This document shows, piece after piece, positions 1-50,661 of a DNA stretch of 50,661 bases. The first letter of the stretch is position 1; the number at the start of each line of letters is the position of its first letter. The stretch lies in NCBI GenBank assembly GCA_012511885.1, contig JAAZFE010000014.1, positions 1 through 50,661 on the forward strand, read 5' to 3'. The position numbers and the translations under genes are program-made. The notes under the pieces were generated by a model that had not been told where the DNA came from, did no database searches, and worked only from the letters and a program-made list of their open reading frames with translations. The DNA is from Lentisphaerota bacterium (GTDB lineage Bacteria > Verrucomicrobiota > Kiritimatiellia > CAIQIC01 > Lenti-01).

Positions 1-871
1 GCGGTGATGAAGTCGTTGGGCCGGGGGCGGCGTTTTGGATGATTTCGAGGAAGTAGGGTTCGAGGGCCTGGCGAGGGTGGTCGAGGAGGGGGGCGGCGCC
101 GAGGGCGGCGCGAGCGGCGTCGAGGAGCTGGCGCAGGTTGGCAGGGTCGGCGGGGGTGGGGAAGGTGAGGGTGGTTTGCTCTTTGCGGGTAAGGAGGGTG
201 TCGAGGGGGCCCTGGGCGAGGATGCGTCCGCTGAGGAGGATGGCAACCTGATGGCAGACGTCTTCGACGTCGGCGAGGAGATGGGAGGTGAGCAGGACGG
301 TTTTGCCGCGGGCGGCAAGGGCGAGGATGAGGTCTTTGACCTGGCGGGTGGCCTGGGGGTCGAGGCCGGCGGTGGGTTCGTCGAGGATGATGAGGTCGGG
401 GTCGTTGAGGAGGGCTTGGGCGAGGCCGAGACGGCGGGCCATGCCTTTGGAGAATTGGCCGACGGGGCGGTTGCGGACGCGGTCGAGGCCGGTCATGTGG
501 AGGAGCTGTTCGACGCGGTCGCGGGCGAGGGGGGCGGGGAGGCGGAAGAGGCTGGAGTAGAAGGCGAGGGTTTCGCGGGGGGTGAGGTGGGGATAGAGGT
601 AGGTTTCTTCGGGGAGATAGCCGATGCGGCTTTTGGCGGCGGTGGATTGGGGGGGGGCGCCGAGGACTTCGAGCCGGCCGGAGGTGGGGAAGAGGAGGCC
701 GAGGATCATTTTGATGGTGGTGGATTTGCCGGAGCCGTTGGGGCCGAGGAGGCCGAAGATTTGGCCGGTGGGGACGGTGAAGCTGATGGAGCGGACGGCT
801 TCGACGCGGGGGCGACGCCAGAAGTCGCGGAAGGTTTTGGCGAGGTCGGTGGCTTGGATGGCGGTGTTCAA
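1..871 (-). CDS. ABC-2-type transporter ATP-binding protein (3' end cut by window)
   Basis: This is the cytoplasmic ATPase of an ABC exporter and probably pairs with the permease gene just upstream. The Walker A motif GLLGPNGSGKST lies near residue 45. A degenerate signature QFSKGMARRLGLAQAL is followed by Walker B LIILDEPTAGLDPQ and the H-loop LLTSHLL. The FSKGM form is usual in NatA/YbhF-like drug, lipid or Na+ exporters. No in-frame ATG exists after the upstream stop near 917-919, so I chose TTG at 871, which gives MNTAIQATDLAKTF, a normal family N-terminus. CTG at 892 is the only upstream alternative seen. About 290 residues are visible and the reading frame is still open at position 1, close to the usual end of the family. 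Confidence 0.85.
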   Translation of the reverse strand, partial: MNTAIQATDLAKTFRDFWRRPRVEAVRSISFTVPTGQIFGLLGPNGSGKSTTIKMILGLLFPTSGRLEVLGAPPQSTAAKSRIGYLPEETYLYPHLTPRETLAFYSSLFRLPAPLARDRVEQLLHMTGLDRVRNRPVGQFSKGMARRLGLAQALLNDPDLIILDEPTAGLDPQATRQVKDLILALAARGKTVLLTSHLLADVEDVCHQVAILLSGRILAQGPLDTLLTRKEQTTLTFPTPADPANLRQLLDAARAALGAAPLLDHPRQALEPYFLEIIQNAAPGPTTSSP

Positions 872-1148
872 GGTTTTGTGTCCGATTGGCAGTGTAGGAT
901 ATTTGGAGGCTCGGGTTCAATATTCAACATGGCGGATTCAACATGGCGGACGCCAGGGCGAGGTTTTGGGGCGGGAATGGACTGGATGGACAAAATGGAC
1001 ATGAAAACCGTCGAAAAAGGGCAAAAATGGGGCAAAAACGGGTGAAAACGGGGCGAAAATGACGAAAAACCCGACAAAACGGGTGAAAATGAGGCAAAAA
1101 TGGGGCGAAAAAAACGGCGACTGCCGGATTGGGTGGGGGCGGGGAGGA
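872..1148. other. Intergenic spacer with A-run/G-run low-complexity tract
   Basis: This 277-bp gap separates two genes that look like one exporter. Positions about 1012-1118 alternate short A runs with short G runs (for example GGGGCAAAAACGGG and GGCAAAAATGGGGCG). A 13-bp direct repeat, the AACATGGCGGATTC type, occurs twice near 926-952. I see no convincing terminator or gene. The open frames crossing this stretch are compositional. Confidence 0.5.
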
Positions 1149-2102
1149 TTATTGGGTGATTTCGCGTCGGCGGAAGGAGAGGGCGCCGAGGATGAGGATG
1201 GCGGCGGCCCAGGTGGCGGCGTAGGCGGTGGCTTGGAGGTAGTAGGCGGGGGGGATGGGGACGGCGTCGTCGAGGGCGTCGATGAGCCAGAAGGCTTGGA
1301 CGTTGGGGATGAGGGCCCAGGCGGCGGTGGCGAGGGGGGCTTGGGCGGGGTTGGCGGGGAGGAGGGTGTCGGCGGTGATGCCGAGGAGGATGAGGGCGGC
1401 GGTGAGGAGAAGGGTGGGGGCGGGGGGTAGGCGGGTGGCAAGGGCGGCGGCGAAGGCGACGGCCATGGCGAGGATAAGGTAGAGGAGGAAGCCGACGCCG
1501 AGGATGTTCCAGGTGTAGTTGCGGGGGAAGGTTTGGTGGTCGAGGGGGGTGGGCAGGAAGGCGGCGGCGGCGAAGGCAAGGAGGAGGCCGATGAGGAGGA
1601 GGTAGAAGGCGGCGGAGGTGAAGGGGCGGTGGGTGCGGTGGTTCCAAAGGGCGGCGAGGGCGAGGGCGGCGAGGAGGGCGCCGAGGGTGATGAGGAGGGC
1701 GGGCCAGTCGAGGTGGAAATCGTTGGCGCCGACGCGGACGGCAAGGAGGGTGGCGGCGAGGGCGGCGAGGAGGTAGAGGGCAAGGGCCTGGAGGATGCCA
1801 AGGGTGCGGGCGAGGTAGAAGCCGGCGCGGGGGACGGGCTTGGCGAGGATGATGGCGGCGGTGCCGCGGCGCAGTTCGCGGGTGAAGCCTTCGGCGGCGG
1901 CATGGACGCCGAGGAAGAGGCCGCCGAGGAATTGGAGGGCGAGGGCGCTGTCGCGGATGATGCGGGCGGAGTCGCCGAGGGTGTAGTTGAGAAGGAGGGG
2001 GAGCAGGACGATGGCGACGATGGTGCCGAGGGCGACGAGGAGGAAGACGGGGCGGCGGATGGCCTCGAGGGCGGAGAGTCGGGCTATGGCCAGGAAGGGC
2101 AT
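1149..2102 (-). CDS. ABC transporter permease (ABC-2 type)
   Basis: This is a polytopic inner-membrane protein of 317 residues. It begins with a short cytoplasmic stretch (MPFLAIARLSALEAIRRP) and has about six hydrophobic segments, including RPVFLLVALGTIVAIVLLPL near the N-terminus, ALALYLLAALAATLLAV in the middle and AAILILGALSFRRRE at the end. The final RRREI tail resembles ABC-2/NosY-type permeases. It lies 16 bp after the thioredoxin-like gene and upstream of the ATPase gene on the same strand, which supports an exporter pair. The substrate cannot be read from sequence. The 277-bp gap before the ATPase is unusual for a two-gene transporter. Confidence 0.8.
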   Translation of the reverse strand: MPFLAIARLSALEAIRRPVFLLVALGTIVAIVLLPLLLNYTLGDSARIIRDSALALQFLGGLFLGVHAAAEGFTRELRRGTAAIILAKPVPRAGFYLARTLGILQALALYLLAALAATLLAVRVGANDFHLDWPALLITLGALLAALALAALWNHRTHRPFTSAAFYLLLIGLLLAFAAAAFLPTPLDHQTFPRNYTWNILGVGFLLYLILAMAVAFAAALATRLPPAPTLLLTAALILLGITADTLLPANPAQAPLATAAWALIPNVQAFWLIDALDDAVPIPPAYYLQATAYAATWAAAILILGALSFRRREITQ

Positions 2103-2118
2103 TGGGGAAGGAATGAGG

Positions 2119-2877
2119 CTAGAACCACTGGGCGTAGGCAGGGGTGCTGGCTTCTTTCAGCTCTTTGAGGACATCGTCGAGTTCTTTGAGGCGCATCTGG
2201 TTGGCGTAGTCTTTGTAGAAGGGCCAGATGCGTATGCCGCGGTCGCTGCCGGGCTGGATGATGAAGATGCCGGGGGTTTTGTTGGCACGATATTTTTCGA
2301 CGAGTTCTTTGATTTCCTTGCGGCCGGTGACGGTGATTTCGAGCTGGATGTAGTTGCGCATGAGTTTGCGCCAGGGCATGGTGGTGGCGATGCGTTTTTC
2401 ATACCAGGCGCAGAGGCCTTTTTCGTCGGCTTCGAAGGGATTCTGGAAGTAGAGCAGGACGCAGGCGCCGGTTTCTTTTTGAAGCTGCATGACGGTGTCG
2501 TAGTCGCGGTAGTCCTTGAAGACTTTTTTGGGGACATCGTCGAATTTGGGGTTGTCTATGAGGGCTTTGTATTCGGGGGAGACGGAGTGCGCGCCGGGAA
2601 AAGGGGCGAATGCGGCGGGGCGGTCGATGGCGGCGGACGAGGGGGGGGCGTCGGGAGCCGGGGCGGAGGGTTGGGCGAAGGGGGCGGTGGCGACGGGGGG
2701 AGCGGTGGGTTCGGCGGGGGCGGGCGCGGACGGGGTTTCGGGGGGGGCGGCGGGGGTGGCGCGCTCGAAGCGGGAGCGGTCGAATTTTTGGCGGGGGAAT
2801 TCCATGCGCTGCTGGGCGAGGGCGCCAGTGGCGACGAGCAAGGCGAGGACGAACGAGATGCGGCGGATGGTGGTCAT
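2119..2877 (-). CDS. Secreted thioredoxin-like protein without a CXXC site
   Basis: The product has 252 residues. A signal peptide (MTTIRRISFVLALLVATGALA) is followed by a Pro/Ala-rich linker at about residues 40-95 and a C-terminal thioredoxin-like domain. In that domain the core strand GACVLLYFQNPF precedes ADEKGLCAWYEK where CXXC would normally sit. Only one cysteine (GLCAW) remains near this place, so disulfide oxidoreductase activity is doubtful. TPGIFIIQPG resembles the cis-Pro strand. The ATG at 2877 is preceded by AAAGGA and starts a proper signal peptide, so the longer upstream frame, which runs inside mgtE, is rejected. It sits 13 bp after mgtE and 16 bp before the permease, so it is probably cotranscribed. 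Confidence 0.75.
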   Translation of the reverse strand: MTTIRRISFVLALLVATGALAQQRMEFPRQKFDRSRFERATPAAPPETPSAPAPAEPTAPPVATAPFAQPSAPAPDAPPSSAAIDRPAAFAPFPGAHSVSPEYKALIDNPKFDDVPKKVFKDYRDYDTVMQLQKETGACVLLYFQNPFEADEKGLCAWYEKRIATTMPWRKLMRNYIQLEITVTGRKEIKELVEKYRANKTPGIFIIQPGSDRGIRIWPFYKDYANQMRLKELDDVLKELKEASTPAYAQWF

Positions 2878-2890
2878 GGGGCGGATCCTT

Positions 2891-4243
2891 TCAGGTTGCG
2901 ATGGGTAAAAGGGCGGTGGCGATGGAGAAGTAGATGAGAACGCCGAAGATGTCGGCGACGGAGGTGATGAGGGGGGCGCTGGCGGTGGCGGGGTCGAGGT
3001 CGAGTTTGTTGAGGATGAGGGGCAGGACGGTGCCGAGGAGGCTGCCGGCGACAATGACGGTGAACATGCTGAGGGCGACGACAACGCCAACCGAGAGGCC
3101 GCCGTGGAGCCAGCCGAGGAAGAAGGCGGCGAAGGACATGGCCAGGCCCATGATGGCGCTGACGCCGATTTCGCGGAGGAGGAGTTTCCACCAGTCGGCG
3201 GAGTCAATTTCGCCGGTGGCGATGGCGCGGACGACGAGGGTGGAGGCCTGGGCGCCGGCGTTGCCGCTGCTGCCGATGAGCAGGGGCAGGAAGAAGACGA
3301 GGACGACGACGGAGGAGATGGTGTCTTCGAAGAACTTGATGCCGGCGCCGGAGAAGATGTTGACGAGGATGAGGCCGAGGAGCCAGCCAATGCGTTTGCG
3401 ATAGAGGAGGCCGAGGGTGGCTTCTTTGAAGCTGATTTGCAGGGGCTGGACGGTGGCCAGTTTGTGGAAGTCTTCGGTGGCGGCGTCGGCGGCGACGTCG
3501 AGGATGTCGTCCACGGTGACGATGCCGAGGAGGATGTTGTCTTCGTCCACGACGGGCAGGGCGTGGAGGTCGTATTTGCGGAAGACCTGGACGGCCTCTT
3601 CTTCGTCCTGCTGGGAATGAAGGCTGGCATAGTGGCCGTCGAGAAGAGTGGCGACGGTGATGCCGGGGTCGGCCAGGATGAGGCGGCGCAGGGGGAGGTC
3701 GTCGCGGAGGTGGCCGGTTTCGTCCGTGATGTAGATCATGGACATGGTTTCGGAGTCGGTGCCGGTTTTGCGCAGGTGTTCGAGGGCCTGGGCCACGGTC
3801 CATTCGGGATCGACGGTGACATAGCGGTCGGTCATGAGGCGGCCGACGCTGTGCTGGGGATAGCTCAGGAGGGTGAGGGCCTGTTTGCGGTCCGAGTCGT
3901 CGAGAAGGGCGAGGAGGCGCTGGGTGACACGGGCGGGGAGTTCCTCGAAGAGGGCGGTGCGGTCGTCGGGCGAGAGGGCGGCGAGGACGGGCTGGATTTC
4001 CTCGTTGGCCATTTCGCTGAGGAGCTGGTTCTGGTAGATGGGATCGAGCAGCGAGAAGACTTCGTCGGCGAGCTGGCGGGGGAGGACGCGGAAGAGAAGG
4101 ACGCGGTCTTTGTCGGTGACGACGGTAAAAAGTTCGGCAACCTCGGGAGCGGGCTGTTCGAGGAAGAAGTCACGCAGTTCGTTGAAATGTCCGTCGGCGA
4201 GCATGTCCAGGATATCGGGGAGCAGGAGGTGGCGCAGGATCAT
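2891..4243 (-). CDS. mgtE: MgtE-family magnesium channel/transporter (copy 1)
   Basis: This inner-membrane Mg2+ channel has 450 residues, the normal length for the family. The layout is an N-terminal helical MgtE_N domain (residues about 1-130, with RVLPRQLADEVFSLLD), two CBS domains (about 130-255, with HSVGRLMTDRYVTV and LPVVDEDNILLGIVTVDDI), the plug helix and five transmembrane segments. The family motifs GNAGAQAST and APLITSVADIFGVLIYF, which contains the pore Asp, are present. In known MgtE proteins Mg2+ binding between the N and CBS domains closes the pore. The gene lies 51 bp after a paralogue, so the two form a tandem duplication. The CBS blocks are nearly identical while the membrane parts have diverged. 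Confidence 0.93.
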   Translation of the reverse strand: MILRHLLLPDILDMLADGHFNELRDFFLEQPAPEVAELFTVVTDKDRVLLFRVLPRQLADEVFSLLDPIYQNQLLSEMANEEIQPVLAALSPDDRTALFEELPARVTQRLLALLDDSDRKQALTLLSYPQHSVGRLMTDRYVTVDPEWTVAQALEHLRKTGTDSETMSMIYITDETGHLRDDLPLRRLILADPGITVATLLDGHYASLHSQQDEEEAVQVFRKYDLHALPVVDEDNILLGIVTVDDILDVAADAATEDFHKLATVQPLQISFKEATLGLLYRKRIGWLLGLILVNIFSGAGIKFFEDTISSVVVLVFFLPLLIGSSGNAGAQASTLVVRAIATGEIDSADWWKLLLREIGVSAIMGLAMSFAAFFLGWLHGGLSVGVVVALSMFTVIVAGSLLGTVLPLILNKLDLDPATASAPLITSVADIFGVLIYFSIATALLPIAT

Positions 4244-4294
4244 GGCCGGCCTCGCGCGGGTTGGTGGGGGGGATGGATAGCGCGCCCGGTCATG

Positions 4295-5641
4295 TCACAG
4301 TCCCAGGATGAAGTTGGCGATGGAAAAATAGATGAGGATGCCGAGGATGTCGGCCATGGAGGTGATGAGGGGGGCGCTGGCGGTGGCGGGGTCGAGATTG
4401 AGTTTGTGGAGGCCGATGGGCAGGAGCGCGCCGAGAAGGCTGCCGGTCATGACAACAGCCACCATGCTGAGGGCAACAGTGACGGCAATTTTGATGTCGC
4501 CGCGCCAAAGGCCGAGAGCAAAAACTCCGAGGGCCATGGTGAGGCCCAGGAGTGCGCTGAGGATGAACTCGCGGCCGAGGAGTTGACGCCAGTCGCGGGA
4601 ATGGACTTCGCCGGTGGCGATGGCGCGGACGATGAGCGTGGAGGTCTGGGAGCCGGCATTGCCACCGCTGTCGATGAGGAGCGGAAGGAAGAAGACGAGA
4701 GCGACCACGGCGGCGATGGTGTCTTCGAACATGGCCATGCCGGAGCCGGAGATGACGCCGGCGGCCACGAGGCCCAGCAGCCAGCCGATGCGCTTGCGCA
4801 CCAGCAGGCCGAGCGAGGCATGGCGCAGGCTGACGTGCAGGGGTTGGACGGTGGCGAGTTTGTGGAAGTCTTCGGTGGTGACTTCTTCGGCGACGTCGAG
4901 GATGTCGTCCACGGTGACGATGCCGAGCATGATGTTGTCCTCGTCCACGACGGGGAGGGCATGGAGGTCGTATTTGCGGAAGACCTGGACGGCTTCTTCT
5001 TCGTCCTGCTGGGAGTGGAGGCTGGCGTAGCGGCCATCGAGGAGGGAGAAGACCGTTGTGTTGGGATCGGCCAGGATGAGGCGGCGCAGGGGGAGGTCGT
5101 CGCTGAGGTGGCCGGTTTCGTCCGTGATATAGATCATGGACATGGTTTCGGAGTCGGTGCCGACTTTGCGCAGGTGGGCAAGGGCCTGGGCCACGGTCCA
5201 TTCGGGATGGACGGTGACATAGCGGTCGGTCATGAGGCGGCCGACACTGTGCTGGGGGTAGCTCAGGAGGGTGAGGGCCTGCATACGGTCGGTATCGTCG
5301 AGCACGCCAAGGAGGCGCCGCATGACGCGGGCGGGCAGCTCTTCGAAGAGGGCGGTGCGGTCGTCAGGGGGGAGGGCGGCGAGGACATGGCGGACTTCCT
5401 CGTGGGCCATTTCGTCGAGGAGCTGGTTTTGGAAGATGGGGTCGAGCAGGGAGAACACCTCGTCGGCGAGATGCCGCGGAAGAACGCGGAAGAGGAGGAC
5501 CCGGTCCTCGTTGGTGATGACGGTGAGGAGCTCGGCGATTTCGGGGGCGGGCTGGTTGGCGAGGAATTCACGCAATTCGGTGAGCTCGCCGGCGTGCAGC
5601 AGTTCGAGGATTTCCGGCAGGAGGAGATGGCGCAGGATCAT
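4295..5641 (-). CDS. mgtE: MgtE-family magnesium channel/transporter (copy 2)
   Basis: This is the 448-residue paralogue of the downstream gene and the first gene of the minus-strand run. It has the same order: MgtE_N domain, two CBS domains (HSVGRLMTDRYVTVHPEWTV; VVDEDNIMLGIVTVDDILDV) and five membrane helices with GNAGSQTST and APLITSMADILGILIYF. The C-terminal half differs from copy 1 in many hydrophobic positions, so the copies may differ in ion preference or gating. Some MgtE homologues carry Co2+ or Ni2+ as well. The 223-bp upstream region is shared with the divergent methyltransferase gene and holds a long-range inverted repeat, but I do not see M-box (ykoK) consensus there. Confidence 0.93.
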   Translation of the reverse strand: MILRHLLLPEILELLHAGELTELREFLANQPAPEIAELLTVITNEDRVLLFRVLPRHLADEVFSLLDPIFQNQLLDEMAHEEVRHVLAALPPDDRTALFEELPARVMRRLLGVLDDTDRMQALTLLSYPQHSVGRLMTDRYVTVHPEWTVAQALAHLRKVGTDSETMSMIYITDETGHLSDDLPLRRLILADPNTTVFSLLDGRYASLHSQQDEEEAVQVFRKYDLHALPVVDEDNIMLGIVTVDDILDVAEEVTTEDFHKLATVQPLHVSLRHASLGLLVRKRIGWLLGLVAAGVISGSGMAMFEDTIAAVVALVFFLPLLIDSGGNAGSQTSTLIVRAIATGEVHSRDWRQLLGREFILSALLGLTMALGVFALGLWRGDIKIAVTVALSMVAVVMTGSLLGALLPIGLHKLNLDPATASAPLITSMADILGILIYFSIANFILGL

Positions 5642-5716
5642 GGGCGGCCTCCCGGGGGATTTGGACGGCGCGCCGCACGTTCAAATTGAGGATGGACGCC
5701 ACTCGACTGCATGGGA

Positions 5717-5864
5717 GGAGCATGCGAAAAAACAGCGCACAACTCAAGCTCAGGAACCGGTCGGGAGGTTGGTCCGAACATGTTTACCGGATGCCCCCGG
5801 ACGAAAATTGGGGGCGGGGCGGTGGTAAGAACTGGACAAAACGGGCCGGTTTGGGGCATGCTCC
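5717..5864. promoter_or_regulatory. Paired GGAGCATGC inverted repeat in divergent spacer
   Basis: GGAGCATGC at 5717-5725 and its exact complement GCATGCTCC at 5856-5864 flank 130 bp between mgtE copy 2 and the methyltransferase. The right arm abuts the methyltransferase ATG. The pair could close a structured leader for mgtE or form two binding sites for one regulator. This is inference only. Confidence 0.35.
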
Positions 5865-6764
5865 ATGCTTGATATGAGCGAATCGAATGGCATGACAGGC
5901 ATGGGGGCGGCGACTCAGTTGCGAATGAAGATTTTTCTTCGTTCGCCATTGCGCTGCGAGTTGTTGACTCGGCTGGTCCGGCTGCTGGATCGTGTGGAGG
6001 GGGAGCAGGTGCTGGAAATGGTGGTGGATGACGCGATGAGCGCGGGACTCCGGCATGCCAACGACGGCGGGGGGGCGGCGTGGCATAGCGCGACCATTTC
6101 GGAGCAGCATGTCGAGTTGTTGAGCGAAACCGGCGGGGCCGCAGTTCAAGTCAATGAACTGCCCGTGCTGCCGTTTGAGGATGGATCGTTTGATGCCGTG
6201 GTGATGAGCGAGATGCTGGAGTATGTGGAGGATCCGGCGGCCTTGATGGAGGAAGTCCACCGGGTGCTGGCGCCCAAGACCCGTCTGGTGCTGCATGTTC
6301 GGCGCAAGCGCCGCACCGTGATTGGTTTTTTCCGGAGGTTGGCCAGGCTCACCGATCCGACGCGTCCGTTGCTGCACCCGGGGTTTACCCCGGCGGAGTT
6401 GTTTGACGCGCTCAAGGACGGTTTTGACGTCCGCGACACGGTGATGTATGGGCGCTTCTTCAGCGAATTTGCCGATTTGCTGGTTGAATTGTTTGCCGGG
6501 GTGATTCCCTGGTCGTGCGAGCCGGCGGCGCTGACGGAGAACCGCTTGCGCCGGGCACTGACGGTTTATACGGCGTTCACGCCGGTTTTCTGGCTGGCCC
6601 GGATTTTGGACGCGATTTTCTTTTTCCTGCCGGCGCATCACTTGGTGGTGCGGGCGCAGCGGCGGATGCTCTGGGTGCCGCGGATGACGCCGCGCCTGCG
6701 AGACGGACGCAATATTGCCGAAGCAACGCTGGGTTACAAAATCGGCGTTTCCAGCTTTGATTGA
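5865..6764 (+). CDS. Class I SAM-dependent methyltransferase
   Basis: The product has 299 residues and resembles Methyltransf_11 proteins. The middle carries the post-I strand region LPVLPFEDGSFDAVVMSEMLEYVEDPAALMEE (quoted here as LPVLPFEDGSFDAVVMSEML then EYVEDP), typical of motif II/III, followed by HRVLAPKTRLVLHVRRKR. The usual glycine-rich motif I (E/DxGxGxG) is degenerate: LEMVVDDAMSAGLRHAND stands where it is expected, so SAM binding may be altered. The C-terminal 90 residues contain a hydrophobic stretch (FWLARILDAIFFFLPAHHLVV) suggesting membrane association. Other possible starts are ATG at 5874 and later. The substrate is unknown and no partner gene adjoins it. Confidence 0.65.
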   Translation: MLDMSESNGMTGMGAATQLRMKIFLRSPLRCELLTRLVRLLDRVEGEQVLEMVVDDAMSAGLRHANDGGGAAWHSATISEQHVELLSETGGAAVQVNELPVLPFEDGSFDAVVMSEMLEYVEDPAALMEEVHRVLAPKTRLVLHVRRKRRTVIGFFRRLARLTDPTRPLLHPGFTPAELFDALKDGFDVRDTVMYGRFFSEFADLLVELFAGVIPWSCEPAALTENRLRRALTVYTAFTPVFWLARILDAIFFFLPAHHLVVRAQRRMLWVPRMTPRLRDGRNIAEATLGYKIGVSSFD

Positions 6765-6786
6765 CTTGCCGGCCGATGCCGGCAGG
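6765..6786. terminator. GC-rich hairpin between convergent genes
   Basis: CTTGCCGGC, a short CGAT loop and GCCGGCAGG form an 8-of-9 bp stem directly after the methyltransferase stop and before the stop of the convergent HAF gene. No T tract follows on either strand, so it is only a possible transcription barrier. Confidence 0.4.
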
Positions 6787-6800
6787 CGACGCAGGAGGAC

Positions 6801-8243
6801 TCAGGGGTCGGGTTCAGGTTCCACGATGGGCTGGGCTTTGACGCGATAGAAACGCGTGCGGGTGTTGGCCGGAACAGCCAAGCTCCAATGGTTTTGGGTG
6901 GTCGGCCATTGGGTGGCTGGTTCCAAGGGCTGCCAGTCGGCCAATTGGGGGGAAGGGCTGGCTTCAACAGTGAAGTCGTGCCGTTCATCTATGTTCGTGC
7001 TCCAGACCCCGCTCCATTGGATGTCGTAGGCAATGACGCGGAGAATGTGCTGGGTGGTGACCTCGTTCAGTTCGTTTGTGGTGATCCAGGTGGCGTTGGT
7101 TTCGTAAGTTGGCTGCAAATCGTGGATACGGCCTTGTCGGCGTAAAATGAAGGCCTTTGGCTGGCCATTGCGCAGGCCATTGCCGATGATTTCGTTGGCA
7201 TTGTTGATTCCGGTGGCGGTGGTGAGCTCCCAGCCGGAGTTGGTGGCGATGAGATCATTGAGATTGTGCATGACTTCATCGCGCCAGAGGAAAGCGTTGG
7301 TTTGGCCGGTTTCGGTTTCGGAGCGGCCGACGATCCAGGCGTGGTCGTTGATGGCATTGGCGCAGGAATTATTTGTGGGCGTCCCCAGGGTACCGAGGCT
7401 GCGCATGAGCAAATTGGTGGGGTCGGTGTTGCTGTAACTGGGCAGTTTCCAGACGCCATTGGATGGCACGACCAAAAAAGCGTGTTGGGGGTTATAATAG
7501 TTGGTGATGGAGGTCCAGCCGACCACCCAACCGTGGTTGTTGATGGCGTTGGCTCCGGCAAATTCGCCCACGCTATTTTTGACGCCCATGTTGCCCAGCA
7601 GCTTCATCTCGCCGAAGTCGTGGACGCCATTGCCGTTGTCGTCGTGCCATACATAAGGCCACCAGCGGGGATTGGGAGAGTAGACGAAGGTGGTTCCACA
7701 AATGCGATCATCTTCGTTTATGCCGTAGGAATCGCAGGATTGAGAGACACCAAATGGCGGAATCTGAGTGTGATTTCCCTTTTTCCATACGAAGGTGTGG
7801 TTATTCACGGAATTGCTGATGCCTGAGGAGCCGGTAATGGTGCCTCGGTTGTTGATAGCGCGTCCGATGCTGTTGGCTCCGCCGAGGGTGCCGATGGGGG
7901 TCATGGACCGGTTTGAGTAGATAAAGGCCTGATGGCTGGTGGGGGATACCTGAGCCTGCCCCGTGATGTCGCCGTGGTCGTTGATGTCCATGGCTCGGCT
8001 GTAGGTGCCTTCGGGAAGGAAGCCGAGGCCGCTGATGCAGCCGTTTTGCCAGACAAAGGCTTGCTCGCGGCCTTCTGCATCCTGGGAAGAGCCGACAACT
8101 TGGCCGACGTTGTTGAGTCCATTGGCCTGCGCCCAGCTGCCGCCCAAGGTGCCCAGGTCAATGATATCGTATTCCGGGGCGGCGAAGGCGTGGGCGGCGA
8201 CCAGCCCCAGACAAAGCAGCGTCTGGCGAATGGAATGTTTCAT
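6801..8243 (-). CDS. Secreted HAF-repeat protein
   Basis: The product has 480 residues. A signal peptide (MKHSIRQTLLCLGLVAAHAFA) is followed by a run of HAF-family repeats with the core pattern LGTLGG...A.GLNN.GQVVG.S...AF.W (for example IIDLGTLGGSWAQANGLNN and AINDHAWIVGRSETETGQTN). The repeats extend to about residue 370. The last 90 residues form a different module, FTVEASPSPQLADWQPLEP ... TRFYRVKAQP, which resembles the tail of the neighbouring subtilase. I chose ATG at 8243 because it begins a clean signal peptide. A longer frame to 8309 would overlap the subtilase gene. The gap to that upstream gene is 34 bp, so the two are probably cotranscribed. The function of HAF proteins is not established. 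Confidence 0.82.
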   Translation of the reverse strand: MKHSIRQTLLCLGLVAAHAFAAPEYDIIDLGTLGGSWAQANGLNNVGQVVGSSQDAEGREQAFVWQNGCISGLGFLPEGTYSRAMDINDHGDITGQAQVSPTSHQAFIYSNRSMTPIGTLGGANSIGRAINNRGTITGSSGISNSVNNHTFVWKKGNHTQIPPFGVSQSCDSYGINEDDRICGTTFVYSPNPRWWPYVWHDDNGNGVHDFGEMKLLGNMGVKNSVGEFAGANAINNHGWVVGWTSITNYYNPQHAFLVVPSNGVWKLPSYSNTDPTNLLMRSLGTLGTPTNNSCANAINDHAWIVGRSETETGQTNAFLWRDEVMHNLNDLIATNSGWELTTATGINNANEIIGNGLRNGQPKAFILRRQGRIHDLQPTYETNATWITTNELNEVTTQHILRVIAYDIQWSGVWSTNIDERHDFTVEASPSPQLADWQPLEPATQWPTTQNHWSLAVPANTRTRFYRVKAQPIVEPEPDP

Positions 8244-8277
8244 GCCAAATTGAGTTTGGGCTTGGACTGTATGGAAG

Positions 8278-11200
8278 TCAAGGGTTGGGGGAAAGAAACT
8301 GGAGGCCAAAGAAGCGGTGGTTGGGGGGGAGGGGGGGGGAGGTCATGACGGGGGGGGCGGGATTGAGATTGGTAAGGGTGACGAAGCCTGTTTGAAGATT
8401 GGAGGAGGCCAACAGGTTATAGGAGCGGTTCAGGTTGGTGTAGGCGTGCCAGGAGACATGCCAGGCGCCGGCGGGCGCTTCGGGATGATGAAGGCGGAGA
8501 ATGAGGGGGGCGTCGGCGGGGTTGGTGGGGTTGCTGCCCAGCTCATATTCCTGCCAGGTCAGCAGGCCGTCGCGGTCGGGGTCGAGGCTGGCCTCGGCCA
8601 TCCAGTGGCTGGCGGTCAGTCCGTGTTGGGCAAGCCATTCGGCGGGGATGGGGACGATATCGAGAATGGGGGCGAAGGTGACTTGGATTTCCAGATTGTC
8701 GTCCAGAGAGACCCAGGAGAGAGTTTGGGTGCTCACGAGTTCGGGGAGGGGGGTGGGGGTCCGGTTGATCAATACTTCCGCAATGAAATGGCCGGGGACG
8801 GCGGTGAGTTCCAGTTCGAGCGGGTCGCCGGGGTTGAGGAGGAATGTGCCATCGGGATTGGCCTGGCCGGAGCCAATGGCAGTCACCTGAACTTGGCGAC
8901 TGCTGTTCTGGAAAGCAATGGGAAGGGTCAGGGGCGAGGGGTGTTCGGGGTCATTGTGATGGACGCGCAACGCGAGGTGACCTGTTGCCATAGGGGGGAG
9001 GAGAGTGGAGTCCAAATATAGGAGAAGCTCAGCGATTTCTGCTGGTTCGAGCAGCAGGTGATTGGCGCCGAGTTGGAGCCAGTTGGTTTCGAGGGTTCGC
9101 GGGGTGATTTCCAGATCATCGATGCGCCAGCCTTCGGCATAGACATACATGTCGGCGCCGAAGCGGAAGCGGAGTTGAATTTCTTTGCCGGCGTAGGGGG
9201 TGAGGTCGGCTTCCACGGGATCCCAGTCGTCAGTATTGACGAAGCAGGGGGTCTCGGGCGGGAAGGGTGAAGCCGGGTTGGAGGTGATATTGCCGGGATA
9301 GCCGCCGACCGGGGGGAGCGGTTGCCAGGTAAGGCCGGCATTGGCCGTAATCTCCATGACGCCGGCATCCCAGTAGTGTTTGCCATCGCGGATTTCATCC
9401 ACGTCGAGTTCAAAGCGGGCCCGGTGCATGAAATGGAGGCGCGGGTTGTCGTTGGCGAGTTGAACGAGTGGTGACACCAGCGAGGCGTGGGTCAGGTTGC
9501 GATAGTAGCCCGAGTGTTCGCTTCCACAGTACCAGGCGTGGGAAGGCGAGTGAGAGTTTGCGGTACTGAGATGCCAGTCCGTGTTGTTGTCGGGACGGGT
9601 CCATCCGTTGGTGCCGGATTCCATGTCGTCGTGGAAGCCGACGGGGCCAATTTCAAAGCTGAGCTCGAGCGGCTGACTGCCCGGATTGGAAAAAGCGACG
9701 GGAACGCTAACGGTGCTATTGGGCGCAGCGGTGGAGATATGGGCGGGGGTCCAATCCATGCGGGCATAGGATACTCCAACGGTCCATGAGCCGGCCGAGC
9801 TGACCAAGCCGGCGCGGTCGGCGGCGGACAGGTGATAGACGATGGTGTCGCCATCGCGGGCGGGGGCGGGCAGTTGAGCCACAAACTGGTCGGGGGGTTC
9901 GGGGTCTGGGATCATGGCGAGGGTTCGCGCGATGCCGCCGTTGCGCGTCCAGTGGAGCGTGGCGGCGGCCACTTGATCGTTGTCGGTGATGGTGGCGGCG
10001 ACAAGCCAAGGCGCCGGAGAACTGGCGACAGCCGGAAGGGGGTCGTGAGTGATGACGGGCGGGGTCGGGATGGAGTTTGAGTCGAAGGGGTCGGTGTGGT
10101 CGGCCGCTTCCAAAATGTTTTCATAGCCGTCGGAGTCGGAGTCGGCGTAGGGGTCTTGGCCCAGTTGGCCAAAATGGCGCAGTTCGAACCAATCGGGCAG
10201 TCCGTTGGCATCCTGATCCTCATCCACCGGGGTGTAATGAGCCACGGCCACACGCGAAGTTGGCATGGACAGATTTTCAATTTGGAGGGGGGAGGGGGCG
10301 GGGGGGGGCGGCCAGCGTTGGCCGTCCACGGTCCAGCCGGAGAACGAGTAGGGAATCCCGTCAAAGGAATGGCTTTCGGGGGTCGGCAGCGAGGCGGCCG
10401 AGCCGTTCAGGGGGTGCCAGGTAAGGCCTATCAGAGCGCCGGGGGGGGACGAAGAATGAAGCAGAGCCAGCTGTTCCTGCCAGTGCCAGGTCAGGGTGGA
10501 ATCTTCGGTGATGTGGAAGGAGCAGCTATTGCTTGTCCCGGTTGGCGGTGCCGAGCCGGTGCCGGTCCAACCGACGCAGACGACGCGCGTGTCATCGTTG
10601 TCGGGGGGGGTGGGGGCAGAGGCCTCCACGAGCAGATTGGAGGCCAGACCATGGGCGCCATAGGCCGGCTCGACGGTGAAAAGATTGTCCGGGGTTCCGG
10701 AAATGGTCAGGGTGAAGGTCGGGGTGACCTCGAAGGAGTAAGGAACATCCGGCGCGGTGGCGGGAGCGTAAGTGATGAGTTCTTCCGGTCCGGCGGTCAG
10801 GTAGTAGTTGATGCGGGAGCCAACGGGCTGCGCGGGGATGTCTGCTTGGTAATCCATGCCGTTGGTGGTGGACATTGGAACGGTGGTGTAGGCGTTGGTC
10901 AGGCCAGAGAGCCGCCAATGCAATAGAACACTGTCGGGATTGAATTCGCCGGCCGAGGTTACCCGGGCGATCACTTGATAATCCTGGTTGGTGGCGAAAG
11001 TGTTGGGGAGGGGGGTGTGTTCGATGTCGGCGGGAGCGAGAACCGCGCCCCGGACATAAAGCGCGAAGGGCTGGGGGCCGGAGGGGACATTGCTGGCAAT
11101 GACCACCGCGCTCCAGAGGCCGGTGGCGGCAACAGGGAGGTCCAGACCTTCGAGGTTGTTGAGGTTGTCGGGGCCGTCCAAGCCGTTGGGATGGTGCCGG

Positions 11201-13284
11201 GTTTGGTCCGGAGCGATGAGCAGCAGATCGAGGTCGTTGACCAGGGCCCAACTGGCGGCTGGACTGGCGGGGTAGTCGCTGTAGGCCATGGTGACATTTA
11301 ATGGGGAAGCGTTGGTGACCAGGAAATTTAGCGCATGGGTTTCATCGGAACTGAGAGCGGGGCCTTCGAGAAGAAGGATGTGCTGGCCATTGGCGGGGAA
11401 GAGGGAGCCGCCGGCATCCACCTGTCCCCAGCCTTCGACCACATTGGGGCGGGGGCCTTCCGGGATCTCGCGGTGCTGACCGGAGCCGTATTGTCCGGGA
11501 GAGAGCGAGCGCGCGCCGCCGGTCAGGATGGCTTTGATGAGAGCAGCGGAAGGGGAAGCGATGTGGCGGTGTTCGATGCAGAACTGGCGGACGAGGGCGG
11601 CGGTGCCGGCGGCGAGGGGCGTGGCCATGCTGGTGCCGCCCATGAAGCAGTAGTTGGTGTTATTGCTCACCACGCCCCAGCCCAAGTCCCAAGAACCACG
11701 GGAGCGGATCGAGATGACATCCGTGCCCGGGGCCACCACGTCGGGTTTGACACGGCCATCCAAGGTAGGGCCGCGGGAAGAGAACGCCGCCATACCCTGG
11801 GGGTGGCCATTGGGACTGGAGGAGATCAGGTCTCCGGAAATGGGCGGCGATCGGCAGTCGGCCAACCAGTACCAAGTTTGGCCCCAGGTTTTACCAGTCA
11901 TGCCGCCGCTGCCGGAGGGACGGCCGATTTCGGACGCGCCCACAGTGAGCACGTTTTTGGCTGTACCCGGCGAGTTGATGCCCATGAGGTCCACGACGCC
12001 ATCGTCATCGTAGTCTTCGCCATCGTTGCCCGCAGCATATACAATTAACATGTCGGGGTGGTCCCAGATGAATTCATCGGAAGTTATGGCATCCGTGTCA
12101 TAGTCGCCATGGTAACCGCCGCCCCAACTGCCAGAGTGGACTCGCGCGCCCATGTCGTAGGGGGGGGCGTAGAGTTCGTTCAAGTCCTCTGGAAAGATGA
12201 GGTAATCATCTGCGTCGGCCGCGGATTGCACAATGAGTTTCGCTCCGGGCGCGACGCCGCGATATTGGTTGGTTGAGGCCGCACCGGTGCCAATGATAGA
12301 GCCGGCCACATGGGTTCCGTGATAGATGCGGTCGCTCCAGTCATTGCCCCGTCCGATGTCGAAGACATGAAGGAGGCGGCCGGCCAGATCGGGGTGCAGA
12401 GTGTTGGTGTTGCCGGTGTCGAGTCCGGTATCGGCGATGGCGACAATCTGGCCGGTTCCATCAAGATTGTGCGACTGGTGGAGGGGCTCGACATTGAGGC
12501 GCTCGGCGGAGCGGGCAATATCATTGAGCAGTTGGGGTGGTTGATAGTATTCGAGCCATTGGACTTCGGGCAGGCGGGCCAGTTCCAACGCGTTTTGGGC
12601 GGGCAGGGCGGCGCGGGCAATGCCCCAGCGTTTGCCGGCGGACGAGCGGATGTCGGACGCTCCGGCTTGGGCGAGAGCGCGGGTCAGGAGTTCGAGATCA
12701 TCGGGCGAAAAGGTTTGCAGGGTGACGGGGATGGTTTGCTCCGGTTCCTGACGGATCCATGCGGCGAGGAGCGGTTGTATTTTGTGGATGGGGCGATATT
12801 CGCCCGTCCAAGCCACTTGGGGGAGTCGGCGGAGGCGGGCGAGATCCGGCTCGGGGGCTTCGACAAGAAGCGCGTTTTGAGGAAGGTAGCCGCGGATGGT
12901 TCCGCCGGCTTGCTCGATGGCGGTTTTCCACTCGGGGCAGATTGGGGAATCGAAGAGGATCATCCAGGGATAGCCCCGGGCGGAGGGGCGGGGGTGCTCG
13001 AGGGGGGCGTCGGAAGGCGGTGCGAGCGGAACCGGGCCGGCGCGCAGATGGATGGCGGGGGCGGCGGAGGCGGGAGGCGACGGGGGGGCGGTGACTTGGC
13101 GGCGAAGTGTCCGGGCGGTTTCGAGCGAGTTGGCGGAGGCTTCGAGGAGGGTTGGCCCGGGCGAGGGGGGGGGGGCCTTGGGGGGCGCGCGAAAAAGGGT
13201 GCCAAGCCAGATGCCCGCCGCGATGAGCAGGAGCGCGAAACTCCCGATCAGAAACAGGCGGCGGTTGGACAAAGCGGACGTCAT
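8278..13284 (-). CDS. Very large secreted subtilisin-like (S8) peptidase with C-terminal modules
   Basis: The product has 1668 residues. An N-terminal signal/anchor helix (FLIGSFALLLIAAGIWLGTL) and a Pro-rich linker precede a propeptide-like region to about residue 265. The S8 domain has Asp285 (IVAIADTGLDT), His322 (YHGTHVAGS), Asn420 (AAGNDGED) and Ser552 (GGTSMATPLAAG). It is followed by a P/fn3-like region, a TSP3-like Asp-rich stretch near 1030-1080 (DEDQDANGLPDWFE; DSDSDGYENILEA), a MAM/jelly-roll-like module near 1190-1330 (DDMESGTNGWTRP), and a second Asp-rich segment (DPDRDGLLTWQEYELGSNP) before a terminal LLASSNLQTG...FFGLQ tail. It probably digests protein outside the cell or at the surface. 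An 11-base G run at 13165-13175 encodes part of the Pro linker. Confidence 0.9.
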   Translation of the reverse strand: MTSALSNRRLFLIGSFALLLIAAGIWLGTLFRAPPKAPPPSPGPTLLEASANSLETARTLRRQVTAPPSPPASAAPAIHLRAGPVPLAPPSDAPLEHPRPSARGYPWMILFDSPICPEWKTAIEQAGGTIRGYLPQNALLVEAPEPDLARLRRLPQVAWTGEYRPIHKIQPLLAAWIRQEPEQTIPVTLQTFSPDDLELLTRALAQAGASDIRSSAGKRWGIARAALPAQNALELARLPEVQWLEYYQPPQLLNDIARSAERLNVEPLHQSHNLDGTGQIVAIADTGLDTGNTNTLHPDLAGRLLHVFDIGRGNDWSDRIYHGTHVAGSIIGTGAASTNQYRGVAPGAKLIVQSAADADDYLIFPEDLNELYAPPYDMGARVHSGSWGGGYHGDYDTDAITSDEFIWDHPDMLIVYAAGNDGEDYDDDGVVDLMGINSPGTAKNVLTVGASEIGRPSGSGGMTGKTWGQTWYWLADCRSPPISGDLISSSPNGHPQGMAAFSSRGPTLDGRVKPDVVAPGTDVISIRSRGSWDLGWGVVSNNTNYCFMGGTSMATPLAAGTAALVRQFCIEHRHIASPSAALIKAILTGGARSLSPGQYGSGQHREIPEGPRPNVVEGWGQVDAGGSLFPANGQHILLLEGPALSSDETHALNFLVTNASPLNVTMAYSDYPASPAASWALVNDLDLLLIAPDQTRHHPNGLDGPDNLNNLEGLDLPVAATGLWSAVVIASNVPSGPQPFALYVRGAVLAPADIEHTPLPNTFATNQDYQVIARVTSAGEFNPDSVLLHWRLSGLTNAYTTVPMSTTNGMDYQADIPAQPVGSRINYYLTAGPEELITYAPATAPDVPYSFEVTPTFTLTISGTPDNLFTVEPAYGAHGLASNLLVEASAPTPPDNDDTRVVCVGWTGTGSAPPTGTSNSCSFHITEDSTLTWHWQEQLALLHSSSPPGALIGLTWHPLNGSAASLPTPESHSFDGIPYSFSGWTVDGQRWPPPPAPSPLQIENLSMPTSRVAVAHYTPVDEDQDANGLPDWFELRHFGQLGQDPYADSDSDGYENILEAADHTDPFDSNSIPTPPVITHDPLPAVASSPAPWLVAATITDNDQVAAATLHWTRNGGIARTLAMIPDPEPPDQFVAQLPAPARDGDTIVYHLSAADRAGLVSSAGSWTVGVSYARMDWTPAHISTAAPNSTVSVPVAFSNPGSQPLELSFEIGPVGFHDDMESGTNGWTRPDNNTDWHLSTANSHSPSHAWYCGSEHSGYYRNLTHASLVSPLVQLANDNPRLHFMHRARFELDVDEIRDGKHYWDAGVMEITANAGLTWQPLPPVGGYPGNITSNPASPFPPETPCFVNTDDWDPVEADLTPYAGKEIQLRFRFGADMYVYAEGWRIDDLEITPRTLETNWLQLGANHLLLEPAEIAELLLYLDSTLLPPMATGHLALRVHHNDPEHPSPLTLPIAFQNSSRQVQVTAIGSGQANPDGTFLLNPGDPLELELTAVPGHFIAEVLINRTPTPLPELVSTQTLSWVSLDDNLEIQVTFAPILDIVPIPAEWLAQHGLTASHWMAEASLDPDRDGLLTWQEYELGSNPTNPADAPLILRLHHPEAPAGAWHVSWHAYTNLNRSYNLLASSNLQTGFVTLTNLNPAPPVMTSPPLPPNHRFFGLQFLSPNP

Positions 13285-13347
13285 GAGTTATGGGTTGCTA
13301 CAGCAACCTACCACGGGCGGATTGCGAAAACCAATCCGAGAGAAGGC

Positions 13348-13376
13348 TTGACCCTCGCGACGCGGAAAGACAAACT
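13348..13376 (+). promoter_or_regulatory. Possible promoter of the tRNA-Gly gene
   Basis: TTGACC at 13348-13353 and CAAACT at 13371-13376 are separated by 17 bp and lie 22 bp before the tRNA 5' end. The -10 match is weak. Confidence 0.35.
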
Positions 13377-13397
13377 GCCCGGCGGATGATCAGCTTT

Positions 13398-13471
13398 GCG
13401 GGCATAGCTTAAAGGCAAAGCTCCAGCCTTCCAAGCTGGCTATACGGGTTCGATTCCCGTTGCCCGCTCCA
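13398..13471 (+). tRNA. tRNA-Gly (anticodon TCC), CCA encoded
   Basis: The gene folds as a complete cloverleaf. The acceptor GCGGGCA pairs with TGCCCGC, the anticodon stem CCAGC/GCTGG encloses the loop CTTCCAA with anticodon TCC, and the T arm is ACGGG-TTCGATT-CCCGT. The 3' CCA is in the DNA. It stands between the subtilase start and the convergent ligase gene. Confidence 0.95.
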
Positions 13472-13535
13472 CTCTCGTTTTCATGGGGATGCGCCTGCCT
13501 TTTTTGGTGCGCGCGAATGGTGTCGGGAGAGGGGG

Positions 13536-15236
<1,701 letters not shown>

Positions 15237-15270
15237 GGGGCACCTCGTTGGGGGGAGGGGAGGGGGGGGC

Positions 15271-15846
15271 TCAGGCGGGGGCGTAAACCACGGCCAGGAT
15301 TTGGGCGTCGCCATCGAGGGCGTGGACATGGTGGGGCACGGCGGACTCGTAATAGATGCTGTCGCCGGCTTCGAGCTGATAGCTTTCCTGGCCGTAGCGG
15401 ATTTCGATGCGGCCGGAGAGGACATAGATGAACTCTTCGCCCTCGTGGTTGTTGAGGGTGATTTCGCCGGTGGCGGGGCGCACCTGGATGAGGAAGGGCT
15501 CCATGTTGCGCGCGGCTTTTTGCGGCGCGAGGGGATAGAAGTCGAGGGTGCTGCGTTTGCGCGAGGGATCGTTGCCGGAGAAATGGATGGCGCGGCCTTG
15601 TTCGCCCTTGCGGACGACGGCGGGGCCCTCGAGCGACTGGTCGTCGAGCAGGGTGCCGAGGCGCACGCCGAGCCCCCGGGCCAGGCGCAGCAGGGGCGTC
15701 AGCGAGGGCACCAGCTCGCCCGCCTCGAGCCCGGCGACCATCTCGGGGCTGCAGCCGCTCTGCTTGGCGAGGGCTTCGATGGAAAACTCGCGCTGCTCGC
15801 GAAGCTGGCGAATGCGCGAACCGATCAAATTGATTTCTGAACTCAT
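15271..15846 (-). CDS. XRE-family regulator with C-terminal cupin domain
   Basis: The product has 191 residues. The N-terminal helix-turn-helix (residues about 6-62, [20 protein letters not shown]) is followed by a cupin_2 barrel (about 110-190, [20 protein letters not shown] and [20 protein letters not shown]). Such proteins bind DNA and sense a small ligand or metal through the cupin. I chose ATG 15846, which has AGGAG nearby, over an earlier in-frame start at 15879 because [12 protein letters not shown] matches the usual family N-terminus. It is followed after 34 bp by the acyl-CoA ligase gene, which it probably controls together with itself. Confidence 0.88.
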
Positions 15847-16003
15847 GGGGCGTCTCCTCCAAGTTGTGAAAGGGCGCATTGAACCTGATCACGAGATGTT
15901 TGTGAAGAGTCCATTTGGAGAAAACGTCCGGCAGGCTGACGGGGCAGGCAGCTTGGCCTGCCGCAGGGGGGGGATTTTACGGCGGGTGCCGGATGGCCGG
16001 ATG

Positions 16004-16681
16004 TCAGGGGGCGACGATTTTGCCATCGGCGAGGGTCAGGGTGCGGTCGCAACGTTCGGCGAGTGCAAGGTTGTGCGTGGTGAGAACGAGCGCGACGCCC
16101 TGCTCACTCACGGTGGTTTGGAAGAGGTCGAAGATGGCTTCTCCGGTGGCGCGGTCGAGATTGCCGGTGGGCTCGTCGGCGATCAGCACGCGCGGCTTGA
16201 TCATGAGGGCGCGGCCGATGGCGACGCGCTGCATTTGACCTCCGGAGAGTTCGTTGGGGCGGTGTCCGGCGCGGTCGGCGAGGCCGACGGCTTCGAGGAC
16301 GCGCTGGGTGTCGGCGGGATCCACCCTGCGGCCCAGAAAGAGCAGAGGCAGGGCGATGTTTTCGGCGACGGTGAGGGTGGGGATGAGGTGGAATTGCTGG
16401 AAGACGTAGCCAAGCAGGCCCCGGCGGATGTTGACCAGTTCGTGCTCGGCGAGGCCATCCACCCGGCGGCCGCCGATGATGAGCTCGCCGGAGGTGGGGG
16501 CGTCGAGGGCCGAGAGGAGGTTGATGAGGGTGGTTTTGCCGGAACCGGATGGGCCGAGGATGCAGACGGATTCGCCGGCGCGGACGTCAATGTCCACGCC
16601 GTCGAGGGCGCGGACGGTTTCGCTGCCGCGCTGGTAGTGGCGGTGGAGGTTGCGGCCAGTGATGAGGGTTTGGTTGTTCAT
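16004..16681 (-). CDS. LolD/MacB-type ABC transporter ATPase
   Basis: This 225-residue ATPase energises the FtsX-like permease encoded 2 bp upstream. Walker A is GPSGSGKTTLINLL, the signature is ELSGGQMQRVAIGRAL, Walker B is VLIADEPTGNLDRATG and the H-loop is LTTHNLAL. The N-terminus (ITGRNLHRHYQRGSETVRAL) and the GNLD motif are typical of the LolD/MacB/FtsE class, which does mechanical work on envelope substrates rather than moving ions. It is the last gene of the CsoR-headed run on the minus strand. A 120-bp non-coding gap separates it from the XRE-cupin gene. Confidence 0.92.
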   Translation of the reverse strand: MNNQTLITGRNLHRHYQRGSETVRALDGVDIDVRAGESVCILGPSGSGKTTLINLLSALDAPTSGELIIGGRRVDGLAEHELVNIRRGLLGYVFQQFHLIPTLTVAENIALPLLFLGRRVDPADTQRVLEAVGLADRAGHRPNELSGGQMQRVAIGRALMIKPRVLIADEPTGNLDRATGEAIFDLFQTTVSEQGVALVLTTHNLALAERCDRTLTLADGKIVAP

Positions 16682-16683
16682 GT

Positions 16684-17931
16684 TTATTCTCCTGAGCGAA
16701 TGGCGGCGACCGGACGGAGGGAAGCGGCACGGCCAGCGGGCCAGATGCCGGCGAACAGGCCGAGGATGACGGCGCCGAGGATGGCGATGCCAAGCAGTTC
16801 GGGGGTGATGCGCACGAGGGATTGGGAGACGCCGATGTTGAGGACGGCGCGCAGGGCGGCGTCAGTCAGGCGCGCGGCTCCAGCGGCGAACAGGCTGCCG
16901 GGGATGGCGCCGGCGAGGCAGATGAGGAGGGTTTCGAACCAGACGAGGCGGAAGATTTGCGCGCGATTGGCGCCGACGGCCTTGAGCACGCCGATTTCGC
17001 CGGTGCGTTCGTGGACGCTCATGAGGATAGAGTTGACGACGCCGATGACGGCGACCAGGATGGCGATGAGCGCGACGGCGGCGACCATGGTTTGCGCGGT
17101 GCCGACGAGGGAGACGAGGGCGCCTTTGACCTGCTCGAGGCTGACGACCTGGACCTCCGGAATCTTAAGCCAGCGGCCCTCGAACTCGCGCATGCGGATG
17201 GCATTGAATTCGCGCAGCTTGATGCCGATGATGGTCAGCTCGCCATCGCGGGCGAAGAGCTGCTGGGCCACGTGCAACGGCAGGAAGACGGTGCCATCGT
17301 CCTGCGAGCCGGTACGTTCGAGCACGCCGACCACGGTGAAGGCGTGCTGCCGGGGTTCGACACTGCCATGGGGCACGATGGTGGCATAGAAGGTGTCGCC
17401 AACTTTGCGTTGCTCGTATTCGGCAACTTCGTAGCCCATGACGATTTCGTTGGTGGCGCCGGGAGCGAACCAGCGGCCGCCGTCATAGCCGCGGCCGGTT
17501 TTGAGCTGGAGCCAGGGCTTCATGGCGAGAAAGCTGGGGGTGTCCACTCCGGTTAGAATGGCGAAGGAGGATGCCGCGGGGGAGCCATCGAGGGCGAAGC
17601 CCTGCTTTTCGGCAATGCCGATAAAGATGGGCGTGATTTCGGCGATGTCGGGGTCGGTTCGGATTTGCTCGTGGGCGTCCTCGGGCAGATAGATCAGTCC
17701 TGTTCCGCCTTTCAGCATGAGCGTGGCGGCTTCATAGGGGCAGCCCTTGGCCATGACCATGACCTGGAAGCCGAGCTGCTCGATGCTGCCGGAAATGGCG
17801 TTGCGATAGCCGAGGTTGAAGCCGCCCAAACTGACCGCCACAGCCACGGCCAGGGCGACACCGCCAGCGGTCAGGGTGGTGCGCACGGGCCGTCGCGTCA
17901 GGTTGCGCCAGGCAAAGGTGGCATAGGTCAT
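16684..17931 (-). CDS. FtsX/MacB-like ABC transporter permease
   Basis: The product has 415 residues. The N-terminal membrane helix (TTLTAGGVALAVAVAVSLGG) is followed by a large periplasmic MacB_PCD-like domain (about 45-270) and three C-terminal helices (MVAAVALIAILVAVIGVVNS; WFETLLICLAGAIPGSLFA; LGIAILGAVILGLFAGIWPA). The motif ERTGEIGVLKAVGANRAQIF is the coupling region of FtsX permeases. It works with the ATPase next door. In characterised relatives this type drives lipoprotein transfer, toxin export or signalling. No membrane fusion protein or TolC-like gene is adjacent, which argues against a standard MacAB-TolC pump. Its start overlaps the stop of the lipoprotein gene (ATGA), so translation is probably coupled. 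Confidence 0.9.
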   Translation of the reverse strand: MTYATFAWRNLTRRPVRTTLTAGGVALAVAVAVSLGGFNLGYRNAISGSIEQLGFQVMVMAKGCPYEAATLMLKGGTGLIYLPEDAHEQIRTDPDIAEITPIFIGIAEKQGFALDGSPAASSFAILTGVDTPSFLAMKPWLQLKTGRGYDGGRWFAPGATNEIVMGYEVAEYEQRKVGDTFYATIVPHGSVEPRQHAFTVVGVLERTGSQDDGTVFLPLHVAQQLFARDGELTIIGIKLREFNAIRMREFEGRWLKIPEVQVVSLEQVKGALVSLVGTAQTMVAAVALIAILVAVIGVVNSILMSVHERTGEIGVLKAVGANRAQIFRLVWFETLLICLAGAIPGSLFAAGAARLTDAALRAVLNIGVSQSLVRITPELLGIAILGAVILGLFAGIWPAGRAASLRPVAAIRSGE

Positions 17932-18326
17932 CGGGAGGGGCCTCCACCAAAGCGGATGCGGGTGCCGATGAATTCATGCCGGTCGCCCTTGGGAATCCAT
18001 TCGCCTTCGACTTCAGCGTGTTCGCCGAGGTGTCGGGGCAACTGAGCGAAGTAGTCGCCGAGTTCGACGCGGATGGAGCGGCCGGTTTCGTCGCGCAGGA
18101 ACATCCAGCAGCCGGCGGCGGGGCACTGGCGCTCGATTTGGCCGGCCACGCGCACAGTTTGGCGGCGATAGGCTTCGGGCTGTTCGAGCAGTTGGGCGAT
18201 GGTCACTTGGGGGGCGTCGGTAAACTCCGGCCCGAAGTGACTGGTTTTGCGCGCGCAGCCGGCAGCGGCGAGGGTCAGAACGGCCGCCAAGATGGCGGCG
18301 GCCAGGATGGAGTGGCGTGTTTTCAT
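17928..18326 (-). CDS. Small OB-fold-like lipoprotein
   Basis: The product has 132 residues with a lipoprotein signal (MKTRHSILAAAILAAVLTLA, lipobox LAAAGC). The mature part is short. The stretch QTVRVAGQIERQCPAAGCWMFLRDETG followed by IRVELGDYF resembles tRNA_anti/OB-fold domains such as those in DUF4920-like periplasmic proteins. The pair CPAAGC could bind a metal or form a disulfide. It overlaps both neighbours by four bases (ATGA on each side) and has AAGGAGAA before its start. It may be the substrate-binding or adaptor part of the ABC system, which is an inference from position only. Confidence 0.75.
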   Translation of the reverse strand: MKTRHSILAAAILAAVLTLAAAGCARKTSHFGPEFTDAPQVTIAQLLEQPEAYRRQTVRVAGQIERQCPAAGCWMFLRDETGRSIRVELGDYFAQLPRHLGEHAEVEGEWIPKGDRHEFIGTRIRFGGGPSR

Positions 18327-19066
18327 GGTTGGTTCTCCTTAAGTCTCCGGGCTTGTTCGGCGCGTTGGTGGAAAGGATCGTGCCTGCGCTCGAAGACGAA
18401 AATGTCCATTAGAATCAGATTTTTCCGGACTCCGCGGATGGTGGCGGTCCAATCCGGGATAGCCTCGGGGGCGAGTCCGGGAGGCGGCGAGAGCCGGCCG
18501 ACGCGATCGGCTTCTGCGCCGGGTTCGGCCGCCGCATAATAGTCGTGCTTGTAGAAATCGGCGAGGGAAAGTCCGGCAAACTGCCCGGTGACAGCCGGGT
18601 TGCGCAGAGCCATGGCGCCCGGGCCTTCAAGGCGCTGATAGACCATGCGGTTGATGGTGGCGTGGTCGGGGTCGAGAGCCAGAAAGATTTGGATCACGCC
18701 GCCGCGTCCGGGCACGTTGACGCCGTGGACATAGCCGATGCGCTGATCACCGTGGAAAACGGAATAGAGCGTGTAGGGGGTGTCGGCGGCTTCATAGACG
18801 GGATCAAGATCGTTGCCGACCCGCGCGCGCAGCATGTCATGGGCGGCGGCGCCGCCGGGCAGGCGGTGCATTTCCTTCACGTCCTCGCGATAGGAGGTCA
18901 TGTTGGGAAAGAGCGCCTTCAGATCGCGGGCGGGATTGCTCAAGGTGCAGCCGATGGCCGCGTGAGCGGCAGCGGGCATGGCGAGCAGCAGGCCGGCGAG
19001 CAGCAGGCCGCTCCATGCCTGTCGGCGGGGGGCGGGCGGTTTGTTTGGAATGCGGGTTGTTTTCAT
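18323..19066 (-). CDS. Periplasmic FMN_bind-like (RnfG/NqrC-like) protein
   Basis: The product has 247 residues with a long signal peptide ending in MPAAAHA. DLKALFPNMTSYREDVK, GDQRIGYVHGVNVPGRGGVI, LALDPDHATINRMVYQRLE and TGQFAGLSLADF follow the order of landmarks in RnfG/NqrC FMN_bind domains (LFPga..., GYv...G.G.I, D.dg.I..v..., F..qF.G). The canonical S/T-G-A-T flavinylation motif is not present. PDWTATIRGVRKNL near residue 215 stands about where it would be and keeps only AT. So it may bind FMN non-covalently or not at all. A cysteine follows the signal peptide (AIGCTL). It sits 12 bp after the porin-like gene and overlaps the lipoprotein gene by four bases. Confidence 0.55.
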   Translation of the reverse strand: MKTTRIPNKPPAPRRQAWSGLLLAGLLLAMPAAAHAAIGCTLSNPARDLKALFPNMTSYREDVKEMHRLPGGAAAHDMLRARVGNDLDPVYEAADTPYTLYSVFHGDQRIGYVHGVNVPGRGGVIQIFLALDPDHATINRMVYQRLEGPGAMALRNPAVTGQFAGLSLADFYKHDYYAAAEPGAEADRVGRLSPPPGLAPEAIPDWTATIRGVRKNLILMDIFVFERRHDPFHQRAEQARRLKENQP

Positions 19067-19078
19067 GTCTGATTGTCC

Positions 19079-20212
19079 TCACCAAAACCGGTAATATTGC
19101 GCGGTGACGAGCGTGTCTTCGCCACGGTGGGGCGTGTCGAGCTGATGTTCTACGGCCAGGGCCACCCAGTGCAGGGTCGAGCTGGCGACTTCGTTGCGGA
19201 AATAGCGGGTGAGCATGGCCGAGGCGCGCTGATCCGTCGCGCGCGAGGGTTGCGTGTCGCGTTGCAGCCAGACATATTGCGCCAGGGCGCCCCAGCGTCG
19301 GCCGGGATTAAGCCAGTCCACCTGGACCAGGCTGGACCAGATGGCGTCGTCTTCGTCTTCGCCGACGGCGGCTTCCAGCGTCATGGTGAAGGGGCCGGTG
19401 GGCGAATCCATCCGCTTGCGGGCGTCGAGTCCGAGACGCCACGTGGAGACGGGGTCGCGCGTTCCGGTGTGGGGATCGAGGCGCCGGCCCCAGGCCGCGC
19501 TGAGGCCGGCTTCGAGGCCGTGGGCGAATAGAAAGGTGTTGGCCAGGCCGAGTCGGCCGGCCAGCATTCCGTGCTGCCCGTTCAGGCGGTCGTTGGGGCC
19601 GGCGCCGAGCAGGTAGCCCAGTTGATAGTCCAGATGTTCCGTGGCCTTGCCGAAGGCGGTGGCCTGCCAATCGTGTCCGGCGCCGAAGAGGCGGTGGTTC
19701 GAGAACTGCCAGAGCGTGCCATGGGTGTCGGTTTGGGAATCCAGGCCGAAAGGCAAGTCGTAGCGGCCGAGACGCAGGTGGAGCCGCCCCGAGGAGCCCA
19801 GCAGGTTGTACAGCTCCACATACGCGTTATGGGTTTCATAGGTCCAGGCCTGCCCGTCTTTGGCCATGGGATCGTTGGCGGAGTTCAGCGGATGCTGGCG
19901 GTACACCAGACGGCCCTGGTAGTCCACCGAGGCATAAGTTTTGGTGGGGGTGGCCAGGCGTTTTTGAGCCTCGAAGCCAACCGAGAGCCGTACGTGGACG
20001 TTATCAGTGTGGCGCACGTCCCGGCGGCCGGCTGTGGCGACCGCCTGCAGTTCGTTGCGCCAAAGAAGGTTTTCGCGCCAGTTCGGCGCGGTCTGGCTGG
20101 CCGGGGGCCGGACGGGATGGGGCTGGACATCGGCAAAGGGGTCCGACGCGGTAGCGATGGCCGCGCAGGCCGCCCATGCCAAAATGAACCAGCCTGGATT
20201 ATTCATCAACAT
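19079..20212 (-). CDS. Outer-membrane porin-like beta-barrel protein
   Basis: The product has about 377 residues. A weakly charged signal-like start (NNPGWFILAWAACAAIATAS) is followed by many amphipathic strands with alternating aromatic residues (LHLRLGRYDLPFGLDSQTDT; HLDYQLGYLLGAG; GALAQYVWLQRDTQ). It ends in ...TAQYYRFW with a terminal aromatic, as outer-membrane barrels do. No TonB box or plug is seen. ATG 20212 is one of three possible starts (TTG 20224, ATG 20212, ATG 20206). All lie inside a dispersed repeat element, so the original 5' end of the gene seems to have been replaced. No ribosome-binding site is evident. It heads the tight run of five genes behind csoR. Confidence 0.65.
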   Translation of the reverse strand: MLMNNPGWFILAWAACAAIATASDPFADVQPHPVRPPASQTAPNWRENLLWRNELQAVATAGRRDVRHTDNVHVRLSVGFEAQKRLATPTKTYASVDYQGRLVYRQHPLNSANDPMAKDGQAWTYETHNAYVELYNLLGSSGRLHLRLGRYDLPFGLDSQTDTHGTLWQFSNHRLFGAGHDWQATAFGKATEHLDYQLGYLLGAGPNDRLNGQHGMLAGRLGLANTFLFAHGLEAGLSAAWGRRLDPHTGTRDPVSTWRLGLDARKRMDSPTGPFTMTLEAAVGEDEDDAIWSSLVQVDWLNPGRRWGALAQYVWLQRDTQPSRATDQRASAMLTRYFRNEVASSTLHWVALAVEHQLDTPHRGEDTLVTAQYYRFW

Positions 20213-20408
20213 GGATAAAAACAATGTTATTTGCTGCAGAGCAGCATGATGCGGAAGTAATCATGAGAAATTCAGTTTTCATCCATGTTGCCCAAGGGCG
20301 CGACGATTCCAGTCCATCTGCTTTGTTCTGCGAGGTTCGCTGTATGCCAAACCAGCTTCACCCCGCCCGCCTCGCATTTGAACTGGACTTGTCGCATGCA
20401 TAATTCAG
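20194..20408 (+). repeat. Dispersed 215-bp repeat, copy A (full length)
   Basis: The left end CTGGATTATTCATC and right end GCATAATTCAG form an imperfect terminal inverted repeat. Internally there are TTCATC-AACATG-GAT, TGCTGC-AGA-GCAGCA and the invariant GCGACGATTCC at 20300-20310. The copy lies inside the csoR operon and its left end overlaps the first codons of the porin-like gene. Confidence 0.85.
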
Positions 20409-20423
20409 GTCAGACCTTGCGCA

Positions 20424-20708
20424 TCAGAACTGTTTTTTCATCACGCGCAGCAATTCGGTCATCTTGCAGTCGGCGGCAGTGGTGGATTTGGCTTTGAAGG
20501 CCGCCGTGACGCAGTGGGCCAAGTGCTTTTCGAGAATGCGCAATTCGACGGCACGCAAGGCGCCGCGAACGGCCTGGATCTGAGTCATAATGTCAATGCA
20601 ATAGGCCTGATGGGTCACCATGCGTTCGATGCCCTGCACCTGGCCGGCAATGCGGCGCAACCGGGGCAGGACGTCAACATGTTGGGGATGCTGGGCTTTT
20701 TTCTTCAT
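20424..20708 (-). CDS. csoR: CsoR-family copper/sulfur-responsive repressor
   Basis: This 94-residue all-helical protein of the CsoR/RcnR (DUF156) family normally works as a tetramer that leaves DNA on binding Cu(I). LRRIAGQVQGIERM is the family N-terminus. The ligand triad is Cys37 (AYCIDI), His62 and Cys66 (KHLAHC). The spacings (+25, +29) match the Cys-His-Cys set of Cu(I)-sensing CsoR rather than the His-rich RcnR or the FrmR pattern. A persulfide sensor of the CstR type is the main alternative. ATG 20708 starts a normal-length protein, and the frame upstream runs through the operator and is rejected. It is the first gene of the minus-strand run, 199-215 bp ahead of the porin-like gene. 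Confidence 0.9.
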   Translation of the reverse strand: MKKKAQHPQHVDVLPRLRRIAGQVQGIERMVTHQAYCIDIMTQIQAVRGALRAVELRILEKHLAHCVTAAFKAKSTTAADCKMTELLRVMKKQF

Positions 20709-20715
20709 GCCCCCC

Positions 20716-20743
20716 AATATACCCCATGGGGGTATCTGCGCAA
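20716..20743 (-). promoter_or_regulatory. csoR promoter with overlapping CsoR operator
   Basis: On the minus strand TTGCGC (20743-20738), a 16-bp spacer and TATATT (20721-20716) form a sigma-70-like promoter. Inside it lies the palindrome ATACCCC-ATG-GGGGTAT (20719-20735), which matches the TACCCC...GGGGTA type of CsoR operator. The -10 ends only seven bases before the csoR ATG, so the mRNA may be leaderless or nearly so. Confidence 0.8.
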
Positions 20744-20881
20744 GGAACCGGCGCAAATATATTTTGCCGGGCGGCTGGGGAAACCGGGCACGGAGGCAAG
20801 AGGTGGGGCTTGGCATTATGAGGGCGGTTGCCGTTTTCACTTTTGATTGAAGGCGGGGACGGTTTGGGGTAGAGAGATGGC

Positions 20882-22093
20882 ATGTCGTGGATGCCGGGCA
20901 TTGTGGTTGGGCTGCTGGCCTATATATATATAGGATACCCGGTGGTAGTCTGGGCGATGTCGCGCCTGCGCGGGCGTCCGATTGCCAAGGGGGAGTATGC
21001 CGGCGGGGCGGCGGTGCTGCTGGCGGCGCACAACGAGGCCGAGGCTCTGCCGGAGAAATTGGGGGCTCTGGTGGCGTTGTCGCGTGATGAGGCGATTCGT
21101 GAGATTTGGGTGGGGCTGGATGGATGCACGGACGGCACCGCGCAGCGGCTGGCCGGCATGGGGTTCGCGGTTTCGTCCAGTATCGCGGAAGCGGGGACCG
21201 GCTCCGCGGGATCGGAGGCCGGCGCAGCGGTGCGCGTGGTGGATTTTGCGGCGCGCCGCGGCAAGGCGGCGGTGCTGAACGAGTTGATGGCGGCGGCAAG
21301 CGAGCCGGTTTTGGTGATGATGGACGCGCGTCAACGGGTCGAGGCGGGCGCGATTACGCGGCTGCTTGAGAACTTGGCGGACGAGACGGTGGGGGTGGTG
21401 TCGGGCGAGCTGGTCTATGAGCAGGCGCGGGGGGGGGCGGAGCGGGGGGCGGATTCCTACTGGGGCTATGAGAAGTTCATTCGCAGTTGCGAGAGCCGCT
21501 GGTGGGCGGTGCCCGGCGCGACGGGCGCGTTGTACGCGATTCGCCGCGAGCTGTGCGAGCCGATTCCGGAACATACTCTCGTGGATGATGTGCTGATTCC
21601 GATGAGGGCGGTCTTGAAGGGATTCCGGTGCGTTTTTGAGCCGTTGGCGCGGGTGACGGACCGGCCCACCACACATTTTGAGCGCGAAATGCTCCGAAAA
21701 CGGCGCACTTTGGCCGGAATTTGGCAAATCGGGCGGCTGGAACCCCGGATTTACTCGATTTTTGGCAACAAAATCTGGTTTCAGTGGGTTTCGCACAAGT
21801 TTTTGCGTCTTTTGACGCCATTTTTGGTGGTTTTGGCGCTGATTTCGGCCGGATGGCTCGAATTTCGACATGGTTGGGCGGGGGGGGGGCCGGTGGCGTG
21901 GTTTAGCGTGGTTTTTTGGGGAGGTTTGGCCGGTTTGGGGCTTAGCGGCCTGGCTTACGCGGCGGGGCGGCGGATTTCATCGCGGGTGGTGGGGTTGCTC
22001 GGGGCTTTTTGGGGCGTGAACCTCGCGCTGACTTTGGCGGCGACCGATGCCTGGCGCGGGCGTTTTGAGCCCAAATGGACACGTTCATCCTGA
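20882..22093 (+). CDS. Membrane-anchored family 2 glycosyltransferase
   Basis: The product has 403 residues. An N-terminal helix (MPGIVVGLLAYIYIGYPVVV) is followed by a GT-A domain with VLLAAHNEAEALPEK, WVGLDGCTDGTAQRL, VMMDARQRVEAGAITRLLEN (DAR in place of DxD), the acidic VDDVLIP and the KRRTLAG region that corresponds to QxxRW. Three hydrophobic helices follow (FLRLLTPFLVVLALISAG; VAWFSVVFWGGLAGLGLSG; VVGLLGAFWGVNLALTLAA). This is the layout of processive inner-membrane synthases such as cellulose or hyaluronan synthase relatives, though other surface polysaccharides are equally possible. A run of ten G at 21880-21889 encodes part of the membrane region. It is divergent from csoR and shares a 173-bp spacer with it. 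Confidence 0.88.
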   Translation: MSWMPGIVVGLLAYIYIGYPVVVWAMSRLRGRPIAKGEYAGGAAVLLAAHNEAEALPEKLGALVALSRDEAIREIWVGLDGCTDGTAQRLAGMGFAVSSSIAEAGTGSAGSEAGAAVRVVDFAARRGKAAVLNELMAAASEPVLVMMDARQRVEAGAITRLLENLADETVGVVSGELVYEQARGGAERGADSYWGYEKFIRSCESRWWAVPGATGALYAIRRELCEPIPEHTLVDDVLIPMRAVLKGFRCVFEPLARVTDRPTTHFEREMLRKRRTLAGIWQIGRLEPRIYSIFGNKIWFQWVSHKFLRLLTPFLVVLALISAGWLEFRHGWAGGGPVAWFSVVFWGGLAGLGLSGLAYAAGRRISSRVVGLLGAFWGVNLALTLAATDAWRGRFEPKWTRSS

Positions 22094-22305
22094 ATTTGGG
22101 TGGGAGTCTTGGAAAACTGAAAAATGCGTCAATCGGGTGCATTTTTTGCGATTTTTGGGCGAGTTTTTGGTGTTTTAGGCCGATTTTGGGGCGAAAAAGG
22201 GTGTTTTGGGGTCGAAAATGGATTTCCGGGTTGCAGAATGGGCGGAAATGGCGTGAAGTATCGAGCCTTGCGATTTGTACGCGGATGGATAGGTTTGGAT
22301 AACTG

Positions 22306-23190
22306 ATGCGACCCATTGGACATTTGCCGACGGAAGACCAGGCGCAGACTCTGGTTGATTATCTGTATCTGCATGATATCGAGGCCCAAGTGGAGACGAA
22401 TCGTGGGGGGGAGCAGATCATCTGGGTGATCGAGGAATCGCAGGTGGACGAGGCTCGGGGGCTGTTGTCGCGTTTTCGAAGCATGCCCAACGCGGAGGAA
22501 TTCAGCGAAGCGCGCCGCGCGGCTGAAGCGCGGCGAAAAGCCGAGAAAAAGAGCGAAATCGAGCAAAATAAGCGGTTGCCGAGGCCAAAAACTGCGGTTT
22601 TTCGGGGAAATCGAGGCGGATTCACCCTTTTTTTGCTGTTGGCGAGCATTTTGGTGGCACTTTTGACCCGTTTTGGCGAAAACTCGGCTTGGACAGGCTG
22701 GTTTTTGATTGCCGGCGGGAATCCGTTCGTGACGGCGCTTCAGGGCGTCAAACTGCCGGAGGTGGCGCAGGGTCAGATTTGGCGGCTGTTTACGCCGATT
22801 TTTCTGCATTTTACCTGGTGGCATCTGCTGTTCAACCTGCTGTGGTTGCAGGATCTTGGGCAGGTTTTGGAAGCGCGGATTGGCACCGCGCGCTATGCGG
22901 GAGCCATCTTGCTGATGGCGCTGGTGTCGAATCTGGCGCAGTTTTTTCTGGGCGGGCCATATTTTGGCGGCATGAGCGGGGTGGTGTACGGCCTTTTTGG
23001 CTATTTATGGGTGCGGAACCGGCTGGATCCGCGGTTTGGGGTGATGATTTCGCCGTTGGCGGGCGGTATGCTGATGGTGTTTTTGGCGATGGGGATGTTT
23101 GGGCTGGTGGGGCCGACGGCCAACGCCGCGCATTTTTCCGGACTGATGGCGGGGGCGGCGCTGGGGTGGTTGGCGGCGCACGAGCGCTAA
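22306..23190 (+). CDS. GlpG-like rhomboid intramembrane serine protease
   Basis: The product has 294 residues. An N-terminal soluble domain (1-60, PTEDQAQTLVDYLYLHDIEA) resembles the GlpG cytoplasmic domain and is followed by a charged linker and about six membrane helices. Catalytic Ser224 (GGMSGVVYGL) and His276 (NAAHFSGLMAG), Trp159-Arg160 in L1, His168, and His173/Asn177 (HLLFN) are all in place. Their spacing matches Escherichia coli GlpG residues 136/137, 145, 150, 154, 201 and 254 with shifts of +22 or +23. It should cleave membrane proteins near the periplasmic face. The upstream 212 bp hold no gene and are rich in TTTT/GGGG patterns. Its stop is followed within 10 bp by dispersed repeats. 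Confidence 0.93.
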   Translation: MRPIGHLPTEDQAQTLVDYLYLHDIEAQVETNRGGEQIIWVIEESQVDEARGLLSRFRSMPNAEEFSEARRAAEARRKAEKKSEIEQNKRLPRPKTAVFRGNRGGFTLFLLLASILVALLTRFGENSAWTGWFLIAGGNPFVTALQGVKLPEVAQGQIWRLFTPIFLHFTWWHLLFNLLWLQDLGQVLEARIGTARYAGAILLMALVSNLAQFFLGGPYFGGMSGVVYGLFGYLWVRNRLDPRFGVMISPLAGGMLMVFLAMGMFGLVGPTANAAHFSGLMAGAALGWLAAHER

Positions 23191-23196
23191 CCTTAA

Positions 23197-23249
23197 TCTT
23201 TCATCAACATGGACGGAAAGAACGATGCTGGCTGGGGAGCAGCAGGATT
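23197..23249 (+). repeat. Dispersed repeat, truncated head fragment
   Basis: TCTTTCATCAACATGGACGG and then GAGCAGCAGGATT correspond to the left 55 bp of the repeat. The rest is missing and a full copy begins directly after it. Confidence 0.65.
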
Positions 23250-23465
23250 CTGAATAATTCATCAACATGGATGAAAGTATTGTTATTTTCTGTGGGGCAG
23301 CATGATGCGGATATTTGGATGAAAAAAAATATTTTTCATTCCTGTTGCCCTTCGGCGCGACGATTCCAACCCGTCTGCGGCGTTATTCGGGGTTCACAGT
23401 ATGTCCATACAGCTTCACCCCGCCTGCCTTGCATCCGGGCCGGACTTGTCGCGTGAATGATCCAG
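23250..23465 (+). repeat. Dispersed 216-bp repeat, full copy C
   Basis: It begins CTGAATAATTCATC and ends GTGAATGATCCAG. It contains GATGAAAAAA...TTTTTCATT as an internal hairpin, GCGACGATTCC at 23357-23367, and a CGGGGT...ACCCCG stem around GTATGTCCATAC. It lies between the rhomboid gene and tatD. Confidence 0.85.
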
Positions 23466-23479
23466 GGGATGTGGAAATG

Positions 23480-23628
23480 CAAGTAAAAAAAATTTTCCTT
23501 CCATGTTGTCCTCTGGTGCGACGATTCCGCCCCATTGCTATCGTCTTCGAAGCTCGCAGTATGCCAATATAGTAGCTTCGTCTCGAACGCATTGAGTCCG
23601 GGGGAGACTTGTCGCGTGAATTCTCCAG
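23480..23628 (+). repeat. Dispersed repeat, diverged tail fragment
   Basis: The right part of the repeat is present without its head: CCTTCCATGTTGTCC, GCGACGATTCC at 23518-23528, CTCGCAGTATGCC and GACTTGTCGCGTGAATTCTC at the end. It is more diverged than the copy beside it. Confidence 0.7.
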
Positions 23629-23637
23629 GTTGTAAAC

Positions 23638-23756
23638 CATTCTCACATATTATAATAAGTGAGAATATGAGAATATATAACATTCATGTTGCCAATATGT
23701 TATGACTATTATATTTTGCAAATTCATTCTCACTTATTATAATATGTGAGAATGAA
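23638..23756. repeat. AT-rich 119-bp element with perfect 29-bp inverted ends
   Basis: The 29 bases at 23638-23666 are the exact reverse complement of 23726-23754, and each arm is itself a near-palindrome (ATTCTCAC...GTGAGAAT). The right arm extends to 11-bp arms TTCATTCTCAC/GTGAGAATGAA. The segment is strikingly AT-rich in this GC-rich genome. It appears inserted within or beside an old copy of the dispersed repeat (CATTCATGTTGCC at about 23680). No coding capacity is seen. Confidence 0.75.
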
Positions 23757-23812
23757 CTTGTTGTTGGAGCGACGATTCCGGCTTGTCCGGGGTGTTATTC
23801 GGGGTTTGTGGA
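23757..23812 (+). repeat. Dispersed repeat, short fragment after the AT-rich element
   Basis: GCGACGATTCC at 23769-23779 followed by GTGTTATTCGGGGTTTGTGG aligns with the middle of the repeat. The right end is lost. Positions 23813-23893 show nothing beyond the tatD leader. Confidence 0.6.
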
Positions 23813-23893
23813 GCCGATGGCTGATGTCAGGGGGGCGACCGGGGATGGCAAATTTTATTGAACGGAGGGCGGGTGGAGGGCTAGGGTAGGAGG

Positions 23894-24691
23894 GTGAACC
23901 TGTTTGATACTCACGCGCATTTGGATGGCTTTGTGGCGGATGGAACCGTGGAGGCGGTTTTGGATCGCGCCAGGGCGGCGGGGGTGGAGTCGGTTTGCGT
24001 GGTGGGCAGCTCGGCGGTGTCGAATGAGCTGGTGGCGGATTTGGTGCGGGCCCGGCCGGAGATGCTGGTGGGGGCTGCGGGGCTGGACCGGGATCAGGCG
24101 GAGCTGTCGCCGGATATGGAGCGGCTGGCGGAATTGCTCGAGGGGGCGGGCATGGTGGCGGTGGGGGAGATCGGTTTGGATTATCATTACTCGGGCGGGA
24201 CGGCGGGGGCGCAGCGCGGGCTGTTTGGACGGATGCTGGAGTTCGCGCTGGAGCGGCGCAAGCCGGTGATTGTGCACAGCCGGGAAGCGGATGATGACAC
24301 GCTGGCGATGCTGTCGGAGTTTGCCGATGCCTGGAGGGGGCGGGGGGGGGCGTCGCCGCCGGGTATTCTGCACTGCTTTACGGGGGGAGCGGAGTTCGCG
24401 GAGCGGTTGGTGGCGGCGGGGCTGATGATCAGTTTTAGCGGGATTGTCAGTTTCAACAATGCGGGGCCGCTGCGCGAGGTGGCGCGGCGGATTCCGGATG
24501 AACGGCTGCTGATCGAGACGGATTGTCCGTATTTGGCGCCGAAGCCGTACCGGGGGCGGGTGAACGAGCCGGCTTATGTGGCGCGGGTGGCCGAGGTGCT
24601 GGCGGAAACGCGGGGGGTGAGGGTGGAGGAGCTGGCGGCGTTGACGAGGGCGAACGCGAGGCGGGTTTTTCAATTGGAGGACGGGTCATGA
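23894..24691 (+). CDS. tatD: TatD-family metal-dependent hydrolase/DNase
   Basis: This 265-residue TIM-barrel amidohydrolase has its metal ligands His7 and His9 (DTHAHL), Glu92 (GEIGLDY), His128 (IVHSRE), His160 (LHCFTG) and Asp210 (ETDCPYLAP) in place. Family members act as 3'-5' DNases in repair or in quality control. GTG at 23894 gives MNLFDTH, but AGGAGG directly abuts it with no spacing, so CTG at 23900 may be the true start, which would remove only two residues. The stop overlaps the ROK kinase start (ATGA). It probably heads a three-gene run with the kinase and the patatin-like gene. Confidence 0.9.
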   Translation: MNLFDTHAHLDGFVADGTVEAVLDRARAAGVESVCVVGSSAVSNELVADLVRARPEMLVGAAGLDRDQAELSPDMERLAELLEGAGMVAVGEIGLDYHYSGGTAGAQRGLFGRMLEFALERRKPVIVHSREADDDTLAMLSEFADAWRGRGGASPPGILHCFTGGAEFAERLVAAGLMISFSGIVSFNNAGPLREVARRIPDERLLIETDCPYLAPKPYRGRVNEPAYVARVAEVLAETRGVRVEELAALTRANARRVFQLEDGS

Positions 24692-25653
24692 GTGGACGGG
24701 ATGAGCGGTTCGCGATGGGTGTGGATTTTGGTGCGACGGGGGTGAAGCTGGCGCGGGTGGGGGCGGATGGCGGCATTGCGGCGCGTGGGGGCTTCGCGAC
24801 GGCGGATGTGGTTGGCGTGGAGGGCTGGCTGGACGCGGTTGAACGCGAGGCGGGCCGGCTGCTGGCGGAGGCTCCGTCCGGCGCCGGGTGCGCGGGGATC
24901 GGGGTGGGGGTGCCGGGTTTTGTGGATTATGCCAACGGGTTTGTGCATGACCTGGCCAATGTGACGGGATGGACGGCGGTGCCGCTGGCGGAAAGTCTGG
25001 GCGAACGGCTGAAGATGCCGGTGAAGGTGGATAACGACGTGAATGTGATGGCGGCGGGCGAGTGCGCGTTTGGCGCGGGGTCGGCTTTTCAGCACGCGGT
25101 GTTTCTGACTCTGGGCACGGGGGTGGGCGGCGGGCTGCTGCTGAACGGGCAGTTGTATCGCGGCGCGTTTTCGATGGGGGGGGAAATCGGGCATATGTCC
25201 ATTGATATGAACGGGGTGGTGTCGGCGATGGGCCGGGGAGGGGTCGAGCAATATGTGGGGAACCGGCAGATTGTGGAGCGGACGCTGCGCGAACTGGAGA
25301 CGGGGCGGGCCAGCTCGATTCTGGAGCGAGCGGGCGGGCGGCCCGAGGCGGTGACCCCGAAGGTGATTAGCGAGGCGGCGGCGGAGGGGGACGAACTGGC
25401 GCTGGAGATTTTTGATTTTGTGGCGGATTGCCTCGCCACGGTAATGGCGTCGGTGGCCTATCTGCTCCAGCCGCAGGCGTTCATTATTGGCGGGGGGGTG
25501 GCGGGGGCGGGCGCGGTGCTGTTTGAACCGCTGCGGCGGCATGTGGACGAGCGGCTGAACCGGCACTTCGCGGAGCGGCTGGAGATTCTGCCGGCGAAGC
25601 TGGGCAATGATGCCGGCGTGATTGGCGCGGCATCGCTGGTGTTGAAGGGATAG
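24688..25653 (+). CDS. ROK-family sugar kinase lacking the zinc-site cysteines
   Basis: The product has 321 residues. The ATP phosphate-binding loop GVDFGATGVKLARV (11-24), the catalytic Asp117 in KVDNDVN, LTLGTGVGGGLLLNGQLYRG and GGEIGHM are those of ROK glucokinases. The usual zinc motif CxCGxxGCxE is replaced at 179-187 by SAMGRGGVE, so all three cysteines are lost while the EIGH histidine remains. In ROK kinases this site shapes the sugar-binding loop, so either the fold is maintained without zinc or the substrate differs. The start ATG 24688 overlaps the tatD stop. The nearest description is glucokinase-like, but N-acetyl sugars cannot be excluded. Confidence 0.88.
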   Translation: MSGRDERFAMGVDFGATGVKLARVGADGGIAARGGFATADVVGVEGWLDAVEREAGRLLAEAPSGAGCAGIGVGVPGFVDYANGFVHDLANVTGWTAVPLAESLGERLKMPVKVDNDVNVMAAGECAFGAGSAFQHAVFLTLGTGVGGGLLLNGQLYRGAFSMGGEIGHMSIDMNGVVSAMGRGGVEQYVGNRQIVERTLRELETGRASSILERAGGRPEAVTPKVISEAAAEGDELALEIFDFVADCLATVMASVAYLLQPQAFIIGGGVAGAGAVLFEPLRRHVDERLNRHFAERLEILPAKLGNDAGVIGAASLVLKG

Positions 25654-25664
25654 AGGCGGTCGGC

Positions 25665-26624
25665 ATGTGGCGCAAGTGGAAGCATCGGCGGGTGGGGCTG
25701 GCACTGGGCAGCGGCGGCGCGCGGGGGTGGGCCCACCTGGGCGTGCTCGAGGTGTTGCGCGAGCGGGGCATCCGGGCGCAGGTGGTGGCGGGAACCAGCA
25801 TGGGCGCGCTGATAGGCGCATTTTTTGCCGCCGGGCGCGAGCAGGTTTTGCATGATTTGAGCCGGGATTTGGATTGGGGTCATCTGCGCCAGTTTTTCTG
25901 GGAGTTGACGCTGTCGCGCAGCGGACTGACGGATGGACGCCGTCTGCTCGAGGAGACGGCCAAACTGCTCGATCGGTCGGACTTCCGCGAGCTGGAGATT
26001 CCTTTCCGCGCGGTGGCCACGGATTTGAAGGATGGCGGCGAGGTGGTGCTGGCGCAGGGGGATTTGCTGCTGGCGTTGCGGGCGAGCATTTCGATTCCGG
26101 GGTTGTTTTCGCCGGTGCAGGTAGGGGATCGTTTTCTGGTGGACGGGGGGCTGGTGAATCCGGTGCCGGTGAACGTGGCGCGGGCGATGGGCGCGGAGAG
26201 GGTTATCGCGGTGGATGTGTCGCAGGGGATGGCGGTGGAGGAATGGCCGGTCGCGGAGAAGCCGCGCGAGGAAGGCGATGAACCCGGGCGTCCGGCGGTT
26301 CCCCTGCGGTTGCCGCGGCAGACCGACGAGGAGGAGGAGTCGGGGGCGGTGCAGGTGCTGCGCCATTTCTGGGATGACATCGAACGGAAAGTGCGGCGGC
26401 TGAAGACGACCTGGCAGGAGCGGGAGTCACGGCCGGACATGCTCGAGGTGCTGGTGCGTTCGGTGCGGATCATGGAAGGGCAGATCGCGCGGACGCGCCG
26501 CGCGGCGGAGCCGCCGGATTTGCTGATCGAGCCGCGCGTCGAGGACATCGGCACGCTGGACTTTCAGAAGGCGCGCGAGGCGATCGCGGCGGGGCGGGAG
26601 GCGGCGCAGGCCGCATTAGACTGA
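25665..26624 (+). CDS. Patatin-like phospholipase (RssA/YchK type)
   Basis: The product has 319 residues. The oxyanion loop GSGGARG (15-21), nucleophile elbow GTSMG with Ser45, and the dyad Asp160 in LVDGGLVNPVPV give a complete catalytic set. The patatin domain ends near residue 190. The remaining 130 residues are charged and helical (QVLRHFWDDIERKVRRLKTT) with no domain I recognise. No signal peptide is present, so action on cytoplasmic lipids or at the membrane is likely. It follows the ROK kinase by 11 bp and is closed by a strong terminator. Confidence 0.9.
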   Translation: MWRKWKHRRVGLALGSGGARGWAHLGVLEVLRERGIRAQVVAGTSMGALIGAFFAAGREQVLHDLSRDLDWGHLRQFFWELTLSRSGLTDGRRLLEETAKLLDRSDFRELEIPFRAVATDLKDGGEVVLAQGDLLLALRASISIPGLFSPVQVGDRFLVDGGLVNPVPVNVARAMGAERVIAVDVSQGMAVEEWPVAEKPREEGDEPGRPAVPLRLPRQTDEEEESGAVQVLRHFWDDIERKVRRLKTTWQERESRPDMLEVLVRSVRIMEGQIARTRRAAEPPDLLIEPRVEDIGTLDFQKAREAIAAGREAAQAALD

Positions 26625-26654
26625 CCATCCGTCCGCAAACGCTCAAAAGCGGAG

Positions 26655-26681
26655 ACGGGCTTGGAAGGTCCAAGCCCGTTT
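26655..26681 (+). terminator. Rho-independent terminator after the patatin-like gene
   Basis: A perfect 10-bp stem ACGGGCTTGG/CCAAGCCCGT with the loop AAGGT is followed by TTT. It lies 30 bp after the stop and directly before repeat copy B. Confidence 0.8.
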
Positions 26682-26684
26682 AGT

Positions 26685-26894
26685 CTGGATTATTCATCAA
26701 CATGGATGAAAGTATTGTTATTTGCTGCAGGACAGTATGATGCGGAAATAATCATGAAAAAACCGGTTTTCATCCATGTTGACCCATGGCGCGACGATTC
26801 CAACCCGTCTGCTTTGTTCTGCGGGGTTCGCAGTATGTCCATACAGCTTCACCCCGCACGCATCTGGACCGGACTTGTCGCGTGCATAATCCAG
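26685..26894 (+). repeat. Dispersed 210-bp repeat, copy B (best ends)
   Basis: The ends CTGGATTATTCA and TGCATAATCCAG are inverted over 12 bp with one mismatch. CAACATGGATGAAA near the left recurs inverted as TTTCATCCATGTTG 60 bp later. The right half forms TGCGGGGT...ACCCCGCA around GTATGTCCATAC. The core GCGACGATTCC is at 26791-26801. It sits between the convergent patatin-like and rpsT genes. Confidence 0.88.
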
Positions 26895-26937
26895 GTTAGG
26901 GGGAAGGCGCTGGCGCGCCAAAGAGAGGGGGGGAAAC

Positions 26938-27207
26938 TTATTCCGCGGCGGCTTTGCGCAGGGCGGCGGCGGCGCGCGCTTTGCGGCGGATGGCCGCGTT
27001 CTTGTGGATGGTGCCTTCCTTGGCGGCCTTGTCCAATGTAGAACAGAACGCGCGATAGGCCTCGAGAGATTTGGGCTGATCGGCAGATTCGACCGCGGCC
27101 ACCATCGTCTTGCGGCTGGCTTTGACGGCGCGCTTGCGGCGGATGTTTCGTCCGCGAGCTTTTTCGGATGTACGGATGCGCTTTGCGGCGCCTTTGGTGT
27201 TAGCCAT
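26938..27207 (-). CDS. rpsT: 30S ribosomal protein S20
   Basis: This 89-residue, highly basic helical protein binds 16S rRNA early in 30S assembly. MANTKGAAKRIRTSEKARGR, KASRKTMVAAV and KGTIHKNAA-like EGTIHKNAAIRRKARAAA are S20 signatures. The start ATG 27207 follows GAGGAG closely. The longer frame reaching 27279 has no family similarity and is rejected. The gene stands alone with its own good promoter and is convergent with the patatin-like gene across repeat copy B. Confidence 0.97.
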   Translation of the reverse strand: MANTKGAAKRIRTSEKARGRNIRRKRAVKASRKTMVAAVESADQPKSLEAYRAFCSTLDKAAKEGTIHKNAAIRRKARAAAALRKAAAE

Positions 27208-27244
27208 GAGTGTGCTCCTCTTCCAATTCGTAAAATGTGCGGTC

Positions 27245-27272
27245 AGTGTAGCGAGGGATGGGGGGATGTCAA
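27245..27272 (-). promoter_or_regulatory. rpsT promoter
   Basis: On the minus strand TTGACA (27272-27267), 16 bp, then TACACT (27250-27245). The predicted start site lies about 30 nt before the rpsT ATG. Confidence 0.7.
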
Positions 27273-27404
27273 CGGCCAAATCTGCGAAAAATTTGCCGTC
27301 CGATTGAGAGGGAAACTCGTGTCAGTCCGCGGCGGGGCTTGCGGTGGGGGGCGGAAAATCGCATAGTGGGAGCCGCAAATGTTGAACGTGCGTGAGACAC
27401 ATCC

Positions 27405-28157
27405 ATGGAACAGCAAATCCAGAAAAATTTGAATGTGGCCGGAGAGCCGGCCTGGCGGCAGTATGCCCGCCTGGTGGTGGGCGGTGGGGGGCTGGGCGCT
27501 CTGCTGCGCCATGAGCTGGTGACGGGGTGTTTCGGTAATTGCCCGGGGGCGTTGGGGCTTTGGCTGCGGCGCAAGCTGTATCCGGGTTTGCTGGGCGCCT
27601 GCGGGCGCGGCCTGATTGCGGGCAGCCAGGTGACGATCCGCGGCGCGGCGCGCATCCGTTTGGGCAACAATGTGGCGCTGGACAACAATGTGGTGCTGGA
27701 TGCGCGCGGGGACAACGCAGAAATTGTGCTGGGCGACAATGTGCTGGTTTCGCGCAATACGATCATCCGCGCGAGGAACGGGCGGATCGTGATCGGCGAG
27801 GGCAGCGACATCGGCGCGAACTGCCTGCTGGCGACCGACAGCTCGCTGGAGATCGGCCGCGAGGTGCTGCTGGCGGCGTATGTGTATGTGGCGGCGGGGG
27901 GCAACCACCGCTATGACGATGTGTCGCGGCCGATCATGCAACAGGGTTTCGTGAGCAAGGGGGGGGTGCGCATCGGCGATGATGTGTGGATCGGGACGCA
28001 CTCGACGGTGCTGGATGGCGTGACGGTGGGCCCGGGGAGCGTGGTGGGGGCGCATTCGCTGGTCAACCGGTCGCTGGCGGAGCGCAGCGTGGCCTGGGGG
28101 GTGTCGGCCGTCCGGCGGCATGAACGCGGGGCGACAGGAGCCGAACCCTCCGCATGA
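27405..28157 (+). CDS. Left-handed beta-helix (hexapeptide) acyltransferase
   Basis: The product has 250 residues. From about residue 70 it shows hexapeptide turns (IRLGNNVALDNNVVLDARGD; IVIGEGSDIGANCLLATDSS; VRIGDDVWIGTHSTVLDGVT; VGPGSVVGAHSLVNRSL), the signature of LbH acetyltransferases. An insert with NHRYDD near 165-170 contains the likely catalytic His, as in CoA-dependent sugar O-acetyltransferases. The N-terminal 65 residues (ARLVVGGGGLGALLRHELVT) are a non-repeat cap. It overlaps the next gene by four bases (ATGA). With the FrhB-like and DegT genes it fits surface-sugar modification. Confidence 0.85.
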   Translation: MEQQIQKNLNVAGEPAWRQYARLVVGGGGLGALLRHELVTGCFGNCPGALGLWLRRKLYPGLLGACGRGLIAGSQVTIRGAARIRLGNNVALDNNVVLDARGDNAEIVLGDNVLVSRNTIIRARNGRIVIGEGSDIGANCLLATDSSLEIGREVLLAAYVYVAAGGNHRYDDVSRPIMQQGFVSKGGVRIGDDVWIGTHSTVLDGVTVGPGSVVGAHSLVNRSLAERSVAWGVSAVRRHERGATGAEPSA

Positions 28158-29554
28158 GTTCCGCCGCGACAGAACATGCCGCGGATGACGCCGCGGCGGC
28201 TGCCGGAATTCCGTTGGACGCGCCATTTTTGAGTATTGGGTTCAGCGCGCACGAGCTGTGCACCCGGTGCGGAAGCTGCATCGGGGTGTGTCCCGAGAAC
28301 GCGATCGAGCTGGATGAGCGGAAATTCCCCCGGTTGATTCCGGAGCGTTGTACGCGCTGCGGTCTGTGTGCGGTGGTCTGTTCAGGGGCGGAGGTGCGCT
28401 ACGCGGATTTGTCGGAGCAGGTGTTCGGCAACCGCGTGGCGGACAGCGGCTTTGACGGGCAGGTGAGCAAAATCTATGTGGGCCACGCGGCCGACGAACG
28501 TTTGCGTTCGGGCGGGGCGGGGGGGGGGCTGGCGACCGCGCTGCTGTGGCATCTGCTGCGGACCGGCGCGGTGGACGGCTGCATGGCCACGCGCATGAAT
28601 GGCGAACGCCCGTGGGAGGCCGAGCCCTTTCTGGCCGCCACGCTCGAGGATTTGCTGGCCAGCCAGGGCTCGCGCTACGCGATTATTCCCATGAACCAGC
28701 TCTGGAGCCAAATGCGGGGGCAGTCCGGCAAGTACGCGGCGGCCATTCTGCCGTGCCAAACGCATGGCTTCCGGCTGCTGCAAAAGGCGGATCCTGAACT
28801 GGCCTCGAGGGTCACCGCGGTGGTGGGGCTGTTTTGCGGGGGATCGCTTGAGCCGGTGCTGGCGCGCGAAATGCTGGCGGTACGGGGAATCCGGCGGGAC
28901 GAGGTGAGCGATTTCAAATTCCGCGGCGGCAAGTGGCCTGGACAGATGCAGGCGGTGCTCAAGGACGGCCGGGTGCGTCCGCTGCATTACTCGAACTACA
29001 AGGACGGGGCCTACAACTATCTGACATCGCTGTATATGCCGGAGCGCTGTCAGACCTGTCTGGACGGTTCGAACGAGTATGGCGACGTGGCGGTGAGCGA
29101 CGCGTGGACCCGCGACGAACAGGGCGAGTATAAATTCAAGGCCCACTCGCGCCTGCTGGTGCGCACGCCGCGCGGCGCGGAGCTGGTGCGCGCCGCGCAG
29201 GAGGCGGGGGATATTGTCCTGCACGATGTCTCGGCAGACCCAAATTATCTGACGCACCGCTTGCAGACGCGCAGGAAGGGGTCGCTGGCGCCTTTGCGGG
29301 TCGAGCGTTGGCGCAAGGCGGGGCGGCGCGTTCCGGCGTATGACCGGGGGACGCCGGATGACGCGACCTTCAAGGAGCGGATGATGGAACGGATGTCGTC
29401 GGCCTTGCTGCGGGCGGGGAAATGGCGGCCGTTCCGGATCGCGGTGATGGGGCTGCTGACTTCGGTTTGGGCGGTGCCGTTGATTACGGTGCGGCTGTGG
29501 CTGAAGAAGCGCAAGTATCTGCGGCGGGCCAAGCGCAAGGCTTCGGCATCCTGA
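28154..29554 (+). CDS. FrhB/FdhB-like iron-sulfur protein
   Basis: The product has 466 residues. An N-terminal 2[4Fe-4S] ferredoxin domain carries Cys36/39/42/46 and Cys66/69/72/76 (CTRCGSCIGVCP and CTRCGLCAVVC). It is followed by FrhB_FdhB N- and C-terminal regions (VYVGHAADERLRSGGAGGGL is IYVGHAAD.. in this protein; VVGLFCGGSLEP; KFRGGKWPG; CQTCLDGSNEYGDVAVSDAW). Such proteins reduce or oxidise flavin or F420-linked substrates, and many lie in polysaccharide gene sets rather than beside hydrogenases. The C-terminal helix (FRIAVMGLLTSVWAVPLITV) suggests membrane contact. Its neighbours point to the polysaccharide type. No hydrogenase subunit genes are nearby. Confidence 0.85.
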   Translation: MSSAATEHAADDAAAAAGIPLDAPFLSIGFSAHELCTRCGSCIGVCPENAIELDERKFPRLIPERCTRCGLCAVVCSGAEVRYADLSEQVFGNRVADSGFDGQVSKIYVGHAADERLRSGGAGGGLATALLWHLLRTGAVDGCMATRMNGERPWEAEPFLAATLEDLLASQGSRYAIIPMNQLWSQMRGQSGKYAAAILPCQTHGFRLLQKADPELASRVTAVVGLFCGGSLEPVLAREMLAVRGIRRDEVSDFKFRGGKWPGQMQAVLKDGRVRPLHYSNYKDGAYNYLTSLYMPERCQTCLDGSNEYGDVAVSDAWTRDEQGEYKFKAHSRLLVRTPRGAELVRAAQEAGDIVLHDVSADPNYLTHRLQTRRKGSLAPLRVERWRKAGRRVPAYDRGTPDDATFKERMMERMSSALLRAGKWRPFRIAVMGLLTSVWAVPLITVRLWLKKRKYLRRAKRKASAS

Positions 29555-29694
29555 CCGGGGGGGGCGTTGTTCCGATTGGCCCGGGGCTCGGCGATGCCCG
29601 GCGAGGTGGAAAGTGCCTGTAGTTTGGGCGTGATCTCGGGGCGGGGGTGTGGCATGGTGTGGCGCGTGTTTTTTATTCCCCAAGGAGCAAAACG

Positions 29695-30810
29695 ATGAGA
29701 GTACCCCTATTGGATTTGAAGCCGCAGTATGAACAGATTCGGGCCGAGGTGGAACCAGCGCTGCTGGAGGTGTGCCGCTCGCAAGCTTTTATCTTGGGGC
29801 CCAAGGTCGAGTCCTGCGAACGGGCGGTGGCGGACTATTGCGGCGCGACCTTCGGGGTGGGGGTGACTTCGGGATCGGATGCCCTGCTGCTGGCGCTGAT
29901 GGCGGAAGACATCGGCCCCGGCGATGAAGTGATTACGACGCCGTACACATTTTTCGCGACGGTGGGCGCCATTTCCCGGGTGGGCAGCAAGCCGGTGTTT
30001 GTGGACATTGATCCGGTGACCTACAATCTGGATGTGAGCCAACTGGAGGCGGCGGTGACCCCGCGCACCAAGGCGATCATTCCGGTGCACCTGTACGGGC
30101 AGATGGCGGACATGGACGGCGTGATGGCCGTGGCCCGCAAGCACAACTTGATTGTGATCGAGGATGCGGCCCAGGCCATCGGGTCGGAGTGGAAGGGGCG
30201 GCGGGCGGGCAGCATAGGTGATTACGGTTGTTTTTCGTTTTTCCCGTCCAAGAATCTGGGTTGCTTTGGGGACGGCGGCATGATGACGCTGCAGGACACG
30301 GAGAAGACCCGCAAGACGGTGATTTTGCGCAACCACGGATCGGATCCGAAGTACTATCACCATTTGATCGGCGGCAATTTCCGTCTGGATGTGCTGCAGG
30401 CGGTGGTGGTGGAGATCAAGTTGAAGTATCTGGACGGCTGGACCGCGGCGCGGCAGGCGAATGCGGCCCGCTACGGCCGTCTTTTCGGCGCGACCAGCCT
30501 GTTGAGCGAGGAGCGGGTTTCGCTGCCGGAGGCCGGGGATGACCGGCACATCTACAACCAGTATGTCATTCGCGCGGAGCGCCGCGACGAGCTGATGGCC
30601 CATCTGCGCGAAAACGATGTCGGTTGCGAGATCTATTATCCGGTGCCGTTGCACTTGCAGGCCTGCTTCAAGGATCTGGGCCACCAGCCCGGCGATTTCC
30701 CCGAGAGCGAGAAGGCCGCGAGCGAAACCCTGGCGCTGCCGATTTATCCGGATCTGACCGATGACATGGCGGCGCGGGTGGTGGAGGTGATCGAAAACTT
30801 CTATCGCTGA
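29695..30810 (+). CDS. DegT/DnrJ/EryC1/StrS-family sugar aminotransferase
   Basis: This 371-residue PLP enzyme transfers an amino group to a nucleotide-linked keto sugar. The PLP lysine is Lys186 (FSFFPSKNLGCFGDGGM). EDAAQAIGSEWKGRR (with Asp157) and TSGSDALLLALMA contact the cofactor. The start is ATG 29695, eight bases after AAGGAG; the frame opens earlier but without family similarity. The length is normal. It follows the FrhB-like gene after 140 bp without a gene. It probably makes an amino sugar such as a 3- or 4-amino hexose for surface glycans, together with the acyltransferase upstream that could N-acetylate the product. Confidence 0.93.
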   Translation: MRVPLLDLKPQYEQIRAEVEPALLEVCRSQAFILGPKVESCERAVADYCGATFGVGVTSGSDALLLALMAEDIGPGDEVITTPYTFFATVGAISRVGSKPVFVDIDPVTYNLDVSQLEAAVTPRTKAIIPVHLYGQMADMDGVMAVARKHNLIVIEDAAQAIGSEWKGRRAGSIGDYGCFSFFPSKNLGCFGDGGMMTLQDTEKTRKTVILRNHGSDPKYYHHLIGGNFRLDVLQAVVVEIKLKYLDGWTAARQANAARYGRLFGATSLLSEERVSLPEAGDDRHIYNQYVIRAERRDELMAHLRENDVGCEIYYPVPLHLQACFKDLGHQPGDFPESEKAASETLALPIYPDLTDDMAARVVEVIENFYR

Positions 30811-30829
30811 GCGATGGGAGGATCCTCTC

Positions 30830-30857
30830 TTGCTTGAAAGCGGAGATGATGTATATT
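30830..30857 (+). promoter_or_regulatory. Possible promoter of the Lys/Ala-rich protein gene
   Basis: TTGCTT at 30830-30835 and TATATT at 30852-30857 are 16 bp apart, 52 bp before an ATG that has a strong AGGAGG site. Confidence 0.5.
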
Positions 30858-30909
30858 TGGGGCCAATTGTTCAATAGAGAATAACCACCCGCAAACAGGA
30901 GGTAAAAAA

Positions 30910-31434
30910 ATGAAGAAAGTTGCATTGTGGACACTCACCGTTCTTTTCGCGCTGACCATGAATTCGTCGGCTTGGTGGTGGCGCAAAGCCGCTGCCGAGG
31001 ATGAATCGGCCGCCAAAACCGAACAGGTTGTCGAGAAGAAGGCGGAAAAGAAGGTAGAGAAGGCCGAGAAGAAGGCGGCCCAAAAGACGCGAAAGGGCGC
31101 CAAGAAGGCTGATTGCGCCGAGAAAAAGGCCAAGAAAGCCGACGCCGAGGTAGAGAAAAAGGCCAAGAAGGCCGACGCCAAGGCGGAGACCGCTGACAAG
31201 AAGGCCAAACAGTCCGGGAAAAAGGCGGATGCCGAGGTAGAGAAGAAGGCGAAGAAGGCCGACGCCAAGGCCGAAACCGCCGGGAAGAAGGCTAAGCAGG
31301 CTGAAAAGAAAGCCGATGCCGAGGCCGGGAAGAAAGCCAAGAAAGCTGAAACCAAGGTAGAGAAGAAGGTCAAGAAGGCGGCGGAAGCCGTTGAAGAGGC
31401 CGTCGAAGCGCCGGTGGAGGCCGCAACGGAATAG
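30910..31434 (+). CDS. Secreted Lys/Ala/Glu-rich repetitive helical protein
   Basis: The product has 174 residues. A signal peptide (MKKVALWTLTVLFALTMNSS, then AWWWRK) is followed by an almost pure Lys-Ala-Glu-Asp helix. A unit of about 29 residues, KKADAEVEKKAKKADAKAET plus DKKAKQSG, is repeated nearly exactly once and then partly again. The C-terminus turns acidic (AAEAVEEAVEAPVEAATE). I do not recognise a family. The composition resembles histone H1-like or TolA-like stalk regions, so an envelope spacer or polyanion-binding role is possible but unproven. AGGAGG lies seven bases before the ATG. The gene has its own likely promoter and a strong terminator, which suggests high expression. Confidence 0.75.
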   Translation: MKKVALWTLTVLFALTMNSSAWWWRKAAAEDESAAKTEQVVEKKAEKKVEKAEKKAAQKTRKGAKKADCAEKKAKKADAEVEKKAKKADAKAETADKKAKQSGKKADAEVEKKAKKADAKAETAGKKAKQAEKKADAEAGKKAKKAETKVEKKVKKAAEAVEEAVEAPVEAATE

Positions 31435-31459
31435 CCGACGATCGGTTCCGCAGGCAAGA

Positions 31460-31493
31460 CCCCGACCGGTTGGGGCCGGTCGGGGGCTTTTTT
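31460..31493 (+). terminator. Strong Rho-independent terminator
   Basis: CCCCGACCGG pairs perfectly with CCGGTCGGGG across the loop TTGGGG and is followed by GCTTTTTT. It closes the Lys/Ala-rich gene 26 bp after its stop. Confidence 0.9.
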
Positions 31494-31515
31494 CCCGAAG
31501 TTTGCGAGCAGGATC

Positions 31516-32340
31516 ATGAGTAAAGATTTGGGCGCCATTCTGGAGGGTTGGGATTACGATCCCGACGAAGTGCGGGCGCGCTATGTCCGGGCTGCCGACG
31601 GCTCGCGGCAGATTCAGTTGCGCCTGGATCTGGGCGTGTTTCAGATGCGTTGCGACGGGCGGCCCGACGGGCTGCTGCCGAAGGGTCATACATCATTGCG
31701 GGACTTTTATTTCGCAGAAGAGGCGAAAGCGGCCAACGAGGTTTTGCCCTATTACCTGGAAGACGGCGACTGCGCCGAGCTGCAGCAGGAAGTCATGCAG
31801 TATTATTACCGCATGATGGCCTATCGGGCGTTGGGCGACCTGGGCGGGGTGATCCGCGACAGCGAACACATTTTGGACCTGATTGATCTGGCGTCGGAGT
31901 ACGCTGAAAACGATGAGACGGCCTGGCAGTTTATCCAGTTGTATCCGTATATGCGGATGATGAACATCCGGGCGCAAGCCGAGCTGGACATGAAGCAGGG
32001 GCTGTTCGACAAGGCGGAGCGGATCGTAAAAGAAGCGATCACGGACCTCGAACAGTTTTATCTGGAAAACTATGAAGCGCCCGCGGAAGAGGATGGCGAG
32101 ATGCTGAACTCGCAGGAGTTGGCGTCGCTGAAGGAACTGCTGGAAGAACTGGACAAGCGGCGTCCGCGCAGCGAGCAGGAGACTCTCGAAGAGGAGTTGG
32201 CGCAGGCGGTGGCGCTTGAACATTATGAGAAGGCCGCGTTTCTGCGGGATCGGCTCAAGGGGCTGCAGGCGCTCGGCGGGCGGCCGTCGTCCTCCAAAAA
32301 GCGCATTCGTCCGCCGGGAGGCCGGGAGAGCTCCTCTTGA
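31516..32340 (+). CDS. Unknown protein with C-terminal UVR motif
   Basis: The product has 274 residues and no signal peptide. The only recognisable part is the UvrB/UvrC (UVR) motif near residues 220-255 (LEEELAQAVALEHYEKAAFL then RDRLKGL). The rest is acidic and helical (QEVMQYYYRMMAYRALGDLG), possibly TPR-like. UVR motifs mediate protein pairing in UvrB/C but also occur in McsA and in uncharacterised proteins, so DNA repair should not be assumed. The tail is basic and Ser-rich. The stop overlaps a TTG start of the following gene, suggesting coupling with that secreted protein. Confidence 0.7.
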   Translation: MSKDLGAILEGWDYDPDEVRARYVRAADGSRQIQLRLDLGVFQMRCDGRPDGLLPKGHTSLRDFYFAEEAKAANEVLPYYLEDGDCAELQQEVMQYYYRMMAYRALGDLGGVIRDSEHILDLIDLASEYAENDETAWQFIQLYPYMRMMNIRAQAELDMKQGLFDKAERIVKEAITDLEQFYLENYEAPAEEDGEMLNSQELASLKELLEELDKRRPRSEQETLEEELAQAVALEHYEKAAFLRDRLKGLQALGGRPSSSKKRIRPPGGRESSS

Positions 32341-34067
32341 AGCTGATGAGCAGGCCGGCATGGCTCCGCCGGGGACGGGCAGCGGCGGTGCTGGGTTTGC
32401 TTTGGGGTGGAGGGGCGCAGGCGGCGGATGCTCCCGCTCGCCTGTATCAGGGGGAGGGGGGATGGGTGGCGGTTCAGGGGCTTGGCGCCGATGAAGTTTT
32501 GACGGACGGGGCTTGGGCCCGCGAGGGGAATCTCTGGATTGGCCGGTTGACCGGTGACGCAGAGATTTTGCGCCGCCCCGATGTGGAGAAGCGGGAGTTG
32601 CCTCTGGCGGCAGGGTTTTTGCCGTCAGCCCGCAATGCGTTTGGATCGTGCCTGATCCGTTCGCTGTCCATTCGCTATGAATCGCAGATTCGCGCGCGCG
32701 GCTGGACACTGCTCTTTCCCCTTGAAGACCAGCCGCTCGAGTTCCGACCGCTCGAATTGGCCCATGATGTGAAGGTGCCCGTGCGTTTCTTGATCGAGGA
32801 CGTGGACCGCGGCGAGCTTTGGGAACTGCATCCCGAACGGTCGGGGCGCGAGGGCGGACTGTTTGCCCAGAAGAAAGGCGATGCCCAGATCTATGCCGGT
32901 TTGCTGGATGAGGGTCAGTTGGAATGGCATGTGATGATTGTGCGCGGCAACGAGGATCGCCGCATTATCCAGAACCGGGTCATTATTTTGGAGGGACCGC
33001 CGCGACGTTTGCGTTTCCGCATGCTGGTGGAAAGCGGTGTCGAGGGCGTCCCCCTGTTGCAGGAAGAACTGCCCCCGGCCCTGGTGACTTGGCGCGAGGG
33101 AGTGGCGGTTGGTTTGATGATGGACCTGGCGGAGCCGCGCCGCTATCGGATCATTCCGGACGAGGATGGATGGATGGGGCTGGAGTTTGATTTGGCGTTG
33201 ACACCTTCCACTGGAAATTTTCCGGGCAGCGCCACGCTTTCACTCGAAGCAGATGCCTGGCCGGCCAAAGACATGGATCAGGCCTTGGCCCGGGCGGAGG
33301 AGCATTTGGCGGTCCTCGGCGCAAAGACGGCGCTGCCCGAGGATGTGCTGAACGGCAATTGGAGCAAGGTGATTCAGTTTGAGCCCGCCACATTCACGTT
33401 GAGTCATCCGGGCGGGTTTCCAGATGACGGCGACGCGTTGCATTATCTGCTCATGCGAATGTCGGGGTTGTTCCCGGACGCGGACTGGGCGGCCAGCGCG
33501 TTTTTATGTGCGGCTTTGAATGCTGAAGGTCAAACTACTATTCGCCGCGGGGGTGACACTGCGGTGGTGTTGGTCAATCCGGATCCCGACCTGCGCACGC
33601 CGTTGGAGATCGGGCAGAACCGCGGGCTGACTCTCCTGAGCCGGATTTTGCGAGCGGAGCCGGCGGCAGTCTGGATCCGGGCACTGGGCTCGGTGTCGGG
33701 TCTTGATCATCATTCGCGCTCCCTTTATCTCTGCGACTATCCGGCCGTTTGGAACGAAGAGGACCGGTCGAGCATCGGGGTGGAGGTGGGGCACGCCGAG
33801 GTCGAGTTGATTTTTTCGCTGGCGTGCGTGTTGCGCGAACGAGGCATCGCCCTGCTGGTGGAGGATACGGGGCCGCTCGCGCCATTTACGTGCGCACCGG
33901 CCGACGCTCTCGTGTGCCGCAGCAGTGATCCCGGTGAAATGCGCCGGCAGAAAACGCTGGCGGGGGGACGTCCCGTGTTTTGGATTCCGGAGATACCGGA
34001 GCCTCATGCGAAAGCGCTGGCGCGGGAGCTTGAGCTGATTCAGCTCGATGGGAATTCGACCCGATAG
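32337..34067 (+). CDS. Unknown secreted protein of 576 residues
   Basis: I do not recognise this protein. An N-terminal signal-like segment (RRGRAAAVLGLLWGGGAQAA) leads into a mostly soluble protein with beta-rich stretches (VPVRFLIEDVDRGELWELHP; RVIILEGPPRRLRFRMLVES) in the first 330 residues and a mixed second half. Two starts are possible: TTG 32337, which overlaps the previous stop and has GGGAG eight bases away, or ATG 32346 (MSRPAWLRRGR), which gives a tighter signal peptide. Cysteines are few. It is convergent with hypB 20 bp downstream. Its link with the UVR-motif gene rests on the overlap only. Confidence 0.6.
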   Translation: MKLMSRPAWLRRGRAAAVLGLLWGGGAQAADAPARLYQGEGGWVAVQGLGADEVLTDGAWAREGNLWIGRLTGDAEILRRPDVEKRELPLAAGFLPSARNAFGSCLIRSLSIRYESQIRARGWTLLFPLEDQPLEFRPLELAHDVKVPVRFLIEDVDRGELWELHPERSGREGGLFAQKKGDAQIYAGLLDEGQLEWHVMIVRGNEDRRIIQNRVIILEGPPRRLRFRMLVESGVEGVPLLQEELPPALVTWREGVAVGLMMDLAEPRRYRIIPDEDGWMGLEFDLALTPSTGNFPGSATLSLEADAWPAKDMDQALARAEEHLAVLGAKTALPEDVLNGNWSKVIQFEPATFTLSHPGGFPDDGDALHYLLMRMSGLFPDADWAASAFLCAALNAEGQTTIRRGGDTAVVLVNPDPDLRTPLEIGQNRGLTLLSRILRAEPAAVWIRALGSVSGLDHHSRSLYLCDYPAVWNEEDRSSIGVEVGHAEVELIFSLACVLRERGIALLVEDTGPLAPFTCAPADALVCRSSDPGEMRRQKTLAGGRPVFWIPEIPEPHAKALARELELIQLDGNSTR

Positions 34068-34087
34068 CGAGCGGCAGCGAACCGGGC

Positions 34088-34822
34088 TCAACCGCGAGTT
34101 TTGAGCCACTCCAGCCAATCGGCGAAACTCTCGCCGGTCTTGGCGGAGAGTTCGATGATTTCGGCGCGGGGGGCCACCTGGCGGATATTGGCCAGGGCGG
34201 CTTCACGATCAAACTCTACAGCTTCGGCCAGGTCCATCTTGGTGACGAGCACCAGGTCGGCTTTGAGGAACATGACGGGATATTTGAGGGGTTTGTCTTC
34301 GCCTTCGGTGACGGAGAGGAGGACGACGCGGCGCCTTTCGCCGAGGTCGTAGGAGGCGGGGCAGACGAGGTTGCCGACGTTCTCGATGAAGAGCAGGCGC
34401 AGATTGCTGGTGTCGAGCTGTTCGAGGACATGCATGACCATGTGGGCATCGAGATGGCAGGTGGCGCCGGTGGTTATTTGGATGGCCTGGGCGCCGGTGG
34501 TCCGCAGACGGGCGGCGTCGTTGTCGGTCTGGAGATCACCGACAATGGCCGCGGCGTGGGGGAGGTCGCGCAGGGTGCGTTCAAGAAGCGCCGTTTTGCC
34601 TGATCCGGGGGAGGACAGCAAGTTGATGACGTCGAGATTTTTGGCGCGGAACCAGCCCCGGTTTTGGTCGGCATAGCGCTGGTTGGCGGCCAGGGCCGAT
34701 TTTTGGACTTCGATGGTGCGCGACGGCGCATGGTCATGGCTGTGACCGTGGCCATGTTCGTGTTCATGGTCGTGGTCGTGATCGTGGTTGTGGGGGTGGC
34801 CGCAGCCGCAGTTTTCACACAT
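34088..34822 (-). CDS. hypB: Hydrogenase/urease nickel-incorporation GTPase HypB
   Basis: This 244-residue SIMIBI GTPase delivers Ni2+ to [NiFe]-hydrogenase precursors with HypA. The N-terminal MCENCGCG has the CxxCGC high-affinity Ni site (Cys2, Cys5, Cys7). A His-rich tract (HNHDHDHDHEHEHGHGHSHD) follows and could store nickel. The P-loop is SSPGSGKTALLE (Gly73-Thr77), TKMDL is the guanine-specificity motif, and the G-domain metal site Cys122-His123/Cys154 (TCHLDAH, NLVCP) is intact. It overlaps hypA by eight bases. No hydrogenase or urease structural gene occurs in the window. Confidence 0.95.
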   Translation of the reverse strand: MCENCGCGHPHNHDHDHDHEHEHGHGHSHDHAPSRTIEVQKSALAANQRYADQNRGWFRAKNLDVINLLSSPGSGKTALLERTLRDLPHAAAIVGDLQTDNDAARLRTTGAQAIQITTGATCHLDAHMVMHVLEQLDTSNLRLLFIENVGNLVCPASYDLGERRRVVLLSVTEGEDKPLKYPVMFLKADLVLVTKMDLAEAVEFDREAALANIRQVAPRAEIIELSAKTGESFADWLEWLKTRG

Positions 34823-35156
34823 GGTCGGGTACCTCGATGGAGATGAGTTCCAGTTCGTAGCCTCCGGTCAGTTCGCCGTCGGTGGCGCCACAGGAGGGAC
34901 ATTCATACGCGCCGATCGGGGGATGATAGGTCGCGTGGCAATGGGGGCAGCGGAAGGCGGGGGCGGTCTCCTCGATATCGAGCCGGGCGCCTTCGGCGGG
35001 GGTGCCGGGGATGAGAGCCTCGAAGGCGAAGCGGAGGGCTTCGATGACGACCCCGGAGAGCGGGCCGACCCGCACGCGCAGAGCGCAAACGGGCGCGCCG
35101 GCCGCCGCGTTCAGGGCGTCATCCAGCAAGATGTTCATGAGGCTCAGTTCGTGCAT
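34815..35156 (-). CDS. hypA: Hydrogenase nickel-incorporation protein HypA
   Basis: This 113-residue nickel chaperone begins MHELSLMNILL, with the Ni-binding Met1-His2-Glu3 triad, and carries a zinc site of two pairs, CPHC and CPSC, separated by a short loop (ATYHPPIGAYE). The start must be ATG 35156 because the free N-terminus with His2 binds nickel; the frame continuing to 35477 would bury it. It is the first gene of the hypAB pair. The 280-bp spacer to divergent mraZ holds DnaA-box-like sites. Confidence 0.95.
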   Translation of the reverse strand: MHELSLMNILLDDALNAAAGAPVCALRVRVGPLSGVVIEALRFAFEALIPGTPAEGARLDIEETAPAFRCPHCHATYHPPIGAYECPSCGATDGELTGGYELELISIEVPDHV

Positions 35157-35280
35157 TGGAGAGAGCACCCTACCACATCTTTCGAAAATTGGGATGATTT
35201 TGTCGGGACATTTTGTGCGGTATGTGAGAGCACCCGAAGGCCCGGTTTGGCGGGAGAAAACGGGATGGTTGTCAAGGGGT

Positions 35281-35300
35281 TGTGGATAACTTGTGCATAC
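35281..35300. promoter_or_regulatory. Tandem DnaA-box-like sites upstream of mraZ
   Basis: TGTGGATAA at 35281-35289 is the exact complement of the DnaA box TTATCCACA. TGTGCATAC at 35292-35300 matches TTATGCACA with one mismatch. The 11-bp spacing puts them on one face of the helix. They may tie this division cluster to DnaA. No origin genes are present. Confidence 0.5.
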
Positions 35301-35385
35301 GGGGAAGGGCAGGGCGAATAAGTGCTCCTCTAACTCATTGAGGCGGAATGAAATAAAAAAATGTATAAAAAGCTGTTTTTTCTTG

Positions 35386-35420
35386 TTGACGAATGGTGGG
35401 TCGAAGTGGGATAAAGTGGT
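35386..35420 (+). promoter_or_regulatory. mraZ promoter with MraZ operator boxes
   Basis: TTGACG at 35386-35391 and GATAAA at 35410-35415 are 18 bp apart. Three boxes GTGGG (35396-35400), GTGGG (35406-35410) and GTGGT (35416-35420), each 5 bp apart, overlap this promoter. This is the known MraZ-binding arrangement, so the cluster is probably autoregulated. Confidence 0.85.
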
Positions 35421-35436
35421 GCAGAAGGCCACCGAA

Positions 35437-35916
35437 ATGGAGCGTCGTGTCACAACTGAAATGCGGGAGCTGCTCACGGCGGGCGCCTTTGTCGGACGCT
35501 ACACGCACTCGCTGGATGGGAAGAAGCGAGTGACCATTCCCGCCGATTGGCGGGAGTCGGCGGTTGAACCGGTGCTGTTTGTTCTGCCGGGGGTCAACGA
35601 GAAGTGTCTCTATGTGTATACCGCGCGCGAGATGGCGCAACGTCTTGAGAAGGTTCGCTCGGCCTCGGTGGCCAACGTACAGGCGCAAAAATTTTTGCGC
35701 GATTTCTTTTCGCGCGCGGACCGCGTGATTCTGGATTCGCAGGGGCGGATCCGAGTGAAGGATGAGTTGCTGGATTACGCGGGAATTATCAATCAGATGG
35801 TGTTGGTGGGTATTGGGAGTCGGTTCGAATTATGGAGTCCGGAGTCATGGAACGAGCAGAGTACTCAGCTGGATCAATCGCAATTCGCGGAAGCAGCGCA
35901 ATACATCGGGTTCTAA
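35437..35916 (+). CDS. mraZ: Transcriptional regulator MraZ
   Basis: The product has 159 residues with two AbrB/SpoVT-like halves: VGRYTHSLDGKKRVTIPADW and RVILDSQGRIRVKDELLDYA. MraZ binds direct GTGGG repeats in front of its own gene and adjusts expression of the division and cell-wall cluster. I chose ATG 35437 because AAGG lies nine bases before it and it sits just after the predicted transcription start. ATG 35461 is also possible. Any start before 35420 would lie inside the promoter, so the longer frame is rejected. It is the first gene of the dcw cluster. Confidence 0.93.
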   Translation: MERRVTTEMRELLTAGAFVGRYTHSLDGKKRVTIPADWRESAVEPVLFVLPGVNEKCLYVYTAREMAQRLEKVRSASVANVQAQKFLRDFFSRADRVILDSQGRIRVKDELLDYAGIINQMVLVGIGSRFELWSPESWNEQSTQLDQSQFAEAAQYIGF

Positions 35917-36470
35917 GTTTCCTGGGCGCGGTTCTGCTGGGCATCGGCCCGGCGGCCCGGCGCGACAAGGAGGCCGAAAACTGGTGGGACAGCGACTATG
36001 ACGAGGAGGCGTCTTCGACCCCGATGGTTCTGGGGGAACAGGCCGAACTTTTCGACGAGTCCGGCCAGGTGACTTTTCAGGCGGCCCCCGAACTCGAGTT
36101 GCCCGCCAAACCGGAAGTGGCGGTGCAGGCGGAAGCCCAGCCGGGCCGTACGATGGTGACAGTGCAGCCGCACGCCCGGCAGGCGGCCCGGGTGGTGGCC
36201 ACCCGGCGGGTGGCGCCCGTTGTCAAGGCGGTCGCCACCACAAAAGTCATCCAGGCGCGCGGCGACGTGGCCCGGCACTTGTTGATGAGTCAATCCATTT
36301 CGAGCGGCAAGGAGCATGCGCGCCGGTTCTCCGTTCCCCGGCGCGCACTCCTTCCGCGTTTCCAGTTGTTCGAGGGAGCCGCGGGCGTGGTGGAAGACGA
36401 GCGCGGCAACATGAAGCTGCCCTGGCGCTCCATGCGCAAACAGCGCGGACGTGTGTGGTTTGTTTCCTGA
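35832..36470 (+). CDS. Unknown anchored or secreted protein between mraZ and rsmH
   Basis: The frame gives up to 212 residues. Its start is unclear: ATG 35832 and ATG 35847 both lie inside the end of mraZ. A hydrophobic segment (RVLSFLGAVLLGIGPAARRD) begins near residue 27 and could be a signal or anchor. The rest is low-complexity, first acidic (WWDSDYDEEASSTP), then Ala/Val/Glu-rich, and finally basic (MKLPWRSMRKQRGRVWF). I do not recognise a family. The position within the dcw cluster and the 14-bp gap to rsmH support it being a real gene and hint at a cell-wall or division role. Confidence 0.55.
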   Translation: MESGVMERAEYSAGSIAIRGSSAIHRVLSFLGAVLLGIGPAARRDKEAENWWDSDYDEEASSTPMVLGEQAELFDESGQVTFQAAPELELPAKPEVAVQAEAQPGRTMVTVQPHARQAARVVATRRVAPVVKAVATTKVIQARGDVARHLLMSQSISSGKEHARRFSVPRRALLPRFQLFEGAAGVVEDERGNMKLPWRSMRKQRGRVWFVS

Positions 36471-36484
36471 TCATGAGGTGAACG

Positions 36485-37414
36485 ATGCTCCATGTTCCGG
36501 TTCTGCTGGAGGAAGTGGTTGCCCGGTTGGTGACCGAGCCCGGCGGCTGGTTTCTGGACGCAACGGCGGGAGCGGGGGGACACGCGGCCGCGTTGCTGGC
36601 CGCGGCAGGTCTTGACGCGCGGCTGCTGGCGCTGGATCGCGACGGGCAGGCGCTGGCCATGGCCCGGGCGGCGCTGGCGCCCTTCGGCGAGCGGGTGGTT
36701 TTGGAGCAGGCCAACTTTGCGGACATGGCGGAGGTGGCCGCGCGCCATGGCGCGCGGGACTTCCGGGGCATCCTGCTGGATGTGGGCGTGTCGAGCATGC
36801 AACTGGATACGCCGCGGCGAGGTTTCAGTTTCCAGCAGGAAGCTCCGCTGGACATGCGCATGGATGAACGGCAGGAGTTGACCGCGGCGGACTGGCTGAA
36901 ACGGTCGAGTCCCGAGGAACTCGAGGATGTGTTGCGGCGCTACGGGGAAGAACCCATGGCGCGGCGGATTGCCCGGGCCGTGCATGACGCGTTGGCGCGG
37001 GGCGAACCGCTGGAAACGACCACGCAACTGGCCGCGCTGGTGGAGCGGGCCAAGGGCGCGCGGCGGCGGCGGATTCATCCGGCCACGCAGACCTTTCAGG
37101 CCTTGCGCATCGCGGTGAACGATGAGCTGGAGGCTCTGACCGCAGCTCTGCCGGCGGCATTGGAACTGCTCGCGCCGGGAGGGCGGCTGGCCGTGATTAG
37201 TTTTCATAGTTTGGAAGATCGTTTGGTGAAGCAGTTCATGGTGGCTCACGAGGGCCGAATGGAGGCTTTGCCCCAGGGCGGCACGCGCTGGAGCGGCAGG
37301 ATGCCGCGTGGCAAACGGATCGGGCGGAAACCGGTCACGGCGTCGGCCGAGGAAGTTGAGCGCAACCCCCGGGCGCGCTCGGCAAAATTGAGAGTACTGG
37401 AAAGGATGGTGTGA
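36485..37414 (+). CDS. rsmH: 16S rRNA (cytosine-1402 N4) methyltransferase RsmH
   Basis: This 309-residue SAM-dependent enzyme methylates N4 of C1402 in the ribosomal P site. HVPVLLEEVV, FLDATAGAGGHAAALLAAAG, GILLDVGVSSMQLDTPRRGF, LDMRMDERQ, FQALRIAVNDELEAL and AVISFHSLEDRLVKQFM are diagnostic and in the right order, and the length is normal. It is the classical third or second gene of the dcw cluster (formerly mraW), here followed after 1 bp by the ftsL-like gene. Confidence 0.97.
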   Translation: MLHVPVLLEEVVARLVTEPGGWFLDATAGAGGHAAALLAAAGLDARLLALDRDGQALAMARAALAPFGERVVLEQANFADMAEVAARHGARDFRGILLDVGVSSMQLDTPRRGFSFQQEAPLDMRMDERQELTAADWLKRSSPEELEDVLRRYGEEPMARRIARAVHDALARGEPLETTTQLAALVERAKGARRRRIHPATQTFQALRIAVNDELEALTAALPAALELLAPGGRLAVISFHSLEDRLVKQFMVAHEGRMEALPQGGTRWSGRMPRGKRIGRKPVTASAEEVERNPRARSAKLRVLERMV

Positions 37415-37415
37415 G

Positions 37416-37760
37416 ATGGCAAGGCGCAACAGAAAGAACGGGCGCACGGGCAACCGCCCGCTGTATTGGAGCATCTCCGTCTGCACGCTGGCAGCGGCAT
37501 TGGGCATGGTCTATCTGCATCTTTACAATACCTGCGAACGTCTTGAGCGGACCAACAAAAAGCTCGAACAGGAGCGGACGGCATTGCAGGAGCTGATCAA
37601 GCGCGAGGAGCACTCCTGGGAAAGCCTCAGCTCGATCCGCAACATGGACGCCCTGATGAAGCAGCACGGCATCGCGATGACCTGGCCCGAAAGCTCGCGT
37701 ATCATTCATATTGCCGATACCCCGTCCGAACCGCCGCTGTACGCCCAGCGCAGAAAGTAG
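37416..37760 (+). CDS. ftsL: FtsL-like bitopic division protein
   Basis: The product has 114 residues. A basic cytoplasmic start (MARRNRKNGRTGNR) is followed by one membrane helix (LYWSISVCTLAAALGMVYLH) and a short periplasmic coiled coil (CERLERTNKKLEQERTALQE). FtsL sequences are poorly conserved. The assignment rests on topology, size and position between rsmH and ftsI, where ftsL stands in many bacteria. FtsL links with FtsB and FtsQ and activates FtsWI at the septum. Confidence 0.78.
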   Translation: MARRNRKNGRTGNRPLYWSISVCTLAAALGMVYLHLYNTCERLERTNKKLEQERTALQELIKREEHSWESLSSIRNMDALMKQHGIAMTWPESSRIIHIADTPSEPPLYAQRRK

Positions 37761-37765
37761 GCCCG

Positions 37766-39505
37766 GTGAGTGAACGAGGTTACATGTGGCGGGTGGGGGG
37801 AGCCGCCGGGGTTCTGCTGGTTCTCTGGTGCGTGTTGATCGCGCGCCTGGGGCAGTTGCATCTTGGCGACAACTCGGCCTTGTTGCAGAAAATTGAACGG
37901 TTGCGCACGCACCGCCAGGATTTGCGGGTGGGGCGGGGGCGCATCCTCGATTGCAATGGCCATCTGCTGGCGCTGGATTTGACACTTCACAACGTGGTGG
38001 TGGCACCGGACGTGGTGGCGCGCTCCAATGCCGCGGAGAGCGTCAGCGCGAGTCTGGCGCAAGTCTTGGGCAAGCCCCGCGACCAGGTGCGCCAGCGGGT
38101 TGGCCGCGAACAGCGCAAATATGAGGTGATTGAGCCCAAGGTTCACGACAAGACGGTGGAGCAAATCCGGGCGATGAAGTTGCCGGGAGTCTGGTTTGAA
38201 CCGGTGCGAACCCGCCATTATCCGCAGCAGGAGCTGGCCTGCCACGTGGTGGGTTTTGTCAATTTTGAAGGCGTAGGCAGCGCCGGCATCGAACAGAGCT
38301 GGGACAACATCCTGAAGGGACGTCCGGGGATGCTTGTGGGGCAAAAGGATGGCACGCGGCGCGAAGTGCCCTCGCGCCGCAGATTGACGATGGCGCCCCG
38401 GGAGGGCGCGAGCATCTATCTGACGATTGACCAGAACATTCAGTATTTCACCGAGCGGGCGCTGGACCAGGGCATGGAGGAGTTCGGCGCCGAGGCGGCC
38501 TGGGCCGCCGTGCAGGATGTTCGAACCGGCGCCATCCTGGCCATGGCGTCGCGGCCGGCCTACAATCCGAACGAGTTCAATATCAGCAAGGACTTCGAAC
38601 GCCTGAACCGGGTGGTGGGGGTGAACTATGAACCCGGGTCGGCCTTCAAGATTGCGCCGATCTCGGCAGCGCTCAATGAAGGTTTGATTGCCACCAACGA
38701 CTTGTTTGATTGCGAAAACGGAATGTGGCATTACAGCGGGCGCCCGCTGCGCGACTTTCATCCCTATGGCGAGTTGGATGTGACGGGGATTCTGCGTAAA
38801 TCCAGCAACATTGGCGCGGCCAAAATCGCGGTGATGCTGGGCGAAGCGCGGCTGTATCGCTACTTGCAAACCTTTCACCTGGGGCAGCCGACCGGAGTGG
38901 AGGTGCCCGGCGAGGAATCCGGCATTTTAAATCCGCTGAAGCGGTGGGCTAAAATTGATATCACGCGAATCGCCATGGGTCACAGCATCGCGGTGAATTC
39001 GCTGCAGCTTCTGGGCATCATGAGTTGCATTGGCAATGACGGTTTTCTGATGCAGCCTTATTTGGTGCACAAGGTGGTGGATCAGGACGGCATCGTGCTG
39101 CAGGAAACCAAGCCCAAGGCGGTGGCACGACCGATCCGGGAACATACCGCGCAACTGATGCGGCACATGCTGATAGAGGTGACCCGCGAAGGCGGCACCG
39201 GCACCAAGGCAGCGGTTGCGGGATTCAACGTGGCCGGGAAAACCGGCACGGCCGAAAAAATTGATTCCGCCGGCCGTTATGTGCGCAACCAGAATGTCTC
39301 GTCGTTTGTTGGTTTGATCCCTGGTGATCGTCCCGAGGTGGCCATCATGGTGGTGCTGGACAATCCCCAGCCCATTCGCACGGGGGGACAAACGGCGGCG
39401 CCCGTTTTTGCCAACATCGCCGAGCCGGTCATTCGTTATCTGGATCCCAGCCCGCCGGAGATCGAACGGGTTTCCCAGGGCCCGGCCGGGTGGGGCGACC
39501 TGTGA
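37766..39505 (+). CDS. ftsI: Septal penicillin-binding protein (FtsI/PBP3-like transpeptidase)
   Basis: This 579-residue enzyme cross-links septal peptidoglycan. One N-terminal helix (VGGAAGVLLVLWCVLIARLG) precedes the PBP dimerisation domain (GRGRILDCNGHLLALDL). In the transpeptidase domain the active Ser292 lies in GSAFK, the second motif is Ser346-x-Asn348 (KSSN), and the third is KTGTAEK at 492-498. It starts at GTG 37766, five bases after ftsL. Its stop overlaps the GTG start of murE, so the two are translationally coupled. The GRGRILD motif and the short C-terminus without PASTA domains fit FtsI. Confidence 0.95.
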   Translation: MSERGYMWRVGGAAGVLLVLWCVLIARLGQLHLGDNSALLQKIERLRTHRQDLRVGRGRILDCNGHLLALDLTLHNVVVAPDVVARSNAAESVSASLAQVLGKPRDQVRQRVGREQRKYEVIEPKVHDKTVEQIRAMKLPGVWFEPVRTRHYPQQELACHVVGFVNFEGVGSAGIEQSWDNILKGRPGMLVGQKDGTRREVPSRRRLTMAPREGASIYLTIDQNIQYFTERALDQGMEEFGAEAAWAAVQDVRTGAILAMASRPAYNPNEFNISKDFERLNRVVGVNYEPGSAFKIAPISAALNEGLIATNDLFDCENGMWHYSGRPLRDFHPYGELDVTGILRKSSNIGAAKIAVMLGEARLYRYLQTFHLGQPTGVEVPGEESGILNPLKRWAKIDITRIAMGHSIAVNSLQLLGIMSCIGNDGFLMQPYLVHKVVDQDGIVLQETKPKAVARPIREHTAQLMRHMLIEVTREGGTGTKAAVAGFNVAGKTGTAEKIDSAGRYVRNQNVSSFVGLIPGDRPEVAIMVVLDNPQPIRTGGQTAAPVFANIAEPVIRYLDPSPPEIERVSQGPAGWGDL

Positions 39506-41028
39506 AGCTGGACAGTGCCAAACCCGCCGCGCCAACTTGGAAGCTGGCGCGTTTGGTGGACGGTATTCCGGGGGTGGAAGTCGTTGGGGGGGGCGGCACG
39601 GTGATCAGTGGTCTGGCCTATGATTCGCGTCGCGTGAGTCCCGGGGCGTTGTTTTTCGCGCTGGCCGGGGAGAAAACCGATGGACGGCTGCACGTCGAAG
39701 AGGCCGTGCGGCGCGGAGCCGCGGCCGTATTATGCGAAGGCGCCCTCCCAAGCCAACGGACGCTTCCTTTGGTTCAGGCGCGGAATGCCCGGCGCGCGAT
39801 GGGCGATGTGGCCGCCAAATATTATGGTCATCCCTCGCGCCAACTGCGTGTCATCGGCATCACGGGCACCAATGGAAAAACCAGCACCGCTTTCATGTTG
39901 CAGGAGATGCTGCGTGTGGCCGGCCGCCCCGCGGGGCTGATCAGCACCATCCAATATCGTTTTGGCGGCCGGCAGATTACGGCCGCTCGCACCACTCCGG
40001 AGTCGCCGGACATTCAACAGATGCTGGCGGAGGCCTTGCGGGCCGGGGAACGGGGCATGGTCATGGAGGTGTCATCGCAGGGCTTGATGGCCGAACGTCT
40101 GCAGGGCACCCACTTTGGCGGCGCGATTTTTACGAACCTGAGCATGGACCATCTGGATTATCATGGAACGATGGAGGCCTATTTCGACGCCAAGAAGAGG
40201 CTGTTTTCCATGCTGACGGACGACGCACCCGGGGCCCCGGCCGTGGTAAATTATGACGATGCCTATGGCCGCCGCCTGTGTTTGGAAGAAGGGCTGCAAG
40301 ACCGGTTGGTCAGTTACGGTTTGTCGGCCGAAGCAACCGTTCGCGCGGTGGATATGGATTTTGGTGTGAGCCATTCGAACTTCCGCCTGGTGGCGCCCTG
40401 GGGGGAGAGCATTGTGCGTCTGCCGCTGGTTGGACGCCTCAATATTTACAATGCTTTGGCCGCGCTCGGAATGGGCGAGGCGCTCGGGTTGCCTCTCGAA
40501 TCCATGGTGGAAGCACTGGAGAGGATGTCGCCGGTGCCCGGACGTCTGGAAGTTGTGCCTGACCCGCGGGGGGGGCGCCGCCTGCTGGTGGATTACGCGC
40601 ATACGGAAGATGCCCTGCGCAACGTGCTGGAAACGTTGCGCGAATTGACGACGGGACGCCTGCTTTGCGTGTTTGGCTGCGGTGGCAATCGGGACCGCGG
40701 CAAGCGGCCCCGAATGGGGCGGGTGGTGGCGGAACTGTGCGACCGGGCTTTTGTCACCAGTGACAATCCTCGTGGAGAGGATCCCCAGGCCATCATTGAA
40801 GATATTTTGACTGGCATGGATTCGGCGCGCTCGTGGGTGGTGGAACCGGACCGGGCCAAAGCCATCCGTCTGGCGTTGCGGGACGCGCGCGAGGGCGATA
40901 CCGTGCTGGTGGCGGGCAAAGGACACGAGACCTATCAGGAAATCGGCGGTCGCATGATCCATTTTGATGATCGTGAAGTTGTGCAAAAGGTCTTGGACGA
41001 AGAGAGCGAATCAGCGTCATCCGGTTGA
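39502..41028 (+). CDS. murE: UDP-MurNAc-tripeptide synthetase MurE
   Basis: This 508-residue cytoplasmic Mur ligase adds the third residue to UDP-MurNAc-L-Ala-D-Glu. The P-loop GTNGKTS is at 122-128, TTPESPD and SSQGL contact UDP-MurNAc, and the specificity motif Asp421-Asn-Pro-Arg424 (TSDNPRGEDP) marks meso-diaminopimelate rather than lysine as substrate. I chose GTG 39502 (MKLDSAKPA), which overlaps the ftsI stop, over GTG 39490. The expected murF, mraY and murD do not follow; the cluster stops here. Confidence 0.95.
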   Translation: MKLDSAKPAAPTWKLARLVDGIPGVEVVGGGGTVISGLAYDSRRVSPGALFFALAGEKTDGRLHVEEAVRRGAAAVLCEGALPSQRTLPLVQARNARRAMGDVAAKYYGHPSRQLRVIGITGTNGKTSTAFMLQEMLRVAGRPAGLISTIQYRFGGRQITAARTTPESPDIQQMLAEALRAGERGMVMEVSSQGLMAERLQGTHFGGAIFTNLSMDHLDYHGTMEAYFDAKKRLFSMLTDDAPGAPAVVNYDDAYGRRLCLEEGLQDRLVSYGLSAEATVRAVDMDFGVSHSNFRLVAPWGESIVRLPLVGRLNIYNALAALGMGEALGLPLESMVEALERMSPVPGRLEVVPDPRGGRRLLVDYAHTEDALRNVLETLRELTTGRLLCVFGCGGNRDRGKRPRMGRVVAELCDRAFVTSDNPRGEDPQAIIEDILTGMDSARSWVVEPDRAKAIRLALRDAREGDTVLVAGKGHETYQEIGGRMIHFDDREVVQKVLDEESESASSG

Positions 41029-41119
41029 TTGGCCGGCGCATGAGCTGCGCCAACGGACAAAACGGGCAAAACGCTTGCTATTTCCCCGGGGGAGAGCCGA
41101 AGATGGGCGCGACCTGACG

Positions 41120-42148
41120 ATGGAACCGGTTTTACGCATTCAGGATCTGCGGGTGGGGTTTGAAACCCCGGCGGGATTCTTGCGCGCGGTGGATGGGGTG
41201 TCCTTTGAAATACGCCGCGGGGAGGTGCTGGGGCTGGTGGGGGAATCGGGCTGCGGAAAAACCGTCACGGCTCTCTCGCTGCTGCGTTTGCTGCCTCGTC
41301 CACCGGCAGTGATTGAGGGCGGACAGGCGCTTTTTCATGGGCGCGATTTGCTGACCATGCCCGTGGAGGAGTTGCACAAGATTCGCGGGGGTCAGATTGG
41401 CATGATTTTTCAGGAGCCCATGACGGCTTTATCGCCGTTGCACCGGATTGGCGACCAGTTGATCGAAACTGTCCGGCTCCATCGGGCCATGACGCGCCCG
41501 GAAGCCTGGCGCTTGAGCCTGGATTGGCTCAAGCGCGTGGGTTTGCCGGATCCGGAGCAGCGCATGAATGACTGGCCGCATCAGTTGTCCGGCGGCATGC
41601 GCCAGCGCGTCATGCTGGCGATGGCGCTTTTGCCCGAACCGGAGCTGATTATTGCCGACGAACCCACCACGGCTCTGGATGTGACCATCCAAGCGCAAAT
41701 TTTTGAACTGTTGACCTCGGTGCGGGGGGGGGATACAGCGGTCCTGTTGATCACCCACGACATGGGGGTGGTCTGGGAAATGTGCGACCGGGTGCATGTG
41801 ATGTACGCCGCGCGATTGGCCGAGAAAGGCCCCCGGGAATCTTTGTTTGCCCGTCCAACACATCCCTATACGCGGGGCTTGTTGGCGGCCATGCCGCGTT
41901 TGAGTCAGCCAGCCGGGCGTTTGCCCGACATTCCCGGTCAGTTGCCTTCTCTGACCCGTCCCCCGTCGGGATGCCGTTTTGCGCCGCGTTGTTCCCTGGT
42001 CCGGGATGTTTGCCGCGAACAGGCTCCGGAGATGAGCACAGTGGGGCCTGATCACGAGGTGGCCTGCTGGGTGACAGGCCGCCATTCTTCCGTGGCGTCA
42101 GTTGCCGGGGACGATGGCATCGGCCCTGATGACCGGAAACCGTCATGA
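41120..42148 (+). CDS. OppD/DppD-like peptide ABC transporter ATPase
   Basis: The product has 342 residues. Walker A is [14 protein letters not shown], the signature is [16 protein letters not shown], Walker B is [20 protein letters not shown], and the oligopeptide C-terminal region has [23 protein letters not shown] and the cysteines of [15 protein letters not shown], which in DppD relatives bind an iron-sulfur cluster. No permease, binding protein or OppF partner gene is in the window. The start is ATG 41120; the frame reaching 40964 lies inside murE. A hairpin-like GGCGCA/TGCGCC lies in the 91-bp gap after murE. Its stop overlaps the rimO start. Confidence 0.9.
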
Positions 42149-43521
42149 CTGAAACCCGGCCATATCGCTTTTGTCTGGTAAATCTGGGGTGCCCCAAAAA
42201 CACGGTGGACTCCGAGGGCGTTTTGGGAGCTTTGGCCCTTGCGGGTTTTCATTTTGTGCCTGAACCCGGTGATGCCGATATTTGTTTGGTCAACACGTGC
42301 GGTTTTCTCGAGGAAGCCCGTGAAGAATCCGCGGACATCCTGGAAGAGCTGGCAGAGATGAAAGACAGCCGGGGGAGGCCACTGCTTGTGGCGTTGGGTT
42401 GTTTGGTGGAACGCGCCGGGAAGACCCCCGCGCTTGATGTATTCCTGAAACATGCCGACGCGAGGGTCGGCTTTGCCGATTATGCGCGTCTGCCGCACAT
42501 TTGTCTTTCCCTGCTCGACAAGCACAAGGATTTGTCGCGGGCAGCAGAGGGTTTTCAGGGCAAAGCGCTGCCTCCCAGCTATTTTTCCTTTTTGAACCGG
42601 CCTCGAATGCGGATTGGTTCCCCGGCCTCGGCCTATCTCAAGCTCGGCGAAGGCTGTTCCAACGGGTGCGCCTATTGCTCCATCCCGCTGATTCGCGGAA
42701 GGCTGGCCAGCCGGTCCATTCGGGACATTATTGGCGAGGCCCGGCAATTGGTCGCATCGGGGGCGCGGGAGCTCAACCTGATTGCCCAGGATACCAGCGC
42801 CTATGGCATGGATCGGGCGCGCCGCTCTCAGTTGCCCAAATTGCTGCGCGAACTGGGCTCTTTGCCCGATGAGCTGTGGTTCCGGATTCTCTATGCTCAT
42901 CCGCGTCACTTGACGGATGAAATTCTCGGGGCCATGGCCGCGGATCCACGGGTGTGTCCCTACGTTGATCTGCCTTTGCAGCATATTCATGACGGGATGC
43001 TCAAAACCATGCGCCGGGGATATGGGCGGCAACAGGTTGAAGACCTGCTGCCGCGCATTCGCGCCGCTTTGCCCGGCGCGGCCATTCGGACAACCTTCAT
43101 CGTGGGACATCCGGGGGAGGGCCGGGTTGAGTTTCAAGAGTTGTTGGACTTTGTGAAGGCAGGACATTTGGATCATATGGGCGTTTTTGTTTGGTCGCCC
43201 GAGCCGGATACCGCTTCAACCGGCATGGCGAACCGGGTGCCCGTTCGGATGGCTCGATCGCGTCGCGACGCTCTGATGCGTGCGCAAGCCGAGGTTGCCG
43301 GGCAACGATGGCAGGGGCGGGTTGGCTTGCAAACGGAGGTGTTGCTCGAGCGGAGAGAGGTTGATGGTTGGCGCGGCCGGACCATGTGGCAGGCGCCCGA
43401 GGTGGACGGTGAAACCATCGTGAGCCATATTCCCGCCCCGGCACGGATCAGCGATGTGGTGCCGGTCGTGATAGAAAAAGCGCAGGCCTATGATCTGTGG
43501 GCGCGCGGCGTGCCGCCATGA
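42145..43521 (+). CDS. rimO: Ribosomal protein S12 methylthiotransferase RimO
   Basis: This 458-residue radical-SAM enzyme adds a methylthio group to an Asp of ribosomal protein S12. The auxiliary cluster cysteines are Cys16 (LVNLGCPKNTVDSE), Cys52 (NTCGFLEEAREES) and Cys86; the SAM cluster cysteines are Cys171/175/178 (EGCSNGCAYCSIP). IRGRLASRSI, YVDLPLQHIHDGMLKTMRRG and the C-terminal TRAM domain (VLLERREVDGWRGRT) favour RimO over MiaB. Both ends overlap neighbouring genes by four bases (oppD-like upstream, barrel gene downstream), so all three are coupled. Confidence 0.95.
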   Translation: MTETRPYRFCLVNLGCPKNTVDSEGVLGALALAGFHFVPEPGDADICLVNTCGFLEEAREESADILEELAEMKDSRGRPLLVALGCLVERAGKTPALDVFLKHADARVGFADYARLPHICLSLLDKHKDLSRAAEGFQGKALPPSYFSFLNRPRMRIGSPASAYLKLGEGCSNGCAYCSIPLIRGRLASRSIRDIIGEARQLVASGARELNLIAQDTSAYGMDRARRSQLPKLLRELGSLPDELWFRILYAHPRHLTDEILGAMAADPRVCPYVDLPLQHIHDGMLKTMRRGYGRQQVEDLLPRIRAALPGAAIRTTFIVGHPGEGRVEFQELLDFVKAGHLDHMGVFVWSPEPDTASTGMANRVPVRMARSRRDALMRAQAEVAGQRWQGRVGLQTEVLLERREVDGWRGRTMWQAPEVDGETIVSHIPAPARISDVVPVVIEKAQAYDLWARGVPP

Positions 43522-44714
43522 CCAAAGCGGGAATCATGGGCCGAGTGTTTGGCCAATTTCTGATGGTCGGGTTACTGTCGGCGGGGTGGGGGTATGCGCG
43601 TCTTCATGGTGGCACTCCCACCATGGAAACGCGCGCACATCCGTCAAAAGAAGAGCTGGCAACCCAAGGGGAGGCGGCAGGCTGCCCGGATCTGACCGTA
43701 TCCGGTTGTGCGGAGCAGACTGAGAGGAAGCCTGCGGGCAACAGATCGCCGAATCATAACGCGTCTCAGGTGCGGGAGATGCAGGACGAGGAACTCCAGC
43801 AGCAAAGGGAGGGTGTCGAAGAGGGCGTTCTGCGTGAATCCAGTGCCCTGGCCGGCTGGCTTGACCGCACACATGAGACCTGGTTCCGGCGCATGGATAA
43901 CGCGGTGCGCACGGTGGACGTGCGCTGGTTCGGGCAGGAGACGGATTATTATCCTGAACTTTCCACTTTCCGGGTGCGGGCGCTGACCCGGGTGGGCGGC
44001 ACGGACAATCAAAAGGATGCGGAGGTCAAACTAGACTTCAGGGCGGACTTGGCTCTGCCTTGGCTGGAACATAAGTTGCGGTTGATTTTGGAAAGCGTGG
44101 ATAGTGACTCGCTGCCGGGCGCGGACATCATGAGCCGCAGCGAACACACGCAACTGGGGCTGCAAACCATGTGGCACAATTTGCTGCACGGCCGTACCGT
44201 GGCCGGCGCGGGGATGCGCCTGCGCGGCGGCAGGCCCGTGGGTTATCTCAGTTTGCAGTGGAGATGGGACCGGGAACTTGGTGGGGGAACATTGAATTTG
44301 AATCCCCGGGTGATGTACCTCACGGATGATGGCCTGGGACAGGTCGCCGCATTGTCATGGACCCGTTTTATCCGTGAAAAACAGTGCGTGCAAATGCGTG
44401 TGGCCGAGCGGACATCTGAAGCCATTGACGGGGTCAACTTGGAATATACCATTCGATCCGCCTGGTTGCGATCGGGGCGGGGGAGGGGGTGGGTGGCCCA
44501 AGCCAGTGTCTTTCCAACGTGGTATCGGTCGGACTGGACGTGGGACGACACCCTGCTGAACTTGACCTGGCGCGACGCGTTTTATCGGCGCTGGATCTAT
44601 TACACCATTACGCCTCAGTTGCAGTTTCCCCGGGAGGATCATTATCGTGCGCGTCCTTCCATCCGTTTTGGCCTCGAAATCCTGTTCGGAGGGCGAATTG
44701 CCAATTTGATTTGA
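43518..44714 (+). CDS. Unknown outer-membrane barrel-like protein
   Basis: The product has 398 residues. A signal-like start (MGRVFGQFLMVGLLSAGWGY) is followed by a charged linker with a predicted coil (VREMQDEELQQQREGVEEGV) to about residue 110. A strand-rich region then runs to the end (STFRVRALTRVGGTDNQKDA; FDLALPWLEHKLRLILES is LRADLALPW.. in form; GRTVAGAGMRLRGGRPVGYL; PSIRFGLEILFGGRIANLI). The pattern suggests an outer-membrane barrel, but the family is not recognised. ATG 43518 overlaps the rimO stop (ATGA). The spacer after it holds the hppA promoter. Confidence 0.65.
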   Translation: MTKAGIMGRVFGQFLMVGLLSAGWGYARLHGGTPTMETRAHPSKEELATQGEAAGCPDLTVSGCAEQTERKPAGNRSPNHNASQVREMQDEELQQQREGVEEGVLRESSALAGWLDRTHETWFRRMDNAVRTVDVRWFGQETDYYPELSTFRVRALTRVGGTDNQKDAEVKLDFRADLALPWLEHKLRLILESVDSDSLPGADIMSRSEHTQLGLQTMWHNLLHGRTVAGAGMRLRGGRPVGYLSLQWRWDRELGGGTLNLNPRVMYLTDDGLGQVAALSWTRFIREKQCVQMRVAERTSEAIDGVNLEYTIRSAWLRSGRGRGWVAQASVFPTWYRSDWTWDDTLLNLTWRDAFYRRWIYYTITPQLQFPREDHYRARPSIRFGLEILFGGRIANLI

Positions 44715-44728
44715 CGTCTCCTTCGGGT

Positions 44729-44758
44729 TTGACACGGATCGTGGAATCCCATTAGGTA
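44729..44758 (+). promoter_or_regulatory. hppA promoter
   Basis: TTGACA at 44729-44734 and TAGGTA at 44753-44758 are 18 bp apart, about 40 bp before the hppA ATG. Confidence 0.55.
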
Positions 44759-44796
44759 GTTTGAGTTAGACATCAAAAGAGGAGGCATGAAGCTAC

Positions 44797-46917
44797 ATGA
44801 CACCAAATAAACTGTTGTATATCGCCTTGGGCTCCGGCCTGGTGGCCTTGATTTTCGCCTGGTGGAAAACGCAGTGGATCAATCGGCAAGATCCCGGTAG
44901 TGAGCGTATTCAGGAAATCGGCGCCGCGGTCCGTGAAGGAGCCATGGCCTTTCTAAAGCGCGAATATAGTGTTTTGGCCGGATTTGTGATTCTGGTCGCC
45001 ATTCTGTTGGCCCTGATCAATCAGGGGGCCGTGCGTTTGGTCGCGCTGGCCTTTGTGTTCGGCGCGCTGTGTTCGGCGCTTTCCGGCTTGTTCGGCATGT
45101 GGGTGGCCACGGCCGCCAATATGCGCACGACCAACGCGGCGCGAACCGGCTTGGCCCAAGCCCTGCAGGTGGCGTTTTCCGGCGGCACGGTCATGGGCAT
45201 GAGCGTGGTGGGGTTGGGGCTGGCCGGTCTGGCACTGACGATGCTGGTGCTTTTGAAGCGTTACGGCTTGGATATGGAGGTCATGCGCGTCACCATTTTG
45301 CCCATTGTGACCGGATTCTCGATGGGGGCCAGCTCGATTGCCCTCTTCGCCCGCGTGGGCGGCGGTATTTATACCAAGGCCGCCGACGTTGGCGCCGACC
45401 TGGTCGGCAAAGTGGAAGCCGGCATTCCTGAGGACGATCCGCGCAATCCCGCCACCATCGCAGACAATGTCGGTGACAACGTCGGTGATGTGGCCGGCAT
45501 GGGCGCCGATCTTTTTGAGTCCTACGTGGGGGCCATCGTGGCGGCCATGGTCCTGGGCGCTACGTTGACGGTCAACCATGCCAAGAACATCAACTTTGTC
45601 CTGTTGCCCCTGGTTCTGGCTGGCGCGGGCATTCTGCTCTCCATCGTCGGGACCTTCTTCGTGCGGACCAAAGAGGGGGGCAACCCCCAAACGGCCCTGA
45701 ACCAAGGCACCTTCGGTGCCTGCATCATCATGGCGGTTGCCACCTACTTTATTTGCCAGCGTCTGCCGGCAGAATTCACTGTAATTTCGGCAGTGGGTGG
45801 AGCGGTGATGACCTACACGCATAATGGGATCTTCTGGGCCACAATTGCCGGGCTGATTTCGGGAGTTCTGATCGGGCTGCTCGCCGAGCATTACACGGCC
45901 GAAGGCAAGTCCCCGTCCAACAGTGTGGCCGCCGCATCCGAGACTGGCGCTGCCACGAATATCATTGCCGGTTTGGGAGTGGGCATGCTTTCGACAGCTC
46001 TGCCGGTCATCGTGTTGGCCGTGGCCACAGTCGTTTGCTACTACTTTGCCGGGCTCTATGGAATCGCGCTCGGCGGCTTAGGCATGCTGGCCACCACGGG
46101 CATTCAGCTGGCGGTGGATGCCTATGGGCCGATTGCTGACAATGCCGGCGGTTTGGCGGAAATGGCTCACCTTGAGGCCGAGGTGCGTGAGCGCACCGAC
46201 AAGCTCGATGCGGTGGGCAACACCACTGCGGCCATTGGCAAAGGATTTGCGATTGGTTCGGCCGCTTTGACCGCCCTGGCGCTGTTTGCCGCTTTCCGCG
46301 AAACCGTCAATTTGCCGACCATTGACGTGGCTAATCCGAAAGTGATGGGCGGCCTTCTGGTGGGCGCCATGATGCCTTTCCTGTTCTCCGCCATGGCCAT
46401 GAAGGCCGTCGGTCAAGCCGCTTTTGCCATGGTCGAGGAGGTCCGCCGTCAGTTCAAGAGCATCCCCGGACTGCTTGAGGGCAAGGAGGGGGTCAAAGCG
46501 GATTACGCGCGTTGTGTGGATATTTCCACGACCGCCGCCATCAAGAAAATGACCGCCCCCGCATTGCTGGGTGTGTTGACCCCGGTGCTGATCGGCTTCA
46601 TCTTCGGCAAGGAAATGCTGGGCGGGCTTCTGGCGGGTGTCACGGCTTCGGGCGTGCTGATGGCTTTGTTCATGAGCAACGCCGGGGGCACGTGGGACAA
46701 TGCCAAGAAGCACATCGAAGGCGGGACTCATGGCGGCAAGGGCTCCGAGGCTCACAAGGCGGCCGTGGTGGGTGATACTGTGGGTGACCCGTTCAAGGAT
46801 ACCGCCGGACCATCGCTCAACATCCTGATCAAGCTGATGAGTGTCGTCGCCCTGGTGGTGGCACCGATTCTGTTGAATTGGAAGCCGCTGATCACTCGCG
46901 TGATCGCCTCGTGGTAG
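44797..46917 (+). CDS. hppA: K+-dependent membrane-bound pyrophosphatase (H+ or Na+ pump)
   Basis: This 706-residue inner-membrane pump couples PPi hydrolysis to H+ or Na+ transport. It has about 16 membrane helices. [39 protein letters not shown] and GGAWDN-like [14 protein letters not shown] carry the Asp/Lys residues that bind Mg-PPi. [10 protein letters not shown] at 474-483 has Ala478 where K+-independent enzymes carry Lys, so this is the K+-dependent type. The H+ or Na+ choice cannot be assigned safely. GAGGAGG lies 11 bases before ATG 44797. It is a single-gene unit with its own promoter and terminator and would conserve energy from biosynthetic PPi. Confidence 0.97.
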
Positions 46918-46947
46918 TTCTTTAGCTCCGGCTGGAGACTCCAGCTC

Positions 46948-46978
46948 AAGCGCCGTGCTTGGTTGCGCGGCGCTTTTT
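46948..46978. terminator. Bidirectional terminator between hppA and the PHP gene
   Basis: AAGCGCCG and CGGCGCTT form an 8-bp stem with a 12-base loop followed by TTTTT on the plus strand. An upstream hairpin GCTGGAG-A-CTCCAGC lies at 46931-46945. The PHP stop codon overlaps the T tract. Confidence 0.75.
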
Positions 46979-47777
46979 ACTGGATGGACACCAAGACTGG
47001 CTTGCGCTGCCGGAATTCCGCACGGTGAGTGTAGCCGGCCTCTTGGGCCAATTGGATGGCCTGTGCAAAATACTGGCCCACCTGATCCGGATTATGGGCG
47101 TCAGATCCAAATGTAATGGGAATATCGCGTTCGCGCATCAGGGACAGAATATAGGCTGACGGATAGGCCTCAGCCGCTCCATGGTTGTTGCCGCTGGTGT
47201 TAATTTCAATGGCCATTCCGGTGGCGGCCACGGCATCCAGGGCGGGCGGCACAATTTCTGCCAACAATGTTTCCGGGGCGTGAATGCCGGTGCGTTTGAC
47301 CAGGTCAAAATGGGCGCACACGTCATACAGTCCGGTGCGGGCCAGTTCAATCATGCGCGAATAATAGGTTCGGTTGATCTGCTCGATGTAGTCCGCCGTG
47401 GCCATTGGATGATCCGGTCGCAAATCCCAGAATGGGCCGGTATGGATGGAGCCCAGCACCAGATCAAAGTCGGCCATATCCACGATGGAGCGAATATGGT
47501 CCGGGACCAGATCCCACTGATAGTCCGCCTCGATACCCAGCAACACCCGGCACAAGCCGGCCTCCTGGGCTTCACGAACCAGGCGCAGATAGAGCTGGAA
47601 ATCATCATGGGGCATCCGGATGGCCGGATCAGGGTCGTTGGGGAAAGGAATGTGCTCCGTACAGGCAATCTCCGGAATGCCACGTTCGGCGGCCGCTCGC
47701 GCGTAATCCAAGGGGATACCGCCGGCATGGCGGCAGAGATAGGTGTGCGTGTGATAATCTGGGGGCAGTGAGTTCAT
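46977..47777 (-). CDS. PHP-family histidinol-phosphatase-like hydrolase
   Basis: The product has 266 residues. DYHTHTYLCRHAGG (His9, His11), CTEHIPFP (Glu41-His42), GIEADY, LGSIHTG, CAHFDLVKR and FGSDAHNP supply the metal ligands of the trinuclear PHP site. The order and the short length match HisJ-type L-histidinol-phosphatases, which make histidinol for histidine synthesis. No other his gene is adjacent, so another phosphoester substrate is possible. It is convergent with hppA. A G-rich tract and tRNA-Asp lie upstream of it. Confidence 0.85.
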   Translation of the reverse strand: MNSLPPDYHTHTYLCRHAGGIPLDYARAAAERGIPEIACTEHIPFPNDPDPAIRMPHDDFQLYLRLVREAQEAGLCRVLLGIEADYQWDLVPDHIRSIVDMADFDLVLGSIHTGPFWDLRPDHPMATADYIEQINRTYYSRMIELARTGLYDVCAHFDLVKRTGIHAPETLLAEIVPPALDAVAATGMAIEINTSGNNHGAAEAYPSAYILSLMRERDIPITFGSDAHNPDQVGQYFAQAIQLAQEAGYTHRAEFRQRKPVLVSIQ

Positions 47778-47884
47778 TCAAGGGGTCTCACAGTATCACA
47801 GCATGAAGTCTTGTCAATGAAGCCCACCTTGTCCGCGCCTCTTCATGGCAGGCGAATGCCAAAATGCCCGCATACGATCGGGGA

Positions 47885-47895
47885 GGGGGGGGGGG
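47885..47895 (+). other. 11-base G homopolymer in intergenic DNA
   Basis: GGGAGGGGGGGGGGG spans 47881-47895 in the 154-bp gap between the PHP gene and tRNA-Asp. It could form a G-quadruplex on the plus strand and is likely to vary in length. Nothing else is seen in 47778-47931. Confidence 0.6.
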
Positions 47896-47931
47896 CAGCC
47901 AGAATCGGCCTTATCGAAAACAAGGACAAAG

Positions 47932-48008
47932 TGGCGGGGCCGACGGGGCTCGAACCCGCAACACCCAGATCGACAGTCTGGTACTCTAACCAATTGAGCT
48001 ACGGCCCC
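47932..48008 (-). tRNA. tRNA-Asp (anticodon GTC), CCA encoded
   Basis: On the minus strand the acceptor GGGGCCG pairs with CGGCCCC, and the anticodon arm CCAGA-CTGTCGA-TCTGG carries anticodon GTC. The T arm has GGTTCGAGCC-type sequence (GCGGG-TTCGAGC-CCCGT). CCA is encoded at 47932-47934. From here to 48187 no further gene is seen. Confidence 0.95.
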
Positions 48009-48187
48009 GTGGCTCAATGCAAAGCTTGCCGGGAAAGATAACGGAATAATCCGGCCTTGCAAGCTCAAAAAACAAAAAGCTTAAAATACAAAATAGATCG
48101 CGCGTGGGGATATCCTTGAAGCCAGTCAGTGCTGACGGCGGAATGGAACCGGTGGGTGCGGAAAATTCATCCGGGGAGGGACGGCGC

Positions 48188-48733
48188 TTACTGCGGAATA
48201 AACAACTTTTGCCCCACATAGATTTGGTCGGCACTCTTCAAGTTATTGGCCTGGACGATGGCGGCAACTTTGACGTTGTAGGCGACAGCAATCGCCGACA
48301 GGCTTTCGCCGGTTTTCACCGTATGCTCATAGCCGGTTTGAGAAGCGGCGCGCGCGGGCGCCGAGTTTTTCATGAGCTTGGCGACATTTTGGGAGATGTC
48401 CTGATAAAGTTTGTCCCGATCTTTGGCCCGGGCCGCATCGAGCGCCACCAGCTGACGCTGCAAATCTTCAATCTGGCCTTGCAGGGCTTGGACTTGGGTT
48501 GCAGAAGCCGCTTCGGGTTGTCGGCTGCGGCTGGCGTAGAGTTCGGCGCTGAGACGGCCCATTTCTTGGTCGGAGGCCTCCAGCCGGGCTTGCAGGCGAC
48601 GGATTTCCTCGGACAAAAATTGGACATCGGCCTTGGAAGCCGGCGGTGGCGCGGTTTGGTCTTGAACCGTGACACACCCGGTTAGAACCGCACCAAGACA
48701 TAGAAGAGTGGCAAGACTGAAAAAGGCTTTCAT
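48188..48733 (-). CDS. LysM-domain lipoprotein with coiled coil
   Basis: The product has 181 residues. The signal and lipobox (MKAFFSLATLLCLGAVLTGC) give a lipid-anchored protein with Cys20 as the acylated residue. A long coiled coil follows (FLSEEIRRLQARLEASDQEM; QVQALQGQIEDLQRQLVALD), then one C-terminal LysM domain (TVKTGESLSAIAVAYNVKVA to YVGQKLFIPQ) that binds peptidoglycan. It may tether the outer membrane to the wall or support a wall hydrolase. I chose ATG 48733 because earlier starts would place residues before a good lipoprotein signal. It is divergent from the fmdB-like gene across 175 bp. Confidence 0.88.
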   Translation of the reverse strand: MKAFFSLATLLCLGAVLTGCVTVQDQTAPPPASKADVQFLSEEIRRLQARLEASDQEMGRLSAELYASRSRQPEAASATQVQALQGQIEDLQRQLVALDAARAKDRDKLYQDISQNVAKLMKNSAPARAASQTGYEHTVKTGESLSAIAVAYNVKVAAIVQANNLKSADQIYVGQKLFIPQ

Positions 48734-48908
48734 GTTCGAAACGATATGCATTATTTTGGGCCAGTGCAAGCCCGGTTCCCAGAGAGGGACAAGGTGCCGG
48801 GAAAGGTATATTTTCCTTTGCTTTCCCAGAAAGCCATGTGCTATACCGCAACGACACTTGACGGGATAAGTGCATCATCCCCTCGTTCAAAAGAAGGAGT
48901 CATGTTCC

Positions 48909-49160
48909 ATGCCAACTTATGAATACGAGTGCGCCTATTGCGGGCACCACTTTGAGAAATTTCAGTCGATTACCGCTGCTCCGGTCAAGACGTGCCCCCA
49001 ATGCCGCAAGCGCCGGGTCAATCGCCTGCTGTCAGGTGGAGCGGGAATCATCTTCCGGGGGTCGGGCTTCTATGAAACTGATTATAAAAAGCCTGCGCGG
49101 CCTTCTGATCATGCGGAAGCGGCCAGCGGAGAGAAATCTACGGCAGAAAAGACAGCTTGA
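48909..49160 (+). CDS. FmdB-family zinc-ribbon protein
   Basis: This 83-residue protein begins MPTYEYECAYCGHHFEKFQS. CxxC pairs (CAYC, CPQC) form a zinc ribbon, and RGSGFYETDYK is the usual family C-terminal motif. Its function is unknown; it was named for a formamidase-linked regulator. ATG 48909 lies nine bases after AAGGAG. The nearer ATG 48902 opens only a six-codon frame. It is followed 14 bp later by another zinc-ribbon gene. Confidence 0.92.
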   Translation: MPTYEYECAYCGHHFEKFQSITAAPVKTCPQCRKRRVNRLLSGGAGIIFRGSGFYETDYKKPARPSDHAEAASGEKSTAEKTA

Positions 49161-49174
49161 GGAGTGGACCTGCC

Positions 49175-49882
49175 ATGAGCAAGGACGACTTGATGATCCG
49201 TTGCCAGCAATGTGGCGCATCCAATCGGTTGCCGACCATTCACTGCAAGCACTGTGGCGCCCGACTGGACTATGAAAAGGCGGAAAAAAGCATCCTAAAA
49301 GGCAAGAGCGCCAGTACGCCGGCGGGATTACGCAACACGCTGCGGGGTTTTCTGATTCTGGCGCTGGTGGCGGTCGGCCTGTTGTTGATTTGGCCGCAAC
49401 CCTGGGAGGTCACGACGGGGACTGAACTGGACGCACGCCGCTACCGAATGAAAGTGGAAATTCTGCTTGCCGCATTGGAGCGTGAAGCCCCTGAGGTGCA
49501 AACCATCACCGAAGCTGAACTCAACGGGTATTTACAGGAGCAACTCCGAAGCCAAGCCCCGACCGGCCGTAGCAAGGCGCACGTTGAAAATCTTGGGGTG
49601 GCTGTTAAGGGCAATCGCCTGGTGGCCTATCAAACGATTGCATGGGGTCCGCTCACTCTGACCTCGGCATTTACCTTCAAGAGCACCGGCGAGACGCTGC
49701 AACTGATTGCCGCCCAGACCGGACATTTGCCGTTGCCGGGCATTCTCGGCCAATTCTACGCGAACGGTCGGAGCAGCCTTGTAAGGCAGTTTCAAAAAGA
49801 ACATCTCATCCTGCAGCATCTGAATGGCATTTTGCTGGAAGATGGATCGCTTGAGGTGCTGGTCAATCCGAAAGCCCGTTAG
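49175..49882 (+). CDS. Zinc-ribbon membrane protein of unknown function
   Basis: The product has 235 residues. An N-terminal zinc ribbon (IRCQQCGASNRLPTIHCKHC) faces the cytoplasm, followed by one membrane helix (GFLILALVAVGLLLIWPQPW) at about 53-75 and a soluble domain of about 150 residues (EAELNGYLQEQLRSQ; LVAYQTIAWGPLTLTSAFTF) that I do not recognise. It may be an inward sensor joined to an outward domain. The start ATG 49175 lies 11 bases after GAGGAG. It lies 14 bp after the fmdB-like gene and 2 bp before dtd, so the three form an operon. Confidence 0.7.
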   Translation: MSKDDLMIRCQQCGASNRLPTIHCKHCGARLDYEKAEKSILKGKSASTPAGLRNTLRGFLILALVAVGLLLIWPQPWEVTTGTELDARRYRMKVEILLAALEREAPEVQTITEAELNGYLQEQLRSQAPTGRSKAHVENLGVAVKGNRLVAYQTIAWGPLTLTSAFTFKSTGETLQLIAAQTGHLPLPGILGQFYANGRSSLVRQFQKEHLILQHLNGILLEDGSLEVLVNPKAR

Positions 49883-49884
49883 AT

Positions 49885-50337
49885 ATGAGGGCCGTCATTC
49901 AGCGGGTTTCAAGTGCCGAGGTGCGCAGCGAAGGGCAAGTGACTGGAAAGATCGGGCCGGGCGTGGTTGTGCTCTTGGGGGTTGAACGGGATGACAGCGA
50001 AATTCAAGCCCTGCAGCTGGCCGATAAAACTGCCAAGTTGCGTATTTTTGAAGACCCTGACGGGAAGATGAATCTGTCGCTGGCGGAGGTGCCCGGGGGC
50101 AAGCTGATTGTGGTTAGCCAGTTCACGCTGCATGGCGATGTGCGCAAGGGCAACCGCCCCAGTTTTATCCGGGCTGCCGGACCCGACCAGGCCGAACCGC
50201 TCTATCAAATCTTTGTGGAGCGTCTGCGTGAACTGGGTTTCATGGTTGAAACCGGGGTGTTCCGCACCATGATGGAAATCGCCTTGGTCAACGATGGCCC
50301 CGTGACTTTGGTGTTGGACACCAACGATTGGGCCTAG
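49885..50337 (+). CDS. dtd: D-aminoacyl-tRNA deacylase
   Basis: This 150-residue enzyme removes D-amino acids (and Gly from tRNA-Ala) mischarged on tRNA. MRAVIQRVSSAEV begins the fold, SQFTL (78-82) forms the oxyanion side and NDGPVT (136-141) carries the Gly-cisPro gate that rejects L-amino acids. The length is normal and the start is two bases after the upstream stop. A truncated dispersed repeat starts directly behind the stop codon. Confidence 0.96.
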   Translation: MRAVIQRVSSAEVRSEGQVTGKIGPGVVVLLGVERDDSEIQALQLADKTAKLRIFEDPDGKMNLSLAEVPGGKLIVVSQFTLHGDVRKGNRPSFIRAAGPDQAEPLYQIFVERLRELGFMVETGVFRTMMEIALVNDGPVTLVLDTNDWA

Positions 50338-50338
50338 C

Positions 50339-50446
50339 CTGAATAATTCATCAACATGGATGAAAGTATTGTTATTTGCTGCGGAGCAGTATGATGCGGA
50401 TATTTGAGTAGGAAAAGTTATTTTTCATCCCTGTTGCCCTTCGGGG
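50339..50446 (+). repeat. Dispersed repeat, copy D (right half missing)
   Basis: CTGAATAATTCATC at 50339 begins the repeat. It follows the others through TTTTTCATCC and CTGTTGCCCTTCGG and then diverges at about 50446, where GGTGTAGGACAG replaces the GCGACGATTCC core. It starts directly after dtd. Confidence 0.82.
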
Positions 50447-50519
50447 TGTAGGACAGATTTTTGCGCGAAACGCAAAATAGGCTTGCAGTCCGCGCAACTA
50501 TAGCCTAGATTACTAGGCC

Positions 50520-50661
50520 ATGAAGACGCGATCCCATCCAAACCGTCGAGGCCAGGAGATTCTGGCGCAAATGGGGCAAATCCCCGTGATGATTCAAGGC
50601 AAGGTTTCTGAGCGTCGCCAAGGCGGCCGGGTGACCGGCCTCAAGTTGCAACGCTGGCGCA
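50520..50661 (+). CDS. Partial ORF at window edge, possible mobile-element helper
   Basis: ATG 50520 opens a frame of 47 residues that runs off the window: MKTRSHPNRRGQEILAQMG, then IPVMIQGKVSERRQGGRVTG and KLQRWR. I do not recognise it with confidence. The basic composition and the fragment 'QGKVSERR...LQRWR' recall short proteins found beside insertion-sequence transposase genes. Upstream lie the inverted repeats TTTTGCG-CGAAA-CGCAAAA (50459-50477) and GCCTAG-ATTA-CTAGGC just before the ATG. These and the truncated repeat at 50446 are consistent with the left end of an inserted element. Confidence 0.4.
   Translation, partial: MKTRSHPNRRGQEILAQMGQIPVMIQGKVSERRQGGRVTGLKLQRWR

Follow-up and report, generated by a model that had tools for sequence, protein, structure and literature searches.

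The AT-rich B element in the rhomboid-tatD interval of Lentisphaerota bacterium is, on balance, best interpreted as a helically phased pair of predicted binding sites for a protein with two winged-helix domains in tandem (wHTH). A sequence-only reading had described an AT-rich inserted element with inverted ends. The ends are real, but that reading missed that the arms are the palindrome flanking a tandem winged-helix gene, that arms and spacing are kept better than the spacer sequence and that the spacing is helically phased. On these three grounds a paired site for protein binding was preferred over a dead insertion as the reading of B.

Layout of the rhomboid-tatD interval

The window (the whole stretch of DNA analysed, 50,661 nucleotides) comes from an assembly of 166 contigs that is 84.6% complete. 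At 23188-23806 the 115-bp AT-rich B element is surrounded by fragments and a copy, four pieces in all, of a ~220-bp repeat (R) that is dispersed in the genome. The features, in window coordinates, are as follows.

22306..23190, + strand: rhomboid protease gene, left neighbour (Pfam Rhomboid, 3e-26)
23188..23248, + strand: R repeat head fragment (R 1-61; BLAST against another R copy, 74%)
23250..23466, + strand: R repeat, essentially full copy (R 5-220; BLAST against another R copy, 94%)
23486..23629, + strand: R repeat tail fragment (R 76-220; BLAST against another R copy, 72%)
23639..23666, unstranded: left palindromic arm of B, 28 bp (also present on both sides of the wHTH gene at C12:31285)
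23667..23725, + strand: B spacer, 59 bp, AT-rich (length equal in all 14 aligned copies)
23726..23753, unstranded: right palindromic arm of B, 28 bp (centre-to-centre distance to the left arm 87 bp)
23766..23806, + strand: R repeat core fragment (R 108-148), 12 bp right of B (BLAST, 83%)
23894..24691, + strand: tatD gene, right neighbour (Pfam TatD_DNase, 2e-66)

The stop codon of the rhomboid gene (23188-23190) overlaps the first bases of the R head fragment. The stack of R head, full copy, tail and core with an AT-rich piece among them, as described in the sequence-only reading, was confirmed by BLAST. The perfect 29-bp inverted ends that it reported were located at 23638-23666 and 23726-23754 (100% complementary), and its near-palindromic arms were found to have 13/14 base pairs symmetric within each 28-bp arm. 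It had also proposed a preferred landing site for two elements. B and R do share intergenic sites, R lying ≤150 bp from 17/27 arm loci of the same genome (permissive BLAST; the figure stands without a random expectation), but the rhomboid-tatD gap is not special, being one of many such nests.

The genome was searched with a 14-base half-arm pattern (≤1 mismatch), which gave 38 + 35 matches against 1 + 1 for the reversed control, so the arm is not confined to this interval. A local regulatory structure unique to rhomboid-tatD was ruled out because the arms occur genome-wide. No rhomboid match was found beside tatD in the tatD loci of 16 relatives (flank up to 1.5 kb, shorter in at least four), and these loci therefore held no homologous interval for comparison.

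R is ~217-226 bp long with inverted ends CCTGRATNATTCA / TGAATNATCCAGG. Of the essentially full copies in the own-genome stretches examined, 16/25 align from a flanking TA at the head, and ~40 R-like places were scored among 210 candidates in the genome. R looks like a TA-flanked miniature (MITE-like) element. At C84, C108 and C59 it resumes at R position 99-108, just 4-12 bp from an arm. Several contigs of the assembly start or finish in R, and at window 50338-50560 an R head precedes a ~116-bp sequence with 97-98% matches in four further contigs. Two further repeats were seen in the window: three 87-bp coding repeats at 31036-31392 (69-80% alike, rich in AAG/GCC codons, so that the stretch looks lysine/alanine-rich) and a 300-bp direct repeat at 2917-3216 and 4315-4614 (74% identity; possibly tandem paralogous genes).

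Structure and copies of the B element

B (23639-23753) consists of two 28-bp palindromes and a 59-bp spacer, with the centres 87 bp apart. Fourteen copies were aligned, namely 11 two-armed copies (one with a decayed right arm) and 3 in which one arm is cut by an insertion sequence (IS). Mean identity was 96% for the arms vs 60% for the spacers, and the spacer was 59 bp long in 14/14. The arms are palindromes without a loop, perfect or nearly so. Solo arms and half arms are also present in the genome.

Gene contexts were assigned with a simple custom gene caller, allowing a locus to overlap the end of a gene by 15-20 bp. All 30 arm loci examined in the genome lay outside called genes. Both neighbours were called for 15 loci (7 tandem, 7 convergent, 1 divergent), the other 15 being near contig or stretch ends. 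B was also considered as a promoter cassette, from a TGnTATAAT-like spacer motif noted by eye; this was dropped because the next downstream gene is not co-oriented in 7/11 complete copies.

Inspection by eye showed relatives of B that have diverged and bear different arms (TTTCCATATATAATTATATATGGAAA type) at L106 2945-3061, L058 1308-1435 and L054. Solo or half arms at L049 340-500, L052 130-300, L053 1900-2100 and the end of L107 lie inside a further conserved block (AACCACTCTCAAC...GGGCAACC) that seems to be a dispersed repeat of its own.

The tandem winged-helix gene and its palindromes

The wHTH gene (C12:31285-31827, 181 aa, two winged-helix domains) lies between two B copies, one at C12:31110-31224 and the other at C12:31899-32013. 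Upstream of a paralogue (C12:3122, 85%) is a diverged palindrome pair, likewise 87 bp apart. An AlphaFold structure model gave two winged helices (pLDDT 94.7). The NCBIfam ArsR/SmtB model NF033788 (HTH_metalloreg) matched in two stretches with 88.4 bits (cut-off 55) and phmmer gave matches to ArsR-family structures (best E 7e-5), identifying the arm-flanked protein as one with an ArsR-type winged-helix domain. Foldseek often placed ArsR-family structures in its top ranks, but no match reached E 0.001. No nuclease domain was found in the protein by domain searches or in the structure model. A pattern search for viral relatives of the family matched 11 stretches, 0 of which were confirmed.

Homologues were found in 17/23 genomes searched (own included), with 1-10 per genome. 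The arm pattern matched 22 stretches in a named-genome collection; two were examined (L136 and L139), and only L136 has a wHTH gene beside the arm. This stretch, from the Verrucomicrobiota MAG UBA1727, has the order arm, tandem wHTH gene, arm. Its homologue is a distant one (23% identity), and the outer sequence of the two palindromes around it is nearly the same.

Palindromes with a half-length ≥10 and ≤1 mismatch were sought at 30 wHTH gene loci (29 of the 30 homologue loci from the genome search, L171 being left out, plus UBA1727). A palindrome lay ≤330 bp from 26/30 genes: 23 upstream, as is expected of ArsR/SmtB autorepressors, and 3 downstream only. The nearest upstream palindrome was centred 12-42 bp before the start codon in 17/23 genes. 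Control windows of 330 bp contained a palindrome in 3/78 cases at the same loci away from the gene and in 2/24 tatD flanks. No palindrome was found within 330 bp of the wHTH gene at L160, L173, L176 and L184, and that at L165 is weak, 260 bp away and downstream only.

The palindromes differ among wHTH paralogues yet stay symmetric. Protein and palindrome distances were correlated in a Mantel test (r = 0.35, p = 0.0002, n = 25, leaving out L165 and the four palindrome-less genes), a correlation that could stem from common descent alone. G010 and other relatives have up to 10 tandem wHTH paralogues per genome, those examined having different palindromes. It is possible that such sets are sets of orthogonal regulators.

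Dispersed palindromes in related genomes

A generic arm pattern (≤2 mismatches) had matches in 9/28 genomes of the order, with 9-38 sites each; the reversed pattern gave 0 in every one of the 28. In G018 there are 25 sites; over 24 bp, 24 of them are identical and the other differs by one change. The palindrome pair at the C14 wHTH gene of G018 is this dispersed palindrome. The sites form 17 loci (8 pairs, 9 singles), none inside a called gene and one overlapping a gene end by 15 bp. Neighbouring genes were tandem at 9, convergent at 6 and divergent at 2. Adding the own genome gives 32 loci with neighbours called on both sides, of which 16 were tandem, 13 convergent and 3 divergent (convergent > divergent, p = 0.02). 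G022 has three wHTH genes and two main palindrome classes, each at one of these genes.

Presence of wHTH genes was tabulated against palindromes for 23 genomes, with the generic arm pattern alone scored genome-wide. All six genomes without a wHTH match were also without a palindrome, and 10/17 with wHTH lack this pattern too (Fisher p = 0.12). Palindromes are present in G015 and G016, both outside the 23 genomes of the wHTH search.

Helical phasing of the palindrome pairs

Pairs of like palindromes were taken as those 40-170 bp apart with 14/20 bases alike (limits set by the analyst). The spacings, in 13 genomes, were 44, 44, 66-68, 75-79, 85, 87-89, 100, 111, 118 and 145-146 bp. They cluster near 44, 67, 78, 88, 100 and 111 bp with a period of 11.1-11.2 bp (p about 0.0002), the helically phased spacing that is sought in looping operator pairs. 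The spacings 75, 85 and 118 are off phase.

The full set contained 34 spacings: 30 by script, those of G002:C3, G007:C16 and G007:C28 from positions, and the 14 own B copies counted once. The L258 pair (78 bp, imperfect arms) was left out. Periods of 9-13 bp were scanned for data and null alike. The best period was 11.2 bp for the 34 pairs (R 0.79), 11.2 bp for the 27 left after dropping same-genome repeats of a spacing (R 0.77), 11.1 bp for the 24 pairs up to 111 bp (R 0.82) and 11.15 bp for one pair per genome and spacing class (n = 22, R 0.75). None of 5000 jittered null draws reached any of the four observed R values. At 10.5 bp R was lower, at 0.59-0.72 in the sets of 34, 27 and 24 pairs. 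Since the spacers of G018 are alike (51% vs 41% for shuffles), spacings within a genome are not independent, a dependence against which the clustered test (n = 22) alone guards. Designed loops in bacteria gave ~11 bp/turn in vivo (PMC8501960), and the observed spacing period is close to this helical repeat reported for DNA in living bacteria.

Insertion sequences in the arms

At 9/9 contig ends where such ends were located, an IS-like end abuts a half-arm at the arm centre; the IS body was not found. The first end type was present at C102, C6, C144 and C9 (4/4 copies found; loci L060, L061, L062 and L107) and the second at C77, C59, C14, C99 and C92 (5/5 copies found; loci L056, L059, L057, L049 and L108). 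In B-type arms, inspected by eye, the inner half is kept at C102, C6 and C144 and the outer half at C99, C14, C77 and C59. C9 and C92 lie in another repeat block, with the same arm side kept at both.

Two separate elements with one end each were considered and dropped, since both end types share a 17-bp terminal inverted repeat (14/17; a score reached by 17/2000 shuffles). From this repeat and the opposite kept halves the two types were read as the ends of one IS, which was taken to have made about five insertions, all found in arms. A different sequence joins the half-arm at the C12 end, and an IS4-type transposase remnant (DDE_Tnp_1) adjoins a half-arm at C60 (L058 113-779).

Proposed mechanism and alternatives

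ArsR proteins act mostly as dimers; looping has, to our knowledge, not been established for them. In the proposed mechanism a wHTH protein dimer would bind each palindrome, and two dimers bound on the same helix face would join, closing a loop of ~45-145 bp. Such a loop would repress the promoter of the protein's own gene. The dispersed copies, which lie between genes and are not promoter-biased, would be further docking sites of the same protein. Copies of B may have spread by copying of the surrounding intergenic blocks, often with the R repeat, and selection for binding would then have preserved the arms. The function of these copies is the least certain part and may be local chromosome folding, repressor titration or self-spreading.

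A wider proposal is offered tentatively, and is less probable than the reading of B itself. Families of tandem wHTH proteins with their own dispersed phased palindrome pairs might constitute private chromosome-looping systems in this bacterial order. Each paralogue would have a palindrome and a regulatory loop of its own. Some would also have 10-40 docking sites, which would either serve local folding of the chromosome or spread as a repeat coupled to a DNA-bridging protein rather than to a transposase.

The alternative that survives best, though a doubtful one, is that B is a small mobile element (REPIN/MITE-like). Its arms would be the ends recognised by an unseen transposase, the phasing would come from end pairing in the transposition complex, and the wHTH gene would be a passenger or regulator. 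Terminal inverted repeats such as those of MITEs are present (29 bp, 100% complementary). Dispersal, pairing and conserved ends have been described for REPINs (PMC3116915), and the copies of B are likewise dispersed, with conserved ends and a variable spacer. The end-looping component has a parallel in the helical size periods of Paramecium IESs, which were ascribed to looping of the ends (PMC3464196). At C108 an R head piece lies left of B and R 102-218 lies right of it, so that B sits within an R copy; by eye, C124, C142, C14, C60, C102 and C6 are alike beside the arm, indicating that B was copied with its neighbours. In the inspected flanks, judged by eye and with no empty site for comparison, no clear target duplication was evident, and no parent transposon with the same ends was noticed in the own-genome contig stretches, which were inspected unsystematically (~200 kb; assembly 85% complete). 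The lack of a REP tag argues against such an element, GTAG/CGTC occurring within 6 bp of the arms at 0/27 sites in the own genome and 1/25 in G018. The arm-flanked gene, moreover, encodes a DNA-binding protein in which no nuclease domain was found, and most of the palindromes stand shortly ahead of the start codon of the wHTH gene, where regulatory sites lie.

That position would also suit ordinary regulon operators, from which the wHTH protein would repress many dispersed genes at their promoters, and some G018 sites do lie 26-166 bp from the start of a gene facing them. This explanation is unlikely: the 32 loci with both neighbours include 13 convergent ones that face no gene start, against 16 tandem and 3 divergent, and the genes beside the G018 sites look functionally mixed (by eye). 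Chance AT-rich palindromes or functionless repeat debris, suggested by the position of B among decayed R fragments, are very improbable and strongly disfavoured by the counts, as the arm pattern (≤3 mismatches) matched twice in the window and never in 100 shuffles of it, the reversed pattern gave 0 in 28 genomes, and the spacer has no indel in 14 copies despite 60% identity.

Dispersed bacterial REP palindromes are often explained by HUH transposases (RAYT). By contrast, the gene linked to the palindromes here encodes a DNA-binding protein whose paralogues have different palindromes. With site pairs near whole turns of ~11.15 bp, evolution has seemingly carried out a natural helical-twist experiment. 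If B is indeed a paired binding site, these genomes allow DNA looping at dispersed sites to be put to the test and supply many candidate orthogonal protein-operator pairs. From sequence they also yield an estimate of in vivo DNA twist for a group that is represented here solely by assembled genomes.

Comparison with known systems

In open-access literature, covered by titles and abstract openings, no winged-helix gene tied to dispersed phased palindrome pairs was found. The palindrome pairs resemble lac-type looping operator pairs in having two sites on one helix face with a period of ~11 bp/turn. They differ in being genome-dispersed, mostly off promoters and linked to another protein family, and in being known here from sequence alone. 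The winged-helix fold and the palindrome near the gene's own start codon are shared with ArsR/SmtB autorepressors. Here, however, there are two wHTH domains per chain, and a genome has 1-10 paralogues, most of the examined ones having a palindrome of their own; the palindrome occurs also at many places away from the gene, often paired.

Seven copies of ISPpu9 are reported, all within REPs (PMC8450116). As with ISPpu9 and other REP-targeting IS, IS ends were here found solely in dispersed palindromes; those described above abut half-arms of the B palindrome, and the IS is known from its ends alone.

REPs are tagged with GTAG or CGTC, RAYT genes accompanying the GTAG type, and Opitutus terrae (Verrucomicrobia) is rich in GTAG repeats (PMC3733652). 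The B palindromes belong to the same 20-40 bp class as those of the REPIN/REP system and are likewise dispersed and extragenic, as singles or inverted pairs. Conserved ends, a variable spacer, a gene flanked by the repeats and an IS that targets the palindrome are further points of likeness. In contrast to REPs, B is without the GTAG/CGTC tag, and its palindromes are zero-loop and AT-rich, with a spacing phased at ~11 bp over several turns. The gene linked to B encodes a tandem winged-helix DNA-binding protein, where that of the REPIN/RAYT system encodes an HUH transposase.

Follow-up and report, generated by a model that had tools for sequence, protein, structure and literature searches.

A 217-bp MITE family in a Lentisphaerota bacterium, most likely moved by an IS1380-family transposase

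A structured repeat recurs in the 50,661-bp stretch of Lentisphaerota bacterium DNA analysed here (the window), which raises the question of what kind of element it is and what moves it. The sequence-only reading had described it as about 210 bp long, with four loci (20194, 23250, 26685 and 50339) and fragments at 23197, 23480 and 23757, and had proposed a MITE whose transposase lies elsewhere, a REPIN-like repeat or an RNA-level structure. Copies in the window were placed by an nhmmer profile search with a 217-position model (Table 1). All four loci were real, with the true ends one base outside those proposed and only the left half present at the last. The first two fragments proved to be halves of one split copy, and the third is a 40-bp scrap of the core. 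The repeat itself was confirmed, at a consensus length of 217 bp and with 212 bp in the copy at 26684; other copies matched the query with blastn E values as low as 5e-91. The consensus, with left end CCTGRATWATTCATCAAC and right end GCGTGMATWATYCAGG, is too short to hold a transposase gene.

Copies in the window have the ends CCTGG...CCAGG, except that the copy at 26684 starts TCTGG, and the sequence CACGCGACAAGTCC belongs to the ends. The terminal inverted repeats (TIRs) are about 10 bp long and imperfect (CCTGRATWAT...ATWATYCAGG), and most of their columns were more than 90% paired, the exceptions being columns 5/222 and 8/219; the ends are inverted, as had been proposed. The core GCGACGATTCC, said to be identical in five copies, was indeed found five times in the window (20300, 23357, 23518, 23769 and 26791). 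Two other sequences adjoin these copies. That at 50447-50661, in place of the right half of the copy at 50338, is found again where contig C92 ends (97.6% over 124 bp); with an ORF near 50521, it may represent a further insertion sequence. At 23638-23754 lies a 117-bp near-perfect palindrome (CATTCTCAC...GTGAGAATG) with 29-bp perfect arms. It is one of at least seven copies scattered through the genome and represents a separate repeat family, unrelated to the adjoining MITE scrap near 23757.

Table 1 Copies and pieces of the repeat placed in the window, with target-site duplications.
Feature	Position	Strand	Remarks
Full-length MITE copy, 217 bp	20193..20409	+	profile match; flanks CCAG/TCAG, 3/4 positions agree
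Left part of older MITE copy, model positions 1-58	23191..23248	+	profile match
Younger full-length MITE copy within older copy	23249..23466	+	profile match; GGAT/GGAT flanks
Right part of older MITE copy, model positions 59-217	23471..23629	+	joined with 23191-23248, exactly 217 bp
MITE core scrap, GGAGCGACGATTCC...	23766..23806	+	40-bp piece
Left TTAG target-site duplication of 26684 copy	26680..26683	.	
MITE copy, 212 bp, with 5 bp of the 217-bp consensus deleted	26684..26895	+	full-length nhmmer match; TTAG on both sides
Right TTAG target-site duplication of 26684 copy	26896..26899	.	
Left half of MITE copy, model positions 1-108	50338..50446	+	profile match; right half replaced by other sequence

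The host draft genome comprises 2.49 Mb in 166 contigs (84.6% complete), and the profile-match and flank counts cover 1.66 Mb of it. The profile search recovered many further copies: 181 matches in the 1.66 Mb examined, 75 of them near-full, with all matches together making up about 1.7% of its length. Exact GCGACGATTCC was counted 124 times over the complete draft, compared to 0 for the reversed control. The end of an examined stretch, mostly a contig end, was reached by 43 of the 181 matches, as expected because repeats break short-read assemblies, and the abundance of the MITE helps account for the high contig number of the draft.

Target-site duplications were assessed in the 70 copies having both flanks. 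Exact 4-bp duplications were present in 36 of them, and in 47 if one difference was allowed, compared to a mean of 6.1 and a maximum of 16 in 2000 random flank re-pairings. The duplicated site is mostly NTAN, preferably with Y at the first position and R at the last (YTAR; for example ATAG, TTAG, CTAA, CTAT and CTAG), and TA occupied the two middle positions in 58-61 of the 70. A rough gene call placed 65 of these copies between genes and showed 5 overlapping a gene end, with none inside a gene; the coding share of the same sequence is about 76%. Neighbouring gene 3' ends were no more than 10 bp from the MITE in 17 of 49 cases.

Nested insertions were found at two places. In the window, the pieces at 23191-23248 and 23471-23629 represent a single older copy into which the one at 23249-23466 has inserted. 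Deletion of the younger copy and one GGAT duplicate gave an older copy of exactly 217 bp, and its profile score was 130.9 when joined, compared to 19.0 and 90.7 for the separate halves. The second case lies on contig C93, where the duplication is CTAC; the older 217-bp copy was again restored. This anatomy shows that the MITE is transposed by an enzyme producing 4-bp duplications, for the most part at NTAN sites.

These results also bear on the proposal of palindromes of the REP/REPIN type, mobilised by a Y1-type (HUH) RAYT transposase. REPs use Y1 transposases, and two proteins with a Y1 transposase domain are encoded in the genome; the repeats, like REPs and REPINs with RAYT, are extragenic, structured and present in high copy. 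REPs, however, are not known to have target duplications, nor is Y1 transposition known to produce 4-bp ones, whereas here half of the copies carry such duplications, insertions are nested with duplication, and the ends are common to the MITE and IS1380, a DDE-type IS. REPs are also 20-40 bp long (PMC3733652), and the MITE is 217 bp with inverted ends. The REPIN-like identity was set aside as extremely unlikely.

A longer, different element with the outer 18 bp of the MITE was identified at eight contig ends of the host genome. Its left ends (C9, C12, C28, C55 and C106) are identical over 120-126 bp and continue into ATGAAGAAGTCTATCACACCTGATCTGTAT, and its right ends (C44, C74 and C76) are identical over 123 bp. 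The left end leads into an ORF start, MKKSITPDLY, the counterpart of MKTFTTPDLP in the same-genus genome G001, which has two intact copies of the IS. These are 1620 bp long, with 19-bp perfect TIRs (CCTGAATAATTCATCAACC), 4-bp YTAR target duplications (CTAA and TTAG) and one 450-aa ORF. The ORF encodes a DDE transposase that fits the IS1380 family (NF033539, 382 and 385 bits with a curated cut-off of 180 bits; PF13701, E 1e-147). A full transposase element with the same ends, which the sequence-only reading had suggested looking for, is intact in G001 and seen as ends in the host. The interior of the IS1380 transposase was not found in a search of the assembled host bin (G000), which gave IS ends only. 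The main gap in the partner assignment is that the host IS1380 element is known from its ends alone, the intact transposase having been read in the sister species G001.

The MITE and this IS are alike in the outer 13-18 bp and in the 4-bp duplication. Of the 19 bp of the IS end, 18 are matched by the left end of the MITE and about 13 by the right end, which resembles the IS TIR less closely. By blast, likeness was limited to the ends, and the interior of the gene-less MITE is unrelated to that of the IS. As only the ends match, an origin of the MITE by simple internal deletion from this IS was rejected. Inside its outer 13 bp, the right end departs from the IS1380 TIR, which would be in keeping with mobilisation by a different transposase, such as one of the IS1634 family, of which the genome has three, or one from an element absent from the assembly. 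The ends of the single IS1634-family element inspected (CCCAAGTTCCGCAGTTG) are apparently unrelated, and this family was rejected as the partner on that ground. The 18-bp end match together with the identical 4-bp YTAR duplication makes IS1380 the likely mover, and we consider another transposase highly improbable. Immediately outside the inspected IS1634-family element (L056, 683-2680) is a left end, ATAG-CTTGGATTATTCATCGC, similar to IS1380-type ends.

The proposal of a MITE with its transposase elsewhere is borne out by the inverted ends, by the 4-bp duplications, by two cases of nesting in which the empty site could be restored, and by an IS1380 element with matching ends in the genome and genus. 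We conclude with high confidence that the repeat is a MITE, a gene-less 217-bp transposon that inserts mainly at NTAN/YTAR sites with a 4-bp duplication and is most likely moved in trans by a resident IS1380-family DDE transposase. Such a transposase would recognise the ends common to the IS and the MITE and would move the latter in trans; on the evidence of the sequences, its action on the MITE is very likely. We infer that part of the family has spread recently.

The IS1380 family comprises prokaryotic relatives of piggyBac, with members such as IS1247, ISEcp1 and ISPme1. IS1247 is 1672 bp long with a 5-bp DR (PMC3281130), and piggyBac, a distant eukaryotic relative, targets TTAA (PMC10140906), which fits the NTAN preference of the MITE. 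A bacterial MITE driven by IS1182, MITEPye1, has been described (PMC11578231). The repeat is similar to that type in being short, gene-less and intergenic, with IS-like TIRs, target duplications and stem-loop folds; it differs in its likely partner, IS1380, and in its more than 100 copies, compared to 1-3 per chromosome. No IS1380-driven MITE was found in the papers searched, which covered MITEs in connection with IS1380, Kiritimatiellae and Verrucomicrobia, so the present case would extend the list of MITE-driving IS families. The family appears to be undescribed, as the sequence-only reading had supposed: Rfam, plasmids, phages and IMG/VR gave no match, and the papers searched describe no such member. 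It is very abundant, its probable autonomous partner belongs to the IS1380/piggyBac group, and its host is an uncultured bacterium of Kiritimatiellae type, from a class that has been little studied.

The hairpins said to nest inside the element were recovered in the computed consensus fold, which consists of the TIR stem, a left hairpin and a compound right hairpin. The hairpin arms covary (GGATGAA/TTCATCC, GAATGAA/TTCATTC and GGCTGAA/TTCAGCC; GTAT/ATAC and GGTT/AACC), and mosaics between arm types are present among the copies. A functional structured RNA, regulatory or small, amplified in the genome and selected for its fold, would be consistent with the RNA folding z-scores (-4.7 and -4.2 for the two strands), with a covariation score of 0.105 (0.060 shuffled, at most 0.042 slid) and double changes in 13 pairs, and with the strong conservation of the GCGACGATTCC core. 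The variable pairs, however, held 83 A.C mismatch cells and 54 G.U cells. Since A.C is at least as common as G.U and both strands fold about equally well, nothing favours a plus-strand RNA. The arm changes track subfamilies, so that the cells are not independent and the covariation is no test on independent events. Numerous copies are broken, nested or truncated, and an Rfam search of the window gave two tRNAs as its sole matches, with none for the MITE above the gathering score. The RNA-level proposal thus gained no positive evidence, and we regard it as very unlikely. The internal hairpins probably belong to the MITE as DNA and not as a functional RNA, and the covarying arms are more simply read as a DNA-level palindrome that the subfamilies have inherited. 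It is doubtful that the three-way-junction fold (left hairpin of about 15 bp, compound right hairpin around GCGACGATTCC / GGACTTGTCGC) is kept by compensatory change for a role beyond carrying the ends; such a role might be that of a cruciform aiding replication-coupled transposition, or an action at gene 3' ends.

The distribution of the MITE was assessed in 56 genomes and then in 17 family members. Among the genomes searched, well-preserved copies occurred only in its own genome, in the same-genus G002 (217-233 bp, with CTAG/TTAG duplications in 4 of 6) and in the same-family G011, likewise with YTAR duplications; traces were present in G010, G015 and G047. No MITE was found in G001, where the IS is present, and no IS was detected in G011, where the MITE is present. 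A scan of genome contigs with the exact left-arm pattern gave 16 matches, mostly apparent single-copy chance matches in unrelated phyla, the informative ones being two Kiritimatiellae/Verrucomicrobia MAGs.

A second form of the MITE, 170-179 bp long, has the same ends and a different left half (GATGCGGCCGGGCCGCAGCATGGAAGCAAGGGAGCG), with 4-bp duplications in 2 of 7 copies when the flanks were read by eye. End-to-end remnants of 15-36 bp also occur, one bearing a perfect CTAA duplication, and these look like deletions between two element ends. Palindromes of 15-22 bp made of two joined element ends (CCTGRATWATTCAGG) were seen at L127 19218, L071 686, L131 16037 and elsewhere, some with NTAN duplications, which suggests end-to-end deletion remnants or footprints. 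A 157-bp element (GAGCATTTTCATCAATTCTG...TTCTTCAAATGCTC), located at L074 17516-17672, L217 4765-4922 and 13 other places, is usually TA-flanked; both the MITE and the IS1380 element have landed at its TA(G) edge.
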